Source: Actinopolyspora biskrensis
GTDB lineage: Bacteria; Actinomycetota; Actinomycetes; Mycobacteriales; Pseudonocardiaceae
Length of the DNA: 64,000 nt
Assembly: GCF_013408175.1 (NCBI RefSeq)
Contig: NZ_JACBYW010000002.1
Location: forward strand, 434,001-498,000
Reading direction: 5' to 3'
Below the pieces are notes generated by a model that saw only the letters and a program-made list of their open reading frames with translations, was not told the DNA's origin and ran no database searches. Numbering within the stretch: position 1 is the first letter of the stretch; each line of letters starts with the position of its first letter. Positions 1 to 64,000 of the stretch are shown here, piece after piece. A program made the position numbers and the translations under genes.

Positions 1-116
1 TGGACGCGGTGATCAGGCCTTCGCGGACGCGGGCTGAGCTGGACGCCTCACTGCGGGTGCTGGAGTCCAAGCGCGAGCAGGGGCCTCCGAGAAAGCACAG
101 CACGATGCCCCTGTGA
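1..116 (+). CDS. 3' end of an unidentified protein (partial)
   Basis: An open frame enters from the left edge and stops at a TGA at 114-116. The visible 37 residues are charged, with a helix-like stretch around RTRAELDASLRVLESK. The tail is too short to place in a family. It lies tail to tail with the PucR-type regulator that ends at 205. The frame is open from base 3 and its codon use fits the neighbours, so a real gene end is likely, but no function can be assigned. Confidence 0.5.
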   Translation, partial: DAVIRPSRTRAELDASLRVLESKREQGPPRKHSTMPL

Positions 117-204
117 GCGTCCGCGTGAGCGACGCCCCTGCGACGGTGCCGTGCTCCTGCCGGGGAGGTTTCCGGGGTGCGCGGCCGGCGAGCCGGTCGG
201 CGGT

Positions 205-1446
205 TCAGCCGCCCGGCCACTCCGTGCCGGTCCCGTCGTCTCCGGTGAGCATGTTCGACGCGCGCAGCGCGATCTCCATGTCGAATCGCACCTCGGGGTC
301 GTGCAGGTCCTGCCCGAACAGCTCGTCCAGCTGACGCAGCCGGTAGCGCACGGTCTGCGGGTGCACCCGCAGGCGCTGGGCCACCTCGGGCGCTCCGCCC
401 CGGGTCTGCAGCCAGCTCAGCAGGGTCGCGGCGAGACGCGCCCGCTGCTTGGGGCGCAGTTCGGTCAGCGGGGAGAGCCTGCGCCTGGCCAGTTCCCGGA
501 CCAGGTGCTCGTCCTGGAGCAGCAGAATGCTGGACAGGTCCTCGTGGCAGTGGTTGACGCGTCTGTCCGGCCAGGCGCCGGAGCGGATCAGCCCCATGAG
601 GCTGCGGCACCAGCGCAACGACTTGTCGGCCCGGTGCAGCGGGACGGGAGACCCGAGCACGACCCGCCAGCCGGCGAGTTCGGCGGCCCAGTCGATCCGA
701 TCGGGTTCGCCGTGGTCGCTGGGGACGAGCACGTGCGGCTCGGCGCATTCCAGGTCCACCAGGGCGTTCCACTGGGCCAGGGGAGTGGTGGTGCTCGGAT
801 CGGTCCTCTCGTACTGCTCCAGCGCCGCCACGGTCACCTGCCCGGGCAGCTTCCACTGCGCCGTGCTCGCCGCGTCCTCGACGGTTCGTGCCGGTGCCTG
901 CGGTTCCGAGACGAGCAGTTCCAGGAGTCTTCTGCGTCTGCGGGCGATGGTTCCCGCCGCTCTGGCCTGGGCCGCGGCGTAGCCCTCCACCGACAGGGTG
1001 GTGAGCTCGTCGATGTGGGCGAAGATGGCCTCGCCGAGCAGCAGCGTGGTGCGCGGGGCTATGCGTACCCGTTCGCTCAGGTTGGCGACCCGGCGCCAGG
1101 CCAGTCTGGCCCCGATGCGGTAGGCGGCCTGCAGGCTGTCCAGGCTGCGCCCCTCGCGCATCTCGGCCTTGCCGAGGGCGCGGTGCACCTCGGCGCAGCG
1201 CCGCAGCGGGGTGGCCGGGTCGGCGATGCGTTCGACGAACCGGCCGAGGGCCTCCTCGATTCCGCGGCGGATCGCGTACACGTAGTTCCGGTCGAGCGGC
1301 CTGGCGTACTCGGGTATCTGCCGTTGGATCTCGGTCAGGATCTGGTTGGCCAGACTGGGGATCTCGGGACGCAGCAGTGGTGCCAGGTCGTCGGGGAGCG
1401 CCGCCCACAGTCGTCTCGTCTCGGTGCTGTTCGCCGGTTTCGTCAT
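205..1446 (-). CDS. PucR/CdaR-type helix-turn-helix transcriptional regulator
   Basis: A 413-residue one-component regulator. The N-terminal half (about 30-190) is the all-helical region usual in actinobacterial PucR-like proteins. The C-terminal end (about 340-400) is the PucR helix-turn-helix, with the characteristic VHPQTVRYRLRQLDELFG. Such proteins usually control purine, amino-acid or stress genes; the target cannot be read here. The ATG at 1446 follows a clear GAGGGAG ribosome site. The nearest gene on the far side of its promoter is a divergent cupin protein, a possible but unproven target. Confidence 0.85.
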   Translation of the reverse strand: MTKPANSTETRRLWAALPDDLAPLLRPEIPSLANQILTEIQRQIPEYARPLDRNYVYAIRRGIEEALGRFVERIADPATPLRRCAEVHRALGKAEMREGRSLDSLQAAYRIGARLAWRRVANLSERVRIAPRTTLLLGEAIFAHIDELTTLSVEGYAAAQARAAGTIARRRRRLLELLVSEPQAPARTVEDAASTAQWKLPGQVTVAALEQYERTDPSTTTPLAQWNALVDLECAEPHVLVPSDHGEPDRIDWAAELAGWRVVLGSPVPLHRADKSLRWCRSLMGLIRSGAWPDRRVNHCHEDLSSILLLQDEHLVRELARRRLSPLTELRPKQRARLAATLLSWLQTRGGAPEVAQRLRVHPQTVRYRLRQLDELFGQDLHDPEVRFDMEIALRASNMLTGDDGTGTEWPGG

Positions 1447-1776
1447 GACACTCCCTCTCGGGGCGCAGCGTTGTGCGGCCCGGTCCGTGTGCCGTCTCCG
1501 TACTACTGATGAGTAACCACTCTAGTGACTGTTTCTCCCGATGCTTAATCGCCCGTACGGGTGAGGGTTGTTGTTCGTGTCGTGCCACCGGAAAAGCACG
1601 TGGCTCTTGTGCGCTCGACTCGTTTCGGGAAAACGGCACTATGAAGTGCAACTGCATTTGCACGGTTCCTCGGGCGGAGCTTCGGAAGTGTGCTCGTCGT
1701 CCGCCGAAGAAATGCCTCACGACGAAGAAATCGTAGGTCGGAGAGTACGGTGCGCTTCCCGTGCGAGGATGCGCTC
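1447..1776. other. Divergent promoter region between PucR regulator and cupin gene
   Basis: 330 bases without a convincing gene, somewhat richer in A+T than the surroundings. It holds a perfect 10-bp palindrome, CCCGTACGGG, at 1552-1561, which could be an operator. A 31-codon cysteine-rich frame at 1641-1736 was judged spurious. No clear sigma-70 promoter was recognised. Confidence 0.4.
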
Positions 1777-2160
1777 GTGGTCAATCAACCGGTCGACATC
1801 GCCGAGGAGCTGTCCCTGGTCTCCGAGCACTGGTCCCCCAAGGTGGTGAGCCGGCTCAACGACTACGAGATCAAGGTGGTGAAACTGGAGGGGGAGTTCG
1901 TCTGGCACACCCACGAGGACACCGACGAGCTGTTCCTGGTGGTCAGCGGGGAGTTGACCATCCAGCTGCGGGACGGGGACGTGCACCTGAGCCCCGGCCA
2001 GCTCCACGTGGTCCCGCGCGGGGTGGAGCACTGCCCACTCGCCGAGGGCGAGGTGCACGCGGTGCTCGTCGAACCGACCGGGGTGGTCAACACCGGTGAC
2101 GCGACCGACGGCTCGTTGAGGGCCTCCTACGACGACTCGCCGGCGGAGGGGAGTTCCTGA
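1777..2160 (+). CDS. Small cupin-domain protein
   Basis: A single-domain cupin of 127 residues from the GTG at 1777. That start was chosen because GAGG lies about nine bases upstream and the conserved fold begins right after it; the frame is open back to 1690. The first cupin motif is seen as HTHEDTDELFLVVSGE, with two His and a Glu as metal ligands. The second is visible as PGQLHVVPRGVEHCP. The fold binds a metal and often acts as an isomerase, oxygenase or sensor. Proteins of this size are usually annotated only as cupins, so no reaction is claimed. It is transcribed away from the PucR regulator. Confidence 0.8.
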   Translation: MVNQPVDIAEELSLVSEHWSPKVVSRLNDYEIKVVKLEGEFVWHTHEDTDELFLVVSGELTIQLRDGDVHLSPGQLHVVPRGVEHCPLAEGEVHAVLVEPTGVVNTGDATDGSLRASYDDSPAEGSS

Positions 2161-2278
2161 ACCGGCCGGGTCGGCTCCGCCGCGTCACCGGCCGTTCGGT
2201 GGGGTGAACTCCCGTGGTGTTTCCGGACCGGTCGCCAGATCGGTCCGGGCGCGGACAGCTCGACACGGCGTTCGTCGC

Positions 2279-2488
2279 TCAGTCCCGGTCGAAGGTGCCG
2301 CGACGCGTGGTACTCAGGAAGCTGTTCCAGCGTGGGTGGTCGAACACCAGCACGGCGCCGTCGGGGTCCTTCGAATCCCGCGTAGCTACCCCGCCGGTCG
2401 GGTAGGCGACCTCGACGCAGTTACCGCTCTGGTCCGAGCTGTGGCTGCTCTTCCGCCAGTTCGACTGCTGTAGCTCTGTACGGATCAT
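2279..2488 (-). CDS. DUF397 protein, partner of the XRE/DUF5753 regulator
   Basis: A 69-residue DUF397 protein. The family pattern is plain: WRKSSHSSDQSGNCVEVA near the start, then RDSKDPDGAVLVF and a C-terminal W. In actinomycetes these small proteins are encoded after an XRE/DUF5753 regulator and are thought to act with it, in some cases as a toxin-antitoxin-like or developmental switch. Here the start ATG overlaps the stop of the upstream regulator by the ATGA arrangement, so the two were translationally coupled. This gene is intact although its partner is broken. Confidence 0.88.
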   Translation of the reverse strand: MIRTELQQSNWRKSSHSSDQSGNCVEVAYPTGGVATRDSKDPDGAVLVFDHPRWNSFLSTTRRGTFDRD

Positions 2489-3034
2489 GAAAGTCCTTCG
2501 ACTGCGTCTGCGAGCAGAGACAGTGAATCAGACGGGCCCAACGCCAGGCCCTGGAGATGTTGAAACGCGATCTCGTGCTCTTTGAGCTCCCACGGTTCTT
2601 CGAGGTACAGAGATCCGGTGCGATGTTCCGGGTAGACGACACCGGGGTCGGTGCTCTCGGGAAACTTCAAGATCGTGAAGCTGCCGAGCATACCGGGATG
2701 AGCCCCGCTGGAGGTCCTCAGAACCTGCACTGCCACACGAGGAAGCTCGGCCATGGCGACGAGGTGTTGCAACTGCGCATGCATCACTGCTGCGCCGCCG
2801 ACGTTTCGGTGCAGTGCTGCTTCGTCGAGTACAACCCAGAGTCGCAACGGGTTCGAATCTTCGAACGCTGCTCGTCGCTGTAGCCGCAGTTCGATGCGAC
2901 GCTGGAGAGCGGCATCGTCGATCTCTGCCGTGCCACTCCTCGGCCACTTCTCCGCGTTCGGGTGCGGCCTCCTTGCGCAGGCGCGTCAGCTCGTGAGCCA
3001 GCCACCTGCGCCACACGGTCGGACTCGAGACCAC
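2485..3034 (-). pseudogene. XRE/DUF5753 regulator with internal deletion and frameshift
   Basis: The GTG at 3034 opens a typical family N-terminus (SSPTVWRRWLAHELTRLRKEA), but the helix-turn-helix is cut off after about 35 codons. The next recognisable family sequence is in a different frame: GTAEIDDAALQRRIELRLQR, then WVVLDEAALHRNVGG and the rest of DUF5753 down to the stop at 2485. Family members run to about 280 residues, so roughly 110-130 codons covering most of the DNA-binding domain and the start of DUF5753 are missing, and the join is out of frame. A sequencing slip could explain the frame change but not the missing codons. Confidence 0.8.
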
Positions 3035-3150
3035 GCCGGACCTGCGCTCCTGTGCCTGTCTGACCAGATCTCCCACCACGCGCGTGTGCTCGCCAACAGT
3101 GTCTCCTGTACTGGGAGGGCCGTAGCACGCCATCCGATCAGGCGATAGCA

Positions 3151-3169
3151 AAACTTAGTCGCTAAGTTT
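3151..3169. promoter_or_regulatory. Inverted repeat, candidate operator
   Basis: AAACTTAG-tcg-CTAAGTTT is a perfect 8-bp inverted repeat with a 3-base centre. It is A+T-rich in a GC-rich genome. It lies between the decayed XRE/DUF5753 regulator and the 44-residue frame that begins at 3258, which are transcribed divergently. This is where an autoregulatory XRE operator would be expected. It could also form a small hairpin in RNA. Confidence 0.5.
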
Positions 3170-3257
3170 GGCGTCTAATTTATGTCGGAGATCGTATCCG
3201 CTCCTTCGGAGCGCGCTCCGGCTCGGATCAGCAACTCTCGCGTGTCAGGAGGTGGTC

Positions 3258-3392
3258 ATGAGCGACAACGAGATCCTCGGGGTCGAGGCCGAGCAGCTGG
3301 AACCGCTCGGCAGCTTCTCCTCGGCGGAGAGCGCCCGCGACCTGTTCGGGCTGACCCGCGAACTGCGCCTGGTGTGGCTGCCCGAGGCGTGA
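3258..3392 (+). CDS. Unidentified 44-residue small protein
   Basis: A short frame with an excellent AGGAGG ribosome site at 3247-3252, six bases before the ATG. The peptide starts MSDNEILGVEAEQLEPLGSF and ends ELRLVWLPEA. It is acidic in the first half, has no cysteine and shows no membrane segment. It is divergent from the XRE/DUF5753 remnant and stops about 60 bases before the repeat that bounds the integrated element. The leader-like acidic N-terminus recalls a RiPP precursor, but no maturation enzyme is nearby, so this is only a possibility. A small regulatory partner of the XRE/DUF397 pair is equally possible. Confidence 0.5.
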   Translation: MSDNEILGVEAEQLEPLGSFSSAESARDLFGLTRELRLVWLPEA

Positions 3393-3450
3393 GCCGTCCG
3401 AGCGGGGAGGGAAGTAGGTCAGGCCCTCGGTTGCTCCGGCCGCGCGCACG

Positions 3451-3524
3451 AAAAGCCCGCTGACCCGCCGCTTCCGGTGGATCAGCGGGCTTCGCCGCTG
3501 GTCGGGACGGCGGAATTCGAACCC
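3451..3524. repeat. Left copy of 74-bp direct repeat (displaced tRNA-Pro 3' end, att site)
   Basis: These 74 bases match 7461-7534 with one mismatch (position 3514). The copy holds the terminator hairpin that follows tRNA-Pro and the last 26 bases of the tRNA gene, including the encoded CCA. It then diverges, so it is not a tRNA gene. This is the mark left when an element integrates in the 3' end of a tRNA: the element restores the tRNA, and the original 3' end is pushed to its far side. Confidence 0.85.
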
Positions 3525-3643
3525 CCTGGCCCAGCAGTGTGCGGATGAACGCTTGCCCTGCGGATCTCGTCGAGTTAGTGAAGTACCGTTGATTCGGCGC
3601 AGTGGTCCGATCCTGCCCGGAACGAACGAACTGAGGATTTTTC

Positions 3644-3888
3644 GTGGAGTTCGTGGACAACGTGGGATCGAAGTGGAAGGTGAGTCGCCAGTGGATCGTC
3701 TGGCCACGTAAGTTTCGTTTCCGGGGGGCGGGGCGAGCCGTCCTTGTTCGACGGAGTCAATGATCTGTCCGGTTTTGTCGTTGCGCTCACAATCATGTTC
3801 TTGATTTCATTTCCAAGTCCGTTCGAGGTGCCTGCTCAAATGATTCTGGCTCCGTTTGTGTTTCTCTTGCTGGTCGTGGGGGCGTGAA
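3644..3888 (+). pseudogene. Frameshifted small membrane protein of the element
   Basis: A GTG at 3644, with GAGGA just upstream, starts a basic N-terminus (SRQWIVWPRKFRFRG) that ends early in this frame. After a G-rich run near 3721-3735 the frame ending at 3888 continues with a hydrophobic sequence: SGFVVALTIMFLISF, a short loop, then MILAPFVFLLLVVGA. Read together this is one small protein with two membrane spans, broken by a frameshift. The join is inference. The product resembles small membrane proteins of actinomycete integrative elements in layout only. Confidence 0.35.
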
Positions 3889-4058
3889 AGCTCCCGTGTT
3901 GATCTACTGTCTCGGCAAGGTCGTACGGTCGGATGAAGGTGGTCGTCGGCCCGTGCGGCGGAGCGGGCCCCTTGAGTCGTGGTTTGTCAAGATTACTGGA
4001 TTTCACAGTGCCGGGATGTTCAAGGAAGCGGTCGCAGGCTTCATCGAGGAACACGGTC

Positions 4059-4250
4059 GCAGGTGCTGATGTCCGAACGTTTCTGCGCAAGCTCAGCGCG
4101 CGACCCGGACGCAGGGGCAGAGGTTCTCTTCCCGAGACCGTGCGCTTCATCAACGCAGTCCTGCACAGCGCACTGTGACCTGCGGTGCGTGGGGAGCTGA
4201 GCGGACGCAACGTCGCCAAGCTCGTGCCGTCCCGAGCATCGCTGATCACG
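4059..4250 (+). pseudogene. Tyrosine integrase, N-terminal fragment
   Basis: One frame reads ADVRTFLRKLSA, then LPETVRFINAVLHSAL, a TGA, and AVRGELSGRNVAKLV. This is the pattern of the SAM-like core-binding domain of actinomycete tyrosine integrases, where the last motif normally reads close to AVREELVARNVAKLV. The TGA at 4176-4178 sits inside the domain and the similarity fades after about 4250. The catalytic domain does not follow; it reappears as a fragment near 7171-7400 on the same strand. The two pieces look like one integrase gene split by the regulator-exporter pair. Confidence 0.6.
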
Positions 4251-4382
4251 AAGTCGCACTGGTGGAACCTCGCGAGGTCCCCGCCGGTTGATCGTGGACG
4301 TCCAGCAGCCCGCTCCCATCCGGGCCGGACGGGAGCGCAGGGCAGGCATCACGTCACGAGTGTGGTGTCCGCCCTGGTGTGA

Positions 4383-5258
4383 TCACTCGACGCGTGCGGT
4401 GGGGGTTGTCCGAGGCACGGACATGAGGGTGTGTGTCCGTTCGCGGGTCGCGGTGCCCGGCTTCGGAAGCAGGACAACCACGCGCAGATCCGGGTGGTCG
4501 GCGATCTGCACGGTCGTGCGTTGGAAGACCAGCCGCCCGGCCGCTGAGTGTTGGACGACTTTCTCGCCCAACGCCGTCTCTTCGACATCCTGCTGTTCCC
4601 AGAGCCGGGCGAACGCCGGGCTGTGCTCCAGAAGACGGCTGATGATCTCGTCGAACCTCGGATCGTCCGGATATCGAGCCTTGTTCGAGCGGAACTCCGC
4701 GACGAGGGACGGTGCCATCGCCTCCCACTCGGGAAGCGACTGGTGCGGGCCGTGCTCGTCGACAAAGCCGTCCAAGCAGCTCCGCAGCTGTCCCACCTCG
4801 CCGAAGAGCACCTCGACGGCGGCGTTGCCGTGGAGGTACCGCCAGTAGCGGTCCAAGACGTAGGCGGGGTTCGGGAACCATTCCTCGACGAGCGAGACGA
4901 CATGCTTCGGGACGGGTGGTGCGGACGGGGCCTCCGCCTGAGCAGTGGAGGCTGGAGTGTGCCCGGCCAGACGGTAGAGGTGTGCCTGCTCGGCACTGTT
5001 GAGCCGGAGAGCGTCGCTGACCGCGTCGAGGATGCTTGTCGTGACGGTGATTCGACGCCCCTGCTCCAGCCATGTGTACCAGGTGAGACCGATACCGGCG
5101 AGCGAGGCGACTTCCTCGCGTCGCAGCCCCGGCGTCCGTCGCCGCCCCGCGGCGGGGAGTCCCACTTCTTGCGGTGAAAGCCGGGCCCGGCGGTTTCGCA
5201 GAAAATCCCGGAGAGCGTTCCGCCGTTGTCCCGCTTCTGCTTCTGGGGTGGTAGTCAC
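4383..5258 (-). CDS. XRE-family regulator with MmyB-type ligand domain
   Basis: A 291-residue regulator. Residues about 10-75 form an XRE helix-turn-helix with the family hallmark RRTPGLRREEVASLAG followed by YTWLEQGR. Residues about 110-270 match the PAS-like MmyB domain, with WFPNPAYVLDRYWRYLHGNA and a C-terminal strand near LRVVVLLPKPG. Such proteins commonly repress a divergent transporter or oxidoreductase gene. Here the partner is the DHA2 exporter reading the other way across a 337-base gap. It lies inside the tRNA-Pro element, between the integrase fragments. Confidence 0.85.
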   Translation of the reverse strand: MTTTPEAEAGQRRNALRDFLRNRRARLSPQEVGLPAAGRRRTPGLRREEVASLAGIGLTWYTWLEQGRRITVTTSILDAVSDALRLNSAEQAHLYRLAGHTPASTAQAEAPSAPPVPKHVVSLVEEWFPNPAYVLDRYWRYLHGNAAVEVLFGEVGQLRSCLDGFVDEHGPHQSLPEWEAMAPSLVAEFRSNKARYPDDPRFDEIISRLLEHSPAFARLWEQQDVEETALGEKVVQHSAAGRLVFQRTTVQIADHPDLRVVVLLPKPGTATRERTHTLMSVPRTTPTARVE

Positions 5259-5595
5259 ACCAATAGCATAAATTGCAACTCGGCCTGCGTGATCGAGGGT
5301 GAGAGGCTGACAAGGTGTCGGTCGTTTCGCTCAGCACGGCGAAGCAACCGTGAACAGCGGTGCAAACATTGCCGGCTCACGTGCGGGACGCCACACCGAA
5401 TTCCGGGAACGAGTCAACGGAGCGGGGAGATCAGCCACTCTGGATTTCCTCTGCTGCGTACCGGATGAATTTCCCGCGTCCATCGACGTGAACTACGCGT
5501 TGAGCTGGACAGAAGAAAGGAAAACGCGTTTGTTCAGGAAAGGAAAATCGTTGGGGAACAGTGTTGCCGAGGCTCGGGGCGAGAGGAACGGTCCT
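5259..5595. other. Divergent promoter region between XRE regulator and exporter
   Basis: About 337 bases, distinctly A+T-richer than the chromosome (for example around 5262-5280 and 5505-5555). The exporter frame stays open from 5350, so part of this stretch could be coding if an upstream start is used. The operator of the XRE regulator probably lies here, but no clean palindrome was found by eye. Confidence 0.4.
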
Positions 5596-7017
5596 GTGTC
5601 GCCGGCCGCTACCGCGGCACAGTGGGGCGCGGTTTGGATCCTGCTGCTCGGCGCCTTCATGGGGTTTCTTGACATCTTCATCGTCAATGTCGCCAACCCC
5701 TCGATCCAGGCGGCGCTGAACGCCGGGTTCGCCGAGATCCAGATGGTGACGGCCGGCTACACTCTCACCTACGGAGTGGGGCTGGTCGCGGGAGGCAGAT
5801 TGGGGGACATCTTCGGTCGCAGGCGCGTGTTTCTCATCGGTGTTTTCGCCTTCGCCGTGGCCTCGACGGCATGTGCTGCGGCCCCAAACGCCGAATTCCT
5901 CATCGGAGCGCGGATCGTGCAGGGATTGGCGGCGGCGGTCATGCTGCCGCAGGTGCTCGCCCTCATCCAGGTCACCTTCCACCGCGATCAGGAGCGCAGC
6001 CGCGCCATCGGCTTGTACGGAGCCGTCATCGGTGTCGGCGTCGTCGCCGGCCAGATCGTCGGCGGATTGCTGATCGCATGGGACTTCGTCGGGCTCGGCT
6101 GGCGCTCGATCTTCCTGGTTAACGTGCCGCTGTGCGTCATGGCATTCATCGGTGGGCTGGTTTTGGTGCGCGACGGCGGGGAGCACACCCGAATGAAGCT
6201 GGACCTGCCGGGCGTCGTCATGCTCGGCCCGGGATTGCTGGGCCCGGTGCACAGTTTGGTCATCGGCGCGGAGCAGGGATGGTCGGGATTGCTGGTTGGT
6301 GAGATGGCCGGCGGGATGGTCCTGCTGATCCTGTTCATCTTGTGGGAACGTCGTGTGGCGGCCTCCGGGGCAACACCGCTGCTGCCGCCTCGTCTGTTCA
6401 ACCAGCGCGGTTTCTCGCTGGGCTTGCCCACGGCACTGTTCTTCTACGGCACGAACGGCGCCTTTGTTTTCCTGCTGGCCTTCTACCTGCAGCAGGCGGA
6501 AGAATTCTCACCGTTGGCATCCGCACTGACGTTCACGCCCATGGCGATCTTGACTTCTGTCTTCTCGGTGCTGTGTGGCAAGTTCGTGGCACACTTCGGC
6601 CGATGGGTAGTACCTGGGGGTGCGGTGGCTATGGCGCTTGGCCTGTCGCTCGTGTGGATGGGCGTTGAGCTGCTGGACGGTACTAATCCGACCGTAGCTC
6701 TGATGCCCGGCCTCGTGTTCTACGGAGCCGGCGGCGGCATCGTGGCGACCTCGCTGATAGGTACGGCTCTTTCGGGAGTCGCATCGGAGGACGCGGGTGC
6801 CGCCTCCGGCGGTATTCTCACGGCGGTTCAGGTGTCTGAAGCCGTCGGCGTAGCGGGTATCGGTGCGTTGTTCGCCAGCCTGGCATCCGGGGGCGGTGGA
6901 GCGTACGGCTTTGCGGTCTCCTCCGTGGTGCTGACCGTGCTGTCACTGCTGACGGCCGTGCTGCTGAACCTGCTGGGGCGTCCCCGGCAGCCGGTATCCG
7001 CAGCCGAGCCCACATGA
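5596..7017 (+). CDS. DHA2-family MFS drug exporter (EmrB/QacA type)
   Basis: A proton-driven multidrug exporter with about 14 membrane spans. The first span (WILLLGAFMGFLDIFIVNVA) carries the DHA2 D-x-x-I-V-N-V-A signature. Motif A is seen as GGRLGDIFGRRR. The repeated glycines of VIGVGVVAGQIVGGLL match motif C. The GTG at 5596 was chosen because AGAGG lies upstream and the protein then has 473 residues, the usual family length; the frame is open to 5350 but that extension is unlike the family. It is probably controlled by the divergent XRE/MmyB regulator. The substrate is unknown. Confidence 0.85.
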   Translation: MSPAATAAQWGAVWILLLGAFMGFLDIFIVNVANPSIQAALNAGFAEIQMVTAGYTLTYGVGLVAGGRLGDIFGRRRVFLIGVFAFAVASTACAAAPNAEFLIGARIVQGLAAAVMLPQVLALIQVTFHRDQERSRAIGLYGAVIGVGVVAGQIVGGLLIAWDFVGLGWRSIFLVNVPLCVMAFIGGLVLVRDGGEHTRMKLDLPGVVMLGPGLLGPVHSLVIGAEQGWSGLLVGEMAGGMVLLILFILWERRVAASGATPLLPPRLFNQRGFSLGLPTALFFYGTNGAFVFLLAFYLQQAEEFSPLASALTFTPMAILTSVFSVLCGKFVAHFGRWVVPGGAVAMALGLSLVWMGVELLDGTNPTVALMPGLVFYGAGGGIVATSLIGTALSGVASEDAGAASGGILTAVQVSEAVGVAGIGALFASLASGGGGAYGFAVSSVVLTVLSLLTAVLLNLLGRPRQPVSAAEPT

Positions 7018-7170
7018 GCCCACGACCGTAGCCGGCACGGTTCCGGCCACGACCGTCGCCACACAGTCCGCGGCGAGATGTTCGGACAACGGTGGGAACG
7101 CGTCGCATCTGGTGGGTTCTTGTGGCAGGTGAAGAAAAGAGGGGCCGGAGGAGGAAGATGGTAGCTCGAG

Positions 7171-7400
7171 GAAGCGCGTGAACTCGTACAGCGACGTATC
7201 GCAGAGACCGGCGGGGACCTCGACTCACATATGCTCACCGATCCCCGCGGGGCGAAGCACCACCGCGGTGCTGCGGGACGCGACGAACTGGGACGAGGTC
7301 ATTGCCAAGCCCGGCTACGAACACTTGCGGCGGCACGATCCGCGGCACACCGAGCTGACGTGGATGGCCGGTGCCGGAACCGCTCTGTCCACCTGCTCCA
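7171..7400 (+). pseudogene. Tyrosine integrase, C-terminal fragment
   Basis: The frame reading TTAVLRDATNWDEVIAKPGY and then EHLRRHDPRHTELTWMAGAG matches the catalytic end of actinomycete tyrosine integrases. The box HDLRHTGLTWMADAG carries the catalytic His and Arg, both still present here. Upstream the match continues in another frame (ARELVQRRIAETGGDLDSHML), and downstream the active-site Tyr region is missing, so the gene is dead. It lies next to the tRNA-Pro att site, where such integrase genes are normally found. It pairs with the fragment at 4059-4250. Confidence 0.65.
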
Positions 7401-7460
7401 AGGGAGGCGGTGCCCCTCTGAGGACGGTACGGCGTGGCTCCGTGATCTCGGCCGAAAGGG

Positions 7461-7501
7461 AAAAGCCCGCTGACCCGCCGCTTCCGGTGGATCAGCGGGC
7501 T
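7461..7501 (-). terminator. Terminator of tRNA-Pro
   Basis: On the minus strand AGCCCGCTGA pairs perfectly with TCAGCGGGCT around an 18-base loop, followed by a short T run. It lies eight bases past the tRNA 3' end. The same hairpin is present in the left repeat copy. Confidence 0.75.
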
Positions 7502-7534
7502 TCGCCGCTGGTCGGGACGGCGGGATTCGAACCC
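7461..7534. repeat. Right copy of 74-bp direct repeat (tRNA-Pro 3' end, att site)
   Basis: This copy overlaps the functional tRNA-Pro and its terminator and matches 3451-3524 with one mismatch. The exact att core is shorter than the repeat and cannot be set by eye. Confidence 0.85.
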
Positions 7535-7585
7535 ACGACCCCCTGACCCCCAGTCAGGTGCGCTACCAAGCTGCGCCACGTCCCG
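7509..7585 (-). tRNA. tRNA-Pro (anticodon GGG)
   Basis: All four arms can be drawn. The acceptor CGGGACG pairs with CGTCCCG. The anticodon stem CCTGA/TCAGG encloses the loop CTGGGGG, giving anticodon GGG for CCC codons. The T arm GTGGG-TTCGAAT-CCCGC is complete. The discriminator is A and CCA is encoded. The gene is the integration site of the adjoining element and is intact. Confidence 0.95.
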
Positions 7586-7715
7586 TTCTTCCTGTTGAAC
7601 TGTGATCAGCTTACACCACCCCGAGACGGCCTCGGCACAGGGGGTGGCACGCCGCGCTTCCCGGACCCGTCCCGGGACGGGCCCGTCTCCGGTCCCACGA
7701 GCTATGGTCGGGACG

Positions 7716-8102
7716 ATGGGAAAGCACAGGCCCAACGCGCTGCAGTGGGTCTGGTACACGTTCGGCGGAAAACTACCGGCACACCTGTCCGAGTGGGTGC
7801 TGCACGACGTCACCTGCCGGACCTGGGTGCTGCGCCACATCCTGCGCGCGCTGACCCAACTCGCCCCCTTCTGCGTCGCGGTCCTGCTGCTGCCCGGCCC
7901 GCTCCAGATCAGGGTGAGCTCGATGCTGCTCGGGCTGCTCGTCGGGTTGTTCTACTCGATGAGCGCCATGGTCGAGACGAACGAGCACCGGTTGATCAAG
8001 CACGGCTACCCGCCGGGAATCGGACGGGAGACCAGGGCCATCCACCGGGACCTCCGGAGGACCACCCGCGAGGAGGCACGCAGGCGCAGGCAGGGGTACT
8101 GA
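7716..8102 (+). CDS. DUF5313 membrane protein
   Basis: A 128-residue protein of the actinobacterial DUF5313 family, recognised from RPNALQWVWYTFGGKLP and the conserved WVLHDVTCRTWVLRH near the start. Two membrane segments follow (about residues 47-64 and 70-90, the latter VSSMLLGLLVGLFYSMSAM), then a very basic cytoplasmic tail rich in Arg. Function is unknown; the family is small and confined to actinomycetes. The start could also be the ATG at 7704. No operon partner is apparent. Confidence 0.75.
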   Translation: MGKHRPNALQWVWYTFGGKLPAHLSEWVLHDVTCRTWVLRHILRALTQLAPFCVAVLLLPGPLQIRVSSMLLGLLVGLFYSMSAMVETNEHRLIKHGYPPGIGRETRAIHRDLRRTTREEARRRRQGY

Positions 8103-8227
8103 TCGGGGTCTCGCTCCGCTGCGGGGCCGGTGTTGAAGCCGCGTCAACCCGCGGCCTAGGTTCGGAACCGACACGAACACGAGACTCCGCGGAGCGGGAC
8201 GACAACGGCGCGGTGGAAGGACGGAAC

Positions 8228-9553
8228 ATGGGTGCCAACGCCGATTCCGGTGCGGCAGAGGGCGAACACGCGCGGCTGGCGCGGCGGCGCGCGGCGGTGC
8301 TGCCGTCCTGGCTCGGCACGCTGTACTCCGAGCCGATCGAGATCGAGAGCGGCTCGGGCAGACACGTCCACGACGCCGAGGGGAACCGCTACCTCGACTT
8401 CTTCGGCGGGATCCTGACGACGATGACCGGCCACGCCGTTCCGGAGGTGACCGAGGCCGTCACCGAGCAGGCGGGCAGGATCCTGCACTCGTCGACGCTG
8501 TACTTGAACGAGCCGATGATCGAGCTGGCCGAGCGGGTCGCGGAACTGTCCGGCATCGAGGACCCCCGGGTGTTCTTCACCACCAGCGGCACCGAGGCCA
8601 ACGACACCGCCCTGCTGCTGGCCACGGCGTACCGCTCCTCCAACCAGGTCCTGGCCCTGCGCAACAGCTACCACGGGCGTTCGTTCGCCTCGCTGTCGGT
8701 CACCGGGAACAGGGCCTGGTCACCGAGCAGCCTCTCGCCGGTGCAGACGAGCTACGTGCACGGCAGCCGCAGGCGCGGCACGGTGCTCGAAGGGCTCGAC
8801 GACGCCGAGTTCACCGCGGCCTGCGTGCGCGACCTCGAGGACGTGCTCGACCAGCTGCACGGCAACGTCGCCTGCCTGATCGCGGAGCCGATCCAGGGAG
8901 TGGGCGGTTTCGCCGCACCACCGGACGGTCTGTTCGCGCGTTTCAAGGAGGTGCTCGACCGGCACGGCATCCTCTGGATCAGCGACGAGGTGCAGACCGG
9001 CTGGGGACGTACCGGTGAGCACTTCTGGGGCTGGCAGGCGCACGACGCGAACGGCGCGCCGGACGTCGTCACCTTCGCCAAGGGGATCGGCAACGGGCTG
9101 CCCATCGCGGGTGTGGTCGCCCGCGGGGAGGTGATGGACAGCGTCTCCGCGAACTCCATCTCCACCTTCGGCGGAAGCCCGCTGACCGCGGCGGGAGCCC
9201 TCGCCAACCTCGAGTACCACCGGCGCAACGACCTGTGGGGGAACGCCCGCAGGGTCGGGGCCGTGCTGCGCGACGAACTGTCCGCCGCCGAGTCGCTGCC
9301 CGGCGTGGGGGAGCTACGCGGCAAGGGGCTGATGCTCGGCGTCGAACTCCTCCGCCCGGACGGTTCACCCGCGCCGGAGCTCGCCGCCGAGACGACCGAG
9401 CAGGCCCGCTCCCGCGGGCTGCTGATCGGCAAGGGAGGCCTCGAGGGCAACGTGCTGCGGATAGCGCCGCCGCTGAGCCTGACGGACCGGGAGGCCGTGG
9501 AGGGGGCACGCGTCCTGCTCGAAGCGCTGCGCGCCTCCGGAGCGGGCGAGTGA
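8228..9553 (+). CDS. Class III PLP-dependent aminotransferase
   Basis: A 441-residue fold-type I transaminase of the AGXT2/GabT group. SGTEANDTALLLA (about 120-132) binds the cofactor phosphate; the Asp of the WISDEVQTGWGRTG stretch (about residue 253) binds the pyridine ring; TFAKGIGNGLPIAG carries the lysine that forms the Schiff base at residue 285. The ATG at 8228 follows GGAAGGA. Family members move amino groups from omega- or beta-amino acids to pyruvate, glyoxylate or 2-oxoglutarate. The best resemblance is to alanine-glyoxylate or beta-aminoisobutyrate aminotransferases, but specificity cannot be read. It appears to be a single-gene unit. Confidence 0.85.
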   Translation: MGANADSGAAEGEHARLARRRAAVLPSWLGTLYSEPIEIESGSGRHVHDAEGNRYLDFFGGILTTMTGHAVPEVTEAVTEQAGRILHSSTLYLNEPMIELAERVAELSGIEDPRVFFTTSGTEANDTALLLATAYRSSNQVLALRNSYHGRSFASLSVTGNRAWSPSSLSPVQTSYVHGSRRRGTVLEGLDDAEFTAACVRDLEDVLDQLHGNVACLIAEPIQGVGGFAAPPDGLFARFKEVLDRHGILWISDEVQTGWGRTGEHFWGWQAHDANGAPDVVTFAKGIGNGLPIAGVVARGEVMDSVSANSISTFGGSPLTAAGALANLEYHRRNDLWGNARRVGAVLRDELSAAESLPGVGELRGKGLMLGVELLRPDGSPAPELAAETTEQARSRGLLIGKGGLEGNVLRIAPPLSLTDREAVEGARVLLEALRASGAGE

Positions 9554-9745
9554 TCGGGGCCACGGACCACCCACCCCGGTGCCCCGCGCCAACGGATAGG
9601 CTGGCAGTGGGCGAAGTCGCCGAACGCGTGCCGAGCACTCGGAACGTGCGGCGACCGCCGCAGAACCGGACCCCATGCCGTGGCCCGTACCGCCCGGACG
9701 GCGTGGTTACGGGTACGGAGACAGCACCCGAGCAGAAGGCCACCC

Positions 9746-10423
9746 TTGACACGATCCCAGTCCCCGCAGCAGTCGTCGCCCGAGAGTCCCGGCAGCGATG
9801 CCGTGACCCAGCGCGGGAGTTCCCCGCTGGCCGAATACCGCACGTTCGTCACCAGAGCGGTGCGGGAGCCCTCCACCATCGGGGCGGTGCTGCCCAGCTC
9901 GCCGGTACTGGCCAGGGAGATGGCCGCCGTCGTGCCGAGCACCGACCGGCCGGTGGTCGTCGAACTGGGGCCGGGCACCGGCGCGCTCAGCGGGGCGATC
10001 GCACAGCGGGTTCCGGAGGGAGGACGGCACGTGGCCGTCGAGGTGGACCCCGGCATGTGCGAGCACCTGCGCAGCACCTGCCCCGGGCTCGAGGTCATCG
10101 AGGGCGACGCGAAGCGCTTGGGACAGCTGCTGGCCGACTCGGGAATCCGCTCGGTCGACGCGGTGGTCAGCGGACTGCCCTGGTCCATCTTCGCCGGTGA
10201 GTCGCAGCGGCGGATCCTGCGCGAGGTCGGGAGCGTGCTCGCTCCGGGCGGAGGTTTCACCACCATCGCCTACGCCCACGCGCTCGGTCTGCCGGGCGCC
10301 CGCCTGTTCCGCCGCAGGCTGGGATCGCTCTTCGACGAGGTGATCACCTCACGCACCGTGTGGCGCAACGTGCCGCCCGCGCGGGTCTACGTCTGCCGCA
10401 GGCCCGTTCCTTCCGAGTGGTGA
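9746..10423 (+). CDS. SAM-dependent methyltransferase, PmtA/KsgA-like
   Basis: A class I methyltransferase of about 225 residues. VVELGPGTGALS is SAM-binding motif I; VEVDPGMCEHL and the acidic turn IEGDAKRLG follow in the expected order, then VDAVVSGLPW, where an N-P-P-F/Y-type motif would stand. The early EYRTFVTRAVREPSTIGAVLPSS matches PmtA-like phospholipid N-methyltransferases, which methylate phosphatidylethanolamine at the membrane. Substrate is therefore inferred. The TTG at 9746 has AAGG at good spacing; the GTG at 9803 is an alternative. It converges with the GT39-type gene over a shared terminator. Confidence 0.7.
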   Translation: MTRSQSPQQSSPESPGSDAVTQRGSSPLAEYRTFVTRAVREPSTIGAVLPSSPVLAREMAAVVPSTDRPVVVELGPGTGALSGAIAQRVPEGGRHVAVEVDPGMCEHLRSTCPGLEVIEGDAKRLGQLLADSGIRSVDAVVSGLPWSIFAGESQRRILREVGSVLAPGGGFTTIAYAHALGLPGARLFRRRLGSLFDEVITSRTVWRNVPPARVYVCRRPVPSEW

Positions 10424-10441
10424 GGTTCCGCCACGGAGAAG

Positions 10442-10489
10442 GCCCGGTCACCGGCTCGGCGGGAAAGCAGCGGCCGAGCCGGAACGGGC
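10442..10489. terminator. Bidirectional terminator between convergent genes
   Basis: CCGGCTCGGC (10451-10460) pairs perfectly with GCCGAGCCGG (10473-10482). An outer GCCCG/CGGGC pair lengthens the stem. It lies between the stops of two convergent genes at 10423 and 10491 and probably ends both transcripts. It has no long T run. Confidence 0.65.
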
Positions 10490-10490
10490 G

Positions 10491-12029
10491 CTAGAAAGCC
10501 CTGACGCGGGGCCACAACTCGGACCAGGGAACGTCCGGTTCCGTGTACAACGTGACCGGAACGCCGCGCGCGATGTTGACCACGTCGTGGTCGCTCGGCA
10601 CCGTGGCCATGCGCCGTCGTTCGTGGAAGTGGCGGGTCAGCGGGTCCCGGCCGCCCACGTAGATCATGGCCCGTGCCGAGTCCGGCGGTGCCCCGAAGAA
10701 CCAGTACCCCCGGTGCGGGCTGTAGGCGCGGGGCAGCCCCAGTTTCCTGCCGTGCACGTCCAGTGCCGCCGCTATCGGATAGCTCGATCCGACGACCACG
10801 GTGTCCGCGCGCAGCTTCGCGGGCAACCGGTCGTAGGCGGCGGCCGCGGTGCGGGCCAGTTCGGGCCAGCCCGTCTCGTACATGCGGCTGTAGTTGACCG
10901 CTTCGGGGTGCTCGGCGAGCAGCGGGAGCGGGTAGACGGGAAGCAGCGCCAGCGGCAGCAGCGCCGAGATCGGGTACGCCACCCAGGGGACCCATCGGAA
11001 ACGGGCTCTCCGCTGTGCCGCCCTGCGGTGCTGCAACCCCACGGCGGCCGCGGCGAACAGCAGCCCGAACAGCCCCGCGGGGTAGTTCGGCCTGCCGCTG
11101 GCGATCAGGTAGAAGCCCGCCACCCCCAGCACCGTCCAGCCGAGATACCGGTACTCGTGGAACTCGGGGCCGCGCAGCAACCTCCAGAACCCGTAGCAGC
11201 AGAGCACCGCGCCGACCACGACACCGGAGAACAGCAGCGCGTTCGGCACGAACAGCAACCGGTTCGTCTCGGAGGCGACCACGGTTCCCATGTCCAGCGC
11301 GGGCCAGCCGTTGCGGTGCTGCCAGATCAGCGTGGGGACGGCAGTCACCGCGGCGACCGCGGCACCCGACCACAGGGCCGGTCTGCGCAGCAGCGCCCGT
11401 GGTCCGAAGCTGAGCACGGCGAGCAGCAGCATCACGCAGAGGACGAGTATCTGGAACTTCGTCTGAACCCCGACCGCCACGAGTAAGGCGGCGGCGAGCA
11501 GCAGCCGGTCCCGCCGGTGCCCGAGGCGGTGCAGCCGGGTCCAGCGCAGAACCAACCACAGCACGAGCCCCCACTCCGGCGGAGCCAGCGTGGCCGCGGC
11601 CAGCCAGTGACCGCTGAGCAGCAGCCACGGCGAGAGCGCGTAGGCGGCCGCGGCCAGGGTCTGGGCCCGGCGGTCGCCGCCGAACTCCCTGGCGATCAGT
11701 GCGGTGACGAGGACACCGAGCACGGTGAGCAGCGCGGGCAGGACGCGCAGCGCCACCAGCGAGCCGGGGAACGCGGCGTCGGTCCAGCGGGCGAGCAGCG
11801 GGACCAGCGGCTGCTGGTCCATGTACCCCCAGTCCGGGTAGTACTTGCCCGCGGCGAGGAAGTACAGCTCGTCGGAGAGGTAGCCGTAGCGTCCGCTGAG
11901 CAGCAGCAACAGCACCCCGGTGGCACATCCCACCGCCAGCACGGGGCCGCGGGCGAGGGCGGGTTCCACTGCTCGGCCGGACTCCGCACGATCAAGTCCG
12001 TCCGCCCTGCCCGCCAGGAAGGTGGACAC
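10491..12029 (-). CDS. GT39-type membrane glycosyltransferase (ArnT/PMT-like)
   Basis: A polytopic membrane protein of 512 residues with about ten hydrophobic segments. The first loop carries the acidic pair (YLSDELYFLAAGKYYPDWG) typical of the GT39/GT83 superfamily, which uses polyprenyl-phosphate sugars on the outer face of the membrane. The remaining spans and a C-terminal extracellular domain follow. The GTG at 12029 was chosen because AGGAGG precedes it at ideal spacing; the frame is open to 12065. The acceptor, protein or lipid, cannot be inferred. It seems to stand alone. Confidence 0.8.
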   Translation of the reverse strand: MSTFLAGRADGLDRAESGRAVEPALARGPVLAVGCATGVLLLLLSGRYGYLSDELYFLAAGKYYPDWGYMDQQPLVPLLARWTDAAFPGSLVALRVLPALLTVLGVLVTALIAREFGGDRRAQTLAAAAYALSPWLLLSGHWLAAATLAPPEWGLVLWLVLRWTRLHRLGHRRDRLLLAAALLVAVGVQTKFQILVLCVMLLLAVLSFGPRALLRRPALWSGAAVAAVTAVPTLIWQHRNGWPALDMGTVVASETNRLLFVPNALLFSGVVVGAVLCCYGFWRLLRGPEFHEYRYLGWTVLGVAGFYLIASGRPNYPAGLFGLLFAAAAVGLQHRRAAQRRARFRWVPWVAYPISALLPLALLPVYPLPLLAEHPEAVNYSRMYETGWPELARTAAAAYDRLPAKLRADTVVVGSSYPIAAALDVHGRKLGLPRAYSPHRGYWFFGAPPDSARAMIYVGGRDPLTRHFHERRRMATVPSDHDVVNIARGVPVTLYTEPDVPWSELWPRVRAF

Positions 12030-12370
12030 GGTACCTCCTCCAGTGCTCACAGCGGAGCTTCGCACGAGTGCTCGGTCCCGATCAGCTTAGGACCTCTGGT
12101 AGCGGGCTCCGTCCGGCTCGGGTGCTTCAGCCCGAGCAGCGCGTGGGCCCCCGGCGCGTGAGCCGGACGCGTCGCGAGGCGGCAGCGCACGTGGCCACAG
12201 GCCGTTGCTCGAGGTTCCCTCCGACGCTGCCGAGGCGCCGTACTCACGTGACGGCTGCCCGGCCGGCCACGCAGGGTTCCGCCCGGCCGGTGCGCCTCCG
12301 GTGCCCGCTTAACCGTTCGCACGTGCGGTTCGCCGCTGCGATCCGGCCGCGGTGACGGATAATGCGGGTA

Positions 12371-13003
12371 ATGGTCGGCCGAGACGCAGCGGAACCACCC
12401 GTGACTTCTCCGGAGGGGGGTTCCGGACGCAGGGCGCAGTTGTTGTCCATCGCGGCCGAGCTGTTCGCCAGGCGTGGCTTCGCGGCGACGACGGTGCGCG
12501 AGATAGCCGAGAGCGCGGGCATCCTCTCCGGCAGCCTGTACCACCACTTCGAGTCGAAGGAGGCGATGGTGGACGAGGTGCTGCGTGCCTACCTCGACGA
12601 GCAGCTCGCTGCCTTCAGGGGGGCCGTGGAGGCAGGCGGCGACCCGCGTTCCAAGCTCGAGGGGTTGATCCGCGCGTCCTTCACCGTGCTGCGCAAGCAC
12701 CGTTGGGCGATGGCGATCCTGCACAACGAGACCGGATACCTCGCGGGATTCGAGCGGTTCGCCTATCTCGAGCAGGCGAGCAGGGAGTTCGAACGGATCT
12801 GGGTTCGGGTGTTGCGCGAGGGGCGGAGTCGAGGGGTCTTCCGGACCGAACTCAACCCGAGGTTGACGCACCGGTTCATCCGCGACTCGATCGCCTCCAC
12901 CGTGCGCTGGTACAACCCGCGGGGGCGCATGAGCGCGCAGACGATCGCCGAGCAGTACATCCGGATCTTCTGCGACGGTGTGGTGATACCCGGCTCGACC
13001 TGA
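12371..13003 (+). CDS. TetR-family regulator, KstR2-like
   Basis: A TetR regulator of 210 residues. The helix-turn-helix is near residues 33-60 (TTVREIAESAGILSGSLYHHF), with a recognition-helix sequence very like KstR2 and its relatives, which sense acyl-CoA thioesters of sterol or lipid breakdown. The ligand domain ends with STVRWYNPRGRMSAQTIAE, also typical of that group. The start may be the ATG at 12362. No lipid-degradation genes adjoin; the next gene downstream is korA, about 780 bases away, after a terminator. The regulon is unknown. Confidence 0.82.
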   Translation: MVGRDAAEPPVTSPEGGSGRRAQLLSIAAELFARRGFAATTVREIAESAGILSGSLYHHFESKEAMVDEVLRAYLDEQLAAFRGAVEAGGDPRSKLEGLIRASFTVLRKHRWAMAILHNETGYLAGFERFAYLEQASREFERIWVRVLREGRSRGVFRTELNPRLTHRFIRDSIASTVRWYNPRGRMSAQTIAEQYIRIFCDGVVIPGST

Positions 13004-13105
13004 TCCCCTCCTTTCCGATCCCGGGCCGGATTTTCCCGCATTCTGGGAAGCGCGGGCCCGTCCGGGGGGTTCCGGCGGGCGGCCGCGAGGGGAAAAAGAG
13101 GTCGC

Positions 13106-13141
13106 CGCCCGGTATGTTCGAAGTCACACCGGGCGTTTTTT
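13106..13141 (+). terminator. Rho-independent terminator after the TetR gene
   Basis: CGCCCGGT (13106-13113) pairs perfectly with ACCGGGCG (13128-13135), followed directly by six T. This classic terminator separates the TetR gene from korAB. Confidence 0.9.
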
Positions 13142-13781
13142 CCGTGATTTCCCGGTCCGCTCCTGCGTCGTGCGTCTCGTCGAAAGGGTGTGAGCCGGCG
13201 GGATTTCCACGGTTTCCCCGGGGGTTGTTTCGGCGGTGGTGGAGTGCCTTTCCGGTGTCCGGGAGTGATCGTCCGGCGGGACCGCGCTCGGGGCGGAGGG
13301 TGCTCGACCCCGGTGGGACCGCGCCCGGTGAGAGGGTGGGTGCGGAGCGGTTTCGCGGTTAGCCCGCTCGGAGCGGGCCGATGTGCCCGGCCTCGCTCGG
13401 CGCGTGCGGGCCGGGGCTGTGCGGGGAGCCGGGGACCGGGTGGTGCGAGAACTCCGCGGTTCCGCGTTTTCCCGGACGACGAGCGCCTCCGTGGGCGAAA
13501 AGGAATTCCGCTTCGACGATTGTTTTTCCCCATTCGTGCTCGAAGAGGTGGCGGTGGAGCGTCCTGCCGTTTTTCTCCCGGGTGCTTTCCGGGTACGATT
13601 TCAGTATCGGTATGGAAGAGGGTACGAATGTGCCAACTGCCGGAATCGGTGTACCGCGAGTATGCTGCGGACGGGCTGTGACTTGATCGCCGGACGCGGC
13701 CCACGGTACGAACAGCGGCAGGGGACGAGGGTCCACGCACAGGGTGGATGCTTCCCTGCACGGTGAAGGGGAACTGGTCAA
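13142..13781 (+). other. Long upstream region of korA, no gene recognised
   Basis: About 640 bases of G-rich sequence with short open frames that look like chance products of GC bias. No conserved protein, RNA fold or repeat was recognised. It must contain the korAB promoter, but no convincing -35/-10 pair was seen. Confidence 0.4.
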
Positions 13782-15695
13782 GTGGTGGCGACGAACGGGC
13801 AACGACCCGCGGGACAGGCGGAGTCCGGTCCCGACGAGCAGGCGGACACGCCGCGCAAGGCGAATCGTGTGGTGATTCGGTTCGCCGGTGATTCGGGTGA
13901 CGGTATGCAGCTGACCGGTGATCGTTTCACGTCGGAGGCCGCGGCGTTCGGGAACGACCTGGCCACGCTGCCGAACTACCCGGCCGAGATCCGTGCGCCC
14001 GCCGGGACGTTGCCGGGGGTGTCGAGTTTCCAGCTGCACTTCGCCGACTACGACATCCTCACTCCGGGGGACCGGCCGGACGTGCTGGTGGCGATGAACC
14101 CGGCGGCGTTGAAGGCCAATCTCGGTGATCTGTCCGACGGGGCGACGGTGGTGGTCAACACCGACGAGTTCACCAAGCGCAACCTGAAGAAGGTGGGCTA
14201 CGAGACCTCCCCGCTGGATTCGGCGGAGCTGGACCGTTTCACGGTGCACCGGGTGGCGATGAGTGAGCTCACCAAGGGTGCGGTGGCCGAGACGGGGTTG
14301 ACCCGCAAGGAGGCCGAGCGGTGCAAGAACATGTTCGCGCTGGGCCTGCTGTCGTGGATGTACTCGCGGCCGACGGAGGACACGGAACGGTTCCTGCGGG
14401 AGAAGTTCGCGGGTAAGCCGCAGGTGGCCGAGGCGAACGTGCTGGCGTTCCGGGCGGGCTGGAACTACGGGGAGACCACCGAGTCGTTCGCGGTGACCTA
14501 CGAGGTGGCTGCCGCGAGTCTGCCGGAGGGCACGTATCGGCAGGTCACGGGCAATCTGGCCCTGGCCTACGGGCTGGTCGGCGCGGGGCAGCGCAGCGAG
14601 CTCCCGGTGTTCTTGGGCAGTTATCCGATCACGCCTGCCTCGGATGTGCTGCACGAGATGGCCAAGCACAAGAACTTCGGTGTGACGACCTTCCAGGCCG
14701 AGGACGAGATCGCCGGTGTGGGGGCGGCCCTGGGGGCCTCGTTCGGTGGTTCGCTCGGCGTGACCACCACCTCCGGGCCGGGACTGGCGCTGAAGTCGGA
14801 AACGATCGGGTTGGCCGTGGCCCTGGAGCTGCCGCTGCTGGTGTGCGACATCCAGCGCGGTGGGCCGTCGACGGGCCTTCCCACCAAGACCGAGCAGGCC
14901 GACCTGCTGCAGGCGTTGTACGGGCGCAACGGTGAGTCGCCGGTGGCGGTGCTGGCGCCGCGGTCTCCGGCGGACTGCTTCGACATCGCCATGGAGGCCG
15001 CGCGGATCGCGCTGACCTACCGCACCCCGGTGCTGCTGCTGTCGGACGGGGCCACCGCCAACGGTTCCGAACCCTGGTTGGTTCCGGACGTGAACGAGCT
15101 GCCCGATCTGCGGGTGTCCTTCGCGTCCGAGGCCAACGCCCCGGACGGTTCGGGCGAGTTCTGGCCGTACGTGCGGGACCCGGAAACGCTGGCCCGCGAT
15201 TGGGCGGTGCCGGGCACTCCGGGGCTGGAGCACCGCGTCGGAGGGTTGGAGAAGGTCGACGGCAAGGGCAGCATTTCCTACGACCCGGACAACCACGACG
15301 AGATGGTGCGGCTGCGGCAGCGCAAGATCGACGGTGTCGAGGTGCCCGAGATGCCCGTGGACGACCCGAGCGGGCGCGCCCGGGTGCTGGTGCTGGGCTG
15401 GGGCTCCTCCTACGGGCCGATCGGGGCGGCCTGCCGCCGAGTGCGCCACCGCGGGATGGAGATCGCGCAGGCGCACCTGCGGTACCTGAACCCGATGCCG
15501 CCCAACCTGGGTGAGGTGCTGGCCGCCTACGACCGGGTGATCGTGCCGGAGATGAACACGGGCCAGCTGGCGATGCTGTTGCGGTCGCGGTACCTGGTGG
15601 ACGCGCGATCCTACACCAAGGTCGCCGGGTTGCCGTTCCAGGCCGAGGAGCTGGAAAACGTGCTGTCCGATGTGGTGCAGGGGAGCGAACTGTGA
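13782..15695 (+). CDS. korA: 2-oxoacid:ferredoxin oxidoreductase, alpha subunit (KorA)
   Basis: A 637-residue subunit with the gamma domain fused at the N-terminus (about 20-210, beginning RVVIRFAGDSGDGMQLTGD), then the pyrimidine-binding alpha domain and a transketolase-C-like domain. This is the two-subunit actinobacterial layout, as in the mycobacterial KorAB pair, which oxidises 2-oxoglutarate to succinyl-CoA and passes electrons to ferredoxin. AEDEIAGVGAALGASFGG lies in the alpha domain. The korB start overlaps its stop by four bases, so the two are coupled. 2-Oxoglutarate is inferred as substrate from the family. Confidence 0.88.
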   Translation: MVATNGQRPAGQAESGPDEQADTPRKANRVVIRFAGDSGDGMQLTGDRFTSEAAAFGNDLATLPNYPAEIRAPAGTLPGVSSFQLHFADYDILTPGDRPDVLVAMNPAALKANLGDLSDGATVVVNTDEFTKRNLKKVGYETSPLDSAELDRFTVHRVAMSELTKGAVAETGLTRKEAERCKNMFALGLLSWMYSRPTEDTERFLREKFAGKPQVAEANVLAFRAGWNYGETTESFAVTYEVAAASLPEGTYRQVTGNLALAYGLVGAGQRSELPVFLGSYPITPASDVLHEMAKHKNFGVTTFQAEDEIAGVGAALGASFGGSLGVTTTSGPGLALKSETIGLAVALELPLLVCDIQRGGPSTGLPTKTEQADLLQALYGRNGESPVAVLAPRSPADCFDIAMEAARIALTYRTPVLLLSDGATANGSEPWLVPDVNELPDLRVSFASEANAPDGSGEFWPYVRDPETLARDWAVPGTPGLEHRVGGLEKVDGKGSISYDPDNHDEMVRLRQRKIDGVEVPEMPVDDPSGRARVLVLGWGSSYGPIGAACRRVRHRGMEIAQAHLRYLNPMPPNLGEVLAAYDRVIVPEMNTGQLAMLLRSRYLVDARSYTKVAGLPFQAEELENVLSDVVQGSEL

Positions 15696-16750
15696 CGACG
15701 GATCTAGGGTTTCCCACCGACGGGCTGGCCGAGGTGCCCGCCAGTGGTGAGGAATTGTCGGCGAAGGACTTCACCAGCGACCAGGAGGTTCGCTGGTGCC
15801 CCGGCTGCGGGGACTACGCGGTGCTGGCGGCGGTGCGCGGTTTTCTGCCCGAGCTGGGCATCGCCCGGGAAAACACCGTGTTCGTGTCCGGGATCGGCTG
15901 CTCGGCCCGGTTCCCCTACTACATGAACACCTACGGGATGCACTCCATCCACGGGCGGGCCCCGACCATCGCGACCGGGCTGGCCACCACGCGGCCGGAC
16001 CTGAACGTGTGGGTGGTCACCGGTGACGGGGACGGGCTGTCCATCGGGGGCAACCATCTCGTGCACGCGTTGCGCCGCAACGTCAACATCACCATCCTGC
16101 TGTTCAACAACCGCATCTACGGGCTGACCAAGGGGCAGTACTCGCCGACCAGCGACCAGGGCATGGTCACCAAGTCCACCCCGGCCGGTTCGGTGGACAC
16201 CCCGTTCAACCCGGTCTCGCTGGCGCTGGGGGCCGAAGCCAGCTTCGTGGCCCGCACGCTGGACTCCGATCGGGCGCATCTGACCGAGACCCTGCGGGCG
16301 GCCGCCGCCCACCGGGGGTCCTCGCTGGTCGAGATCTACCAGAACTGCCCGATCTTCAACGACGGCGCCTTCGACGTGCTCAAGGACAAGGACGAGAAGC
16401 AGCGCAGGCTGATCCAGCTGCACCACGATCAGCCCATCACCTTCGGTCCGGAGCACGAACGCTGCGGCGTGGTCCGCGACGAGAACGGCGAACTGCAGGT
16501 CGCGAAGCTCTCCGAGGTCGACGAGCACGAACTCGTGACTCACGACGCCCACCGCGACGACACCAGTCACGCCTTCGCCCTGTCCCGCCTCGGCGGCCAA
16601 CACCTCGACCCCACGGTCACGGGAGTGTTCCGCCAGGTCTCCCGGCCCACCTACGACGACCAGGCCAGGGCTCAGCTGAGCGAGGCCGCCGAACAGAAAC
16701 CGCCCGACCTGCAAAAACTCCTCACCGGAAACAACACCTGGACAATCTGA
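15692..16750 (+). CDS. korB: 2-oxoacid:ferredoxin oxidoreductase, beta subunit (KorB)
   Basis: The 352-residue thiamine diphosphate subunit. The N-terminus has WCPGCGDYAVL, a Cys pair that with GIGCSARFP helps hold the Fe4S4 cluster. The cofactor motif runs from TGDGDGLSIGGNHLVHALRRN to the paired Asn of FNNRIYGLTKGQYSPTS. The GTG start at 15692 overlaps the korA stop (GTGA). No ferredoxin or delta subunit is encoded nearby, as expected for this type. The enzyme complements or replaces 2-oxoglutarate dehydrogenase in the TCA cycle. Confidence 0.9.
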   Translation: MTTDLGFPTDGLAEVPASGEELSAKDFTSDQEVRWCPGCGDYAVLAAVRGFLPELGIARENTVFVSGIGCSARFPYYMNTYGMHSIHGRAPTIATGLATTRPDLNVWVVTGDGDGLSIGGNHLVHALRRNVNITILLFNNRIYGLTKGQYSPTSDQGMVTKSTPAGSVDTPFNPVSLALGAEASFVARTLDSDRAHLTETLRAAAAHRGSSLVEIYQNCPIFNDGAFDVLKDKDEKQRRLIQLHHDQPITFGPEHERCGVVRDENGELQVAKLSEVDEHELVTHDAHRDDTSHAFALSRLGGQHLDPTVTGVFRQVSRPTYDDQARAQLSEAAEQKPPDLQKLLTGNNTWTI

Positions 16751-16836
16751 GGTAGCGCGGCTACCTCGCGTGCCGGATCCGTCGCCGACGGAGGTGGTCT
16801 ACCGTTCCCCCGCGCAGTCGCTGTAGTGGGGGGACC

Positions 16837-17610
16837 ATGACCGATCCGGAAACCGTGGTGGAGCAGCGAGCGCAGCTCCGGCTGCCGCCGGTGTTGATGT
16901 ACCACTCCGTGGCGGAGTACGACAGCGATCCCTACCGGGTGACCGTGCGCCCCGCGCGGTTCGCGCGTCAGCTGCGTTGGCTCCGGCTCCGGGGGTGGAC
17001 CGGGGTCGGGATGAGTCGGCTCCTCCGCGCGCACCGTGCCGGGAACGCGCGTGGACTGGTAGGTCTCACCTTCGACGACGGCTACGTCGACTTCGAAACC
17101 ACCGTGGTCCCGGCCCTGCGCGAACAGGGGTTCACGGCGACCGTCTTCGTGCTGCCCGGCCGTCTCGGTGGGCACAACGGCTGGGACGGCGGCGGTCCGA
17201 CCAAACCGCTGATGACGGCGAACCAGATCCGGAACGTGGCCGAGCAGGGGATGGAAGTGGGCTCGCACGGCCTGCTGCACCAACCGCTGTCCACGTTGCC
17301 CTTCTCCGGGATGGCCGACGAAGTGCACCGCAGCCGTGTCGAGCTCGAGGAACTGCTGCAGGACGAGGTCGCCGGTTTCTGCTATCCCTACGGGGACCTC
17401 GACGGGGACACGGAGGAGGAGGTGCGGGCGGCCGGTTACTCCTACGCCTGTGCCGTCCGGCCTCCCCCCGGGGGAAGCGTGTTCGCGCTGCCCAGGATCT
17501 ACGTGGGTGATCGGGACAACGGTCCCCGGATCGAGGCCAAGAGGTGGCGCGCGGCGTGGAAACGGGTGGGTTCCTCCCGAGTGGGTAGACATTCTCACCA
17601 CGGCGTATGA
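16837..17610 (+). CDS. NodB-type polysaccharide deacetylase
   Basis: A 257-residue carbohydrate esterase 4 enzyme and the first gene of the exopolysaccharide locus. VLMYHSV opens the fold. LTFDDGYVDFE holds the catalytic and metal Asp pair, and GSHGLLHQPL gives the two metal His (S-H-x-x-x-H). YPYG near residue 185 is motif 3. Such enzymes remove acetyl from N-acetylhexosamine polymers. No signal peptide is visible, so it may act inside the cell or leave by another route. Together with the GT2 and GH18-like genes downstream it recalls poly-N-acetylglucosamine loci. Confidence 0.85.
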   Translation: MTDPETVVEQRAQLRLPPVLMYHSVAEYDSDPYRVTVRPARFARQLRWLRLRGWTGVGMSRLLRAHRAGNARGLVGLTFDDGYVDFETTVVPALREQGFTATVFVLPGRLGGHNGWDGGGPTKPLMTANQIRNVAEQGMEVGSHGLLHQPLSTLPFSGMADEVHRSRVELEELLQDEVAGFCYPYGDLDGDTEEEVRAAGYSYACAVRPPPGGSVFALPRIYVGDRDNGPRIEAKRWRAAWKRVGSSRVGRHSHHGV

Positions 17611-17682
17611 GGTGGAAGGCCCCGACGAGGTGTCATCGTCGATTCGCGTGACGACGTGGCACCGTCGACCCGGGGAGGGACC

Positions 17683-19050
17683 GTGGAAGGTTTTCCGCTC
17701 TCATTGGCGGTCAACGGCCGGGAACACGAGTTCGCCGACCGGCTGGTGAGTTACTCCGCCGTGCAGGACACGGGAACGGGACGGCCTGCGACGGCACCGG
17801 ATTCCGTGGCGGTGGTCGGACTCGGCTACGTGGGGCTGCCCACCGTGGTCGAGTTCCGCTCGAAGGGCGTCGGGGTCACGGGTATCGACGTGAGCGGTTC
17901 GCGTTTGGACGCCATCCTGGCGGGCGACGTCGAACTGGCCGAGTCCGACCGTGCCCTGCTGAGCTCGGAGCTGGAAAGCGGCGGGATCCGGGTCACCACG
18001 GACAGTGCGCTGCTCGGGTCCGCCGAGGCCGTCGTCATCTGCGTTCCCACCCCGGTCGGGGCCGACGACACACCGGACCTGAGCGCGCTGCGCCGCGCGT
18101 GCGTGGACGTGGCCGAACACGCCCGCACCGGTCAGACGGTGATTCTGACCTCGACCAGCTACGCGGGCACCACCAGGGAGCTGCTGCTCGGACCGTTGCG
18201 GGCACGGGGGTTCGAAGTGGGACGCGACGTCCACGTCGCGTTCAGCGCCGAGCGCATAGACCCGGGAAACCCGGATCACCGCCAGCAGGACACGCCGCGT
18301 GTGGTGGGCGGAGTGACCGAGAGCTGTTCCAAGCGGGCCGCGAGCGTGATCAGTTGCGTGACCGAGTCGGTCTTCCTGGTCAGCTCTCCCGAGGCGGCGG
18401 AGCTGACCAAGTTGTACGAGAACGTGTTCCGGGCCGTCACCCTGGCCGTGGCCAACGAGTTCGCCGAGGTGTGCCGGGAGCTGTCCCTGGACCCCATCGA
18501 GGTGACCCTGGCCGCGGGAACCAAACCGTACGGTTTCCTCGGCGGGTTTCCGGGTCCGGGAGTCGGTGGGCACTGCATCCCCTGTGATCCGTACTACCTG
18601 TTGTGGCAGCTGCGTGACCGGGGAAGCCGGGCTCCGCTGCTCGAACGGGTGATGCACGAGATCAGGCAGCGGCCGCAGCAGGTGGTTCGCCGCGTCGACG
18701 AGCTGCTGCGGGAGCACGGGCAGCACTCGGAGCGGCCGGGGGTCCTGCTGGTCGGGGTCAGCTACAAGGCCGGGGTGGCCGATCTGCGCGAATCACCGGC
18801 CCTGCCCATTCTGTCCGGGTTGGTCGACGCGGGGATCGAGGTCGGCTACCACGATCCGCTGGTGCCGCGTCTCGAGCTCTCCGACGGAACCGAACTGATC
18901 AGCGAGGAAAACCCGGAGGACGAGAAGTGGGACCTCGTGCTGATCCACACGGTTCATCCCGGCGTCGACTACGACTGGGTAATCGATTATCCGCTCGTGC
19001 TGGACGCCACCTATCGGTTCGACCGGGTTCCACACCGGCTGCTGCTGTGA
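17683..19050 (+). CDS. UDP-N-acetylhexosamine 6-dehydrogenase (WecC/WbpA type)
   Basis: A 455-residue NAD-dependent dehydrogenase that should convert a UDP-N-acetylhexosamine to its uronic acid. VAVVGLGYVGLPTVVEF is the Rossmann motif. The active-site stretch reads GPGVGGHCIPCDPYYL, as in the UDP-GlcNAc and UDP-ManNAc dehydrogenases; UDP-glucose dehydrogenases have GFGGSCFPKD instead. The UDP-binding C-terminal domain includes GVSYKAGVADLRESPAL. The GTG at 17683 follows GGGAGGG. It supplies the uronic building block of the locus; the next gene starts 10 bases later. Confidence 0.87.
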   Translation: MEGFPLSLAVNGREHEFADRLVSYSAVQDTGTGRPATAPDSVAVVGLGYVGLPTVVEFRSKGVGVTGIDVSGSRLDAILAGDVELAESDRALLSSELESGGIRVTTDSALLGSAEAVVICVPTPVGADDTPDLSALRRACVDVAEHARTGQTVILTSTSYAGTTRELLLGPLRARGFEVGRDVHVAFSAERIDPGNPDHRQQDTPRVVGGVTESCSKRAASVISCVTESVFLVSSPEAAELTKLYENVFRAVTLAVANEFAEVCRELSLDPIEVTLAAGTKPYGFLGGFPGPGVGGHCIPCDPYYLLWQLRDRGSRAPLLERVMHEIRQRPQQVVRRVDELLREHGQHSERPGVLLVGVSYKAGVADLRESPALPILSGLVDAGIEVGYHDPLVPRLELSDGTELISEENPEDEKWDLVLIHTVHPGVDYDWVIDYPLVLDATYRFDRVPHRLLL

Positions 19051-19060
19051 GGGGGCCACC

Positions 19061-20437
19061 ATGCGCGCTCGACGAGACATCCCGCGACAGTGGACAGCGG
19101 AGATCGACACGACCACTCCGGCCGTGGTGCTCAAACTGGACGACAACCCGTTCCACCACGGTGGTCTGGGAGTGATTCGAGGACTGGGCAGGCTCGGAGT
19201 CCCCGTGTACGGGGTCTGCGAGGACCCGTTCGTTCCGGCGGCACGTTCGCGTTACCTGCACGGGCACTGGAGGTGGCGCACCGGAGCAGCGCCGACGGAC
19301 GACGTGGTGGACGGACTCGCGCGGATCGCGGAGCGGCTGGGACGGCCCGCGGTGGTGCTGCCGACCGACGACGTGGGGGCCATTCTGCTCGCCGAGCAGT
19401 CCGAGCGACTGCACCCGTGGCTGTTGTTCCCGCGTCCTCCCACCGAGCTGCCCCGCAAGTTCGCCGGCAAGGACACTCTGCACCGACTGTGCCGCGGTCA
19501 CGGGATTCCGAGCCCCGACACCGAGACGGTGACGACCTGGCCGAGAGCACGCGCGTTCGCCTCCGCGGTGGGATATCCCCTGGTGGCGAAACTGGCGATG
19601 CCGTGGCTGGCCTCCGGACGTCCGCGCCCGCCGAGCACGAGCGTGATCCACGGCCCCGGGCAACTGGCGGAGCTGTACGAGAAAGCGGGCCAGCCCCTGG
19701 TGCTGCAGGAGTTCCTGCCCGTGGGGGCCGGTGAGGCGGGGAGGGGTCAGGACTGGTTCTTCCACGGCTACCGGGGCGTCGGTTCGAACGAGGTCGCGGG
19801 GTGCACCGGCTTGAAGGAGCGCTCCTATCCCAGTCCGGCCGGGTTGACCAGTTTCGGGCGCTGGGTCGCCAATCCGGAACTGGAGCGAACCGCGACCGAG
19901 CTGCTGCGGAGGACGGACTACCGCGGCATCGTGGACATGGACTGGCGTTGGGATCCGCGCGACGGTCACTACAAACTCCTCGACTGCAATCCCCGGCTGG
20001 GGGCCCAGTTCAGGCTCTTCAGCGACACATCCGGGTTCGATCTCTCCGTGGCCGCCTACCTCGACCTGACCGGGCAACCGGTACCGGAGATGGCACCGGT
20101 GCGGGAGCGCCGATTCGTGGTGGAGAACTACGAGCCACTGGCCGCCTTCGGCGGTTGGCGCAGCGGCCGGTTCACTCTCGGGGAATGGGTGGCGTCGGTG
20201 CGCGGGACTGAGGAGACGGCCTGGTTCGCGCGGGACGATCTCGTTCCGTTCGGATTGATGTGCCTGCGCACGGGCTGGAGGGCGCTGACACGCCGTGTTC
20301 CGCGTCGCGCCGCGGGCAGTGGGCGGACCTCTCCGCCGAGGTTTTACAGCGGTCGTGCCGCCGGTATCTCGAACAGCGCGTCGCCCGGCAGGAGATCGGG
20401 TGGGGCGAAGCACGGAGTTGAGGGGGTCCGAGGATGA
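19061..20437 (+). CDS. ATP-grasp ligase of the polysaccharide locus
   Basis: A 458-residue protein with the carbamoyl-phosphate-synthase-like ATP-grasp fold. After an N-terminal domain (AVVLKLDDNPFHHGGLGVIR) come KFAGKDTLHRLCRGHGIPSP, PLVAKLAMPW (the ATP-binding Lys strand), LVLQEFLPVG, and near residue 310 the metal-binding LLDCNPRLGAQFRLF with Asn and Arg. ATP-grasp enzymes join a carboxylate to an amine through an acyl phosphate. In this locus a uronic acid or an amino acid is the likely carboxylate, but no substrate is shown. The next gene overlaps its stop (ATGA), so the FAD oxidoreductase is coupled to it. Confidence 0.75.
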   Translation: MRARRDIPRQWTAEIDTTTPAVVLKLDDNPFHHGGLGVIRGLGRLGVPVYGVCEDPFVPAARSRYLHGHWRWRTGAAPTDDVVDGLARIAERLGRPAVVLPTDDVGAILLAEQSERLHPWLLFPRPPTELPRKFAGKDTLHRLCRGHGIPSPDTETVTTWPRARAFASAVGYPLVAKLAMPWLASGRPRPPSTSVIHGPGQLAELYEKAGQPLVLQEFLPVGAGEAGRGQDWFFHGYRGVGSNEVAGCTGLKERSYPSPAGLTSFGRWVANPELERTATELLRRTDYRGIVDMDWRWDPRDGHYKLLDCNPRLGAQFRLFSDTSGFDLSVAAYLDLTGQPVPEMAPVRERRFVVENYEPLAAFGGWRSGRFTLGEWVASVRGTEETAWFARDDLVPFGLMCLRTGWRALTRRVPRRAAGSGRTSPPRFYSGRAAGISNSASPGRRSGGAKHGVEGVRG

Positions 20438-21663
20438 ACGAGACAGTCGACGTAGCCGTCATCGGCGCCGGTCCGTACGGGCTGTCGTTGGCCGCGCACC
20501 TCCGGGCGGCGGGCGTCAGTTACCGTCAGTTCGGAGTGCCGCTGAACCTGTGGCGCACCGCGATGCCGCGCGGCATGTACCTGAAGTCGCAGGGGTTCGC
20601 CTGCAGCCTTTCCGACCCGAACTCCACGCACACCCTGGAGAGGTTCTGCCGGGAGACCGGGCGTGCCTACGCGGACATCGGAGTTCCGGTCTCCCTGGAC
20701 ACGTTCCTCGAGTACGGCACCTGGTTCGAGCGCAACCACGCTCCCGACGTGGAACAGGTGCTGGTCGAGCACCTCCGCCGGAACGGCGACCGCTACGAGC
20801 TCGAACTGACGGACGGGCGCGTGGCCACCGCGCGGCACGTGGTCGTGGCCACCGGGGTGGAGCACTTCGTGCGGGTTCCGGACGTCCTCTCCCAGCTGCC
20901 TGCGCATCTCTCCTCGCACGCCAGCGCCCATGTCGATCTGGGAGTGTTCCGTGATCGCGAGGTCGCGGTGCTGGGGGCGGGACAGTCCGCCCTGGAGACG
21001 GCGGCCCTGCTGCGGGAGTCCGGTGCCTCGGTCCGGATCGTCGCGCGCAGGAACGGAATAGTGTGGAACGGGTTGCCGCCGACCGAGGAGAGAAGCCTGC
21101 GACGTCGGCTCCGCGAGCCGGAGGCCGGGCTGGGAACCGGCTGGGCGACCTGGTTCTATTCCGAGCACCCCGAGCTTTTCCGCAGGTTGCCCGCAACGAC
21201 CAGGGTCCGGCTGGCACGCACCGCGCTGGGGCCCGCGGGTGCCTGGTGGTTGAGGGACAGGGTGGACGGACGAATTCCACTGCTGCTGCAACGGCAGGTG
21301 GACTGGGCGGACCCGACGGGGGACAGGGTGCGGCTCGGGCTGCGCCGCGGCAGCGAGACCACCACGCTCTCGGTCGACCACGTCATCAGCGCCACCGGTT
21401 ACCGCCCGGACATCGCCAAGCTGTCGTTCCTCGATCCCGAGCTCCGGGGCAAGGTGACCACGCTGGACCGCACCCCTCGGGTCGGTGCGGACTACCAGTC
21501 CGACGTTGCCGGGCTGTTCTTCGTCGGTCCCGCCGTGGCGCCGACCTTCGGGCCGGTGATGCGGTTCGTCTACGGTGCCGACCACGCCTCCCGCGCCGTC
21601 ACGGCACGGATCTCCCCGGCCCGTGAGCGCGGGGTTTCCGTGATGCCGGGGGCGGGCAGATGA
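20434..21663 (+). CDS. FAD-dependent oxidoreductase (flavin monooxygenase-like)
   Basis: A 409-residue flavoprotein. VAVIGAGPYGLSLAAHL at the N-terminus is the FAD GxGxxG site, and VAVLGAGQSALETAALL (about 175) is a second Rossmann motif for NAD(P)H. DHVISATGYRPDIAKL is the ATG box of flavin monooxygenases and lysine/ornithine N-oxygenases. The closest resemblance is to the N-oxygenase-like group, so hydroxylation of an amine or sugar is plausible. It overlaps both neighbours by ATGA, so it is made together with the ATP-grasp ligase and the sugar transferase. Confidence 0.78.
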   Translation: MNETVDVAVIGAGPYGLSLAAHLRAAGVSYRQFGVPLNLWRTAMPRGMYLKSQGFACSLSDPNSTHTLERFCRETGRAYADIGVPVSLDTFLEYGTWFERNHAPDVEQVLVEHLRRNGDRYELELTDGRVATARHVVVATGVEHFVRVPDVLSQLPAHLSSHASAHVDLGVFRDREVAVLGAGQSALETAALLRESGASVRIVARRNGIVWNGLPPTEERSLRRRLREPEAGLGTGWATWFYSEHPELFRRLPATTRVRLARTALGPAGAWWLRDRVDGRIPLLLQRQVDWADPTGDRVRLGLRRGSETTTLSVDHVISATGYRPDIAKLSFLDPELRGKVTTLDRTPRVGADYQSDVAGLFFVGPAVAPTFGPVMRFVYGADHASRAVTARISPARERGVSVMPGAGR

Positions 21664-23231
21664 GCTGGCAGCTCGTTCCGCGGCGGGGAGGTGCCGGAGG
21701 ACCGCTCCGTGTGGATCGAGCTGCCGAGCCCGGCGACCTCGGGAGGGCGTCGCGGGCGGTTCGATCCGCCGAGACTCCGTTGTCCGCGAACTGGATCCGC
21801 CTGTTGCCCGGTCGGTTGCTCCCGTGCACCGACGTGGTGGCGCTGTGCGCGGTGCTGGTGCTGCTTCGTGTGGGAGTGCTGGCGGCGTTCTCCTACTCCT
21901 GCGGCGTACTGGCGATCCTGGCTGTTCGTGGGGCGCATCGTCTCCGGTTGTGCCGGAGAGTGTCCGACGACGTGGGAAACGCCCTGGTCGCCACCGCATT
22001 GCCGTTGCTCGCTTTCCTGCCTTGGTCGTCCGCTCGGCGTCTGCTCCTGGTCGGGGCGTGTGCCGCCGGTGCGCTCCTCTGCATGCGTGCGACGGCCGCT
22101 GTCGTGCTGCGTTCGCTGCACAGGCGGGGGGAGCTGTCCGAACCGGTCCTGATCGTCGGGCGTTCGGACCCCGCCGGCGCGCTCGCCGAGGCGGTCGGAA
22201 AACGCCCGGAGCTCGGCCTGCGCTTCGTGGGGTTCCTGGACCGGACGGAGGGGAGGCGCTCCGAACCCGAGGTGCTGGGGGACCCGGCCGAGTTGGCCGT
22301 GTTCGTCCGCCGCTATCGGGTCACCCGCGTGGTGCTCTGCCCGTCCGGGGAGAGCACGGCGGAGGTCACCGATGTGGTGCGACGCTGTCGCGCATTGTCG
22401 GTGGACTTCTGCGTGGTCCCCCGGCTGCCGGAACTCGGGCTCGCGGTGCCGAGGGCCGCCCTGGACGAGGTGTGGGGCATTCCGCTGCTGCCGATCAGGC
22501 GGTCCGCGCACACCGTGGCGGCGCGGGCGGTCAAACGCCTCTTCGACTGTCTGCTCGCTTCGGTGCTGCTGGTGCTGGTCGCTCCGCTGCTGTCGGTGCT
22601 CGCCACCGCCGTGCGGTGGAGTAGCGGTGGAACGGTCCTGTTCCGCCAGGAAAGGGTCACCAGGGAAGGAGCTATTGTCAGGGTGACGAAATTGCGCACG
22701 GTCGCCCCGGCGGTCGGACAGCATCTCGGCTGGAGACCGTCACCGGAGCAGTGCGGCCGGTTGGGCACCTGGCTGCGTCGTTCGCACCTGGACGAGTTAC
22801 CGCAGTTGTTGGACGTGCTGCGTGGCGGCATGTCGTTGGTCGGCCCGCGTCCCGAACGGCCCTACTACGCCGTGCGGTTCGCCGAGACGATCCCCCACTA
22901 CGCCGATCGACACCGTGTGCGGGGCGGGATCACGGGATGGGCTCAGGTGCACGGGTTGCACGGAGACACCTCCATCACCGAAAGGGCCCGTTTCGACAAC
23001 CACTACGTCGAGTACTGGTCACCGTGGATGGACCTGGTGGTTCTCGCCCGCACGGCGGGAGCCGTGCTGGCCGGGTTCCGCCGGGTGGTCAGCGACTACG
23101 AGGAGGGCAACAGTGCGAGTCCTACACGTGATCACCGGGTTGAAGGTCGGCGGTGCCGAACTGCAGTTGTACGAACTGGTGCGGCGCAGCAGACACGAGT
23201 GCGAGGTGGCGGCGCTGTACAACGCGGGTGA
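21660..23231 (+). CDS. Polyprenyl-phosphate sugar phosphotransferase (WbaP/WcaJ type)
   Basis: The initiating transferase, which moves a sugar-1-phosphate from a UDP-sugar to undecaprenyl phosphate. About four N-terminal membrane spans and a CoA-binding-like domain precede the membrane anchor (RLFDCLLASVLLVLVAPLL) and catalytic domain. Hallmarks are LRRSHLDELPQLLDVLRG, GMSLVGPRPERP and GGITGWAQVHGLHG. Family similarity ends near DYEEGN (about residue 482). The last 40 residues are an out-of-frame reading of the next gene, giving a 119-base overlap, so the natural stop seems to have been lost. It is coupled upstream to the FAD oxidoreductase. Confidence 0.87.
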   Translation: MSWQLVPRRGGAGGPLRVDRAAEPGDLGRASRAVRSAETPLSANWIRLLPGRLLPCTDVVALCAVLVLLRVGVLAAFSYSCGVLAILAVRGAHRLRLCRRVSDDVGNALVATALPLLAFLPWSSARRLLLVGACAAGALLCMRATAAVVLRSLHRRGELSEPVLIVGRSDPAGALAEAVGKRPELGLRFVGFLDRTEGRRSEPEVLGDPAELAVFVRRYRVTRVVLCPSGESTAEVTDVVRRCRALSVDFCVVPRLPELGLAVPRAALDEVWGIPLLPIRRSAHTVAARAVKRLFDCLLASVLLVLVAPLLSVLATAVRWSSGGTVLFRQERVTREGAIVRVTKLRTVAPAVGQHLGWRPSPEQCGRLGTWLRRSHLDELPQLLDVLRGGMSLVGPRPERPYYAVRFAETIPHYADRHRVRGGITGWAQVHGLHGDTSITERARFDNHYVEYWSPWMDLVVLARTAGAVLAGFRRVVSDYEEGNSASPTRDHRVEGRRCRTAVVRTGAAQQTRVRGGGAVQRG

Positions 23232-24276
23232 GGTCGCCGAGATGATCTCCGAGGCCGGGGTCACCGTGCACGACCTGGGCATGTCCAGCAACACGGAGAT
23301 CAGCGCCCTGGGGCGGCTGCGCTCCCTGATGCGTGCTCGTCGCTTCGACGCGGTGCACACCCATCTGTACCGCTCCTGCGTCTACGGCCGGATCGCCGCG
23401 TGGTCGGCCGGTGTGCCGGTCATCGTCGCCACCGAGCACTCCATAGGAGAGACCCACCTCGAGCGCAGACGCATGAGCACCGGGGTGCGGCTGCTCTACC
23501 TGGCGACCGACAGGTGCGCGCACACCACGATCGCGGTTTCGGAGACGGTGGCGGAGCGACTGCGGCAGTGGGGAGTTCCCGGCAGGAAGATACGGGTGGT
23601 TCCCAACGGGATCGACTTCGACCGGGTGACCTTCGACCCGGCGGCACGCTCCCGCACCCGTGAGGAGCTCGGACTGTCCGAACACCATCGTGTGGTGGGA
23701 GTGCTGGGCAGGCTCGACCCGAACAAGCGTTTCGACCTGCTCATCGAAGCGGCGGCCCCGTTGCTCGACGAGAACACCAGGCTGCTGTTGGTGGGGGACG
23801 GACCCGAGCGGCAACGACTGGAGGGAATCGCGCGCGAGCACGGCGTGGCCGATCGGGTGGTGTTCGCGGGGCAGCGCAGCGACGTGGCCGCGGCGCTCTC
23901 GGCCTTCGACCTTTTCGTCGCCTGCTCGAAGCAGGAGACCTTCGGGCTTTCCGTGCTGGAGGCCCTGGCCAACGGGCTGGTCGCGCTTTACACCACGTGC
24001 CCGGCCCTGGACGGCGTCGACACGGACCGTGCCGTCGAAGTGCCGGGGGATCCGGAAGGACTGCGTGCTGCGCTGCGGAAGGAGCTGGACGCGGCCAGAC
24101 CGCGTGCGCAGGTTCCCCGGCTGCGCGAACTCTACGGCATGGAGGCGGTGACCGAACGGATCGACGGTTTGTACGAGCGGTTGCTCGCTAAGCGGAAAGA
24201 ACCGCTCGACCGTGGGACCGCGGAGACCGCGGAGACCGCGGCCGGTCCCGCCGCCGGACAGGGGGTGCACGGATGA
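23113..24276 (+). CDS. GT4 glycosyltransferase
   Basis: A 387-residue GT-B enzyme. The N-terminal domain begins VLHVITGLKVGGAELQL, the usual GT4 opening with its glycine loop. The C-terminal domain has GVLGRLDPNKRFDLLIEA and the donor-binding E-x7-E stretch in KQETFGLSVLEALANG. The GTG at 23113 follows AGGAGGG; it lies 119 bases inside the preceding frame. The C-terminus carries a short GAGACCGCG tandem repeat (near 24221-24240) encoding Thr-Ala-Glu units, probably a flexible tail. It should extend the lipid-linked sugar. Confidence 0.87.
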   Translation: MRVLHVITGLKVGGAELQLYELVRRSRHECEVAALYNAGEVAEMISEAGVTVHDLGMSSNTEISALGRLRSLMRARRFDAVHTHLYRSCVYGRIAAWSAGVPVIVATEHSIGETHLERRRMSTGVRLLYLATDRCAHTTIAVSETVAERLRQWGVPGRKIRVVPNGIDFDRVTFDPAARSRTREELGLSEHHRVVGVLGRLDPNKRFDLLIEAAAPLLDENTRLLLVGDGPERQRLEGIAREHGVADRVVFAGQRSDVAAALSAFDLFVACSKQETFGLSVLEALANGLVALYTTCPALDGVDTDRAVEVPGDPEGLRAALRKELDAARPRAQVPRLRELYGMEAVTERIDGLYERLLAKRKEPLDRGTAETAETAAGPAAGQGVHG

Positions 24277-25277
24277 GGGCCGTGGTCACCGGAGCCGCGG
24301 GGTTCGTCGGATCGCACCTGGTGCGCTATCTGCTGGACGAGGGACACGCGGTGGTCGCGCTGGACGACGAGAGCACCGGCGACTGGCGCAACCTGGGGGC
24401 CGACGTCGACGGCGGGTTGAGCCGGATCCACGGCAGTGTGCTCGACCGGGACATCGTGGAGGACGCCGTTGCCGGTTGTGACGTGGTCTTTCACCTGGCC
24501 GCCGCCGTGGGCGCGTTCGTCATCCGCGACCGCACCCTGGACAGCCTGCTCACCAATATTCACGGAACCCAGCACGTGGTGGAGGCGGCGCGGCGGAACA
24601 GCGCGCGGGTCCTGCTCGCCTCCACCAGCGAGATCTACGGCAAGAACGACAAGGTCGGCCTCACCGAAGAGGACGACCGCGTCGTCGGTTCCCCGTTGAA
24701 GTCCCGGTGGTCCTATTCGGAGGCCAAGGCCATCGACGAGAGCCTGATCCAGGCCTACGTCGCCGAACGCGGGATGTGGGCCGTCATCGTGCGCCTGTTC
24801 AACACTGTGGGGCCGCGGCAGAGCGGCAGGTACGGCATGGTGCTGCCCCGTTTCGTCTCCAAGGCCCTGCACGGCAAGCCGCTCCCGGTCTTCGGCACGG
24901 GGGAGCAGATCCGCTGCTTCTGCCACGTGGCCGACGTGGTCCCGGCGATGGTGGCGCTGCTCGGGACGCGGGAGGCACGCGGCCGGGCCGTCAACCTCGG
25001 CAGCACCGAGCAGGTTTCCATAACGGAGCTGGCGCACCGGGTGATCGCGCTGACCGGTTCGCACAGCGGAATCGAGCACAGCCCCTACGAAGCGGTTTAC
25101 GGCTCCGGTTACGAGGACATGCTGCGGCGGGTTCCCGACTGCGCTCTGGCGCGGCAGCTGGTCGGTTTCCGTCCCGCTCACGATCTCGATTCGATCATCC
25201 GCGCGATCGTCGACGAGCACACGCGAGCCGCGCGGAACAACACGGTCACTTCTCCGCGGAGCGTGCACAGTGGCTGA
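24273..25277 (+). CDS. NAD-dependent nucleotide-sugar epimerase/dehydratase
   Basis: An extended SDR enzyme of 334 residues. VTGAAGFVGSHLVRYLL binds NAD; LLASTSEIYG and the catalytic Y-x-x-x-K of SYSEAKAIDE follow in the expected order. RLFNTVGPRQSGRYGMVLP is typical of the GalE, RmlB and UDP-glucuronate decarboxylase group. The most likely task is to epimerise or decarboxylate the UDP-sugar made by the dehydrogenase upstream, but the exact reaction cannot be read. Its ATG overlaps the stop of the preceding GT4 gene. Confidence 0.85.
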   Translation: MRAVVTGAAGFVGSHLVRYLLDEGHAVVALDDESTGDWRNLGADVDGGLSRIHGSVLDRDIVEDAVAGCDVVFHLAAAVGAFVIRDRTLDSLLTNIHGTQHVVEAARRNSARVLLASTSEIYGKNDKVGLTEEDDRVVGSPLKSRWSYSEAKAIDESLIQAYVAERGMWAVIVRLFNTVGPRQSGRYGMVLPRFVSKALHGKPLPVFGTGEQIRCFCHVADVVPAMVALLGTREARGRAVNLGSTEQVSITELAHRVIALTGSHSGIEHSPYEAVYGSGYEDMLRRVPDCALARQLVGFRPAHDLDSIIRAIVDEHTRAARNNTVTSPRSVHSG

Positions 25278-25298
25278 CCCGAGGATTGGGGAACGTTG

Positions 25299-26447
25299 AT
25301 GCGCGGTGATTCCCGGAGCCCTGGGCGTTTCGGCGCCGCCTCCCCCCGGGGCATCGGTGTGTTCGCGACCGTGCTCGTGCTGTCCCTCGCCCTGGTGCTG
25401 CTACTGCTGTCGGTGCGTTCCGAACCGGAGTCGCGTCCGCGTGCCCCGAGCACCGACGTGGTCGCCGCGCTGCCCTTCTGGAACCTGGACCGGGGGGAGG
25501 AGACGGTGCTGCGGCACAGCGAGGTGTTCAGCGAGATCTCGCCGTGGATGTACGGGCTGGACTCACGAGGTGGGGTGGTCAACCAGATACCACGTGACCG
25601 GGCCGCGGACGCGGAGTCCACGATGGGCCGCATCAGGCGGACCGAGCTGCGTTTCACCCCGACCGTGGCGAACATGACCAACGGGAAGTGGTCCTACGGC
25701 TCCGTGGCTCCGATGCTGCACGATCCCCGGCGCATGCAGGAGCACGTGCGGGAGATCGTTGACCTGGTGCTGACCAACGACTACGCCGGTGTCGACATCG
25801 ACTACGAGGAGCTGAGAGCGGGGGACCGGGCCGCGTTCAGCGAGTTCGTCCGGCGGTTGGCCGACGCGCTGCACGCCCACGACAGATCTCTTTCGGTGGC
25901 GCTGTTCGCGAAGGCCTCCGAGAACGGCTACGACCAGCGCAACGCGGCCCAGGACTACGCGGCTGTCGGCCGTGCCGCCGACCAGGTCCGGCTGATGGGC
26001 TACGACAGGCACTGGTCCACTTCGCCGCCAGGGCCGGTGGCCCCTGTGGACTGGATACGCGAGGTGCTGGCTTACGCGCGAAAGACCATCCCGCCCGAGA
26101 AGATCGTCCTGGGGGTCCCGCTCTACGGCTACGACTGGTCCGGGGGACGGGGGAAGCCGGTCACCTGGTCGGAGGCCGTGCGTTCGGCAGAGGAGCACGA
26201 TGCCCGAGTCCGGTTCGACGAGTCGAGCAGGACGCCGTGGTTCCGGTACACCGACGCGGAGGGCGAACGGCACGAGGTCTGGTTCGAGAACGCGGCCAGC
26301 TCGCTGGCGAAGTTCGAAGTGGCCGATCGCGCCGGGATAGGAGGGGTCTACCTGTGGATGTACGGTGCCGCGGACCCGGAGACCTGGACCAGGCTGCGGC
26401 GGACCTTCCCCGGGGCGGGCGGCCCCAGGAAGAGGGGGGCTGACTGA
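25299..26447 (+). CDS. Membrane-anchored GH18-like glycoside hydrolase
   Basis: A 382-residue protein with one N-terminal membrane segment (VFATVLVLSLALVLLLLSV) and an outside domain of the GH18 fold, nearest the YaaH/SleL spore cortex group and chitinase-like proteins. The catalytic D-x-x-D-x-D-x-E is present as DYAGVDIDYE (about residue 165), so it can be active. QVRLMGYDRHW and VLGVPLYGYDW are further GH18 strands. In a polysaccharide locus it probably trims or releases the polymer made by the GT2 synthase just downstream. Confidence 0.82.
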   Translation: MRGDSRSPGRFGAASPRGIGVFATVLVLSLALVLLLLSVRSEPESRPRAPSTDVVAALPFWNLDRGEETVLRHSEVFSEISPWMYGLDSRGGVVNQIPRDRAADAESTMGRIRRTELRFTPTVANMTNGKWSYGSVAPMLHDPRRMQEHVREIVDLVLTNDYAGVDIDYEELRAGDRAAFSEFVRRLADALHAHDRSLSVALFAKASENGYDQRNAAQDYAAVGRAADQVRLMGYDRHWSTSPPGPVAPVDWIREVLAYARKTIPPEKIVLGVPLYGYDWSGGRGKPVTWSEAVRSAEEHDARVRFDESSRTPWFRYTDAEGERHEVWFENAASSLAKFEVADRAGIGGVYLWMYGAADPETWTRLRRTFPGAGGPRKRGAD

Positions 26448-26609
26448 TGCCTTCCGTTCGGACCGTCGCAGGGGGCTGCTGAGCGGGACCTCCCGCAACG
26501 GTGCCGATGGGGAGGGTGGTCAGCGTCGAAGGGGAAATCCCGATCCAACCGACAACTCGACCGGAAAGCCTCTGCGAGGTCCGGCTCGTCCCCGGTGGAG
26601 GTGACTGCG

Positions 26610-28010
26610 GTGGTTCCGTGGTGGCTCATGGCAGTGCTGGTGTTCGGTGCGAACTTCATGTTCTGGGGCGGGATCGGGCTGCTGCGTGCGACGGTCGCCT
26701 GCGGAGGGTGGTTACGCAGCCGGGTGTCGTGGAGATCCTGGTTGTTGCGCGCCCTGGCCGATTTGCGGGATGTCTGGTCCGCGCTGCCGGAAAGGCGGAG
26801 GAACCGGCGACACGACGACCCGCCGTGCGGGAGCATCGGGGTGGACCGGGTGGCCGTGCTCATGCCGGCGCACAACGAGGAGCTCGTGATAAGCGAGAGT
26901 CTCGAGTCGGTGACCGCTCTCGTGCCGAGGAGCAACATCCACGTCGTTTCCGACGGCTCCACGGACCGGACGGTCGAACTCGCCGAGCGGGCCGGAGTGA
27001 ACGTGATCAGCACCCATGCCAACGTCGGCAAGGCGGGCGCCCTGCGGGAGGCGGTCGAACGTTTCGGCCTGGTCGAGCGCTACCCGATCGTGCTGCTGCT
27101 CGACGCCGACACCAGGCTCGACGGGAACTACTTCCGCGCGGCGCTGCCCCTGTTCGACAATCCCGAGGTGGCGGCCGTGGCCGGGTTCGTCCGCAGCGAC
27201 TGGGACCGGTCCGGCCTGTCCGTTCTCGGCAGGCTGCTCGTGTGTCACAGGCAGCGCATCTACGCGCTGGGGCAGTACCTGCTCAAGTTCGGCCAGACCT
27301 GGCTGCGGTGCAACGCGACGCACATCGTGCCCGGGTTCGCCAGCATGTACCGCACGGCGGTCCTGCCGTACATCGACATGGACCCTCCCGGGCTGGTGAT
27401 CGAGGACTTCAACATGACCTTCGAGGTCTACCAGAAAGGGCTCGGCAAGGTGGGGTTCACGCCGAAGGCGGTGGCGATCACCCAGGACCCGGACAACCTC
27501 GGGGACTACGTGCGTCAGACCAGGAGGTGGGCGCTGGGGCTGTGGCAGACGGTGCGTCGTCACCGGCCGCGGGTCAACCTGTTCAGCTGCATGCTGTTCC
27601 TGCTGCTGGTGGAACTGGTCACCAGCAGCCTGATGATGGTGCTTTTCCCCGTGGTGCTGCTGGTGCTGTTCCTGCCGAGACTGTTCCCCGTCGTGACCGG
27701 GGTCCCCGTGCTCGGCCCGCTCTACGAGACGGTCACCGGACACGTCTCTCCGCTGGGGCTGGTGCTCGGGGTGGTCGTGGTCGATCTGTCACTGAGCCTG
27801 CTGGTGGCGGTGGTGATGCGGAAACCGCGCTTCCTGCTTTTCGGGGGCTTCTTTCTGGTGCTGCGCGTGTTGGACTGCTCGCTGTCGCTGTACACCCTGC
27901 CGATGGCCTGGCTGACCAGGTCCACGGGGCGTTGGCGCAGTCCGGGACGGCGTGCTCCGGTGCGGAGGGGAGCAGCCGCGGCCGGACCGGATCCCACGGC
28001 GGGGGGCTGA
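26610..28010 (+). CDS. Processive GT2 polysaccharide synthase (PgaC/IcaA-like)
   Basis: A 466-residue membrane glycosyltransferase. The cytoplasmic GT2 domain has the Asp of SDGSTDRT, DADT for metal and donor, the catalytic Asp of EDFNMTFE and QTRRW, the Q-x-x-R-W motif of processive synthases. One N-terminal and about three to four C-terminal membrane spans form the export path. The GTG at 26610 was chosen for its GGAGGT site seven bases upstream. Such enzymes both polymerise and export, as in poly-GlcNAc, hyaluronan or cellulose, which may explain why no Wzx or Wzy is seen. Deacetylase and hydrolase partners lie in the same locus. Confidence 0.85.
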   Translation: MVPWWLMAVLVFGANFMFWGGIGLLRATVACGGWLRSRVSWRSWLLRALADLRDVWSALPERRRNRRHDDPPCGSIGVDRVAVLMPAHNEELVISESLESVTALVPRSNIHVVSDGSTDRTVELAERAGVNVISTHANVGKAGALREAVERFGLVERYPIVLLLDADTRLDGNYFRAALPLFDNPEVAAVAGFVRSDWDRSGLSVLGRLLVCHRQRIYALGQYLLKFGQTWLRCNATHIVPGFASMYRTAVLPYIDMDPPGLVIEDFNMTFEVYQKGLGKVGFTPKAVAITQDPDNLGDYVRQTRRWALGLWQTVRRHRPRVNLFSCMLFLLLVELVTSSLMMVLFPVVLLVLFLPRLFPVVTGVPVLGPLYETVTGHVSPLGLVLGVVVVDLSLSLLVAVVMRKPRFLLFGGFFLVLRVLDCSLSLYTLPMAWLTRSTGRWRSPGRRAPVRRGAAAAGPDPTAGG

Positions 28011-28235
28011 GCACCGCCGGAGCGCCTCGGCTTGCCCGAGCCGCCCACTCGGGACCGAGACGCGGGTCCCGGAACGGGGTCTCAGGGGGCGCAGCGGAGC
28101 GCGGGGCCTCCTGCGGCGGCCCCTAGCACGTCGCCGCCGTCCGTGGCGACGTCCTGCGATCGTGGGTCACCTGCGGCAGAATCCGTTGTGTGACCGCTGC
28201 GAACGCGGGTGTTGAGCCTTCCTGGGGGCGAGAGA

Positions 28236-28931
28236 ATGCTGCGCCTGTTGCTGTTGGACGAACAACGGATGTTCGTCGAGGCACTCGGGCAGTGTCTGTC
28301 CACCGTGCCGGATCTGTGGGTGGCCGGTAGCGCCGATCCGGCCCAGGTGGACCTGCCGGGTAAAGCGGCCGCGACGCGTCCGGACGTGGTAACGATCGAC
28401 GTCGCTCCGTTCGGCGCCCGAGCGCCCGAAGTGCTGCGTTTCCTGGGCGAGACGTTCCCCGGGACTCCCCTGGTGGTGCTGGCTTCGCACTCGCGGCCCG
28501 CACTGGCCGTGGAGGCCGCACGCGCGGGCGTGGCCGCGTGGGTGCCCAAGGAACGCGGGATCACCGAGTTGGTGACGGTGATCCGTGGCGCGCACCGCGG
28601 GGAGGGGTGGTACCCCCCCGAGGTGCTGGGGATGGTGCTGCGCTCGTTGCGCGAGGACGTCAGGACCGCAGCCGCGGGCGGTGGACCGTTGGACGTGCTC
28701 AGCTCCAGGGAGCGCGACGTGCTGGACGGGATGGTCGAGGGGAAGCGTGCTTGGCGGATCGCCGAGGAGCTGTTCATCTCGGTGCAGACCGTGCGTACGC
28801 ACACGCGCAGCATTCTGGGCAAGCTGAATGTGCACAGCCAGCTGGAAGCCGTGACGTTGGCCCGCTCCGCGGCGGACACCGCCGCGAAACCGAAGCCCGT
28901 TCAGGGGGCCGCCCGCGGGGACCCCGTATGA
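28236..28931 (+). CDS. NarL/LuxR-type response regulator
   Basis: A 231-residue regulator with a divergent receiver domain (residues 1-120) and a LuxR helix-turn-helix (about 155-215: LSSRERDVLDGMVEGKRAW, VQTVRTHTRSIL). The receiver keeps the acidic pair (LLLDEQ), the phosphorylatable Asp in VVTIDVAPF and the Lys of VPKERG. No sensor kinase is nearby, so it is an orphan. The ATG at 28236 follows GGGGGCGAGAG. The next gene, a GT4, starts in its stop (ATGA). It probably controls the polysaccharide locus. Confidence 0.85.
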   Translation: MLRLLLLDEQRMFVEALGQCLSTVPDLWVAGSADPAQVDLPGKAAATRPDVVTIDVAPFGARAPEVLRFLGETFPGTPLVVLASHSRPALAVEAARAGVAAWVPKERGITELVTVIRGAHRGEGWYPPEVLGMVLRSLREDVRTAAAGGGPLDVLSSRERDVLDGMVEGKRAWRIAEELFISVQTVRTHTRSILGKLNVHSQLEAVTLARSAADTAAKPKPVQGAARGDPV

Positions 28932-30142
28932 GCGGCGGACGTCTCGTGCGGGGGGTGCCCGGACGAAGGTCGAAACGCGTTCGGCGGCGGATTCCCGTGC
29001 CGGAGAACGGTGTCGCCACGGTGATCACGCGACTGGAGGGCGGGGCCGGGGTCGTGGCACTGCGTTCGGCGGTGGCCTTGGTCGAGAGGCACTGCCCGGT
29101 CACCATAGTCACCGGTGGGGGCGGGGCGTTGGTGGAACAGGCGCGGAAGGCGGGAGTTCCGGTCGTGATCGAACCGGCGCTGTGCAAACCCGTCCACCCC
29201 GGGTGTGACCTGTTGGCGCTGTGGCGCCTCCGCACGCTGTTCGCGGAGCGGGGGTTCGACGTCGTGCACACCCACACGGCCAAGGCCGGAGCCGTGGGCC
29301 GTGCGGCCGCGTGGTGGGCGGGGACGCGGCGCGTGGTGCACACCTACCACGGCTTTCCGTTCCACCCCTTTCAGAGCGCGCTCCGCCGGGGGAGTTACGT
29401 CCTCGTCGAGCGGGCCCTCGGTGGGATCACCGATGTGGCCCTGTGCGTCGGTTCCGCGGTGACCTCCGAGGCGCTCCGACGTGCTCTGGTCGGACCGGAC
29501 CGGGTGCGCACCATCGGCGTGCCCGTTTCCCGGGCTGCTCCCCGCGCCGATCCGGTGTCCGGACGACGTGCCCGCCGCGCTCTGGGGATCTCCGACGACC
29601 GTCTGCTGGTCGGGGCGGTGGGGAGGCTCACCTACCAGAAGGCCCCGGAGGACTTCGTCACGGCGCTGGCCCTGCTGGGCCGCGACGACGTCAGCGGCGT
29701 CTGGGTGGGGGACGGGGACCGGCGCGCGCCGGTCTCCCGGTTGGTCGAGAGCGAACTCGCCGGGGACTTCATTCTGCTGGGGCAACGTTCGGACGTTCCG
29801 GAGCTGCTTCCCGCCTTCGACGTGTTCGTCCTGCCGAGCAGGTACGAAGGACTTCCGCTGGCCCTGGCCGAAGCGATGCGGTGCGGGGTTCCCGTGGTGG
29901 CCACGGACGTGAACGCGGTCCCCGATCTGGTGACGGCGGGAACCACGGGGCTGCTCGTCCCACCCGAGCGCCCGGAACTGCTGGCCGGGGCGTTGGCGAG
30001 GTTGCTGGACTCCCCCGCCGAGCGCGAGGCGATGGGGGCGGCGGGGAGAAAGCGGGTCGACGAGCGCTTCGACCTCGACACGCTCGTCCGGGTTCTGGAG
30101 GGGGTCTACGTGGACGGCGGACCCGAACACCGAACGAAGTGA
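28928..30142 (+). CDS. GT4 glycosyltransferase
   Basis: A second GT-B enzyme, 404 residues from the ATG that overlaps the response regulator stop. VATVITRLEGGAGVVAL is the N-terminal glycine loop, VVHTHTAKAG the acceptor-side motif, VGAVGRLTYQKAPEDFV the start of the donor domain and YEGLPLALAEAMRCGVPVV the E-x7-E region. An Arg-rich N-terminus suggests membrane contact. The position after a regulator rather than in the main run suggests a side-chain or later transfer step, which is inference. Confidence 0.86.
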   Translation: MSGGRLVRGVPGRRSKRVRRRIPVPENGVATVITRLEGGAGVVALRSAVALVERHCPVTIVTGGGGALVEQARKAGVPVVIEPALCKPVHPGCDLLALWRLRTLFAERGFDVVHTHTAKAGAVGRAAAWWAGTRRVVHTYHGFPFHPFQSALRRGSYVLVERALGGITDVALCVGSAVTSEALRRALVGPDRVRTIGVPVSRAAPRADPVSGRRARRALGISDDRLLVGAVGRLTYQKAPEDFVTALALLGRDDVSGVWVGDGDRRAPVSRLVESELAGDFILLGQRSDVPELLPAFDVFVLPSRYEGLPLALAEAMRCGVPVVATDVNAVPDLVTAGTTGLLVPPERPELLAGALARLLDSPAEREAMGAAGRKRVDERFDLDTLVRVLEGVYVDGGPEHRTK

Positions 30143-30386
30143 ATAAGTAACATAAAGTGCATGCGGTTCCGTGAACAGGTACAACTGGGGTATCGAATCC
30201 AACGAATCCGGTACGGACGGATCGATGCGCGGATGATCAGCTCGGCGCGTCGGTGTGGGAGGTCCGCCGGTTACGCCGGAACACGTCCGGTGCGGCTCGC
30301 TGGTGGAGTCGGTGGAGATCGGTTCCTCCGCGTGCGGTGTCGAGCCGCCTCGTGGAACGTGGCCTACGGCGCTGAGGGGGTAAGCG

Positions 30387-31028
30387 ATGGCTCGACTGGT
30401 TCTCGGGGACGATCACACGGTTTTCGTGGACGCGTTGACGACCGTGTTGCCGCAACGAGGTATCGAGGTGGTGGGCACGGCGGACACCATCGAGGGCACA
30501 TTGGAGATGGTGCGTGGGAACCGGCCCGATGTGTGCCTGCTGGACAGGTTCTTCGCCGACGGAGACGTGCTGGACTCGCTGGACGAGGTCGTGAAGGTGG
30601 GCGGCCCGCGGATGCGCCTGGTGCTGCTCACGGCTGACCGCGAGACCGCGGCGATTCGGCGTGCGATGCGCACGGGAGCCGCGGGGTACGTCAACAAGAT
30701 GTGCGGACTGACCGCTCTGGTGGAGGCGGTTCGCAAGGTCTCGGCCGGAGAACCGGTGACCCGGCTGCCCGCGCTGGCGGTGGAGCGCAACGCGGACGGC
30801 GTGGCGTTCGGTGACGAGGTGCTGTTCGAAGAGCTCACTCCTCGGGAGCGGGAGTGCCTGCGGTTGCTGGTGAGCGGGGCGCACACGAAGACCATGGCCA
30901 GGGACCTGGGGGTCTCCGATGCGACGGTGCGGACTCATGTGCAGGGACTGCTGACCAAGATGGGAGTGCACTCGCGCCTGGAGGCGGTCAGTCTCGCCGT
31001 GCGCCACAGCCTGGTGGACGAAACCTAG
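30387..31028 (+). CDS. NarL/LuxR-type response regulator
   Basis: A 213-residue regulator. The receiver domain has the acidic pair (LVLGDDH), the phospho-accepting Asp in VCLLDRFF and the Lys of YVNKM. The LuxR domain (about 145-205) reads LTPRERECLRLLVSGAHTK and DATVRTHVQGLL. It is similar in design to the regulator at 28236 and likewise lacks a kinase gene close by. A 244-base gap with A+T-rich sequence right after 30142 gives it its own promoter region. It ends the polysaccharide locus. Confidence 0.86.
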   Translation: MARLVLGDDHTVFVDALTTVLPQRGIEVVGTADTIEGTLEMVRGNRPDVCLLDRFFADGDVLDSLDEVVKVGGPRMRLVLLTADRETAAIRRAMRTGAAGYVNKMCGLTALVEAVRKVSAGEPVTRLPALAVERNADGVAFGDEVLFEELTPRERECLRLLVSGAHTKTMARDLGVSDATVRTHVQGLLTKMGVHSRLEAVSLAVRHSLVDET

Positions 31029-31061
31029 TCGACCGGGAATCGGAGGAGTTTCCGGACGGGA

Positions 31062-31898
31062 TCAGCTCCGGTGGCCCCCGATGTGCTCCAGCAGCAGTTC
31101 GTTGACCTGTTCGGGAGCTTCCTCCGCCATCCAGTGCGAGACGCCGTCCAGGATCTCGAACCGATACTCGCCCGCGACGTAGTCGGCGGTCGCCTCGGCC
31201 GCCCGTGCGCCCACGGCACTGTCCTCGGTGCTCCACACGTAGAGGGTGGGAACGGTGATACTGCCCACCGCGCCGCTGTGCCGCACGGCCCGGTACCAGT
31301 TCAGCGCCGCCGTGAGCGCCCCGGGCGTGCGCATTCTCTCCAGGTACGCCGTTACGTGCTCGTCGGGAACCCTGTCCCCGAACAGCTCGCGGATCCTGGC
31401 CGCGTCCTCGTCCAGCAGAGTGCGTTCCGCGTCCTCGGAGCGGAAAAGACGCATGTAGGCCGACCTGCGCTGTTGGTCCGGGTCGTGTGCGAGGGCCTGT
31501 CCGAAAGCCTCCGGATGGGGGATCGACAGGGCGGACAGCGTGGTCACCCGCTCCGGAACGGCCCCGGCAGCCGACCAGGCCACCGCGGCTCCCCAGTCGT
31601 GGCCGACCAGGTCGAAGCGCTCCCATCCCAGTCGGTCCGCGATGGCGAGAACGTCGCCGACGAGCTCCTCCATCCGGTAGTCGGTGACGCGTTCCGGCCG
31701 CACGTCGGGAGAGTAACCGCGCTGGTCCGGGGCGATCGCGTGATAGCCGGCTTCCGCGAGGGCGACGAGCTGCCGCTGCCACTGCAGCCCCGACTCGGGG
31801 AAGCCGTGCAGCAGCAGCACGCCGTGTTCGTCCGGGGGTCCGGCTTCGAGAGCGTCGAACTTTCCCGCGGCGGTGGGGATCGTGACGTGATCGGGCAC
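31062..31898 (-). CDS. Alpha/beta hydrolase, epoxide hydrolase-like
   Basis: A 278-residue alpha/beta hydrolase. HGFPESGLQW forms the oxyanion loop, VGHDWGAAVAW holds the Asp nucleophile of epoxide hydrolases, and the late His is in DGVSHWMAEEAPEQV. Together these point to an epoxide hydrolase or haloalkane dehalogenase-like enzyme. It converges with the response regulator at 31028, leaving only 33 bases. It is divergent from the acyl-CoA synthetase. Substrate unknown. Confidence 0.82.
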   Translation of the reverse strand: MPDHVTIPTAAGKFDALEAGPPDEHGVLLLHGFPESGLQWQRQLVALAEAGYHAIAPDQRGYSPDVRPERVTDYRMEELVGDVLAIADRLGWERFDLVGHDWGAAVAWSAAGAVPERVTTLSALSIPHPEAFGQALAHDPDQQRRSAYMRLFRSEDAERTLLDEDAARIRELFGDRVPDEHVTAYLERMRTPGALTAALNWYRAVRHSGAVGSITVPTLYVWSTEDSAVGARAAEATADYVAGEYRFEILDGVSHWMAEEAPEQVNELLLEHIGGHRS

Positions 31899-32180
31899 AC
31901 AGCCACCTTACGCGTGCGGGGCTCCGGAGATCCAGCAGCGGTCTCGGGGGGCCGGACCGGGTGTAGTGCCCGGTGGAGCCGCGGGCGCGAGACCCCGTGC
32001 CCGGAACGCCCCGGAACCCGCTCGTCCGCCGTGATCGAACGTGTCCGCACATGCGCGGAGAGTGCTGGTTTCGTCCGCCGGTCGGAGCGGTATGGCTCCG
32101 AAAGGACGGCGCGGTTAACTTGTGAGATCCGCCGCACGATCCGGTGCGGAAACGTTTTCGACTGTGGAGAGTGGTTGGGA

Positions 32181-33932
32181 ATGGTCGAGACCACCGCGTT
32201 CGGGCCGTCCGACGTCGGAGAGGGGGAAGACAGCGACGACACGGCTACCGAGCAGTTCCGCCGGGCCAGGGACTTCCTGCTGCGGAACGGAGCGGACCAC
32301 GAGGCGGCCCGCGCCGGGTTCCGCTGGCCCAGGCCCGAGCGGTTCAACTGGGCCCTGGACTGGTTCGACACCATAGGGCGGCGCACCGACCGCTTGGCGC
32401 TCTGGATCACACGTCCGGACGGCGGGGAGGACGGGGTGACCTACGCCGAGCTGACGAAGCGTTCCAACCGGGTGGCGAACTGGTTGCGCGGGCTGGGAGC
32501 CGTGCGCGGCGACCGGTTGATACTCATGCTCGACAACAGGGTGGAACTCTGGGAGACCCTGCTGGCCGCCATGAAGCTCGGTGTGGTGACCATCCCAGCC
32601 ACACCGTTGCTGGGGCCGGGTGAGCTGCGGGACCGGGTGGAGCGCGGCCGGGCGAACCACGTGGTGACCGGTACCGAGCACGTCGCCAAGTTCGCCGACG
32701 TCGAGGGCGACTACACGCGGATAGCCGTCGGCGAGGAGACGAGCGGTTGGGTGAACTACGCCGACAGCGCGGGTTCCGACGAGCGGTTCGTCCCGGAAGG
32801 GGTCACCCACGCGGACGATCCGCTGTTGCTGTACTTCACCTCGGGGACCACCGCGCTGCCCAAGTTGGTCGAGCACACCCACGTGTCGTACCCGGTCGGA
32901 CATCTCAGCACGATGTACTGGATAGGGCTGCGTCCGGGTGACGTGCATCTCAACATTTCCTCCCCCGGCTGGGCGAAGCACGCCTGGAGTTGCGTGTTCG
33001 CGCCGTTCAACGCCGAGGCGACCGTGTTCGTGCACGGTTACGAGCGCTTCGACCCCGAGCGGTTGCTCGACGAGATGTCCCGCTGCGGGGTCACGAGCTT
33101 CTGCGCGCCGCCGACCGTCTGGAGGATGCTGATCCAGTCCGACCTCGGACGTCTGAGCCGGCCTCCGCGTAGCGTCGTCAGCGCGGGCGAGCCCCTCAAC
33201 CCCGAGGTGATCGAACAGGTCGCCCGGGAGTGGTCGGTGACGATCAGGGACGGGTTCGGTCAGACCGAGAGCAGCGTGCAGGTCGCGAACACCCCGGGGC
33301 TACCGGTCAAGGAGGGGTCCATGGGCAGGCCCCTTCCCGGCTTCGACGTGGCCCTGGTGGACCCGGCGACCGGGGAGCGCGCCGCGGAGGGGGAGATCTG
33401 CCTGGCGCTCGATCCGCCTCCCGTGGGGCTGATGAGCGGTTACTCCGACGAGGGGCAAACCGCCGAGGTGATGCGCGACGGCTACTACCACACGGGTGAC
33501 GTGGGGCACGTGGACGAGGACGGATACATCACTTACGTCGGACGCACCGACGACGTGTTCAAGGCTTCGGACTACCGGATCTCGCCCTTCGAGCTGGAAA
33601 GCGTGCTCCTGCAGCACCCGGCCGTGGCCGAGGCCGCCGTGGTGCCCGCTCCCGACCCGGTTCGACTGGCCGTCCCGAAGGCCTATGTCGTGCTGACGGC
33701 GGGGTACCCGGGCGACAGTGACACGGCCCTGAGCGTGTTGCGCTACGCGCGGGAGCAGCTGGCCGCCTACAAGCGGATCCGCAGGCTGCAGTTCGACGAG
33801 CTGCCGAAGACGATCTCGGGCAAGATCCGTCGCGTGGAGCTGCGTTCGAGGGAGCGGGACGGCCCCGCGGAGGAGGGACGCGCCGCGGGCGCCGAGTTCC
33901 GGGAAGAGGACTTCCCCGAGCTGAAGGGGTGA
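32181..33932 (+). CDS. AMP-forming acyl-CoA synthetase
   Basis: A 583-residue member of the ANL family. LLYFTSGTTALPKLVEHTH is the ATP-binding loop, GFGQTES the adenine motif, HTGDVGHVDEDGYITYVGRTDD the hinge region and LPKTISGKIRRVEL the C-terminal catalytic Lys. The long N-terminal helix region and overall length match medium-chain (ACSM-like) acyl-CoA synthetases, which activate fatty or aromatic acids with ATP and CoA. No partner genes reveal the acid. The ATG at 32181 is supported by GGGA and the family length; the frame is open far upstream. Confidence 0.85.
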   Translation: MVETTAFGPSDVGEGEDSDDTATEQFRRARDFLLRNGADHEAARAGFRWPRPERFNWALDWFDTIGRRTDRLALWITRPDGGEDGVTYAELTKRSNRVANWLRGLGAVRGDRLILMLDNRVELWETLLAAMKLGVVTIPATPLLGPGELRDRVERGRANHVVTGTEHVAKFADVEGDYTRIAVGEETSGWVNYADSAGSDERFVPEGVTHADDPLLLYFTSGTTALPKLVEHTHVSYPVGHLSTMYWIGLRPGDVHLNISSPGWAKHAWSCVFAPFNAEATVFVHGYERFDPERLLDEMSRCGVTSFCAPPTVWRMLIQSDLGRLSRPPRSVVSAGEPLNPEVIEQVAREWSVTIRDGFGQTESSVQVANTPGLPVKEGSMGRPLPGFDVALVDPATGERAAEGEICLALDPPPVGLMSGYSDEGQTAEVMRDGYYHTGDVGHVDEDGYITYVGRTDDVFKASDYRISPFELESVLLQHPAVAEAAVVPAPDPVRLAVPKAYVVLTAGYPGDSDTALSVLRYAREQLAAYKRIRRLQFDELPKTISGKIRRVELRSRERDGPAEEGRAAGAEFREEDFPELKG

Positions 33933-34083
33933 GGCCGGCCGCCGTTCTCCGTGTCCGGCGCGACCGTGACGCGGGGAACGGTCCCCGGGGCGACGCCCGT
34001 TCGGCCCACGAGTAATCACGCACGAATCCAGCACAATCAATTATGCGGATTGTCGACAATTGAAAAGTAGAAAAGGAGAAGTC

Positions 34084-34269
34084 GTGGGCCGTCCGAAGAA
34101 TTTCCTCAGGGGGCGCGAAGGGGGAGTCGCACGCCGGGACCGCCCCGGAAGTGCCGTGACCTGCGCGAAAGTCGGGCGCCGCGATTGGTGGTGGGGTGTC
34201 TCACCGTCATCGGAGCTTGAGCGTAACATCCGTGCTCTCGCTGCCGATGGAACGGGCAGCAGCGAATAA
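34084..34269 (+). CDS. Possible 61-residue basic protein
   Basis: A GTG with AAAAGGAGAAG at ideal spacing opens a 61-codon frame ending in TAA. The product is rich in Arg (GRPKNFLRGREGGVARRDR near the start), has a WWW run in the middle and no recognised domain. It lies upstream of the betaine operon promoter in an otherwise non-coding stretch. The strong ribosome site is the only real support. It may be a small protein, a leader peptide or chance. Confidence 0.3.
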   Translation: MGRPKNFLRGREGGVARRDRPGSAVTCAKVGRRDWWWGVSPSSELERNIRALAADGTGSSE

Positions 34270-34321
34270 AGAATAGGGCGTGAAGTCGCGGTCCGGGGGC
34301 GTGATTCATCGAATCGTACGC

Positions 34322-34350
34322 TTGCACCCGGCGTGTCGCTTATGGTATAT
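34322..34350 (+). promoter_or_regulatory. Candidate promoter of the betaine operon
   Basis: TTGCAC (34322-34327) and GTATAT (34345-34350) are separated by exactly 17 bases, a good sigma-70-like match in a GC-rich genome. Transcription would start near 34357 and leave an unusually long leader before the methyltransferase start at 34773. Confidence 0.45.
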
Positions 34351-34772
34351 GCTGCGCACGCGCATTGTACGACAACTATCGGGCGATTGCCTTTGTCGGA
34401 TCGTGACCCGGGAAGTGAATGAGTGAATCCTTCCAGGTGAGAGCGGATTTTTTCACCCTGGGTAACTGCTCGAATCACGCGATCATCCCATTTTTATGAT
34501 TAGGGTCACAGCTATTTGCTGTTGCATTTTTCGTGAATGCGCCTAAGTTGGGTTCTCGGCGTACGGAATCTGCGCCGGGATCGGACGGCAAAGGTGCCGA
34601 CCGAGTGTGCTGATCGATGCCAGCGCGCGGCCCGCTAGTCCGGCTGCCCGCATCGGTCCGGCGTGCCCCTTGTGTGAGGTGACCCGGCGCGCCCGTGAGA
34701 GCTCGGGGCGGCGAATTCGCCGCGGTTCCGAGCGATGCAGTGGCGCTTGACCAACGCGAGTGGGAGCTGAGT

Positions 34773-36470
34773 ATGACCAAGAGCGTGGACGATCTTGTCC
34801 GTGGTGACCAGGAAGGGGACGATCAGGACCCGGTGCGCCGCGAGCAGCAGACGTTCGGCGACAATCCGTTGGAAGTACGCGACACTGATCACTACACGCA
34901 TGAGTACGTCGGTGGTTTTGTCGACAAGTGGGACGATCTGATCGATTGGAAGAAGCGCTACGAAAGCGAGGGCAGCTTCTTCATCGATCAATTGCGCGCA
35001 CGCGGTGTCAAGACCGTGCTGGACGCGGCGGCCGGGACCGGTTTCCACTCGGTCCGGCTGCTCGAGGAGGGGTTTGAGACCGTCAGCGCGGACGGCAGCC
35101 CGCAGATGCTGGCCAAGGCCTTCAGTAACGGACTGGCCTACAACGGTCACATTCTGCGTGTGGTCAACGCGGACTGGCGTTGGCTCAACCGCGACGTGCA
35201 CGGCGAATACGACGCGATCATCTGCCTGGGCAACTCCTTTACCCACCTGTTCTCGGAGCGGGACCGGCGCAAGACGCTGGCGGAGTTCTACGCGATGCTC
35301 AAGCACGACGGTGTCCTGATCATCGACCAGCGAAACTACGACTCCATTCTTGACACCGGCTTCTCCAGTAAGCACACGTATTACTACGCCGGTGAGGACG
35401 TTTCCGCGGAGCCCGACCACATCGACGACGGACTGGCGCGGTTCAAGTACACGTTCCCGGACAAGTCCGAATTCTTCCTGAACATGTATCCGCTGCGGAA
35501 AGACTACATGCGGCGGCTCATGCGTGAGGTCGGTTTCCAGAGGATTGACACCTACGGTGACTTCCAGGAAACTTACGGAGAAGACGAGCCCGACTTCTAC
35601 ATCCACGTCGCGGAGAAGAGCTACCGCACCGAGGACGAGTTCGTCGACATGTACTCGAACGCGGTGCACACCGCGCGGGACTACTACAACTCCGAGGACG
35701 CGGACAACTTCTACTACCACGTCTGGGGCGGCAACGACATCCACGTCGGGCTGTACCAGACGCCGCAGGAGGACATCGCCACCGCCAGTGAGCGCACTGT
35801 CCAGCGGATGGCGAGCAAGGTTGACATCAGCCCCGAAACCAGGATTCTGGATCTCGGTGCCGGCTACGGCGGAGCCGCGCGGTACCTGGCCAGGACCTAC
35901 GGCTGCCACGTCACCTGCCTCAACCTCAGCGAGGTGGAGAACCAGCGCAACCGCGAGATCACTCGTGCCGAGGGGCTCGAGCACCTGATCGACGTGACCG
36001 ACGGTTCCTTCGAGGACCTTCCCTACCAGGACAACGCGTTCGACGTGGTCTGGTCGCAGGACTCCTTCCTCCACAGCGGTGACCGCGGCAGGGTCATGGA
36101 AGAGGTGACCCGGGTCCTCAAGCCGAAGGGTTCGGTGCTGTTCACCGACCCGATGGCCTCCGACTCGGCGAAGAAGAACGAGCTCGGTCCCATCCTGGAC
36201 AGGCTGCACCTGGACTCGCTCGGCTCGCCCGGTTTCTACCGGAGGGAGCTGACGCGCCTCGGGTTGCAGAACATCGAGTTCGAGGACCTCAGCGAATACC
36301 TGCCCGTCCACTACGGCCGGGTTCTGGAAGTGCTGGAGAGCCGGGAGAACGAGCTTGCCGACTTCATCGGCGAGGAGTACCGAGCTCACATGAAGACCGG
36401 GCTGCGCAACTGGGTGCAGGCCGGCAATGGCGGGAGCCTGGCCTGGGGCATCATCCACGCCAGGGCATGA
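34773..36470 (+). CDS. Glycine/sarcosine/dimethylglycine N-methyltransferase fusion
   Basis: A 565-residue fusion of two SAM-dependent methyltransferases that makes glycine betaine from glycine in three steps, via sarcosine and dimethylglycine. The N-terminal GSMT half (about 20-270) has VLDAAAGTGFHSVRLLEEGF as SAM motif I and NADWRWLNRD. The C-terminal SDMT half (about 290-565) has ILDLGAGYGGAARYLARTYG and DVVWSQDSFLHSGDR. Fusion and length match the Actinopolyspora halophila enzyme. The ATG at 34773 follows GGGAG; an extension to 34695 is possible but unlike the known protein. It heads an operon that regenerates the SAM it uses. Confidence 0.95.
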   Translation: MTKSVDDLVRGDQEGDDQDPVRREQQTFGDNPLEVRDTDHYTHEYVGGFVDKWDDLIDWKKRYESEGSFFIDQLRARGVKTVLDAAAGTGFHSVRLLEEGFETVSADGSPQMLAKAFSNGLAYNGHILRVVNADWRWLNRDVHGEYDAIICLGNSFTHLFSERDRRKTLAEFYAMLKHDGVLIIDQRNYDSILDTGFSSKHTYYYAGEDVSAEPDHIDDGLARFKYTFPDKSEFFLNMYPLRKDYMRRLMREVGFQRIDTYGDFQETYGEDEPDFYIHVAEKSYRTEDEFVDMYSNAVHTARDYYNSEDADNFYYHVWGGNDIHVGLYQTPQEDIATASERTVQRMASKVDISPETRILDLGAGYGGAARYLARTYGCHVTCLNLSEVENQRNREITRAEGLEHLIDVTDGSFEDLPYQDNAFDVVWSQDSFLHSGDRGRVMEEVTRVLKPKGSVLFTDPMASDSAKKNELGPILDRLHLDSLGSPGFYRRELTRLGLQNIEFEDLSEYLPVHYGRVLEVLESRENELADFIGEEYRAHMKTGLRNWVQAGNGGSLAWGIIHARA

Positions 36471-36527
36471 CAGCCGTCGCGTACGAAGAACGATCCGAAG
36501 CAGTTAGCAGTGAGGTGAAGATCAGCC

Positions 36528-37730
36528 GTGACTGAGATGAACCGCAGGTTGTTCACCAGTGAGTCCGTGACCGAGGGCCACCCGGACAAGATGGCCGACT
36601 CGATCAGCGACGCGATCCTGGACGCGATGCTGGCTCAGGACCCCCGCTCCCGCGTGGCCATGGAGACCATGATCACCACCGGGCAGGTGCACCTGGCCGG
36701 TGAGGTGACCACCGAGGCCGACGTCGACCTGCCCGCGATCGTGCGGGAGAAGGTCCTCGAGATCGGCTACGACAACTCGGCCAAGGGCTTCGACGGAGAC
36801 TCCTGCGGCATCAACGTCTCCATCGACGCGCAGTCGCCGGACATCGGGCAGGGCGTGGACTCCGCGCACGAGTCCCGCGTCGAGGGTGCTATCGACGAGA
36901 TCGCCAGTCAGGGCGCCGGCGACCAGGGGCTGATGTTCGGCTACGCCACCAGCGAGACCGACGAGCTCATGCCGCTGCCGATCGCGCTGGCTCACCGCAT
37001 GTCGCGTCGGCTGACCCGCGTGCGCAACGACGGCACGCTGCCGTACCTGCGTGCCGACGGCAAGACCCAGGTCACCGTCGAGTACGCCGGTGACCAGCCG
37101 GTGCGCCTGGACACCACGGTGCTGTCCAGCCAGCACGCCGAGGACGTCGACCTCGACAAGCAGCTGATCCCCGAGGTTCGGGACAAGGTCATCAACCCGG
37201 AGATCGAGAAGGTCGGGTTGGACACCTCGGACATGCGTCTGCTGGTGAACCCGACGGGTCGGTTCGTCACGGGTGGCCCGATGGGTGACTGCGGCCTGAC
37301 CGGCCGCAAGATCATCGTCGACACCTACGGCGGGATGGCCCGCCACGGTGGTGGCGCGTTCTCGGGCAAGGACCCGTCGAAGGTGGACCGCTCGGCGGCC
37401 TACGCCACGCGCTGGGTGGCCAAGAACGTCGTGGCCGCCGGGCTGGCCGACCGCGTGGAGGTGCAGACCGCCTTCGCGATCGGCAAGGCCGCGCCGGTGG
37501 GCCTGTTCGTGGAGACCTTCGGCACCGAGAACGTGGACCCGGACAAGATCCAGGCCGCGATCAACGAGGTGTTCGACCTGCGTCCGGCGGCGATCATCCG
37601 GGACCTGGACCTGCTGCACCCGATCTACGCGCCGACGGCGGCCTACGGCCACTTCGGTCGTACGGATGTGGACCTGCCCTGGGAACGCACCAACCGCGTC
37701 GAGGCCCTGAAGAACGCCGCTGGCCTCTGA
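36528..37730 (+). CDS. metK: S-adenosylmethionine synthetase
   Basis: A 400-residue methionine adenosyltransferase, making SAM from methionine and ATP with release of phosphate and diphosphate. [20 protein letters not shown] holds the first ATP and metal contacts. The hexapeptide [12 protein letters not shown] and [22 protein letters not shown] (P-loop-like, with Lys and Asp for phosphate and metal) are intact. It starts 57 bases after the fused methyltransferase, so the SAM producer and its main consumer are on one transcript. A strong hairpin follows the gene. Confidence 0.95.
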
Positions 37731-37756
37731 CAGCCGAATACGCGACGTATCGTCGA

Positions 37757-37791
37757 CGCCGCGGGGCGCGGGGGAGCCGCGCCCCGCGGCG
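37757..37791 (+). terminator. 15-bp-stem hairpin between metK and adoK
   Basis: CGCCGCGGGGCGCGG pairs perfectly with CCGCGCCCCGCGGCG around a 5-base loop. No T run follows. It can act as a partial terminator or a stability element inside the operon, separating metK from the genes for recycling. Confidence 0.6.
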
Positions 37792-37878
37792 TGGCGAGCA
37801 GTACCAGGTTCGCTCACCCCAGATGACCGCCGGCCGGTGGCGGACCACCGACATCGGCCTTGGTGAAGGAGTTTCGCA

Positions 37879-38853
37879 GTGCAAATTGCGGTGACCGGCT
37901 CGATCGCCACCGACCATTTGATGTCTTTCCCCGGCAAGATCGCCGACCAGCTCATCGCGGACCGGCTCGACCAGGTTTCGCTGTCGTTCCTCGTGGACGA
38001 GCTGGAGGTCCGCCGTGGTGGTGTCGCGGGCAACATCGCGTTCGGCCTCGGCCAACTCGGCGTGAAGTCGCTGTTGGTCGGTGCGGTCGGCGAGGACTTC
38101 GCCGAGTACCGCACCTGGTTGGAACGCCACAGCGTCGACACCAGCACGGTTCACACCTCGAAGACGGCCCACACGGCCCGCTTCACGTGCACCACGGACG
38201 AGACGCAGAACCAGATCGCCTCGTTCTACCCGGGCGCCATGTCCGAGGCGCGCGAGATCGAGCTCAAGCCGATCGCCGACCGAGTGGGCGGCCTGGATCT
38301 CGTGGTCGTCTCGGCGAACGATCCCGAGGCGATGCTGCGGCACAGTCAGGAATGCCGCGACCGCGGCTACGAGTTCCTGGCTGATCCGGGGCAGCAGCTC
38401 GCCCGCATGGACGGTCCGCAGATCCGTAAGCTGGTGGAGGGTGCCAAGTACCTGTTCACCAACGAGTACGAGCACAGCCTTCTGCTGCAGACCACCGGGC
38501 TCTCGCACGCCGAGGTGCTGCAGCAGGTCGGCATGTGGGTCACTTCGCTGGGCGAGAACGGTGTGCGCATCGAGTCCGCCTCCGCGAAGACGATCGAGAT
38601 CGCGCCGGTGAAGCCGAAGCAGGTCGGCGACCCGACCGGTGTCGGCGACGCGCTGCGCGCGGGCTTTCTCGCCGGGTTGTCGAACGGGCTGGACCTGGAG
38701 CGTTCCATCCAGCTCGGCTGCACCCTCGCGACCACCTCCCTGGAGACGGACGGTCCCCAGGAATACGACGTGGAGAAGGGCTCGTTCGTGTCCAGGTTCG
38801 CCGAGGCTTACGGCAACCAGGCCGCGGGTGAAATCGAGTCCGTGCTTCGCTGA
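37879..38853 (+). CDS. adoK: Adenosine kinase (PfkB family)
   Basis: A 324-residue PfkB kinase very like mycobacterial adenosine kinase. The N-terminus VTGSIATDHLMSFPGK and the substrate-binding RRGGVAGNIAFGLGQLG are characteristic. TARFTCTTDETQNQIASFYP is shared with AdoK, and the catalytic Asp lies in DPTGVGDALRAGFL. It phosphorylates adenosine to AMP. In this operon it removes the adenosine released by SAH hydrolysis and so pulls the methyl cycle forward. Ribokinase-type sugar kinases are the alternative but lack these stretches. Confidence 0.88.
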   Translation: MQIAVTGSIATDHLMSFPGKIADQLIADRLDQVSLSFLVDELEVRRGGVAGNIAFGLGQLGVKSLLVGAVGEDFAEYRTWLERHSVDTSTVHTSKTAHTARFTCTTDETQNQIASFYPGAMSEAREIELKPIADRVGGLDLVVVSANDPEAMLRHSQECRDRGYEFLADPGQQLARMDGPQIRKLVEGAKYLFTNEYEHSLLLQTTGLSHAEVLQQVGMWVTSLGENGVRIESASAKTIEIAPVKPKQVGDPTGVGDALRAGFLAGLSNGLDLERSIQLGCTLATTSLETDGPQEYDVEKGSFVSRFAEAYGNQAAGEIESVLR

Positions 38854-38873
38854 AGCGTTCGGAAGGCAGCGTG

Positions 38874-41800
38874 ATGACGACACAGGAAGAATCGGGCCGT
38901 CGGGACAACGACCCGAGTGGGTTCCTCACGGCCATCGCCGAACGCGTGCTCGTCGGGGACGGCGGCATGGGTACGGCGTTGCAGGAGCACGACCTGACCC
39001 TGGAGGACTTCAACAACCTCGAGGGCTGTAACGAGATCCTCAACGAAACGCGTCCCGACGTCGTTCGTTCGGTCTACCGGGGCTTCCTGGAGAACGGCTC
39101 GGACGCCATCGAGTCGAACACGTTCGGCTGCAACCTGCCGAACCTCGGCGAGTACGGGATCGAGGACCGCATCCGGGACCTCGCCGAGAAGGGCGTGGCG
39201 CTGGCGCGGGAGTGCTGCGACGAGTACTCCACCCCGGAGAAACCGCGCTTCATACTGGGGTCGATGGGACCGGGGACCAAGCTCCCCACCCTCGGGCACG
39301 CGCCGTACGCCGATCTGCGGGACGCCTACCACGAGCAGGTGCTGGGCATGCTCGACGGCGGCGTCGACGTGATCCTGGTGGAGACCTCGCAGGACCTGCT
39401 GCAGACCAAGGCGTCGATCACCGCGGCCAAGCGGGCGATGGAGCAGCAGCAGAAGTGGGTGCCGATCATCGCCCACGTCACAGTCGAGCAGACCGGCACG
39501 ATGCTGGTCGGCTCCGAGATCGGTGCGGCGCTGACGGCGCTGGAGCCGCTCGGCATCGACATGATCGGTATGAACTGTGCGACCGGCCCGGCCGAGATGA
39601 CCGAGCACCTGCGGGTGCTGGCCGACCACGCGACCGTCCCGATCTCGGTGATGCCGAACGCAGGCCTCCCCGAACTGGGTCCGAACGGCGCCGTCTACCC
39701 GCTGCAGCCCCACGAGCTGTCCGAGGCGCTCGTCGACTTCGTCAACAACTACGGTGCCCGCCTCGTCGGCGGTTGCTGTGGTGTGACCGGTGAGCACGTG
39801 CGCCAGGTCGCCGAGGCGGTCCGCGGGATCAGCCCGACTCCGCGCGAGCCGGAGGTGGTTCCCTCGGTCTCGTCGATGTACCAGGCGATCCCCTTCGAGC
39901 AGGAAGCCTCGATCTTCAACGTCGGCGAGCGCACCAACGCCAACGGTTCCAAGGCGTTCCGCGAGGCGATGATCGAGCAGCGCTACGACGACTGCGTCGA
40001 GATCGCCAAGGGGCAGACCCGCGAGGGTGCGCACATGCTCGACCTGTGCGTGGACTACGTGGGCCGGGACGGCACCCACGACATGCGGGAGCTGGCCTCG
40101 CGGCTGGCCACTTCCTCCACACTGCCGGTCATGGTCGACTCCACCGAGCCCGCGGTGATCGAGGCCGGTTTGGAGCACCTCGGCGGTCGGTGCGCGATCA
40201 ACTCGATCAACTACGAGGACGGCACCGAAGAGGGCGGGCGCTACGACCGGGTCATGAAGATGGCCGTCGAGCACGGCGCCACCATGGTCTGCACCTGCAT
40301 CGACGAGGACGGCCAGGCGCGTGACGCGGAGTGGAAGCTGCGCGTGGCCGAGCGACTCATCGACGACCTCACCAACAACTGGGGTCTGGACAAGTCCGCG
40401 ATCATCATCGACACCCTGGTCTTCCCGATCACCACGGGCCAGGAGGAGGTCCGCAAGGACGCCATCGAGACGATCAACGCGATCCGGGAGCTCAAGCGGC
40501 GGCACCCCGAGGTGCAGACCACGCTGGGGCTGTCGAACGTCTCCTTCGGGCTCAACGCCGCGGCCCGGCAGGTGCTCAACTCGGTCTTCCTCAACGAGTG
40601 CAGGGAAGCCGGGCTGGACAGCGCGATCCTGCACGCCTCCAAGATCCTGCCGATGAACAGGATCGACGAGGAGGCCCGCCAGGTCGCCCTGGACCTCGTC
40701 TACGACCGGCGCACGGAGGCCACCGAGACCGAGCCGGCCTACGACCCGCTGCAGAAGCTCATGGCGCTGTTCGAGGGCAAGTCGGCCGAGTCCAGCGGTG
40801 CGTCCAAGGCCGAGGAACTCGCGGCGATGCCGCTGTTCGAACGTCTGCAGCAGCGCATCATCGACGGTGAGATGAACGGTCTCAACGCCGATCTCGACGA
40901 GGCGATGAAGGAGAAGAAGCCGCTCGAGATCGTCAACGACACCCTGTTGGCGGGGATGAAGGTCGTCGGTGATCTCTTCGGCGCCGGGCAGATGCAGCTG
41001 CCGTTCGTGCTGCAGGCCGCCGAGGCCATGAAGACGGCGGTGGCCCACCTCGAGCCGCACATGGACAAGGACGACTCCGGCGGCAAGGGCAAGCTGCTGT
41101 TGGCCACGGTCAAGGGCGATGTGCACGACATCGGCAAGAACCTGGTCGACATCATCGTGTCCAACAACGGCTACGACGTGGTCAACATCGGCATCAAGCA
41201 GCCGATCAACACCATCCTCGAAGAGGCCGAGAAGAACAACGTCGACGCGATCGGCATGTCCGGACTGCTGGTCAAGTCCACGGTGATCATGAAGGAGAAC
41301 CTGGAGGAGATGAACTCCAGGGGAATCTCCGAGAAGTACCCGGTCCTGCTCGGCGGTGCCGCTCTCACCAGGTCCTTCGTCGAGAACGACCTCGACGAGA
41401 TGTACGAGGGCGACGTGCGTTACGCCAAGGACGCCTTCGAGGGGCTCAAGCTCATGGACCGCGTCATGCAGTCCAAGCGTGGCGACGCCCCGGAGGAGGA
41501 CGAGGCGGAACAGGCGAAGAAGGCCGAGCGCAAGGCCAGGCGCGAGCGCTCCAACCGGATCGCCGAGAAGCGCAAGGAGGAGCAGGGGCCGGAACCCGAC
41601 GAACGGGACGACAGCGTTCGCTCCGACGTCGACCCGGACGTGCCGGTGCCGACCCCGCCGTTCTGGGGTCCCAAGGTCGTCAAGGGCCTGTCCAGCAACG
41701 AGTACCTCTCGCTGCTCGACGAGCGGGCCACGTTCTTCGGACAGTGGGGGCTGCGCGGCGCCAAGAAGGGCCAGGGGCCGAGCTACGAGGAGCTGGTGGA

Positions 41801-42479
41801 GAGCGACGGACGTCCGCGGCTGCGTGCGTGGATGGACGAGCTGGCCACCAAGGGCATCCTCCAGCACGCCGCTCTGGTCTACGGCTACTTCCCCTGCGTG
41901 TCCGAGGGCAACGACCTGATCGTGCTGGACAAGGACGCCCCGGACGCTCCGGAGCGCTACCGCTTCAACTTCCCGAGGCAGAAGCGTGACCGCAGGCTGT
42001 GCCTGGCCGACTTCTACCGTTCGCGGGAGAAGGCGGAAGCAACCGGACAGGTCGACGTGCTCCCGCTGCAGCTGGTGACGATGGGACAGCCCATCGCCGA
42101 CTACGCGAACGAGCTGTTCGCCTCCGACGCCTACAGGGACTACCTGGAGATCCACGGGCTCGGTGTGCAGCTCACCGAGGCGATGGCCGAGTACTGGCAC
42201 CGCCGCATCCGCAGCGAGCTGCAGTGGTCCTCCGGTGAGACGGTCGCCTCCGAGGACCCGGCGAACGTCGAGGAGTTCTTCAAGCTCGGTTACCGGGGCG
42301 CCCGGTTCTCGCTCGGCTACGGTGCCTGCCCGGACCTGGAGGACCGCGCCAAGATCGTCGATCTTCTCGGTTCGGAGAACATCGGGGTCGAGCTCTCGGA
42401 GGAGTACCAGCTGCATCCGGAGCAGTCCACGGACGCGATCGTGGCCCACCACCCCGAGGCCAAGTACTTCAACACCTGA
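38874..42479 (+). CDS. metH: Cobalamin-dependent methionine synthase
   Basis: A full-length 1201-residue MetH that transfers the methyl of methyl-THF to homocysteine. Domains in order: homocysteine domain (about 20-320, zinc ligands near GGCCGVTGEH), pterin domain (about 340-610), cobalamin cap and binding domain (about 640-870, with the His ligand in GDVHDIGKNLVDI) and the reactivation domain (about 930-1200). A highly charged linker rich in Lys, Arg and Glu (about 868-925) joins the last two. The ATG at 38874 has better spacing to GGAAGG than the GTG at 38871. In this operon it regenerates methionine for metK. Confidence 0.95.
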   Translation: MTTQEESGRRDNDPSGFLTAIAERVLVGDGGMGTALQEHDLTLEDFNNLEGCNEILNETRPDVVRSVYRGFLENGSDAIESNTFGCNLPNLGEYGIEDRIRDLAEKGVALARECCDEYSTPEKPRFILGSMGPGTKLPTLGHAPYADLRDAYHEQVLGMLDGGVDVILVETSQDLLQTKASITAAKRAMEQQQKWVPIIAHVTVEQTGTMLVGSEIGAALTALEPLGIDMIGMNCATGPAEMTEHLRVLADHATVPISVMPNAGLPELGPNGAVYPLQPHELSEALVDFVNNYGARLVGGCCGVTGEHVRQVAEAVRGISPTPREPEVVPSVSSMYQAIPFEQEASIFNVGERTNANGSKAFREAMIEQRYDDCVEIAKGQTREGAHMLDLCVDYVGRDGTHDMRELASRLATSSTLPVMVDSTEPAVIEAGLEHLGGRCAINSINYEDGTEEGGRYDRVMKMAVEHGATMVCTCIDEDGQARDAEWKLRVAERLIDDLTNNWGLDKSAIIIDTLVFPITTGQEEVRKDAIETINAIRELKRRHPEVQTTLGLSNVSFGLNAAARQVLNSVFLNECREAGLDSAILHASKILPMNRIDEEARQVALDLVYDRRTEATETEPAYDPLQKLMALFEGKSAESSGASKAEELAAMPLFERLQQRIIDGEMNGLNADLDEAMKEKKPLEIVNDTLLAGMKVVGDLFGAGQMQLPFVLQAAEAMKTAVAHLEPHMDKDDSGGKGKLLLATVKGDVHDIGKNLVDIIVSNNGYDVVNIGIKQPINTILEEAEKNNVDAIGMSGLLVKSTVIMKENLEEMNSRGISEKYPVLLGGAALTRSFVENDLDEMYEGDVRYAKDAFEGLKLMDRVMQSKRGDAPEEDEAEQAKKAERKARRERSNRIAEKRKEEQGPEPDERDDSVRSDVDPDVPVPTPPFWGPKVVKGLSSNEYLSLLDERATFFGQWGLRGAKKGQGPSYEELVESDGRPRLRAWMDELATKGILQHAALVYGYFPCVSEGNDLIVLDKDAPDAPERYRFNFPRQKRDRRLCLADFYRSREKAEATGQVDVLPLQLVTMGQPIADYANELFASDAYRDYLEIHGLGVQLTEAMAEYWHRRIRSELQWSSGETVASEDPANVEEFFKLGYRGARFSLGYGACPDLEDRAKIVDLLGSENIGVELSEEYQLHPEQSTDAIVAHHPEAKYFNT

Positions 42480-42539
42480 GCGGCGAAGGCGATACTGGCC
42501 GAAAAAGCTGCCCGATAGAGGAAACTAGGAAGGGAAATC

Positions 42540-44003
<1,464 letters not shown>

Positions 44004-44028
44004 TCCGGTACGTGCACGAACGCGTGTG

Positions 44029-44067
44029 ACGTGGGTGGCCACCGCTGATCGTGGTGGCCACCCACGT
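44029..44067 (+). terminator. 15-bp-stem hairpin between ahcY and metF
   Basis: ACGTGGGTGGCCACC pairs perfectly with GGTGGCCACCCACGT around a 9-base loop, with no T run after it. It lies 25 bases past the ahcY stop and 27 bases before the metF ribosome site. It may end most transcripts, leaving metF at a lower level, or protect the ahcY end. Confidence 0.6.
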
Positions 44068-44107
44068 GTACCGGACCCCGCAACGACACAGTCGAGGAGG
44101 CTTGAAC

Positions 44108-45001
44108 GTGACTCGGGTCGTGGACCGGCTACAGCCGGGCAGGACCGTGTTCTCCGTGGAGTTCTTCCCGCCGCGCAACGACGACGAAGAGCAGATCCTC
44201 TGGAAGGCCGTGCGCGAGCTGGAACCGCTGGACCCCGCCTACGTCTCGGTGACCTACGGCGCGGGCGGCTCCAGCAGGGACCGCACGATTCGCACGGTCG
44301 GGCGCATCGCCCGGGAAACCACCATGCTGCCGATGGCGCACCTGACCGGTGTGGACCACTCCAAGGACGAACTGCGCCACGTCGTCGGCTCGCTGGCCGA
44401 CGAGGGCATCCGAAACATCCTGGCGATCCGAGGGGATCCACCTGGGGACCCGATGGGGCAGTGGATCCCGCATCCGGACGGAATCCTCTACGCGGACGAA
44501 CTGGTGAGCCTGATTCGCTCCTGCGGGGACTTCTCGGTGGGCGTGGCCGCGTTTCCGCACATGCATCCGCGCTCCGCGGACCTCGAGACGGAGACGGACC
44601 ACCTCGTCGGCAAGATCCGGGCCGGGTCGGAGTTCGCGGTCGCGCAGCTTTTCCTGCAGCCCGAGTACTTCCTGAGGCTGCGGGACCGGCTGGCGGCCCG
44701 CGACTGCCACGTTCCCCTGCTCCCCGGGGTCATGCCGATCACGACTCCCAAGGTGTTGAGCAAGTTCCAGCACCTGGCCGGGGTTCCCGTTCCCCCGGAG
44801 GTCTCCGCGGTGCTCGATCCCCTGGAGGACGACCCGAAGGCCTTCCGCGCCGCGGGAATAGACCTGACGACCAAGTTGTGCGAACGGTTGATCTCGGAAG
44901 GCGTTCCCGGACTGCACTTCTACAGCCTCAACCGGGCGAAGGCCACCCGTGACGTGGTGGACAACCTCGGCCTGGCCGAGGGAGTGCTCCAGCCCGCCTG
45001 A
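44108..45001 (+). CDS. metF: Methylenetetrahydrofolate reductase
   Basis: A 297-residue FAD-dependent reductase that makes 5-methyl-THF for MetH. VFSVEFFPPRNDDEEQ holds the catalytic Glu; VSVTYGAGGSSRDRT and LAIRGDPPGD are family motifs, and QLFLQPEYFLRLRDR lies in the C-terminal half of the barrel. The GTG at 44108 has GAGGAGG seven bases upstream. Its place after metH and ahcY closes the methyl cycle of the betaine operon, drawing one-carbon units from folate. Confidence 0.92.
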   Translation: MTRVVDRLQPGRTVFSVEFFPPRNDDEEQILWKAVRELEPLDPAYVSVTYGAGGSSRDRTIRTVGRIARETTMLPMAHLTGVDHSKDELRHVVGSLADEGIRNILAIRGDPPGDPMGQWIPHPDGILYADELVSLIRSCGDFSVGVAAFPHMHPRSADLETETDHLVGKIRAGSEFAVAQLFLQPEYFLRLRDRLAARDCHVPLLPGVMPITTPKVLSKFQHLAGVPVPPEVSAVLDPLEDDPKAFRAAGIDLTTKLCERLISEGVPGLHFYSLNRAKATRDVVDNLGLAEGVLQPA

Positions 45002-45248
45002 ACCGTACGCGCCGGATGCCGCCCCGCCGCCGGGGCCCGAGGCACGGGTCGTCGGGAGGGCTCCCGGCGCGCGCTCCGTCGGCCGGAGCGACGGGTCGCC
45101 ACAGCGCGGGAAACGCGACTCGCGGCCGGTGCCGTGTCCTTCTCGCCGAGACCGAGAAGTCAACCGCGGGCGGTCTCACGCTCACGTGCTCGTCACCTCC
45201 GTGCGATTCGGTGGAACTCGTCCCCGAAGACCCGTACTGGAGGATTCG

Positions 45249-46595
45249 TTGAGCCACGAGTCCAGCTCCCACCACCTCGACCGTCGCCGTTTCCTCGCCG
45301 CCACCGGCCTGGTCGGCGCGACCGGAGCGCTGCAGGCGCTGATGAGCAACACCGCCGCGGCGGCCGGGCCCGGTCGTGGCAACAACCGCGGCGTCCGCGC
45401 TGCGGACAACGGCGGGTACGGTCCGCTGCAACCCGCCTCCCCGGACGGTGAGCTCCTGCTGCCGGCCGGGTTCTCCTACGTCGCCTTCGGCGAGACCGGC
45501 AGCCTCATGCGGGACGGAACTCCGACTCCGTCGCGGCACGACGGAATGGCTGCCTTCGCCGCCGGCGACGGCGGGATCCGACTGGTCCGCAACCACGAAC
45601 AGACCGACGGTTCGGCGTTCGCGCAACCGAACTACGATCCGTCCGGCGCGGGCGGGACGACCACCTCGGTGTTCGATCCGGACCACATGCGTCTGGTCGA
45701 GTCGTTCCCGACGTTGGCGGGCACGGTGCGCAACTGCGCCGGTGGCCCCACCCCGAGCGGATCCTGGTTGTCCTGTGAGGAAACCTTCACGGGGCTGGGC
45801 GGGCAGCATCCGCACGGGTACGTGTTCGAGGTGCCCGCCGACTCCGAAGGCCCCGTCGAGGCCGTTCCCCTGCCGGCCATGGGGCGCTTCACCCACGAGG
45901 CCGTGGCGGTGGACCCGGAGACCGGCACCGTCTACGAGACCGAGGACCGGGGCAGCGCCGGTTTCTACCGGTTCGTCCCGAACGATCCGGCCGACCTGTC
46001 CGCAGGCGGCAGCCTGCAGATGCTCGCGATCGTCGATCAACCCCGCTACGACACGCGCAACGGCCAGCGTCCCGGCGATCCGCTGCCGGTCGAGTGGGTC
46101 GACATCGCCGAGCCCGACCCGGACAGCGACGATTCGCTCGCGGTGTTCTACCAGGGCAGGGAGCAGGGCGGTGCGGTCTTCGCCCGGCTGGAAGGAGCCT
46201 GGTTCGGCGAGGGGTCGGTGTTCGTCAACTCCACCAGCGGTGGCGACGCGGGGCTCGGGCAGGTGTGGCAGTACCGGCCGGACGGATCCTCCGGCGGTCA
46301 GTTGATCCTCGTCTACGAGTCCACTGATCCCGAGCTGCTGGAAAGCCCGGACAACATCTGCGTCTCACCGAACAGCGGCGGGTTGGTGCTCTGCGAGGAC
46401 GGCGGCGGTTCCGACATGCTGCGGGGCGTGACCACCGACGGCGAGATCTTCGACTTCGCCGCGCTGAACAGCTCCAACACCAGTGAGCTCGCCGGGGCGA
46501 CCTTCAGCCCGGACGGCAGGGTGCTCTTCTTCAACGTACAGACGCCGGGGGTGACCTACGCGGTCACCGGCCCCTGGCACAACGGCGCCCTCTGA
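45249..46595 (+). CDS. Tat-exported PhoX/DUF839 family protein
   Basis: A 448-residue secreted protein. The N-terminus has a twin-arginine signal (DRRRFLAATG, then a hydrophobic run to AAAAG). The body is a beta-propeller of the PhoX/DUF839 family, with RLVRNHEQTDGSAF, GSWLSCEETF, FTHEAVAVDPETGTVYETED and VFVNSTSGGDAGLGQVW. PhoX enzymes are calcium- and iron-dependent alkaline phosphatases, but many relatives have no proven phosphatase activity. The TTG at 45249 was chosen because GGAGGA lies just upstream and it places the Tat signal at the start. It follows the metF gene by 247 bases. Confidence 0.8.
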   Translation: MSHESSSHHLDRRRFLAATGLVGATGALQALMSNTAAAAGPGRGNNRGVRAADNGGYGPLQPASPDGELLLPAGFSYVAFGETGSLMRDGTPTPSRHDGMAAFAAGDGGIRLVRNHEQTDGSAFAQPNYDPSGAGGTTTSVFDPDHMRLVESFPTLAGTVRNCAGGPTPSGSWLSCEETFTGLGGQHPHGYVFEVPADSEGPVEAVPLPAMGRFTHEAVAVDPETGTVYETEDRGSAGFYRFVPNDPADLSAGGSLQMLAIVDQPRYDTRNGQRPGDPLPVEWVDIAEPDPDSDDSLAVFYQGREQGGAVFARLEGAWFGEGSVFVNSTSGGDAGLGQVWQYRPDGSSGGQLILVYESTDPELLESPDNICVSPNSGGLVLCEDGGGSDMLRGVTTDGEIFDFAALNSSNTSELAGATFSPDGRVLFFNVQTPGVTYAVTGPWHNGAL

Positions 46596-46688
46596 ACGAG
46601 TGCCACCGCGTGGGCCGGACCCACGTGCCGGAACGGGAACGCCGTCGTGCCCGAACGGGGCGCGGCGGCATCCCGCTCGGCAGTTGTT

Positions 46689-48893
46689 TCAGAGCATCTC
46701 CAGGGCCGCCTTTTCGACACCGGCCTCGTCGAGCAGCACCCGGTAGGCGGCCTCACCGAGGGGGATGAAGGAGTCCTCACTGGTCACGCGGCGAATGCTT
46801 CCGGTGAAACCGGAGTCGATCAGCGCGGTGACCACGCGCTCCGAGATGCCGCCCGAGGTTCGCGTCTCGTCGGCGATCAGCACTTTCCCCGTGGCCTCGG
46901 CGGCCGTGAACAGCTGCTCGCGGGGCAGCGGCGCCAGCCAGCGCAGGTCCAGCACGCGCACCCCCACACCGCGTTGTGCCAGCCGCCGCGCGACACGAAG
47001 ACTCATGGCCAGCCCGTTGCCCGTGGTGACCAGGGTCAGATCGGAGCCCTCGAAGTACTGCCGAGCGGTACCGAGCGGTACGTGGCCCGATCCGACGGCG
47101 GGATACCGTGCGGTCCAGCCCTCGTCGTCGTGCTCGTGCAGATCGCGGGTGTGGTACAGCGCTATGGGTTCGAGGAAGACGCAGACCCTGCCGTCGACGG
47201 CCGCCGCGGCCACGCAGGTGCGCAGCATGGCGGCCGCGTCGTCCGGCTTGGCCGGTGAGGCCACCACCAGCCCGGGGATGTCCAGCAGGGCCGCCACGCT
47301 GTTGTCGTTGTGGAAGTGGCCGCCGAACCCTCGTTGATAGGCGTAGCCGGGAACCCGCACCACCATCGGGTTGCTGTAGCGCCCGCTGGAGAAGAACCCC
47401 GTGGTGCTGGCTTCCCCCCGAATCTGGTCGGCCGCGTTGTGCAGGTAGGCCAGGTACTGGATCTCGGGAACGGGCAGCAGCCCGGTCAAACCGGCTCCCA
47501 GCGCCGTGCCGAGGATGCTCTGCTCGTCCAGCAGCGTGTCGAAGACCCGTCCCGCGCCGAACTTCTTCCACAATCCCCGGGTTACCCCGTACACGCCGCC
47601 CTTGCGGGCGACGTCCTGCCCGAACACCAGCACGCGCCCGTCCCGTTCGAGCTCTTCCTCCAACGCGCGGTTGATGCTCTGCGCCAGCGTCAGAGCGCTC
47701 GGCTCGGTGGCACCGCCCCGTTCCACGGGGGAGGACCGCTCGGCCGCGGAGGCGACGGGGGAGTGCGCCCTGGCGGCGATCCCCTCCGGGGTCTCCCGCG
47801 CGATCGGTGCGCTGATCTCCGCGCGGCTCGTCAGTTTGGGTCTGCCGAGCGCCCATTCGGCGGTTTCGGCGACCTCCGAACGTTTGGCCTCGTAGCGCTC
47901 GATCACCTCTCGGGGGCGCAGCACGCCGTCGCGCACCAGGGCTCTGCCCGTGGCGAGCAGCGGGTCCCTGCGGTGTTCGGCGTTGATCTCGTCCCGGCTT
48001 CGGTAGCCGGTTTCCACGTCCGAACCGGCGTGCCCCATCAGGCGGACCGTGCGCAGGTGCAGAAAAGCCGGTTTGCGGTGTCGGCGCACCCAGTCCGCGG
48101 CACGTTCGGCCGTGTCGAGGCACTCCACGGGGGCGTTTCCCTCGGCGGCGAAGTAGGGCAGGCCCGCGCGCGACCCGAAAGTCCGCTGTATCCACCCCTC
48201 GGGGGTGGGCACGCTGATCCCGATCCCGTTGTCCTCGCACACGAGCAGCAGTGGCAGGGGAATCATCCGGTAGGCACAGTGCAGCGCCGCGTTGATCGCG
48301 CCCGCGGCGGTGGAGTGGTTGGCCGAGGCGTCGCCGAAGCTGCACACCACGACGGAGTCCCGCGGCCATTCGCTCTCCACCCCCAGCTTCCCGGAGCGTT
48401 CGAGGCTGAAGGCCAGGCCCACCGCTCGAGGCAGGTGGGAGGCGATGGTGGAGGTCTGGGGCAGTACGCTCAGCTCGGCGTTGCCGAAGACCTTGTGCCT
48501 GCCGCCCGCTATCGGTTCCTCGGCCGCCGCGACGACTCCGAGCAGCACGTCGCGCAGCGGCGCCGTTCCCGACCGTTGCGCGGCTCGACGCAGGTAGAAC
48601 CCACCGGAGCGGTAGTGCAGCAGCGCCGGGTCGGTGGCGCGCAGCGCGGCGGCCACCGCGGCGTTCGACTCGTGCCCCGAGGACCCGATGCTGTAGTAGC
48701 CGGATCCACGTCTGCCCAGCTCACGCGCGGCGAAGTCCAGGTGCCTGCTCCCGGCCTGACTGTCGAAGAGCTCCAAGAGCCCGCTCCCCCTCCCGGATCC
48801 CGGTTCCGGTCCGGGAGGGGGAGCGCCCTGCTCCAGGCCGGACACCTCCCGGAGGAAGTTCTCGTCGACCGGTTCGCTGCGCTGCGGGTTCAT
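46689..48893 (-). CDS. Fused E1 alpha-beta 2-oxoacid dehydrogenase
   Basis: A 734-residue thiamine diphosphate enzyme in which the alpha subunit (about 50-400) and beta subunit (about 430-734) of a branched-chain or pyruvate dehydrogenase E1 are one chain. GYYSIGSSGHESNAAVAAAL, the cofactor motif starting FGDASANHSTAAGAIN and EDNGIGISVPTPEGW mark the alpha part; VFGQDVARKGGVYGVT and EIQYLAYLHNAADQI the beta part. No E2 or E3 gene is close, so it must use partners encoded elsewhere. It lies on the same strand as the LysR gene, 130 bases away. Confidence 0.85.
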   Translation of the reverse strand: MNPQRSEPVDENFLREVSGLEQGAPPPGPEPGSGRGSGLLELFDSQAGSRHLDFAARELGRRGSGYYSIGSSGHESNAAVAAALRATDPALLHYRSGGFYLRRAAQRSGTAPLRDVLLGVVAAAEEPIAGGRHKVFGNAELSVLPQTSTIASHLPRAVGLAFSLERSGKLGVESEWPRDSVVVCSFGDASANHSTAAGAINAALHCAYRMIPLPLLLVCEDNGIGISVPTPEGWIQRTFGSRAGLPYFAAEGNAPVECLDTAERAADWVRRHRKPAFLHLRTVRLMGHAGSDVETGYRSRDEINAEHRRDPLLATGRALVRDGVLRPREVIERYEAKRSEVAETAEWALGRPKLTSRAEISAPIARETPEGIAARAHSPVASAAERSSPVERGGATEPSALTLAQSINRALEEELERDGRVLVFGQDVARKGGVYGVTRGLWKKFGAGRVFDTLLDEQSILGTALGAGLTGLLPVPEIQYLAYLHNAADQIRGEASTTGFFSSGRYSNPMVVRVPGYAYQRGFGGHFHNDNSVAALLDIPGLVVASPAKPDDAAAMLRTCVAAAAVDGRVCVFLEPIALYHTRDLHEHDDEGWTARYPAVGSGHVPLGTARQYFEGSDLTLVTTGNGLAMSLRVARRLAQRGVGVRVLDLRWLAPLPREQLFTAAEATGKVLIADETRTSGGISERVVTALIDSGFTGSIRRVTSEDSFIPLGEAAYRVLLDEAGVEKAALEML

Positions 48894-49023
48894 CCTTCTC
48901 CGATCGGGGGGGTCGGTTGTCGTGTGGCGGGTACGCCTCTCGAACGGCTCCGGTGCCGCAGACGGCCGGAAAGCCGGGCCGCGCTCGGTGAGCGGTGTCC
49001 CCGTGGACCGCGGGGCCAGCGGG

Positions 49024-49971
49024 TCAGTCCCGCACGGAGCCAGCTCTCCGCCCGCCGCAAGGGTGTGCCCAGTCCGCGGACAGGGCGGCGCAGGACTTGG
49101 CGAGGTGGTCCAGCGCCAGCGGAAGCAACGGGTTGGTGTTGTTCGGCCGGTAGATCGCCTTGACCCTGCGACGGGGCTGCTCCCCGGCCATCGGCTTGGT
49201 CCTGATCCCCGCACCGGTCACTGCCAGGGCGGGTAACAGGGCCGGACCGAGTCCGCGAGCCACCAGATCGCGGATCACCCCGTAGTCGTTGCTGCGGAAC
49301 ACGATGTTCGGAACGAACCCGGCGGCCGCGGCCAGGCGCACCAGCACCCGTCCTCCCGACGTGTCGTCCCTGGTGCAGATCCACGATTCCTCGGCGAGCT
49401 CACCCAGCTCGACCGAGTCGCTCCCGGCCAGCCGGTGCCGTTCCGGCAGGGCCAGCCAGAGCGGTTCCGCGATCAGCTCCTCGGTGCGCAGCTCTGCGGG
49501 CCAGCAACGTGGATCCAGGTCGTACTCGAACACCACGGCGGCGTCCACGACCCCTTCGCGCACGTCGTCGATGACCTCGTCCGGCTCGCCCTCGTCGAGT
49601 TGCACCCGCGCGTTCGGGCGTTCGGAGACCACCGCCGCCAGCACGTCGGGCAGCACCCGCGAGTTGGCCGTGGCGAAGCTGGCCAGGCGGAGGCCGCCCT
49701 CGTCCCCGACGGCCACGGCCCTGATCTCGCGTTCGAGCGTGTCCAGCTCGCCGAGCACCTCCCCACCCCGGTGAGCCAGTCGTTCGGCCAGGGGGGTGAG
49801 GTGGATGCTGCGTGCCGTACGTTCGAACAGGCTCGCTCCGAGCGTGCGCTCCAGCAGCACCATCTGCTGCGACACGGCCGAGGCCGTGTAGCCGAGTATC
49901 CGCCCCGCCTCGGCGAAGGAGCCGGTACGCACGCACTCCCGCAGGGTGCGCAGATGTATCGGGTTGAGCAC
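49024..49971 (-). CDS. LysR-family transcriptional regulator
   Basis: A 315-residue regulator with the winged helix at residues 5-60 (LRTLRECVRTGSFAEAGRIL, then TASAVSQQMVLLE) and a periplasmic-binding-protein-like effector domain from about 90. It lies only 22 bases after the aldehyde dehydrogenase stop on the same strand, an unusual cotranscribed arrangement for LysR, and upstream of the fused E1 gene. It may control one or both. The effector is unknown. Confidence 0.87.
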   Translation of the reverse strand: MLNPIHLRTLRECVRTGSFAEAGRILGYTASAVSQQMVLLERTLGASLFERTARSIHLTPLAERLAHRGGEVLGELDTLEREIRAVAVGDEGGLRLASFATANSRVLPDVLAAVVSERPNARVQLDEGEPDEVIDDVREGVVDAAVVFEYDLDPRCWPAELRTEELIAEPLWLALPERHRLAGSDSVELGELAEESWICTRDDTSGGRVLVRLAAAAGFVPNIVFRSNDYGVIRDLVARGLGPALLPALAVTGAGIRTKPMAGEQPRRRVKAIYRPNNTNPLLPLALDHLAKSCAALSADWAHPCGGRRAGSVRD

Positions 49972-49993
49972 TTCGACGCTTCTCGGGGCGGGG

Positions 49994-51598
49994 TCAGCGG
50001 TGTCCGCGGAGGTCGGCCGGCAGCCGATAGTCCAGCTCGGGTTCGACGGCGCCGACGTCCATCTGGGCCTTTTGCAGCTTCCCGGAGAAGTCCCAGTTCA
50101 GCGACTGCCACCGCGTGAACTGGTCGATCACCCACATGCCGGAGAGCCTGCTCCCGTTCCCCGATCTGCCGTTGCCGCCGAACGGAAGGTGGGCCTCGGC
50201 GCCCGAGGTGGAGTTGTTGGCGCTGACCATCCCGGCACCGATCCCTTCGCGGAAGCGGAAGGCCGTAGCCGGATCGGTGGTGTACACGGCGGCGGAGAGT
50301 CCGTAGCCGGGGAGATTGCCCAGCTCCACGGCCTCGTCGAGGGTCTCGAAGGTGGTGACGCCGACGATCGGGCCGAATGTTTCCTGCTGGAAGAGGAAGT
50401 CGTCGCGGCGCAGCCCGTCCACCAGCACGGGGTGGTAGTAGAGCCCGGTGGAGTGGTCCCCGCGGAAGCCCTTGCGCGGGTTGGCGTCGGTGATCCGCCC
50501 CGTGGACTCCGAACCGAGCACCCGGTGGTGCGGTGCTATCTCACCGAGGATGTTCTCGAAGTTGTCCGCGAACTTGCGGTCCAGCATCGGGCCGTAGAGC
50601 ACGTCCTGTGCCGGGTTGCCGATCACGGCTTCCGTGAGCGCGGTGTTCAGCCGTCGCACGAACTCGTCGTGAACATCCCGGTGCACGATGATGTTGCCGA
50701 GTGAGGTGCAACGCTGCCCGCCCGTTCCCCAACCCGAGAACAGCGCCCCCTCGACGGCCAGCTCGAGATCGGCGTCGGCCGCGACGACCATGGGGTTCTT
50801 CCCGCCGAGTTCCAGGCAGGGAGTCTGCAGGTGCCTTCCGCACAGCTCGCCGATGTCGCGCCCGACCCGGCTGGAACCGGTGAAGCCGACCTTGTCGACG
50901 ACTCCTTCCTCCAACGCGGCCCGCAGCCCCTCGAAGGTGGACTCGCCCTCCGCGTAGACGAGGTTGAGCACTCCTTCCGGAACCCCGGCCTTCCAGGCGA
51001 GCTCCGCCAGTGCGCGTGCGGTGGCCGCGGCGTACTCGGCCGGTTTCCAGACCACGGCGTTGCCGCAGACGAGAGCGGGAGCCAGATACCAGGAGGGGAC
51101 CGCTACGGGGAAGTTCCCCGCCGTGATGACGGTGGCCACCCCGACCGGGGCGCGGAAGGTGAAAAGTTGTTTGTCCGGCATCTCGGAGGGAACGGTCTGA
51201 CCGTACAGCCTGCGGCCCTCGCCGACGAAGTAGTCACAGGTGTCGATGATCTCCTGCACTTCGCCGAGGGCCTCGGTGTAGGGCTTGCCGATCTCGCGTG
51301 TGACCAGGCTCGCCAGCGCTTCCTTGTTGGATTCCACGAGCCTGCCGAAACCGGCCACGACCCGCCCCCGGACCGGAGCCGGTACGCGGGCCCAGTCCCG
51401 CTGCGCCTGGCGTGCGCTACGCGCGGCGGCGAGCAGCGCGTCGGGGCCTTCCAGGCGCACCCGCGCCACCACGTCGTCCAGCTCGGCCGGATTCCGCGAG
51501 AGATACTGACCGTGATCGTTCCGGCCCACCGCGTCCGGTGCGGACTCGGTGGCCCTGTCCGTCGAACCGATCACAGAACCGCACGTCCTCGCCTCCAC
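49994..51598 (-). CDS. Aldehyde dehydrogenase, ALDH7-like
   Basis: A 534-residue NAD(P)-dependent aldehyde dehydrogenase. VITAGNFPVAVPSWYLAPAL and VVWKPAEYAAATARAL bind the cofactor, VGFTGSSRVG is the Rossmann turn, CLELGGKNPMVV holds the catalytic Glu and GTGGQRCTSLGNIIVH the nucleophile Cys. That last stretch recalls ALDH7 enzymes, which oxidise aminoadipate semialdehyde in lysine breakdown; the assignment is tentative. The GTG at 51598 follows AAAAGGGG; the N-terminus is longer than usual, so a later start is possible. Confidence 0.82.
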   Translation of the reverse strand: MEARTCGSVIGSTDRATESAPDAVGRNDHGQYLSRNPAELDDVVARVRLEGPDALLAAARSARQAQRDWARVPAPVRGRVVAGFGRLVESNKEALASLVTREIGKPYTEALGEVQEIIDTCDYFVGEGRRLYGQTVPSEMPDKQLFTFRAPVGVATVITAGNFPVAVPSWYLAPALVCGNAVVWKPAEYAAATARALAELAWKAGVPEGVLNLVYAEGESTFEGLRAALEEGVVDKVGFTGSSRVGRDIGELCGRHLQTPCLELGGKNPMVVAADADLELAVEGALFSGWGTGGQRCTSLGNIIVHRDVHDEFVRRLNTALTEAVIGNPAQDVLYGPMLDRKFADNFENILGEIAPHHRVLGSESTGRITDANPRKGFRGDHSTGLYYHPVLVDGLRRDDFLFQQETFGPIVGVTTFETLDEAVELGNLPGYGLSAAVYTTDPATAFRFREGIGAGMVSANNSTSGAEAHLPFGGNGRSGNGSRLSGMWVIDQFTRWQSLNWDFSGKLQKAQMDVGAVEPELDYRLPADLRGHR

Positions 51599-51856
51599 CT
51601 GGCACCCCTTTTCCAGCGGCGTGTTCGGACAACCGGGCGACGTGTCGTGGCGCACGCCCGTGCCGTCACCGTAGACCGTATTCGGCGCTCCGCCGAGGAC
51701 CAGAAGCATGATTCCTGCTCGTGTCGAGCCACAGAATCGCTTTCTCTCGGGTTGCTTCCTCGACGGCGGGAATGTTTTCTTGAAAGCAACAGTTTTTTCA
51801 GTGTTGATCGAAATAATATCGAGGAGACGTCCGACCGCCACTTCCGCGAGCAGTGC

Positions 51857-53482
51857 TCAACCGTCCGCGCTGTGTACCACCCGGCCGCCGACCATGGTCA
51901 GTTCCACCCCGGTGTGGCCGATCTCCGAGCGCGGCAGCTCGAACGGGTTGGTCTCCAGCACGGTCAGATCGGCGCTCTTGCCCGGCGCTATCGAGCCCGT
52001 GTGCTCGTCCAGCAGGTGTGCTCGTGCGCTGCCGATGGTGGCCGCGGCCAGCGCGTCCGTAAGATCGACGGCCTGTTCCGGGAGCAGCGGTGGGGCCTCG
52101 TCGCCGGGCTCGCTGCGGTTGACGGCGACGTGCACGGCACGCATGGGGGCCGCTTCCGAGACCGGCCAGTCACTTCCGGCGGCGAGGAGCGCGCCCGAGT
52201 CGCGCAGCGATCTGAACGGATACTGACGCCTGTAGCGCTGTTCGCCGAGGTAGGGGGCGGTCAGCTCGGTCATCGCCGTGTCGTTGTGCGCCCATTCCGC
52301 TTGGAGGTTGGCCACGATCCCGAGCTCGGAGAAGCGGGTGACGTCCGCGGGATGCACCACCTGCAGGTGAGCTATCTGGTGCTGGTTGTCGGTGGTGCCG
52401 TTGGTCCGCCGCGCGGCCTGGACCGCGTCCAGCGCCTGACGCACGGCGAGGTCGCCGACCGCGTGGAAATGCACCGAGAACCCCTCCGCGTCCAGCGCGC
52501 ACACGGCCTCGGCGAGCTCGTCCGAGTCCATATAGGAGATACCGCTGCCGTGTCCGTGCAGGTAGGGACGCAGCATCGCCGCCGTGAAGTTCTCGCAGAC
52601 GCCGTCGAGCATGATCTTGACCGAATGCGCGCCCAGGCGCTTTCCGGCGGCGAAGGCTCGTCGGCTGATCAGCCCGGGGATCTGCTCGGTCCCGCGTGTT
52701 CTGTCCCACCACAACGAACCGGTCACTCGTCCGGTGAGCAGATCCGCGTCGTCGAGTTCGCGATAGTAACCGAGTGGATCGGGATACCCCAGGTAAGCCC
52801 CGAGTATCGCGTCGTGCCACGCGGTGACCCCTTGCTCGTGCAGGTGGCGTTGTCCTTCCAGCAGGGCGCGCACGTACTCCGCGTCGGGGGTGGGGGGAAC
52901 GTGCCGGCCGACCAGGTCGACGGCGTTCTCGTGCAGCGTTCCCGCCGGCCTGCCGTGTTCGTCGCGCTCTATGCGCCCTCCCGGGGGGTCGGGAGTGTCG
53001 CGGCGCACACCGGACAGGCGCAGTGCCGTCGAGTTGGCCCAGGCCCCGTGCTGGTCCTCATTGATCAACAGGGCGGGGCGGTCCCCCGTCACCTCGTCCA
53101 GGGACGAACGGCTCGGACAGCCTCCGGAGAACAGCCCCATCTCCCAGCCACCGCCGAGAACCCACCCCGATCCGGGGTTCGCGGCGACGTAGTCGGCGAC
53201 CCTTCGGAGGCACTCGGCCTCGCTCTCGCTGTCGGTCAGATCGCACCTGATCCGCTGCAGACCACCGTAGAGCGGGTGCACGTGCGCGTCCTGCAGACCG
53301 GGAAGCAGCAGACGTCCCCGCAGGTCGACGACTTCGGTCCCTCCGGAGACGAGTTCGGTGACGTCGGCCCGACCGGTGGCGATGATCTCGCCTCCGCGCA
53401 CGGCCACGGCGTCGGTGAAGGAACCCACCGGATCCATCGTCGCGACCGGCCCTCCGAGGAATGCCGTCTCGGCGTGGCGCAT
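51857..53482 (-). CDS. YtcJ-type metal-dependent amidohydrolase
   Basis: A 541-residue amidohydrolase 3 family enzyme. LPGLQDAHVHPLYGGL is the first metal-binding H-x-H. GAHSVKIMLDG, FSVHFHAVGD and HQIAHLQVVHP supply the further metal Lys and His region, and LAAGSDWPVSEAAPM the catalytic Asp. The last stretch (IAPGKSADLTVLE) is the small beta domain. Substrates of the family are imides, amides and cyclic ureas; the real one is unknown. Its ATG overlaps the stop of the preceding gene by one base (TGATG), so the two are coupled. Confidence 0.83.
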   Translation of the reverse strand: MRHAETAFLGGPVATMDPVGSFTDAVAVRGGEIIATGRADVTELVSGGTEVVDLRGRLLLPGLQDAHVHPLYGGLQRIRCDLTDSESEAECLRRVADYVAANPGSGWVLGGGWEMGLFSGGCPSRSSLDEVTGDRPALLINEDQHGAWANSTALRLSGVRRDTPDPPGGRIERDEHGRPAGTLHENAVDLVGRHVPPTPDAEYVRALLEGQRHLHEQGVTAWHDAILGAYLGYPDPLGYYRELDDADLLTGRVTGSLWWDRTRGTEQIPGLISRRAFAAGKRLGAHSVKIMLDGVCENFTAAMLRPYLHGHGSGISYMDSDELAEAVCALDAEGFSVHFHAVGDLAVRQALDAVQAARRTNGTTDNQHQIAHLQVVHPADVTRFSELGIVANLQAEWAHNDTAMTELTAPYLGEQRYRRQYPFRSLRDSGALLAAGSDWPVSEAAPMRAVHVAVNRSEPGDEAPPLLPEQAVDLTDALAAATIGSARAHLLDEHTGSIAPGKSADLTVLETNPFELPRSEIGHTGVELTMVGGRVVHSADG

Positions 53483-54351
53483 CAGGTTCGCTGTTCTTCC
53501 GTTATGGCGGTCACCGCCAGTTCGCGTGCCCCGTCGTCGACGTGGGGGAGCTGGAAGTCCCGTGCGCGTATGTGATCCACCAGCTCGGCCTGAGGGGTGA
53601 GGTCGTGGGTACGAAGGTAGTAGCCGACCGCGCCCGGCCAGATCCAGCTGCCGTCGGTGTGGAAGGTCATCGGCACCGAGGAACTGGCAGAGGGGGAGAG
53701 GCGGTCGCTGTCGTAGCCACGCGCGGCCAGGACGACGGGGGCCCGTTCGAGGTACTCCAGAACTCGGTTCTTTTCCTCCGGGGGGAGCTCGGGGCGATTG
53801 GTCACCGGGCGCCCCACGGCGTCGGTGCCGTCGAAGACTTCCGCCTTGCGGAGCTGGTCGGCCGTGGTCGCCGATTCGGGAGGCTGCATGCCCGCGCGTT
53901 CGGCGAGCCAATCGGGAACGTTGTGCCCGGCACGTGGATACCGCTCCAGCTCGGTCGCGTATTCGGTGTGCGGCGGTTGCCGCTCCCAAGCGGGTTCGTG
54001 GTCACCGTCGAAGTCCACGCTGTAGCTGGACGGTCTGCTTATCTGGTAGGTCGCGCTGAGCCATGTCCCGCGATGTCGCTGATACATACCGTGCCGGAGG
54101 TTCGCGAACAGCTCGCCCACCTCCCCTGGTGGGGAGAGCGGGATGCGCGTCCCGTTCGGTGCGATCAGCTCCGCCTCGAGCTCCCGGTGCGATCCGACGG
54201 CACGGTACTGGACCCTGGCCTGCTCCCATCCAGGCGGCAGCGCCTGTACGAGAGTGCGGCCGATCCGCTGGATCATTTCCTGCTGTCCCTGCTGGTCCAG
54301 GGACCCGGCCGCGTCCGTTCCGGCGGTACTCGGTGATTCCGGCTGGCTCAT
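53482..54351 (-). CDS. Two-domain protein with YezG/DUF600-like N-terminus
   Basis: A 289-residue acidic protein. Residues about 25-135 (QQEMIQRIGRTLVQALPPGW, later SYSVDFDGDHEPAWE) resemble the YezG/DUF600 fold of polymorphic-toxin immunity proteins. Residues about 175-280 carry a separate conserved-looking domain with LEYLERAPVVLAARGYDSD and FHTDGSWIWPGAVGYYL. Both assignments are by eye and tentative. No toxin gene is adjacent. Its stop overlaps the amidohydrolase start, so the two are made together, which does not fit a simple immunity role. Confidence 0.5.
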   Translation of the reverse strand: MSQPESPSTAGTDAAGSLDQQGQQEMIQRIGRTLVQALPPGWEQARVQYRAVGSHRELEAELIAPNGTRIPLSPPGEVGELFANLRHGMYQRHRGTWLSATYQISRPSSYSVDFDGDHEPAWERQPPHTEYATELERYPRAGHNVPDWLAERAGMQPPESATTADQLRKAEVFDGTDAVGRPVTNRPELPPEEKNRVLEYLERAPVVLAARGYDSDRLSPSASSSVPMTFHTDGSWIWPGAVGYYLRTHDLTPQAELVDHIRARDFQLPHVDDGARELAVTAITEEQRT

Positions 54352-54683
54352 ACCTGCATCCTCCCAGTCGAATGGCCGAATGCGGTTGCTCCCGCGAATT
54401 CTCGTGAATCGGTGTGCGGCGGGAACAGCCCGTTCGGAAGCTTAGGACGTCGCCGAGCGGAGCCGCGAGGGGTGGCGACCGTCCGGAGGCCGGAGGTGGG
54501 TGAGATTTCCTGCTCAGCCCTCGCGATCACCCGTTCTGCGTGGGGCGCGCACTCCGGCGGCGAACCGCTCCGAAAGGTCCCCGAACTCTCCGTGATCGAA
54601 AGAAGGGGCCGAATTCACTCATATTTGTGAGGCCGAACGGGGTAGGGTGCGGGTCGCTGCTGTCGATCGGCCTGCGAGGTGTC

Positions 54684-55625
54684 GTGCCCTTGCGAGTGTT
54701 CGTGATTGGGGCAACCGGTGTGATCGGTCGTCCGCTGCTGCCGATGCTGGCCGAGAACGGCCATCACGTCACGGCTCTCGTGCACGAGAGCGAGGCCGGG
54801 GACGTTTCCCGTTTCGCGGAAAAGGTGGTTCGCGGGGACCTGCTCGACGAGGAGCGGCTGCGTCCGCTGCTGGACGAGGCGCGTCCCGAGGTGGTGCTGC
54901 ACCTGGCCTCCGGTTTCCGGGCGGAGGAACGAGCGCTCGGACTGCGCAGAACGGCGTTGTTGCGTAGACGGGGCACGAGCAACCTGGTTTCCGCGGCCGC
55001 GGCCGCGGGGGTGCGACGCGTGGTGGCCCAGAGCTCGGCCGCGGCCTACGATCCGGACACGCCCGGCATCCTGGACGAGCAGGCGCCGCTGTACACCCGG
55101 GCGCCCGGCCACTGGGGAGAGACCTTTCGAGCCGTGGACGCGTTGGAACGGGAGCTGTTCGAGAGCGCCGAGCTCGAGGGGCTGGCCCTGCGCTTCGGCG
55201 TGCTGTACGGCGCGGACACCTGGTACGGGCCCGCGGGAGCCGTCCACGATCTCGTGCGGGACAGCGCGTTGCCGCTCGTGGAGCAGGGGGGCGGCATCAC
55301 TTCTTTCACCCACGTGGAGGATGCCGCGGCAGCCGTGCTCGAAGCGCTGGGCGATCTGGAGCCGGCCGCCTACAACGTCGTGGACAACGAACCGGCGGAG
55401 AGCACGGAGTGGTTACCCACCTACGCCAGGATGATCGGGGGACCGGAACCGGTCTCCCTCACCCTCGAACAGGCGAGGCAACAGCTGGACTGGGGGACGG
55501 TCCACCAGCTGACCGAGCAGTGCGGGGCCACGAACTTCCGCTTCCGGGAAGCAGCAGGGTGGCGTCCCCGCTGGCCGAGCTGGCGCGAGGGCTTCGCCGA
55601 GTTGTTCGGCTTGTGGCCTGTTTAG
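54684..55625 (+). CDS. NAD-dependent epimerase/dehydratase family protein
   Basis: An extended SDR protein of 313 residues. RVFVIGATGVIGRPLLPML binds NAD(P). The Ser of VVAQSSAAAY and a nearby Tyr are present, but the usual Y-x-x-x-K is not: the region reads APGHWGETFRAVDALERELF. The enzyme may therefore be reductase-like or atypical. ALRFGVLYGADTWYGP is a substrate-side motif of this group. The GTG at 54684 follows GAGG. It is divergent from the YezG-like gene. Confidence 0.8.
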   Translation: MPLRVFVIGATGVIGRPLLPMLAENGHHVTALVHESEAGDVSRFAEKVVRGDLLDEERLRPLLDEARPEVVLHLASGFRAEERALGLRRTALLRRRGTSNLVSAAAAAGVRRVVAQSSAAAYDPDTPGILDEQAPLYTRAPGHWGETFRAVDALERELFESAELEGLALRFGVLYGADTWYGPAGAVHDLVRDSALPLVEQGGGITSFTHVEDAAAAVLEALGDLEPAAYNVVDNEPAESTEWLPTYARMIGGPEPVSLTLEQARQQLDWGTVHQLTEQCGATNFRFREAAGWRPRWPSWREGFAELFGLWPV

Positions 55626-55810
55626 AGGGTCGACGGGTTGGTTTGCTCGGGTGGCTGCGTTTCCGGTGCCGGGAACGCCGCAGGAACACCAGCGAGCTGC
55701 CACGGCCGAACGGGCGCACCAGGACTTGAACGAAGTCCTGGTCGGATCCGCAGCGGACCTGTGCGTCCGGCCGGGGGCCGGGACGTGCGTCGTCGGGGCG
55801 AGGCGAGAAC

Positions 55811-55990
55811 TCAACCGTGGTCGTAGTCGTCCTCCTCGGGAACGGCGATGTCCTGCTCGGCGAGGTCGGCCGGATTGGCGTCCTGGGTCAGGTCCGGACC
55901 GGTGCTGTCCTCGTTCGTGGCTTCGTCCGCCGTCTCCTCGTAGACCTGGGACTGTTCGACGGCGTCGCCTTCCGGGGTTTCGAAGTCCAT
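55811..55990 (-). CDS. Small acidic actinobacterial protein
   Basis: A 59-residue very acidic protein starting MDFETPEGDAVEQSQ and ending VPEEDDYDHG. GGAG lies eight bases before the ATG. Short acidic proteins with this D/E-rich start and DLAEQ-type middle are common in actinomycetes and have no known function. No cysteine or membrane segment is seen. Confidence 0.6.
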   Translation of the reverse strand: MDFETPEGDAVEQSQVYEETADEATNEDSTGPDLTQDANPADLAEQDIAVPEEDDYDHG

Positions 55991-56114
55991 GGTTCTCACT
56001 CCCGTCAACGATGCGCGGATCGATCGACAAGGTACTGCGCACAAGAGCGTGCTCGTCCGACTCGCCCCGACGGTCCCGGGCGGTGCGACGCTCCGGGCCC
56101 TCGCACCCGCTGAG

Positions 56115-56891
56115 TCAGTCCAGCGGGGGAAAGTACGGCTCGCCCCGGTGCCGTGCGCCACGTGCGGGTTCCGTGCGACCGCTTCCACGTAGCGCAGCCA
56201 TCATGCGGTTGTGGGCCTCCGAGGCCACGATTTCCGTACCCGCCTCCAGCCCACTGTAGACCTGTTGCTTGATCGTCGCCATCGCCGCGGGCGAGCGTTC
56301 CCGCGCCAGTGTTCTGGCGTAGTCCATGGTCCGGGCCAGCATCTCTTCCCCGGAGAAGACCCGGTCGACCAGTCCCAGCGCATGGGCCTGCATCCCGGTC
56401 ATCTTCCGTGCGGCCAGCAGGAGGTCCATCGCCCGGCCGAGCCCCACCAGTCTCGGCAGCAGCCAAGCTATCCCGTGCTCGGCCACCAGCTCCGCCCGGC
56501 TGAACGCCGTGGTGAGGCTCGCCCCGGGGGTGGTGAAACGTATGTCGGTGAACAGCGCGGCCGCCAGCCCCGCACCTGAAGCGGTCCCGTTGATCGCCGA
56601 GATCACGGGCTTGCGCAGTCGCATGCTCAATGCCAACCTGTGCCGCGCGTCCTGCCCGGGGAGAAGCCCGTCGGGCTGCAGTGCCGTGATGTCCGAGCCC
56701 GCGCAGAAACCGTTCCCCGCGCCGGTCAGCACCACGACCCGGACAGCTGGGTCCCGATCGGCGTTCTCGAGCAGTTCGCAGTAGCGATGCCGCATCGTCG
56801 GCGTCCACGCGTTGAGCCGAGCGGGACGGTTCAACGTCAACAGCAGTACCGTGTCGTGGTGCTCGGCCAGGATCTCGTCGGCATCCGACAT
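56115..56891 (-). CDS. Enoyl-CoA hydratase/isomerase family protein
   Basis: A 258-residue crotonase-fold protein. LTLNRPARLNAW, then LTGAGNGFCAGSDI and INGTASGAGLAAALFTDIRF form the CoA oxyanion region. AELVAEHGIAWLLPRLVG has a Glu at a usual catalytic place. It lies downstream of the carnitine genes on the same strand, 163 bases after the thioesterase stop, and may belong to the operon. A role in carnitine breakdown is not established for this family in that pathway, so the fit is loose. Confidence 0.82.
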   Translation of the reverse strand: MSDADEILAEHHDTVLLLTLNRPARLNAWTPTMRHRYCELLENADRDPAVRVVVLTGAGNGFCAGSDITALQPDGLLPGQDARHRLALSMRLRKPVISAINGTASGAGLAAALFTDIRFTTPGASLTTAFSRAELVAEHGIAWLLPRLVGLGRAMDLLLAARKMTGMQAHALGLVDRVFSGEEMLARTMDYARTLARERSPAAMATIKQQVYSGLEAGTEIVASEAHNRMMAALRGSGRTEPARGARHRGEPYFPPLD

Positions 56892-57054
56892 GCGATCACC
56901 TCCGCCGGGACTGGTCGAAACCTACCCAGCAATGGGATGAATCACAAGTCCGTTACCTCCGGTCGGGTGAGCGGAACGGGCAGAAGACCGCACCGGTTTC
57001 ACACGTCGTGCGACCGTCCCGCCGGTACGGCCGTGTTCGTCTGCCGAACACTGT

Positions 57055-57489
57055 TCAGCCGACCGAGCGACCGGCGTACTCGGGGAGGGGCTCGACGAGT
57101 TCGGCAGCCCGCCGGGCCACGTGCTCCGGAAGCTGCGTCGCCCGGCCCGATGCGCCGTCCACGTGAACGGCGAGGACCTCCTCGGTGGCGACGAGCCGGC
57201 CGTCCACGCTCATCTCGTGGCAGATGCGCAGCTTCTTTCCCGCCGCTGCGACGACTCTGCTCGTGACCTCCAGCTCACCGTCCGGACCGACCTCGTGCAG
57301 GTAGCGCACGTGGGCTTCGACGGTGTACACCGAACACCCCGTGGTGCTCCGGTACCGCGCGTCGACACCGATCTCGTCCAGAACCGCGTCGGTGGCGAAG
57401 CCGAACACCAACACGTAGTAGCCCTCGCTGAGGTGCCCGTTGTAGTCGATCCACTCGGGGCGGACCCGGTACTGGGAGTGCAGGCTCAT
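57055..57489 (-). CDS. Hot-dog thioesterase, probable betainyl-CoA thioesterase
   Basis: A 144-residue 4-hydroxybenzoyl-CoA thioesterase-type protein. RPEWIDYNGHLSEGYY contains the family D-x-N-G-H motif. Its start overlaps the stop of the carnitine dehydrogenase (ATGA), so the two are coupled. Thioesterases at this place in bacterial carnitine clusters hydrolyse betainyl-CoA to glycine betaine. The fold is clear from sequence; the substrate is inferred from context. Confidence 0.82.
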   Translation of the reverse strand: MSLHSQYRVRPEWIDYNGHLSEGYYVLVFGFATDAVLDEIGVDARYRSTTGCSVYTVEAHVRYLHEVGPDGELEVTSRVVAAAGKKLRICHEMSVDGRLVATEEVLAVHVDGASGRATQLPEHVARRAAELVEPLPEYAGRSVG

Positions 57490-58448
57490 TCCGTTCCCTT
57501 CCGGGCCTCGCCCACGGCGCGGAGCACGGAGATGATCGCGCGGTCCCGGTCACCGACCAGTTCGGTGATGCTGCGCCCGGCTGCCTCCTCCTCGCATCCC
57601 CGGACCATCGCGTCCCGGAGCTCCCCGGTGAGCTCGGGAGCGTCGAGCCTGGTCCACGGCGACTTCAGGGAAGGACCGAACTGATCCAGCATGTGTGCCA
57701 TGCCGCCCTCGCCGCCGGCCAGGTGGAAGGTCATGCACGGTCCGAAAAGCGGCCAGCGCAGGCCGGGCCCCTCGGTGATGGCCGTGTCGATCTGTTCGAC
57801 GGTGGCTTCGCCGTTGTCGACCATGTGCAGCGCCTCGCGCCAGAGCGCCTCCTGCAGCCTGTTGGCGACGAACCCGGGGACCTCGCGGTCCATGGTTATC
57901 ACCGATTTGCCGGTGATCTCGAAGAACTCCGCGGCCCAGCGAGTCGCCCAGGCGGCGGTGGAGGTACCGCCGACCACCTCGACCAGCGGAATCAGGTAGG
58001 GAGGGTTGAACGGGTGCCCGACCACGAGCCTGCTCGGATCCGCGCAGTCGCGTTGCATGTCGGTCATCTCGTAACCGGACGTGGAGGAGGAGATCACCAC
58101 ACCGGCGGGGGTGGCCGCATCGATCCGGGCCAGCAGGTCGCGTTTGACTTCCAGCTGCTCCGGGGCGCTCTCCTGAACGAACTGCGCGTTCGCGACCGCC
58201 TGTTCGAGGGTCGGTGCGACGGTGAGGTTCTCCCGCGCCGCTTCGTCGGACAAACCGAGTTCCCGCAGAGCCGGCCACGCCGCGTCGACGAGCCGTTCGA
58301 GGCGGGACTCCGCGTCCGCGGCCGGGTCCCAGGCCGTGACCCGGTACCCCCGCGCCAGGAAGTGCGCGACCCAGCCGCCGCCGATCACCCCGGCCCCGAT
58401 GCAGGCTATTCTGCTTACCTCGTTCGGAGCTGTCCGTTGCTCGTTCAA
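57486..58448 (-). CDS. lcdH: L-carnitine 3-dehydrogenase
   Basis: A 320-residue enzyme of the 3-hydroxyacyl-CoA dehydrogenase family. IACIGAGVIGGGWVAHFLARG binds NAD. SSTSGYEMTDMQ, then VGHPFNPPYLIPLVEVVGG and the C-terminal helical domain (FMTFHLAGGEGGM-like region near residue 240) match L-carnitine dehydrogenases, which oxidise carnitine to 3-dehydrocarnitine. The neighbours, a BKACE enzyme and a hot-dog thioesterase, are the next two steps, which makes carnitine much more likely than an acyl-CoA substrate. Confidence 0.88.
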   Translation of the reverse strand: MNEQRTAPNEVSRIACIGAGVIGGGWVAHFLARGYRVTAWDPAADAESRLERLVDAAWPALRELGLSDEAARENLTVAPTLEQAVANAQFVQESAPEQLEVKRDLLARIDAATPAGVVISSSTSGYEMTDMQRDCADPSRLVVGHPFNPPYLIPLVEVVGGTSTAAWATRWAAEFFEITGKSVITMDREVPGFVANRLQEALWREALHMVDNGEATVEQIDTAITEGPGLRWPLFGPCMTFHLAGGEGGMAHMLDQFGPSLKSPWTRLDAPELTGELRDAMVRGCEEEAAGRSITELVGDRDRAIISVLRAVGEARKGTE

Positions 58449-58498
58449 GTAGTGCCTCCGGTCGACGTGTTGTTCGGAAGTGCGGGTCGGTGCCGCGG

Positions 58499-59380
58499 TC
58501 AGTTCCGCAGCCCGAGCTTGTGCCTGGCCCGCGCGGGCGAGGCCACGGTTCCGCCCATGCTTTCCAGGATCGTCACGGCGCGTTCCACCAGCTGGGCGTT
58601 GCTGGCCTTGACGCCCTTGCGCAGGTAGAGGTTGTCCTCGAGTCCCACCCGCACGTGTCCGTCGAGCACCGCGGACTGCGCGACCCAGGGCAGCTGGTCA
58701 CGCCCGATCGCGAAACTGGCCCAGTTCGACCCCTCCGGAAGCATGTTGACCATCGCCTGCAGCACGCCGGGATCGGCCGGGGCTCCGTAGGGGATCCCCA
58801 TGCAGAACTGGAAGAGGGCCGGCTTGTCGATGACGCCCTCGGAGATGAGCCTGCTCGCCAGCCACAGCTGTCCGGTGTCGAACACCTCGAGCTCGGGTTT
58901 CACCCCGAGCTCCTGGATGCGCCGGGCACCGGCCCGCAGCATGTCCGGGGTGCTGATGTAGAGCTGGCTGCCGTCGCCGAAGTTGAGGGATCCGCAGTCC
59001 ATCGTGCAGATGTCCGGCAGCAGGCTCTCCACGTGCGGCAGGCGGTCGAGACCGTTGACGAGGTCGGTTCCGTCGACCGGTTTGAGCGGGTCCTCCTGGT
59101 CGATGAACAGGTCTCCGCCCATGCCCGCCGTCAGGTTGATGACCACATCCGTCCCCGTCTCGCGGATCCGGCGCACCACCTCGGAATAGAGCTTGGTGTC
59201 CCGGGAGGGTTCGCCCGTCTCGGGGTCGCGGACGTGGATGTGGACCACGGCGGCGCCCGCGTTCGCCGCTTCCACCGCGGACTGGGCGATCTGCTCCGGG
59301 GTCACCGGTACGTGCTCGCTCTTGCGGGGGGTGTCGGCCGCACCGGTGAGCGCGGCAGTGATTATGATCTCGTCCTGCAT
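58499..59380 (-). CDS. BKACE-family enzyme, probable dehydrocarnitine cleavage enzyme
   Basis: A 293-residue beta-keto acid cleavage enzyme. It begins [37 protein letters not shown] gives the metal-binding H-x-H and Arg, and [10 protein letters not shown] and FCMGIPYG follow. BKACE enzymes condense a beta-keto acid with acetyl-CoA; with 3-dehydrocarnitine they give betainyl-CoA and acetoacetate. Substrate is inferred from the carnitine dehydrogenase 50 bases downstream. The gene is first in the run and lies 99 bases after the regulator on the same strand. Confidence 0.88.
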
Positions 59381-59417
59381 TTCTCGTGACCTTTCTCGTA
59401 CAGCGCAGCACTCACCG

Positions 59418-59437
59418 GGTCGCGTCAGTACGCGACC
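59418..59437. promoter_or_regulatory. Inverted repeat upstream of the BKACE gene
   Basis: GGTCGCGT-cagt-ACGCGACC is a perfect 8-bp inverted repeat, about 40 bases upstream of the BKACE start. It may be an operator or a weak terminator hairpin after the regulator gene. It is unlike the TTGCGAT palindrome found near the BCCT gene. Confidence 0.35.
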
Positions 59438-59479
59438 GGGAGCCGGAAAAATGTTCTGTAAAACTGTTCTGCCCGGATG

Positions 59480-60340
59480 TCAGGAACGCACGATTTCTCT
59501 GTCCACGAAGTCCTGCAGAACCTTGTGCATCCCGTCGACGGTGCGGCCGGGCCTGTCGGTGATGACCTGGATTCCCAGGCCGTCGATGAGCGCTGTCAGG
59601 GTCATCGTCAGTTCCTCGGGGTCGGTTTCGACGAAGACTCCCTGGTGCTGTCCCTCCCGGATGGTACGAGCGATCGTGTCGTGCCAGCGCTTGTAGGAAT
59701 CGCTGTGCAGAACGCGCAATTCCGGACGCAGCGTGCTCTCGTTCCAGACCTGCATCCAGACCGACCATTCCAGGCGCAGAATCCCCGGTGTGGGAAGTTG
59801 CAGTTCCACCAGGCGCAACAGTCGCTGGTACGCGTCGGTTATGGCGTGCAACTCGGCGACCTGCCGGTCGAAGGCCAACCGCACCGAGTAGCGCAGCGTC
59901 TCGGTCAACAGGTCGTCCCTGCCGGGGAAGTAGTAGTGGATCGTGGCGGCGCTCGTGCCGCAGACACGAGCGACATCGGACACCCGGACCGAGTGGTACC
60001 CGCGCTCGGCGATCAGCTGCCACGCGGCGTCGAGAATCTGCTGATAGCGTCCCGCCTCGCCGGAGATCCCCGCTCCGGACTCCACGCGCGCACTGCGCTT
60101 GGGAGCGGCGGCCACCGTCTCGATCTCGTCGCTGCCGTTGATCAACCAGTTGACCGTGACGTTGCCGGTTTCGGCGATGCGGGTGAGCTCGCTCGGTGTG
60201 AACCTCCTGGTTCCGGACAGCGACTTGGACAGCTTGGTCGCGTCCAGGCCGATCTGTTCGGCGAAGGCTCGTTGACTGAGCGGGCTCTCGCGCAACACCG
60301 CGCGGACCCGATCACGAAGCTCGTCCGTGGACCCTTGCAC
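59480..60340 (-). CDS. Dual-HTH regulator (XRE domain plus TetR domain)
   Basis: A regulator of about 286 residues with two DNA-binding domains. Residues about 10-65 are XRE-like (QRAFAEQIGLDATKLSKSL, then LTRIAETGNVTVNWLI). Residues about 95-145 are a TetR helix-turn-helix (VRVSDVARVCGTSAATIHYYF), followed by a BetI-type ligand domain ending near residue 280. The GTG at 60340 is one start; the frame also opens with a TTG at 60358. It lies between the carnitine genes and the divergent BCCT transporter and probably senses carnitine, betaine or a CoA ester and represses both sides. Confidence 0.85.
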   Translation of the reverse strand: MQGSTDELRDRVRAVLRESPLSQRAFAEQIGLDATKLSKSLSGTRRFTPSELTRIAETGNVTVNWLINGSDEIETVAAAPKRSARVESGAGISGEAGRYQQILDAAWQLIAERGYHSVRVSDVARVCGTSAATIHYYFPGRDDLLTETLRYSVRLAFDRQVAELHAITDAYQRLLRLVELQLPTPGILRLEWSVWMQVWNESTLRPELRVLHSDSYKRWHDTIARTIREGQHQGVFVETDPEELTMTLTALIDGLGIQVITDRPGRTVDGMHKVLQDFVDREIVRS

Positions 60341-60362
60341 GAGTGAGAACCCTACCAATGCG

Positions 60363-60379
60363 ATTGCGATTATCGCAAT
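60363..60379. promoter_or_regulatory. 17-bp perfect palindrome, probable operator
   Basis: ATTGCGAT-t-ATCGCAAT is a perfect inverted repeat just upstream of the dual-HTH regulator start. Further half sites lie close by: TGCGAT at 60359-60364, TTGCGAT at 60393-60399 and ATCGCAA at 60533-60539. The cluster in the regulator-transporter gap is the expected place for the operator of this regulator. Confidence 0.7.
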
Positions 60380-60629
60380 ACCGGGGGAAGCGTTGCGATG
60401 CTGATCTTGTTTTTGTCCGTGTTTACAAGTGGACAGTATGGGTTTGACCAGCTGTTATTTAGGTGGCACTTGACTTGTTTCGGCTGTTGCGTCCAAGGTA
60501 GTGCTTCGTTGAATGACTGGCACGTCAGTTGAATCGCAACGGTTTTCGTCGGTGGTTTCGCCGTGACGTCCCGCGAGGCGCCCCGACGGAGAGGCTCGAA
60601 CCGCCCGTTGCCGAGCCCGGCGGATCCCC

Positions 60630-62384
60630 GTGGGCGAGGAGACCCGTCCGCGGAACGCGCCGGGTTCCGCACGTGCCACCACGGCGGCCGGTGCGCCGCT
60701 CCAGTGCCGGCCGCACGACTTTGGAGGTGCTTTCGTCATCGCTGCCACAACCGGAACGGTTCGGGTGGACAGACAGGTCTTCTGGTCGGCTCTGCTGCTC
60801 ATCGGGGTTATCTGCGTCCCCGTGATGCTGGCTCCCGAGCGCGGTCAACAAGCCCTCGACGCGGTGCTCGGCCTGCTGACCGGCAAATTCGGGTGGCTGT
60901 ACCTATGGTTCGCCGCTGCCGTGTTCGGATTCCTGGTCTGGTTGGCCTGCAGCAAGTACGGCCGAGTCAGGTTCGGTGCGGAGAAGGACCGGCCGGAGTT
61001 CTCCACGCTGAGCTGGATGGCGATGATATTCACCGCCTCGATCGGAGGCGGGATCATGTACTGGGGCGTCATCGAATGGGCCTACTACTACAACGACCCC
61101 CCGATGCAGATGGCTCCGGGGAGTGTCGAGGCCGCGCACTGGGCGGCGACCTACCCCATGTTCCACTGGGGTTTCACCGCCTGGGGACTGTTCTGCCTGC
61201 CCGCGCTCGCGCTGGCCTACGTCTACCACGTGCGCAAGCAGCGCACCCTCAGGCTCAGCGATGCGTGCCGGGGAGTGCTCGGCGACCGGGCGGACGGTTG
61301 GCTGGGTCGGCTGATCGACGTGCTGTTCATATTCGGCCTCGTCGGAGCGGCCGGGACCTCCCTGGGGCTCGAGGTGCCCGTGGTCTCGGAGGGGATGGCC
61401 CGGATCACGCCCCTGGAGCAGGGAAGCGTGCTCGACGTCACGGTGATCGCCGTGTGGACCCTGCTGTTCGGGGCCAGCGTCTTCTTCGGTCTGCAGAAGG
61501 GGCTGCGCAGGCTCGCCGACGTGAACATCTGGCTGGCCTTCGGTCTCGGGGCCTTCATCCTCGTGCTGGGGCCGACCGTGTTCATGATCGACACTTTCAC
61601 GAACAGCATCGGACTGCTCTTCCAGAACTTCGTGAAGATGAGCTTCTACACCGACCCGGTCGGAGGCTCCGGCTTCGAGGAGGACTGGACCGTTTTCTAC
61701 TGGGGGTGGTGGATCTCCTACGCCCCGTTCGTCGGACTGTTCGTGGCGCGCATCTCGAAGGGCAGAACCATCCGGGGCATGATCTCCGGAATGTGCCTAG
61801 CGGGAAGCGCGGGATGCTGGGTGTCGTTCGCCCTGCTGGGCAACACGGCCATGTTCTACCAGGTCTCGGACGTGCTCCCGGTCGCGGACATCGTCAGCTC
61901 GCAGGGTGACACCGCAGGGATCATGGCCGCGTTGTCCCAGCTGCCACTGGGCGGACTGGTCGTGGCCGTGTTCGTGCTGCTGGTGGTGCTCTTCCTGGCC
62001 ACGACGCTGGACTCCTCCGCCTACACCATGGCCGCCGTCTCCTCCAGGGAATTGCCGAGGGGAACCGAGCCGGCACGCTGGCACCGAGTGTTCTGGGCCG
62101 TGGTGCTGGCCGGAGTGTCGATCGTGCTGATGTACGTGGGCGGGCTCGAGGCGCTGCAGACCCTGTCGATCATCACCGCTTTCCCGCTCATCTTCGTGCT
62201 GGCGCTCGTGCTCGAGTCGCTGCGGCGCTGGTTGGTCGCCGACCGACGGCAGCGGAACCGGTCCGACGAAGCGGAGACGGACACGGGCACGGACGCGGAC
62301 ACCGCAACAGCGGACTCCACGGCAGCGGAGGGAACCGAGTCCGCGGAGCCACCGAGCGTGAGCGCGCTCCGGAACGGCGCGTAG
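60630..62384 (+). CDS. BCCT-family betaine/carnitine/choline transporter
   Basis: A membrane protein of about 584 residues with 12 predicted spans, importing a quaternary amine with sodium or protons. GGGIMYWGVIEWAYYY is the substrate region near span 4 and WGWWISYAPFVGLFVARISK the family signature near span 8. An acidic Thr-Asp-Ala tail ends the protein. The 5' end is uncertain: the GTG at 60630 has no ribosome site, while GGAGG at 60723-60727 stands seven bases before an in-frame GTC (60735). An in-frame GTG follows at 60765. With the carnitine genes opposite, carnitine or betaine uptake is the likely role. Confidence 0.87.
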   Translation: MGEETRPRNAPGSARATTAAGAPLQCRPHDFGGAFVIAATTGTVRVDRQVFWSALLLIGVICVPVMLAPERGQQALDAVLGLLTGKFGWLYLWFAAAVFGFLVWLACSKYGRVRFGAEKDRPEFSTLSWMAMIFTASIGGGIMYWGVIEWAYYYNDPPMQMAPGSVEAAHWAATYPMFHWGFTAWGLFCLPALALAYVYHVRKQRTLRLSDACRGVLGDRADGWLGRLIDVLFIFGLVGAAGTSLGLEVPVVSEGMARITPLEQGSVLDVTVIAVWTLLFGASVFFGLQKGLRRLADVNIWLAFGLGAFILVLGPTVFMIDTFTNSIGLLFQNFVKMSFYTDPVGGSGFEEDWTVFYWGWWISYAPFVGLFVARISKGRTIRGMISGMCLAGSAGCWVSFALLGNTAMFYQVSDVLPVADIVSSQGDTAGIMAALSQLPLGGLVVAVFVLLVVLFLATTLDSSAYTMAAVSSRELPRGTEPARWHRVFWAVVLAGVSIVLMYVGGLEALQTLSIITAFPLIFVLALVLESLRRWLVADRRQRNRSDEAETDTGTDADTATADSTAAEGTESAEPPSVSALRNGA

Positions 62385-62576
62385 GCGCCGTCACACGGCG
62401 TCGTGCGCAGCGCGGGGGCACGACATCCCGTTCAGCGCAGCGAGGTCCTTCCCGCGGCTCCCGCTTCCAGGCGGGCGGAATCGGACAGTCCGGACCCGCG
62501 AACGACCCGACGGGCGGGGCCCGTTGCTCCGTGATGAGGTGGAACGGCCAGTCGATGTCCACTGATGGGGTGAGTA

Positions 62577-64000
62577 GTGAGTCGAGCTGAGACCGGACCG
62601 TCCTCGACGGAGGGGGAGGAGGAGGGCCACGCCCACCGCTGGCGCATTCTCGCGTTGTGCCTGCTGGCCGGGTTCATGACCTTGCTGGACGTCAGCATCG
62701 TCAACGTCGCTCTGCCCTCCATCCAACAGGGTCTCGGAGCTCCGCACACCGCACTGTCCTGGGTGGTGTCCGGATATGCCCTGACGTTCGGGCTGGTGCT
62801 GGTCCCCATGGGCAAGCTCGGCGACGTCCACGGTCGAGGCAGGATGTTCTTGATCGCGCTGGCCGCGTTCACCGCGGCCAGCGCCCTGGCCGGGATGGCG
62901 GTCAGTCCGCTGTGGCTCGTGATCGCCCGCCTGCTGCAGGGCGCCGCGGGAGGGATGCTCAATCCGCAGGTGATCGGACTCATCCAACAGCAGTTCCACG
63001 GCCGGGAGCGCGGAACGGCGTTCGGGATGTTCGGCGCGGTCGTGGGGTTGTCGACCGCCGTCGGCCCCCTGCTGGGGGGTTTGATCATCGAACTCGCCGG
63101 TGCGCAGCACGGTTGGCGGTGGGTGTTCTTCGTCAATCTGCCCATCGGTTTGGCCGCACTCGCGATGGCCTTCCGGATCATGCCCCGGGCGACCGGTTCT
63201 CGGGAGCTGCGCGGTGCCGACATACCCGGGGTGCTGCTGCTGGGAACCGGGGTGGTCTGTCTGCTGCTGCCCCTGGTCGACCGAGAGGGGGTCGGGGAGT
63301 GGAGCTGGCTGCTGTGGAGCGCAGCCCCGGTCCTGCTGCTGCTCTTCGTCGTGTGGGAGCACCGCTACACCAGGAAGGACGGCTCCCCGCTGATCGACCT
63401 GAGGTTGTTCCGGATCAGCAGCTTCACGTTCGGCTCGACCCTCGGGATGCTGTACTTCGCGGGCTTCACCGGCATTTTCTTCGTGCTGGCCGTGTACTTC
63501 CAGCGCGGATTGGAGTACTCCGCGCTGCAGGCAGGACTCGCCCTGACCCCGTTCGCGGTGGGATCGGCGCTTTCCTCGGCCCTCAGCGGGCGGGTCGTAC
63601 ACAAACTGGGGCGGAGCGTGGTGCTGCTCGGGTTGAGCGGGGCACTGCTCGGCCTGTTGGCCACGGAGCTGCTGTTGGCCCGTGATCCCGGGCGCTCCGC
63701 CGGGTTGATCACGGCGTTGCCGCTGCTGGTCGCCGGTGTGGGCAGCGGTATGGTCATCTCGCCGAACCAGACCGTTACTCTCAGTCAGGTGGAGGTGTCC
63801 CGCGGAGGGACCGCGGCGGGAGTGCAGCAGACCGGGCAGCGGATCGGTACCGCCATCGGTACCGCCACGGCTTCCGGGCTGTTCTTCGCGCAGTTGCCCG
63901 GCGACTACGATGCGGCGATCTCCCACGGCCTGGTGGCCTCGGTCTCCTTCGTCGGGGCCGCGCTGGCGGTCGGTGTGGTCGAGCTGGTACTGGGACCGCG
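62577..64000 (+). CDS. DHA2-family MFS exporter (3' end beyond the window)
   Basis: A frame open from the GTG at 62577 to the right edge (474 codons seen). LCLLAGFMTLLDVSIVNVAL is the first span with the DHA2 signature. MGKLGDVHGRGRMFL is motif A, and FGAVVGLSTAVGPLLGGLI carries motif C. About 13 of 14 spans are visible. GGGGTGAG lies just before the start. Another exporter of the same family lies at 5596-7017 in the element, but the two differ clearly. Substrate unknown; it may have no link to the carnitine genes. Confidence 0.87.
   Translation, partial: MSRAETGPSSTEGEEEGHAHRWRILALCLLAGFMTLLDVSIVNVALPSIQQGLGAPHTALSWVVSGYALTFGLVLVPMGKLGDVHGRGRMFLIALAAFTAASALAGMAVSPLWLVIARLLQGAAGGMLNPQVIGLIQQQFHGRERGTAFGMFGAVVGLSTAVGPLLGGLIIELAGAQHGWRWVFFVNLPIGLAALAMAFRIMPRATGSRELRGADIPGVLLLGTGVVCLLLPLVDREGVGEWSWLLWSAAPVLLLLFVVWEHRYTRKDGSPLIDLRLFRISSFTFGSTLGMLYFAGFTGIFFVLAVYFQRGLEYSALQAGLALTPFAVGSALSSALSGRVVHKLGRSVVLLGLSGALLGLLATELLLARDPGRSAGLITALPLLVAGVGSGMVISPNQTVTLSQVEVSRGGTAAGVQQTGQRIGTAIGTATASGLFFAQLPGDYDAAISHGLVASVSFVGAALAVGVVELVLGP

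What the first reader, a model, noticed from the sequence alone, without database searches (positions are those of the whole stretch)
34773..45001. Betaine synthesis fused with a complete activated-methyl cycle in one operon
The SAM-consuming fusion enzyme is followed by metK, adenosine kinase, metH, ahcY and metF. Each betaine costs three SAM and produces three SAH, so this layout supplies methyl groups, clears the inhibitor SAH and removes adenosine in one regulated unit. Individual enzymes are established; that all six are gathered is seen directly. It is a compact example of an osmolyte pathway bringing its whole cofactor supply.
Basis: partly seen in the sequence, partly recalled or inferred. 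Interest (0 to 1): 0.7.

Follow-up and report, generated by a model that had tools for sequence, protein, structure and literature searches.

The report
Betaine gene cluster with RNA leader
A bacterium related to known salt-loving soil bacteria keeps the enzyme that makes the protective solute betaine beside the genes that recycle methyl groups, an arrangement already in print, but the betaine gene also carries a conserved folded RNA leader that matched no family in the RNA library searched and may help control it.

Summary
The six genes are real and in the stated order, and the gathering is already published: Imhoff 2020 (PMC7824335, Table 4) lists Actinopolyspora halophila as fusedMT-MAT-o-MS-SAHase-MTHFR. 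The "o" slot matches an adenosine kinase here. "One regulated unit" is not shown: perfect hairpins after metK and after ahcY divide the row into leader-gsdmt-metK | adoK-metH-ahcY | metF, and stems recur at those joints in relatives but rarely at the others. "Brings its whole cofactor supply" is also off: ahcY and adoK are the only copies found, metH the only cobalamin-type enzyme, metF the only full-length copy; metK alone is duplicated, and a metE exists elsewhere. New here: a promoter-like pair followed by a ~138-nt structured RNA directly upstream of gsdmt. Pairing is 96.5% with compensatory changes, column-shuffle z is -8.2, two lineages predict each other's pairs at 83-85%, and no Rfam family matches. 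The two metK copies look like a gene-conversion mosaic. Best reading: the betaine enzyme has its own promoter and RNA-level control and draws on the cell's single methyl cycle. That the leader is a switch, and what it senses, is inferred.

The parts
34497..34511 (.). Conserved palindrome-like element (TGA-N6-TCA core; GTGA-N6-TCAC in many Saccharopolyspora), possible regulator site; its likeness to Crp-type sites is recalled, not tested
   Evidence: Alignment of 23 relatives
34522..34549 (+). Promoter-like pair TTGCAT - 16 nt - TAAGTT; start of transcription inferred near 34556
   Evidence: TTGnnT, 16-nt spacer and TAnnTT in 23 of 23 aligned relatives; the plain sigma-70 scan did not list it
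34551..34688 (+). Structured leader RNA core; helices at about 34556-34562/34572-34579, 34583-34590/34595-34602, 34613-34620/34650-34657, 34627-34636/34638-34647
   Evidence: no Rfam match
34689..34772 (+). 3' part of the leader up to the ATG: conserved in sequence, no support for structure
   Evidence: z +0.6
34773..36470 (+). gsdmt: fused glycine/sarcosine and sarcosine/dimethylglycine N-methyltransferase
36528..37730 (+). metK, SAM synthetase (second copy elsewhere in the genome)
37756..37792 (.). Perfect 16-bp hairpin, 5-nt loop, between metK and adoK; possible terminator or message-end element
37879..38853 (+). adoK: PfkB-family kinase, adenosine kinase
38871..42479 (+). metH: cobalamin-dependent methionine synthase (only full copy found)
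42540..44003 (+). ahcY: S-adenosylhomocysteine hydrolase (only copy found)
44029..44067 (.). Perfect 15-bp hairpin, 9-nt loop, between ahcY and metF
44108..45001 (+). metF: methylenetetrahydrofolate reductase; start inferred from a GAGGAGG-like ribosome site

Best explanation
The locus is a betaine-from-glycine module (promoter, structured leader RNA, fused methyltransferase, extra SAM synthetase) placed directly in front of the cell's only SAH hydrolase, adenosine kinase and cobalamin methionine synthase, with the MTHFR gene after them. The fused enzyme uses three SAM per betaine; MetK makes the SAM; AhcY splits the inhibitor SAH; AdoK removes adenosine; MetH with methyl-folate from MetF restores methionine (all inferred from the families). 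gsdmt-metK is driven by its own promoter and gated in the 5' leader by the folded RNA, more likely at translation than at termination because no T-run terminator was seen in the leader (inferred). Hairpins after metK and ahcY loosen the coupling, so that the general methyl-cycle genes need not follow betaine synthesis fully (inferred). Shown: gene content, order, copy numbers, conservation of the promoter-like pair, pairing and compensatory changes in the leader, hairpins at two joints.
For: Gene families. Single ahcY, adoK, metH and full-length metF, two metK. Promoter-like pair in 23 of 23 relatives. Leader: 96.5% of cells paired, 9 of 36 pairs changed on both sides, 0 of 500 shuffles reach the pairing or covariation score; z -8.2 against +0.4 for a coding control; cross-prediction between lineages 85.2% and 83.1% against 25-46% slid. 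Hairpins at the two joints. L022 carries two divergent gsdmt-metK copies, both with the leader, as if leader-gsdmt-metK were a module.
Against: No transcript data. Folded alone, the window's leader is no more stable than shuffles (z -0.84 and -0.70). The shuffle controls do not model the tree. The leader was found only in one lineage; other genera with the same gene order show weak or no signal of structure. The sigma-70 scan did not list the promoter. Few of the hairpins are followed by a T-run, so termination is doubtful. A metE elsewhere means MetH is not the only possible methionine synthase.
Confidence: 0.55

Rival explanations
1. One reading: one salt-induced six-gene operon read through from the gsdmt promoter; the hairpins are passive or stabilise the message.
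For: Same strand, gaps of 17-148 nt, order kept in 32 of 79 relatives; few hairpins have a T-run.
Against: Hairpins concentrate at two joints; in L031 about 3.1 kb separate metK from adoK; in L036 gsdmt-metK is followed by other genes while adoK-metH-ahcY-metF lies on another contig that ends in a further metK; sole copies of general methyl-cycle genes would be tied wholly to salt.
Confidence: 0.3
2. The conserved leader is regulatory DNA (operator sites) or a cryptic peptide rather than an acting RNA.
For: The 3' part (34689-34772) is very conserved without structural support (z +0.6); a palindrome-like element lies upstream of the promoter.
Against: Compensatory changes in the core; the signal is stronger on the sense strand (-8.2 against -2.6); the gsdmt frame upstream of the ATG meets stops in 15 of 16 relatives shown outside Actinopolyspora and a 1-nt indel in L003.
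Confidence: 0.12

Closest known systems
Actinopolyspora halophila DSM 43834 betaine cluster (Imhoff 2020, PMC7824335; passages and part of Table 4 seen)
   Same: Same order: fused methyltransferase, SAM synthetase, one unnamed slot, methionine synthase, SAH hydrolase, MTHFR
   Different: The passages seen write the third slot as 'o' and do not name a kinase or describe a leader RNA, the hairpins or copy numbers
Halorhodospira GMT-DMT-MAT-SAHase-MTHFR and Roseivivax roseus fused GMT/DMT with MTHFR-MS-MAT-SAHase (PMC7824335, passages)
   Same: Betaine methyltransferases clustered with methyl-cycle genes
   Different: Other phyla and orders of genes; Halorhodospira keeps methionine synthase elsewhere; no kinase named
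Methanohalophilus portucalensis betaine cluster (PMC3176816 and PMC5201303, passages)
   Same: SAM synthetase and SAH hydrolase beside gsmt-sdmt; adenosine kinase also stated, as unpublished data of those authors
   Different: An archaeon; separate gsmt and sdmt; two SAH hydrolases; no metH or metF reported in the passages seen
Na+ and c-di-AMP riboswitches of osmotic-stress genes (PMC9337991, abstract and passages)
   Same: Cis-acting RNAs that can control osmolyte genes
   Different: No Rfam family matched this leader; no ligand is known here

Membership tests
Fused betaine-from-glycine methyltransferase (GSDMT type) | Both methyltransferase halves in one chain | tested here: met
   NF051855 over residues 52-311 above cut-off; NF041675 over residues 321-590 at 381.8 bits, below its cut-off of 550
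Fused betaine-from-glycine methyltransferase (GSDMT type) | Makes betaine from glycine with SAM | not testable with these tools
   Needs an enzyme assay
Betaine cluster with methyl-cycle genes (Imhoff type) | Methyltransferase followed by MAT, MS, SAHase, MTHFR | tested here: met
   order as in Table 4 of PMC7824335
Actinobacterial adenosine kinase | Full-length similarity to a solved adenosine kinase | tested here: met
   4o1g and others, residues 2-323 of 324, E 2.3e-109; substrate not tested
Single operon | One transcript over all six genes | not testable with these tools
   Hairpins at two joints speak against a level transcript; no RNA data
Known riboswitch or other Rfam family | Match to an Rfam 15 model | tested here: not met
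   Window: none at gathering score in the leader and none at E up to 5; leader alone: two minus-strand matches far below their gathering scores; five relatives: none
Structured cis-acting RNA | Conserved pairing with compensatory changes upstream of a gene | tested here: met
   tree-aware test not run
Riboswitch | Binds a ligand and changes expression | not testable with these tools
   Needs probing and a reporter assay

The most novel reading that the evidence does not exclude
The leader upstream of gsdmt is a new class of cis-regulatory RNA that senses the osmotic or methyl state (an ion, c-di-AMP, betaine, SAM or SAH) and switches betaine synthesis in the Actinopolyspora-Saccharopolyspora lineage: an RNA switch on an osmolyte pathway that draws on the cell's only methyl cycle.
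Probability: 0.35. Interest if true: 0.75.

Novelty: new variant of a known kind. Interest (0 to 1): 0.5.

Why it matters
The gene gathering is in print and adds little by itself. Two points are useful. First, apart from metK (and metE as a second kind of methionine synthase), the methyl-cycle genes here are the only copies found, so betaine synthesis and all other methylation share one SAH-removal step: a testable bottleneck and a reason for separate control. Second, the conserved leader is a small, concrete target that could explain how betaine synthesis responds to salt, testable by probing and reporters. If it binds a signal, it would be an RNA sensor on a major osmolyte pathway.

Tried and rejected
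Known riboswitches and other RNA families: no Rfam match to the leader (five relatives at gathering score). Extension of gsdmt from GTG 34695: rejected. Terminator in the leader: the scan lists one + strand terminator-like site, 34508-34522, upstream of the inferred start, and none between 34551 and 34772. Further places of the leader: of 76 held sources the model finds eight matches over 100 bits, all upstream of gsdmt; everything else is E 0.31 or worse (default filters; 16 of the 23 model sequences were not searched again). In 100 stretches of the own genome (2.0 Mb, about 1.98 Mb without overlaps, of 4.95 Mb) 13 weak matches; the best, 22.6 bits, E 0.044, at L262:7113-7216, lies inside an open reading frame. 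The rest of the genome was not scanned. Structured leaders in other genera: six groups gave weak or no signal over 120-column windows (lowest z -4.0, in Streptomyces, at an energy of only -0.5). A single origin of the cluster: the AhcY tree needs at least 7 changes of the label on starred branches. The 3' part of the leader as a structured element: no support. Paper searches: (no paper); in their listings I saw no paper on a leader RNA of this gene. The library holds open-licence papers only; the original A. halophila enzyme papers (recalled) were not seen.
Full report
What is there. The enzyme names hold, with caveats: the second half of the fused methyltransferase and metF score below one NCBIfam cut-off each (381.8 against 550; 284.9 against 293.7), though both match nearly the whole model, and the kinase is named from full-length similarity to solved adenosine kinases, not from an NCBIfam model. 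The nearest named relatives are Actinopolyspora species (A. mortivallis, 94% over the fused enzyme). The species of the window's genome is not told.

Already in print. Imhoff 2020 (PMC7824335; passages and part of Table 4 seen) lists A. halophila as fusedMT-MAT-o-MS-SAHase-MTHFR, where I read 'o' as an unnamed gene, and gives the supply-and-removal argument for Halorhodospira. The Methanohalophilus papers (passages) report SAM synthetase, SAH hydrolase and, as unpublished data, adenosine kinase beside the betaine genes.

How widespread. The search for the fused enzyme confirmed 295 stretches and kept the best 80, giving 79 loci. Of the 79, 32 show gsdmt-metK-adoK-metH-ahcY in order (ahcY cut by the contig end in some), 11 of these with metF also in view; 9 are cut by a contig end earlier; 29 have gsdmt alone with at least 8 kb seen downstream; 9 are other cases: six too short to judge, L011 (ends soon after metH), L036 (metK, then other genes) and L049 (metH missing between adoK and ahcY). 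Carriers include Actinopolyspora, Halosaccharopolyspora, Saccharopolyspora, Saccharomonospora, Prauserella, Tamaricihabitans, Phytoactinopolyspora and Jiangella; the Nocardiopsis, Streptomonospora, Actinomadura, Actinomycetospora and Streptomyces loci seen have gsdmt alone. In a sample of 120 genomes of the order, own genome included, 6 hold a match at E 1e-80 or better.

Not an extra set. In the own genome ahcY, metH and adoK occur once (adoK at E 1e-50 or better). Other weak matches are a 35% stretch for ahcY and a 26% stretch for metH, in an ORF that looks to me like a homocysteine S-methyltransferase. metF occurs once in full, with a second partial match of 42 bits. metK occurs twice, the other copy just downstream of a coaBC-like ORF (my reading), and a metE exists. 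Of the 79 loci, 46 were taken back to their genomes for ahcY and metH. I count 29 of these 46 as cluster carriers, five of them (L004-L008) cut inside metK and so inferred; 20 of 29 have a single ahcY and 17 of 29 a single metH at E 1e-80 or better. In A. mzabensis (L007) ahcY is found three times, nearly identical, two of them at contig ends. In the AhcY tree (53 rows) the second copies of Prauserella and Qaidamihabitans group with family members that lack the cluster, while their cluster copies group with Saccharomonospora; this suggests gain of a cluster copy and, in some lineages, loss of the older gene. The cluster label needs at least 7 changes on well-supported branches, so a single origin is not supported. 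In the tree of the fused enzyme (29 rows) 8 rows were skipped because their matched stretch held a stop.

metK copies. The two metK of the window's genome are 89.5% identical over 1167 bases, but unevenly: one 120-base window is 100% identical and its neighbour 60%. The longest identical runs are 200 bases here, 453 in A. mortivallis and 445 in Halosaccharopolyspora; three other species tested have runs of 86-115. In the metK tree (40 rows) the cluster and general copies of the Actinopolyspora-Halosaccharopolyspora lineage form one supported group, whereas the cluster copies of Phytoactinopolyspora and Jiangella fall away from their own general copies. Repeated gene conversion fits the mosaic; no formal conversion test was run. 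Contig ends inside metK in several drafts fit too.

One unit or several. Perfect hairpins lie at 37756-37792 (16 bp) and 44029-44067 (15 bp), two of four such stems of 12 bp or more in the window. A perfect stem of 9 bp or more occurs in 15 of 35 metK-adoK gaps, 7 of 12 ahcY-metF gaps and 6 of 16 stretches of 150 nt after ahcY where metF was not seen, but in 1 of 45 gsdmt-metK, 2 of 32 adoK-metH and 1 of 33 metH-ahcY gaps (the window is counted; gaps under 5 or over 1200 nt were dropped). The quiet joints are also shorter (medians 75, 27 and 60 nt against 120 and 90.5), which lowers their chance of a stem. Few listed stems are followed by a T-run. In L031 about 3.1 kb, partly masked, lie between metK and adoK. 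In L036 gsdmt-metK is followed by other genes, while adoK-metH-ahcY-metF lies on another contig of that genome that ends in a further metK. In L022 two divergent gsdmt-metK copies each have the leader. The row thus looks modular; whether the hairpins stop transcription is untested.

The leader. Upstream of gsdmt a promoter-like pair (34522-34549) is present in 23 of 23 aligned relatives, though the plain sigma-70 scan did not list it. A conserved leader follows at once. RNAalifold gives four main helices. In 22 distinct sequences 96.5% of cells pair, 9 of 36 pairs change on both sides, and 0 of 500 shuffles reach the pairing or the covariation score (2 of 500 reach the number of such pairs, 6 of 500 the number of pair types); slid partners pair in 33-48%. 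With columns shuffled within conservation classes the core has z -8.2, the whole leader -6.1, the reverse complement -2.6, the promoter part +0.3, the 3' part +0.6 and a coding control +0.4. The fold derived from 16 Saccharopolyspora pairs 85.2% of cells in 7 Actinopolyspora-type sequences, and the reverse 83.1%, against 25-46% slid; the two groups are 59-76% identical. Against this, the window's leader folded alone is not unusually stable, and the nulls ignore the tree. The covariance model finds it only upstream of gsdmt in Actinopolyspora, Halopolyspora, Halosaccharopolyspora and Saccharopolyspora and in an unnamed same-genus genome. The model was built from these groups, so distant versions could be missed.

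Reading. The most likely picture is a betaine module with its own promoter and RNA-level control, wired to the cell's single methyl cycle. Enzyme roles follow from families; RNA control, its signal and the role of the hairpins are inferred. On rechecking the calls I changed wording and counts, not odds.

Noticed in passing
L086:8686-9705 minus strand (own genome, contig C12, match at 38704-39531): A stand-alone relative of the glycine/sarcosine half (75% identical over residues 41-316) lies apart from the cluster, between genes that look unrelated; it is also found in two other genomes of the order sample.
   Followed up: partly
window 36528-37730 and L002:772-1937: The two metK copies are a mosaic of identical and diverged stretches, as gene conversion would leave, with a block at about bases 600-720 that stays diverged in the pairs shown.
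   Followed up: partly
L022:1016-9957: Saccharopolyspora dendranthemae carries two divergent gsdmt copies with metK, both with the leader.
   Followed up: no
   Followed up: no
L088 and L089: A same-family genome has gsdmt-metK at one contig end and metK-adoK-ahcY at another, without metH; its metH match is only 32% identical and elsewhere.
   Followed up: no
window 44949-46595: A PhoX-type protein follows metF on the same strand; its true start is probably further in, so shared transcription is open.
   Followed up: no
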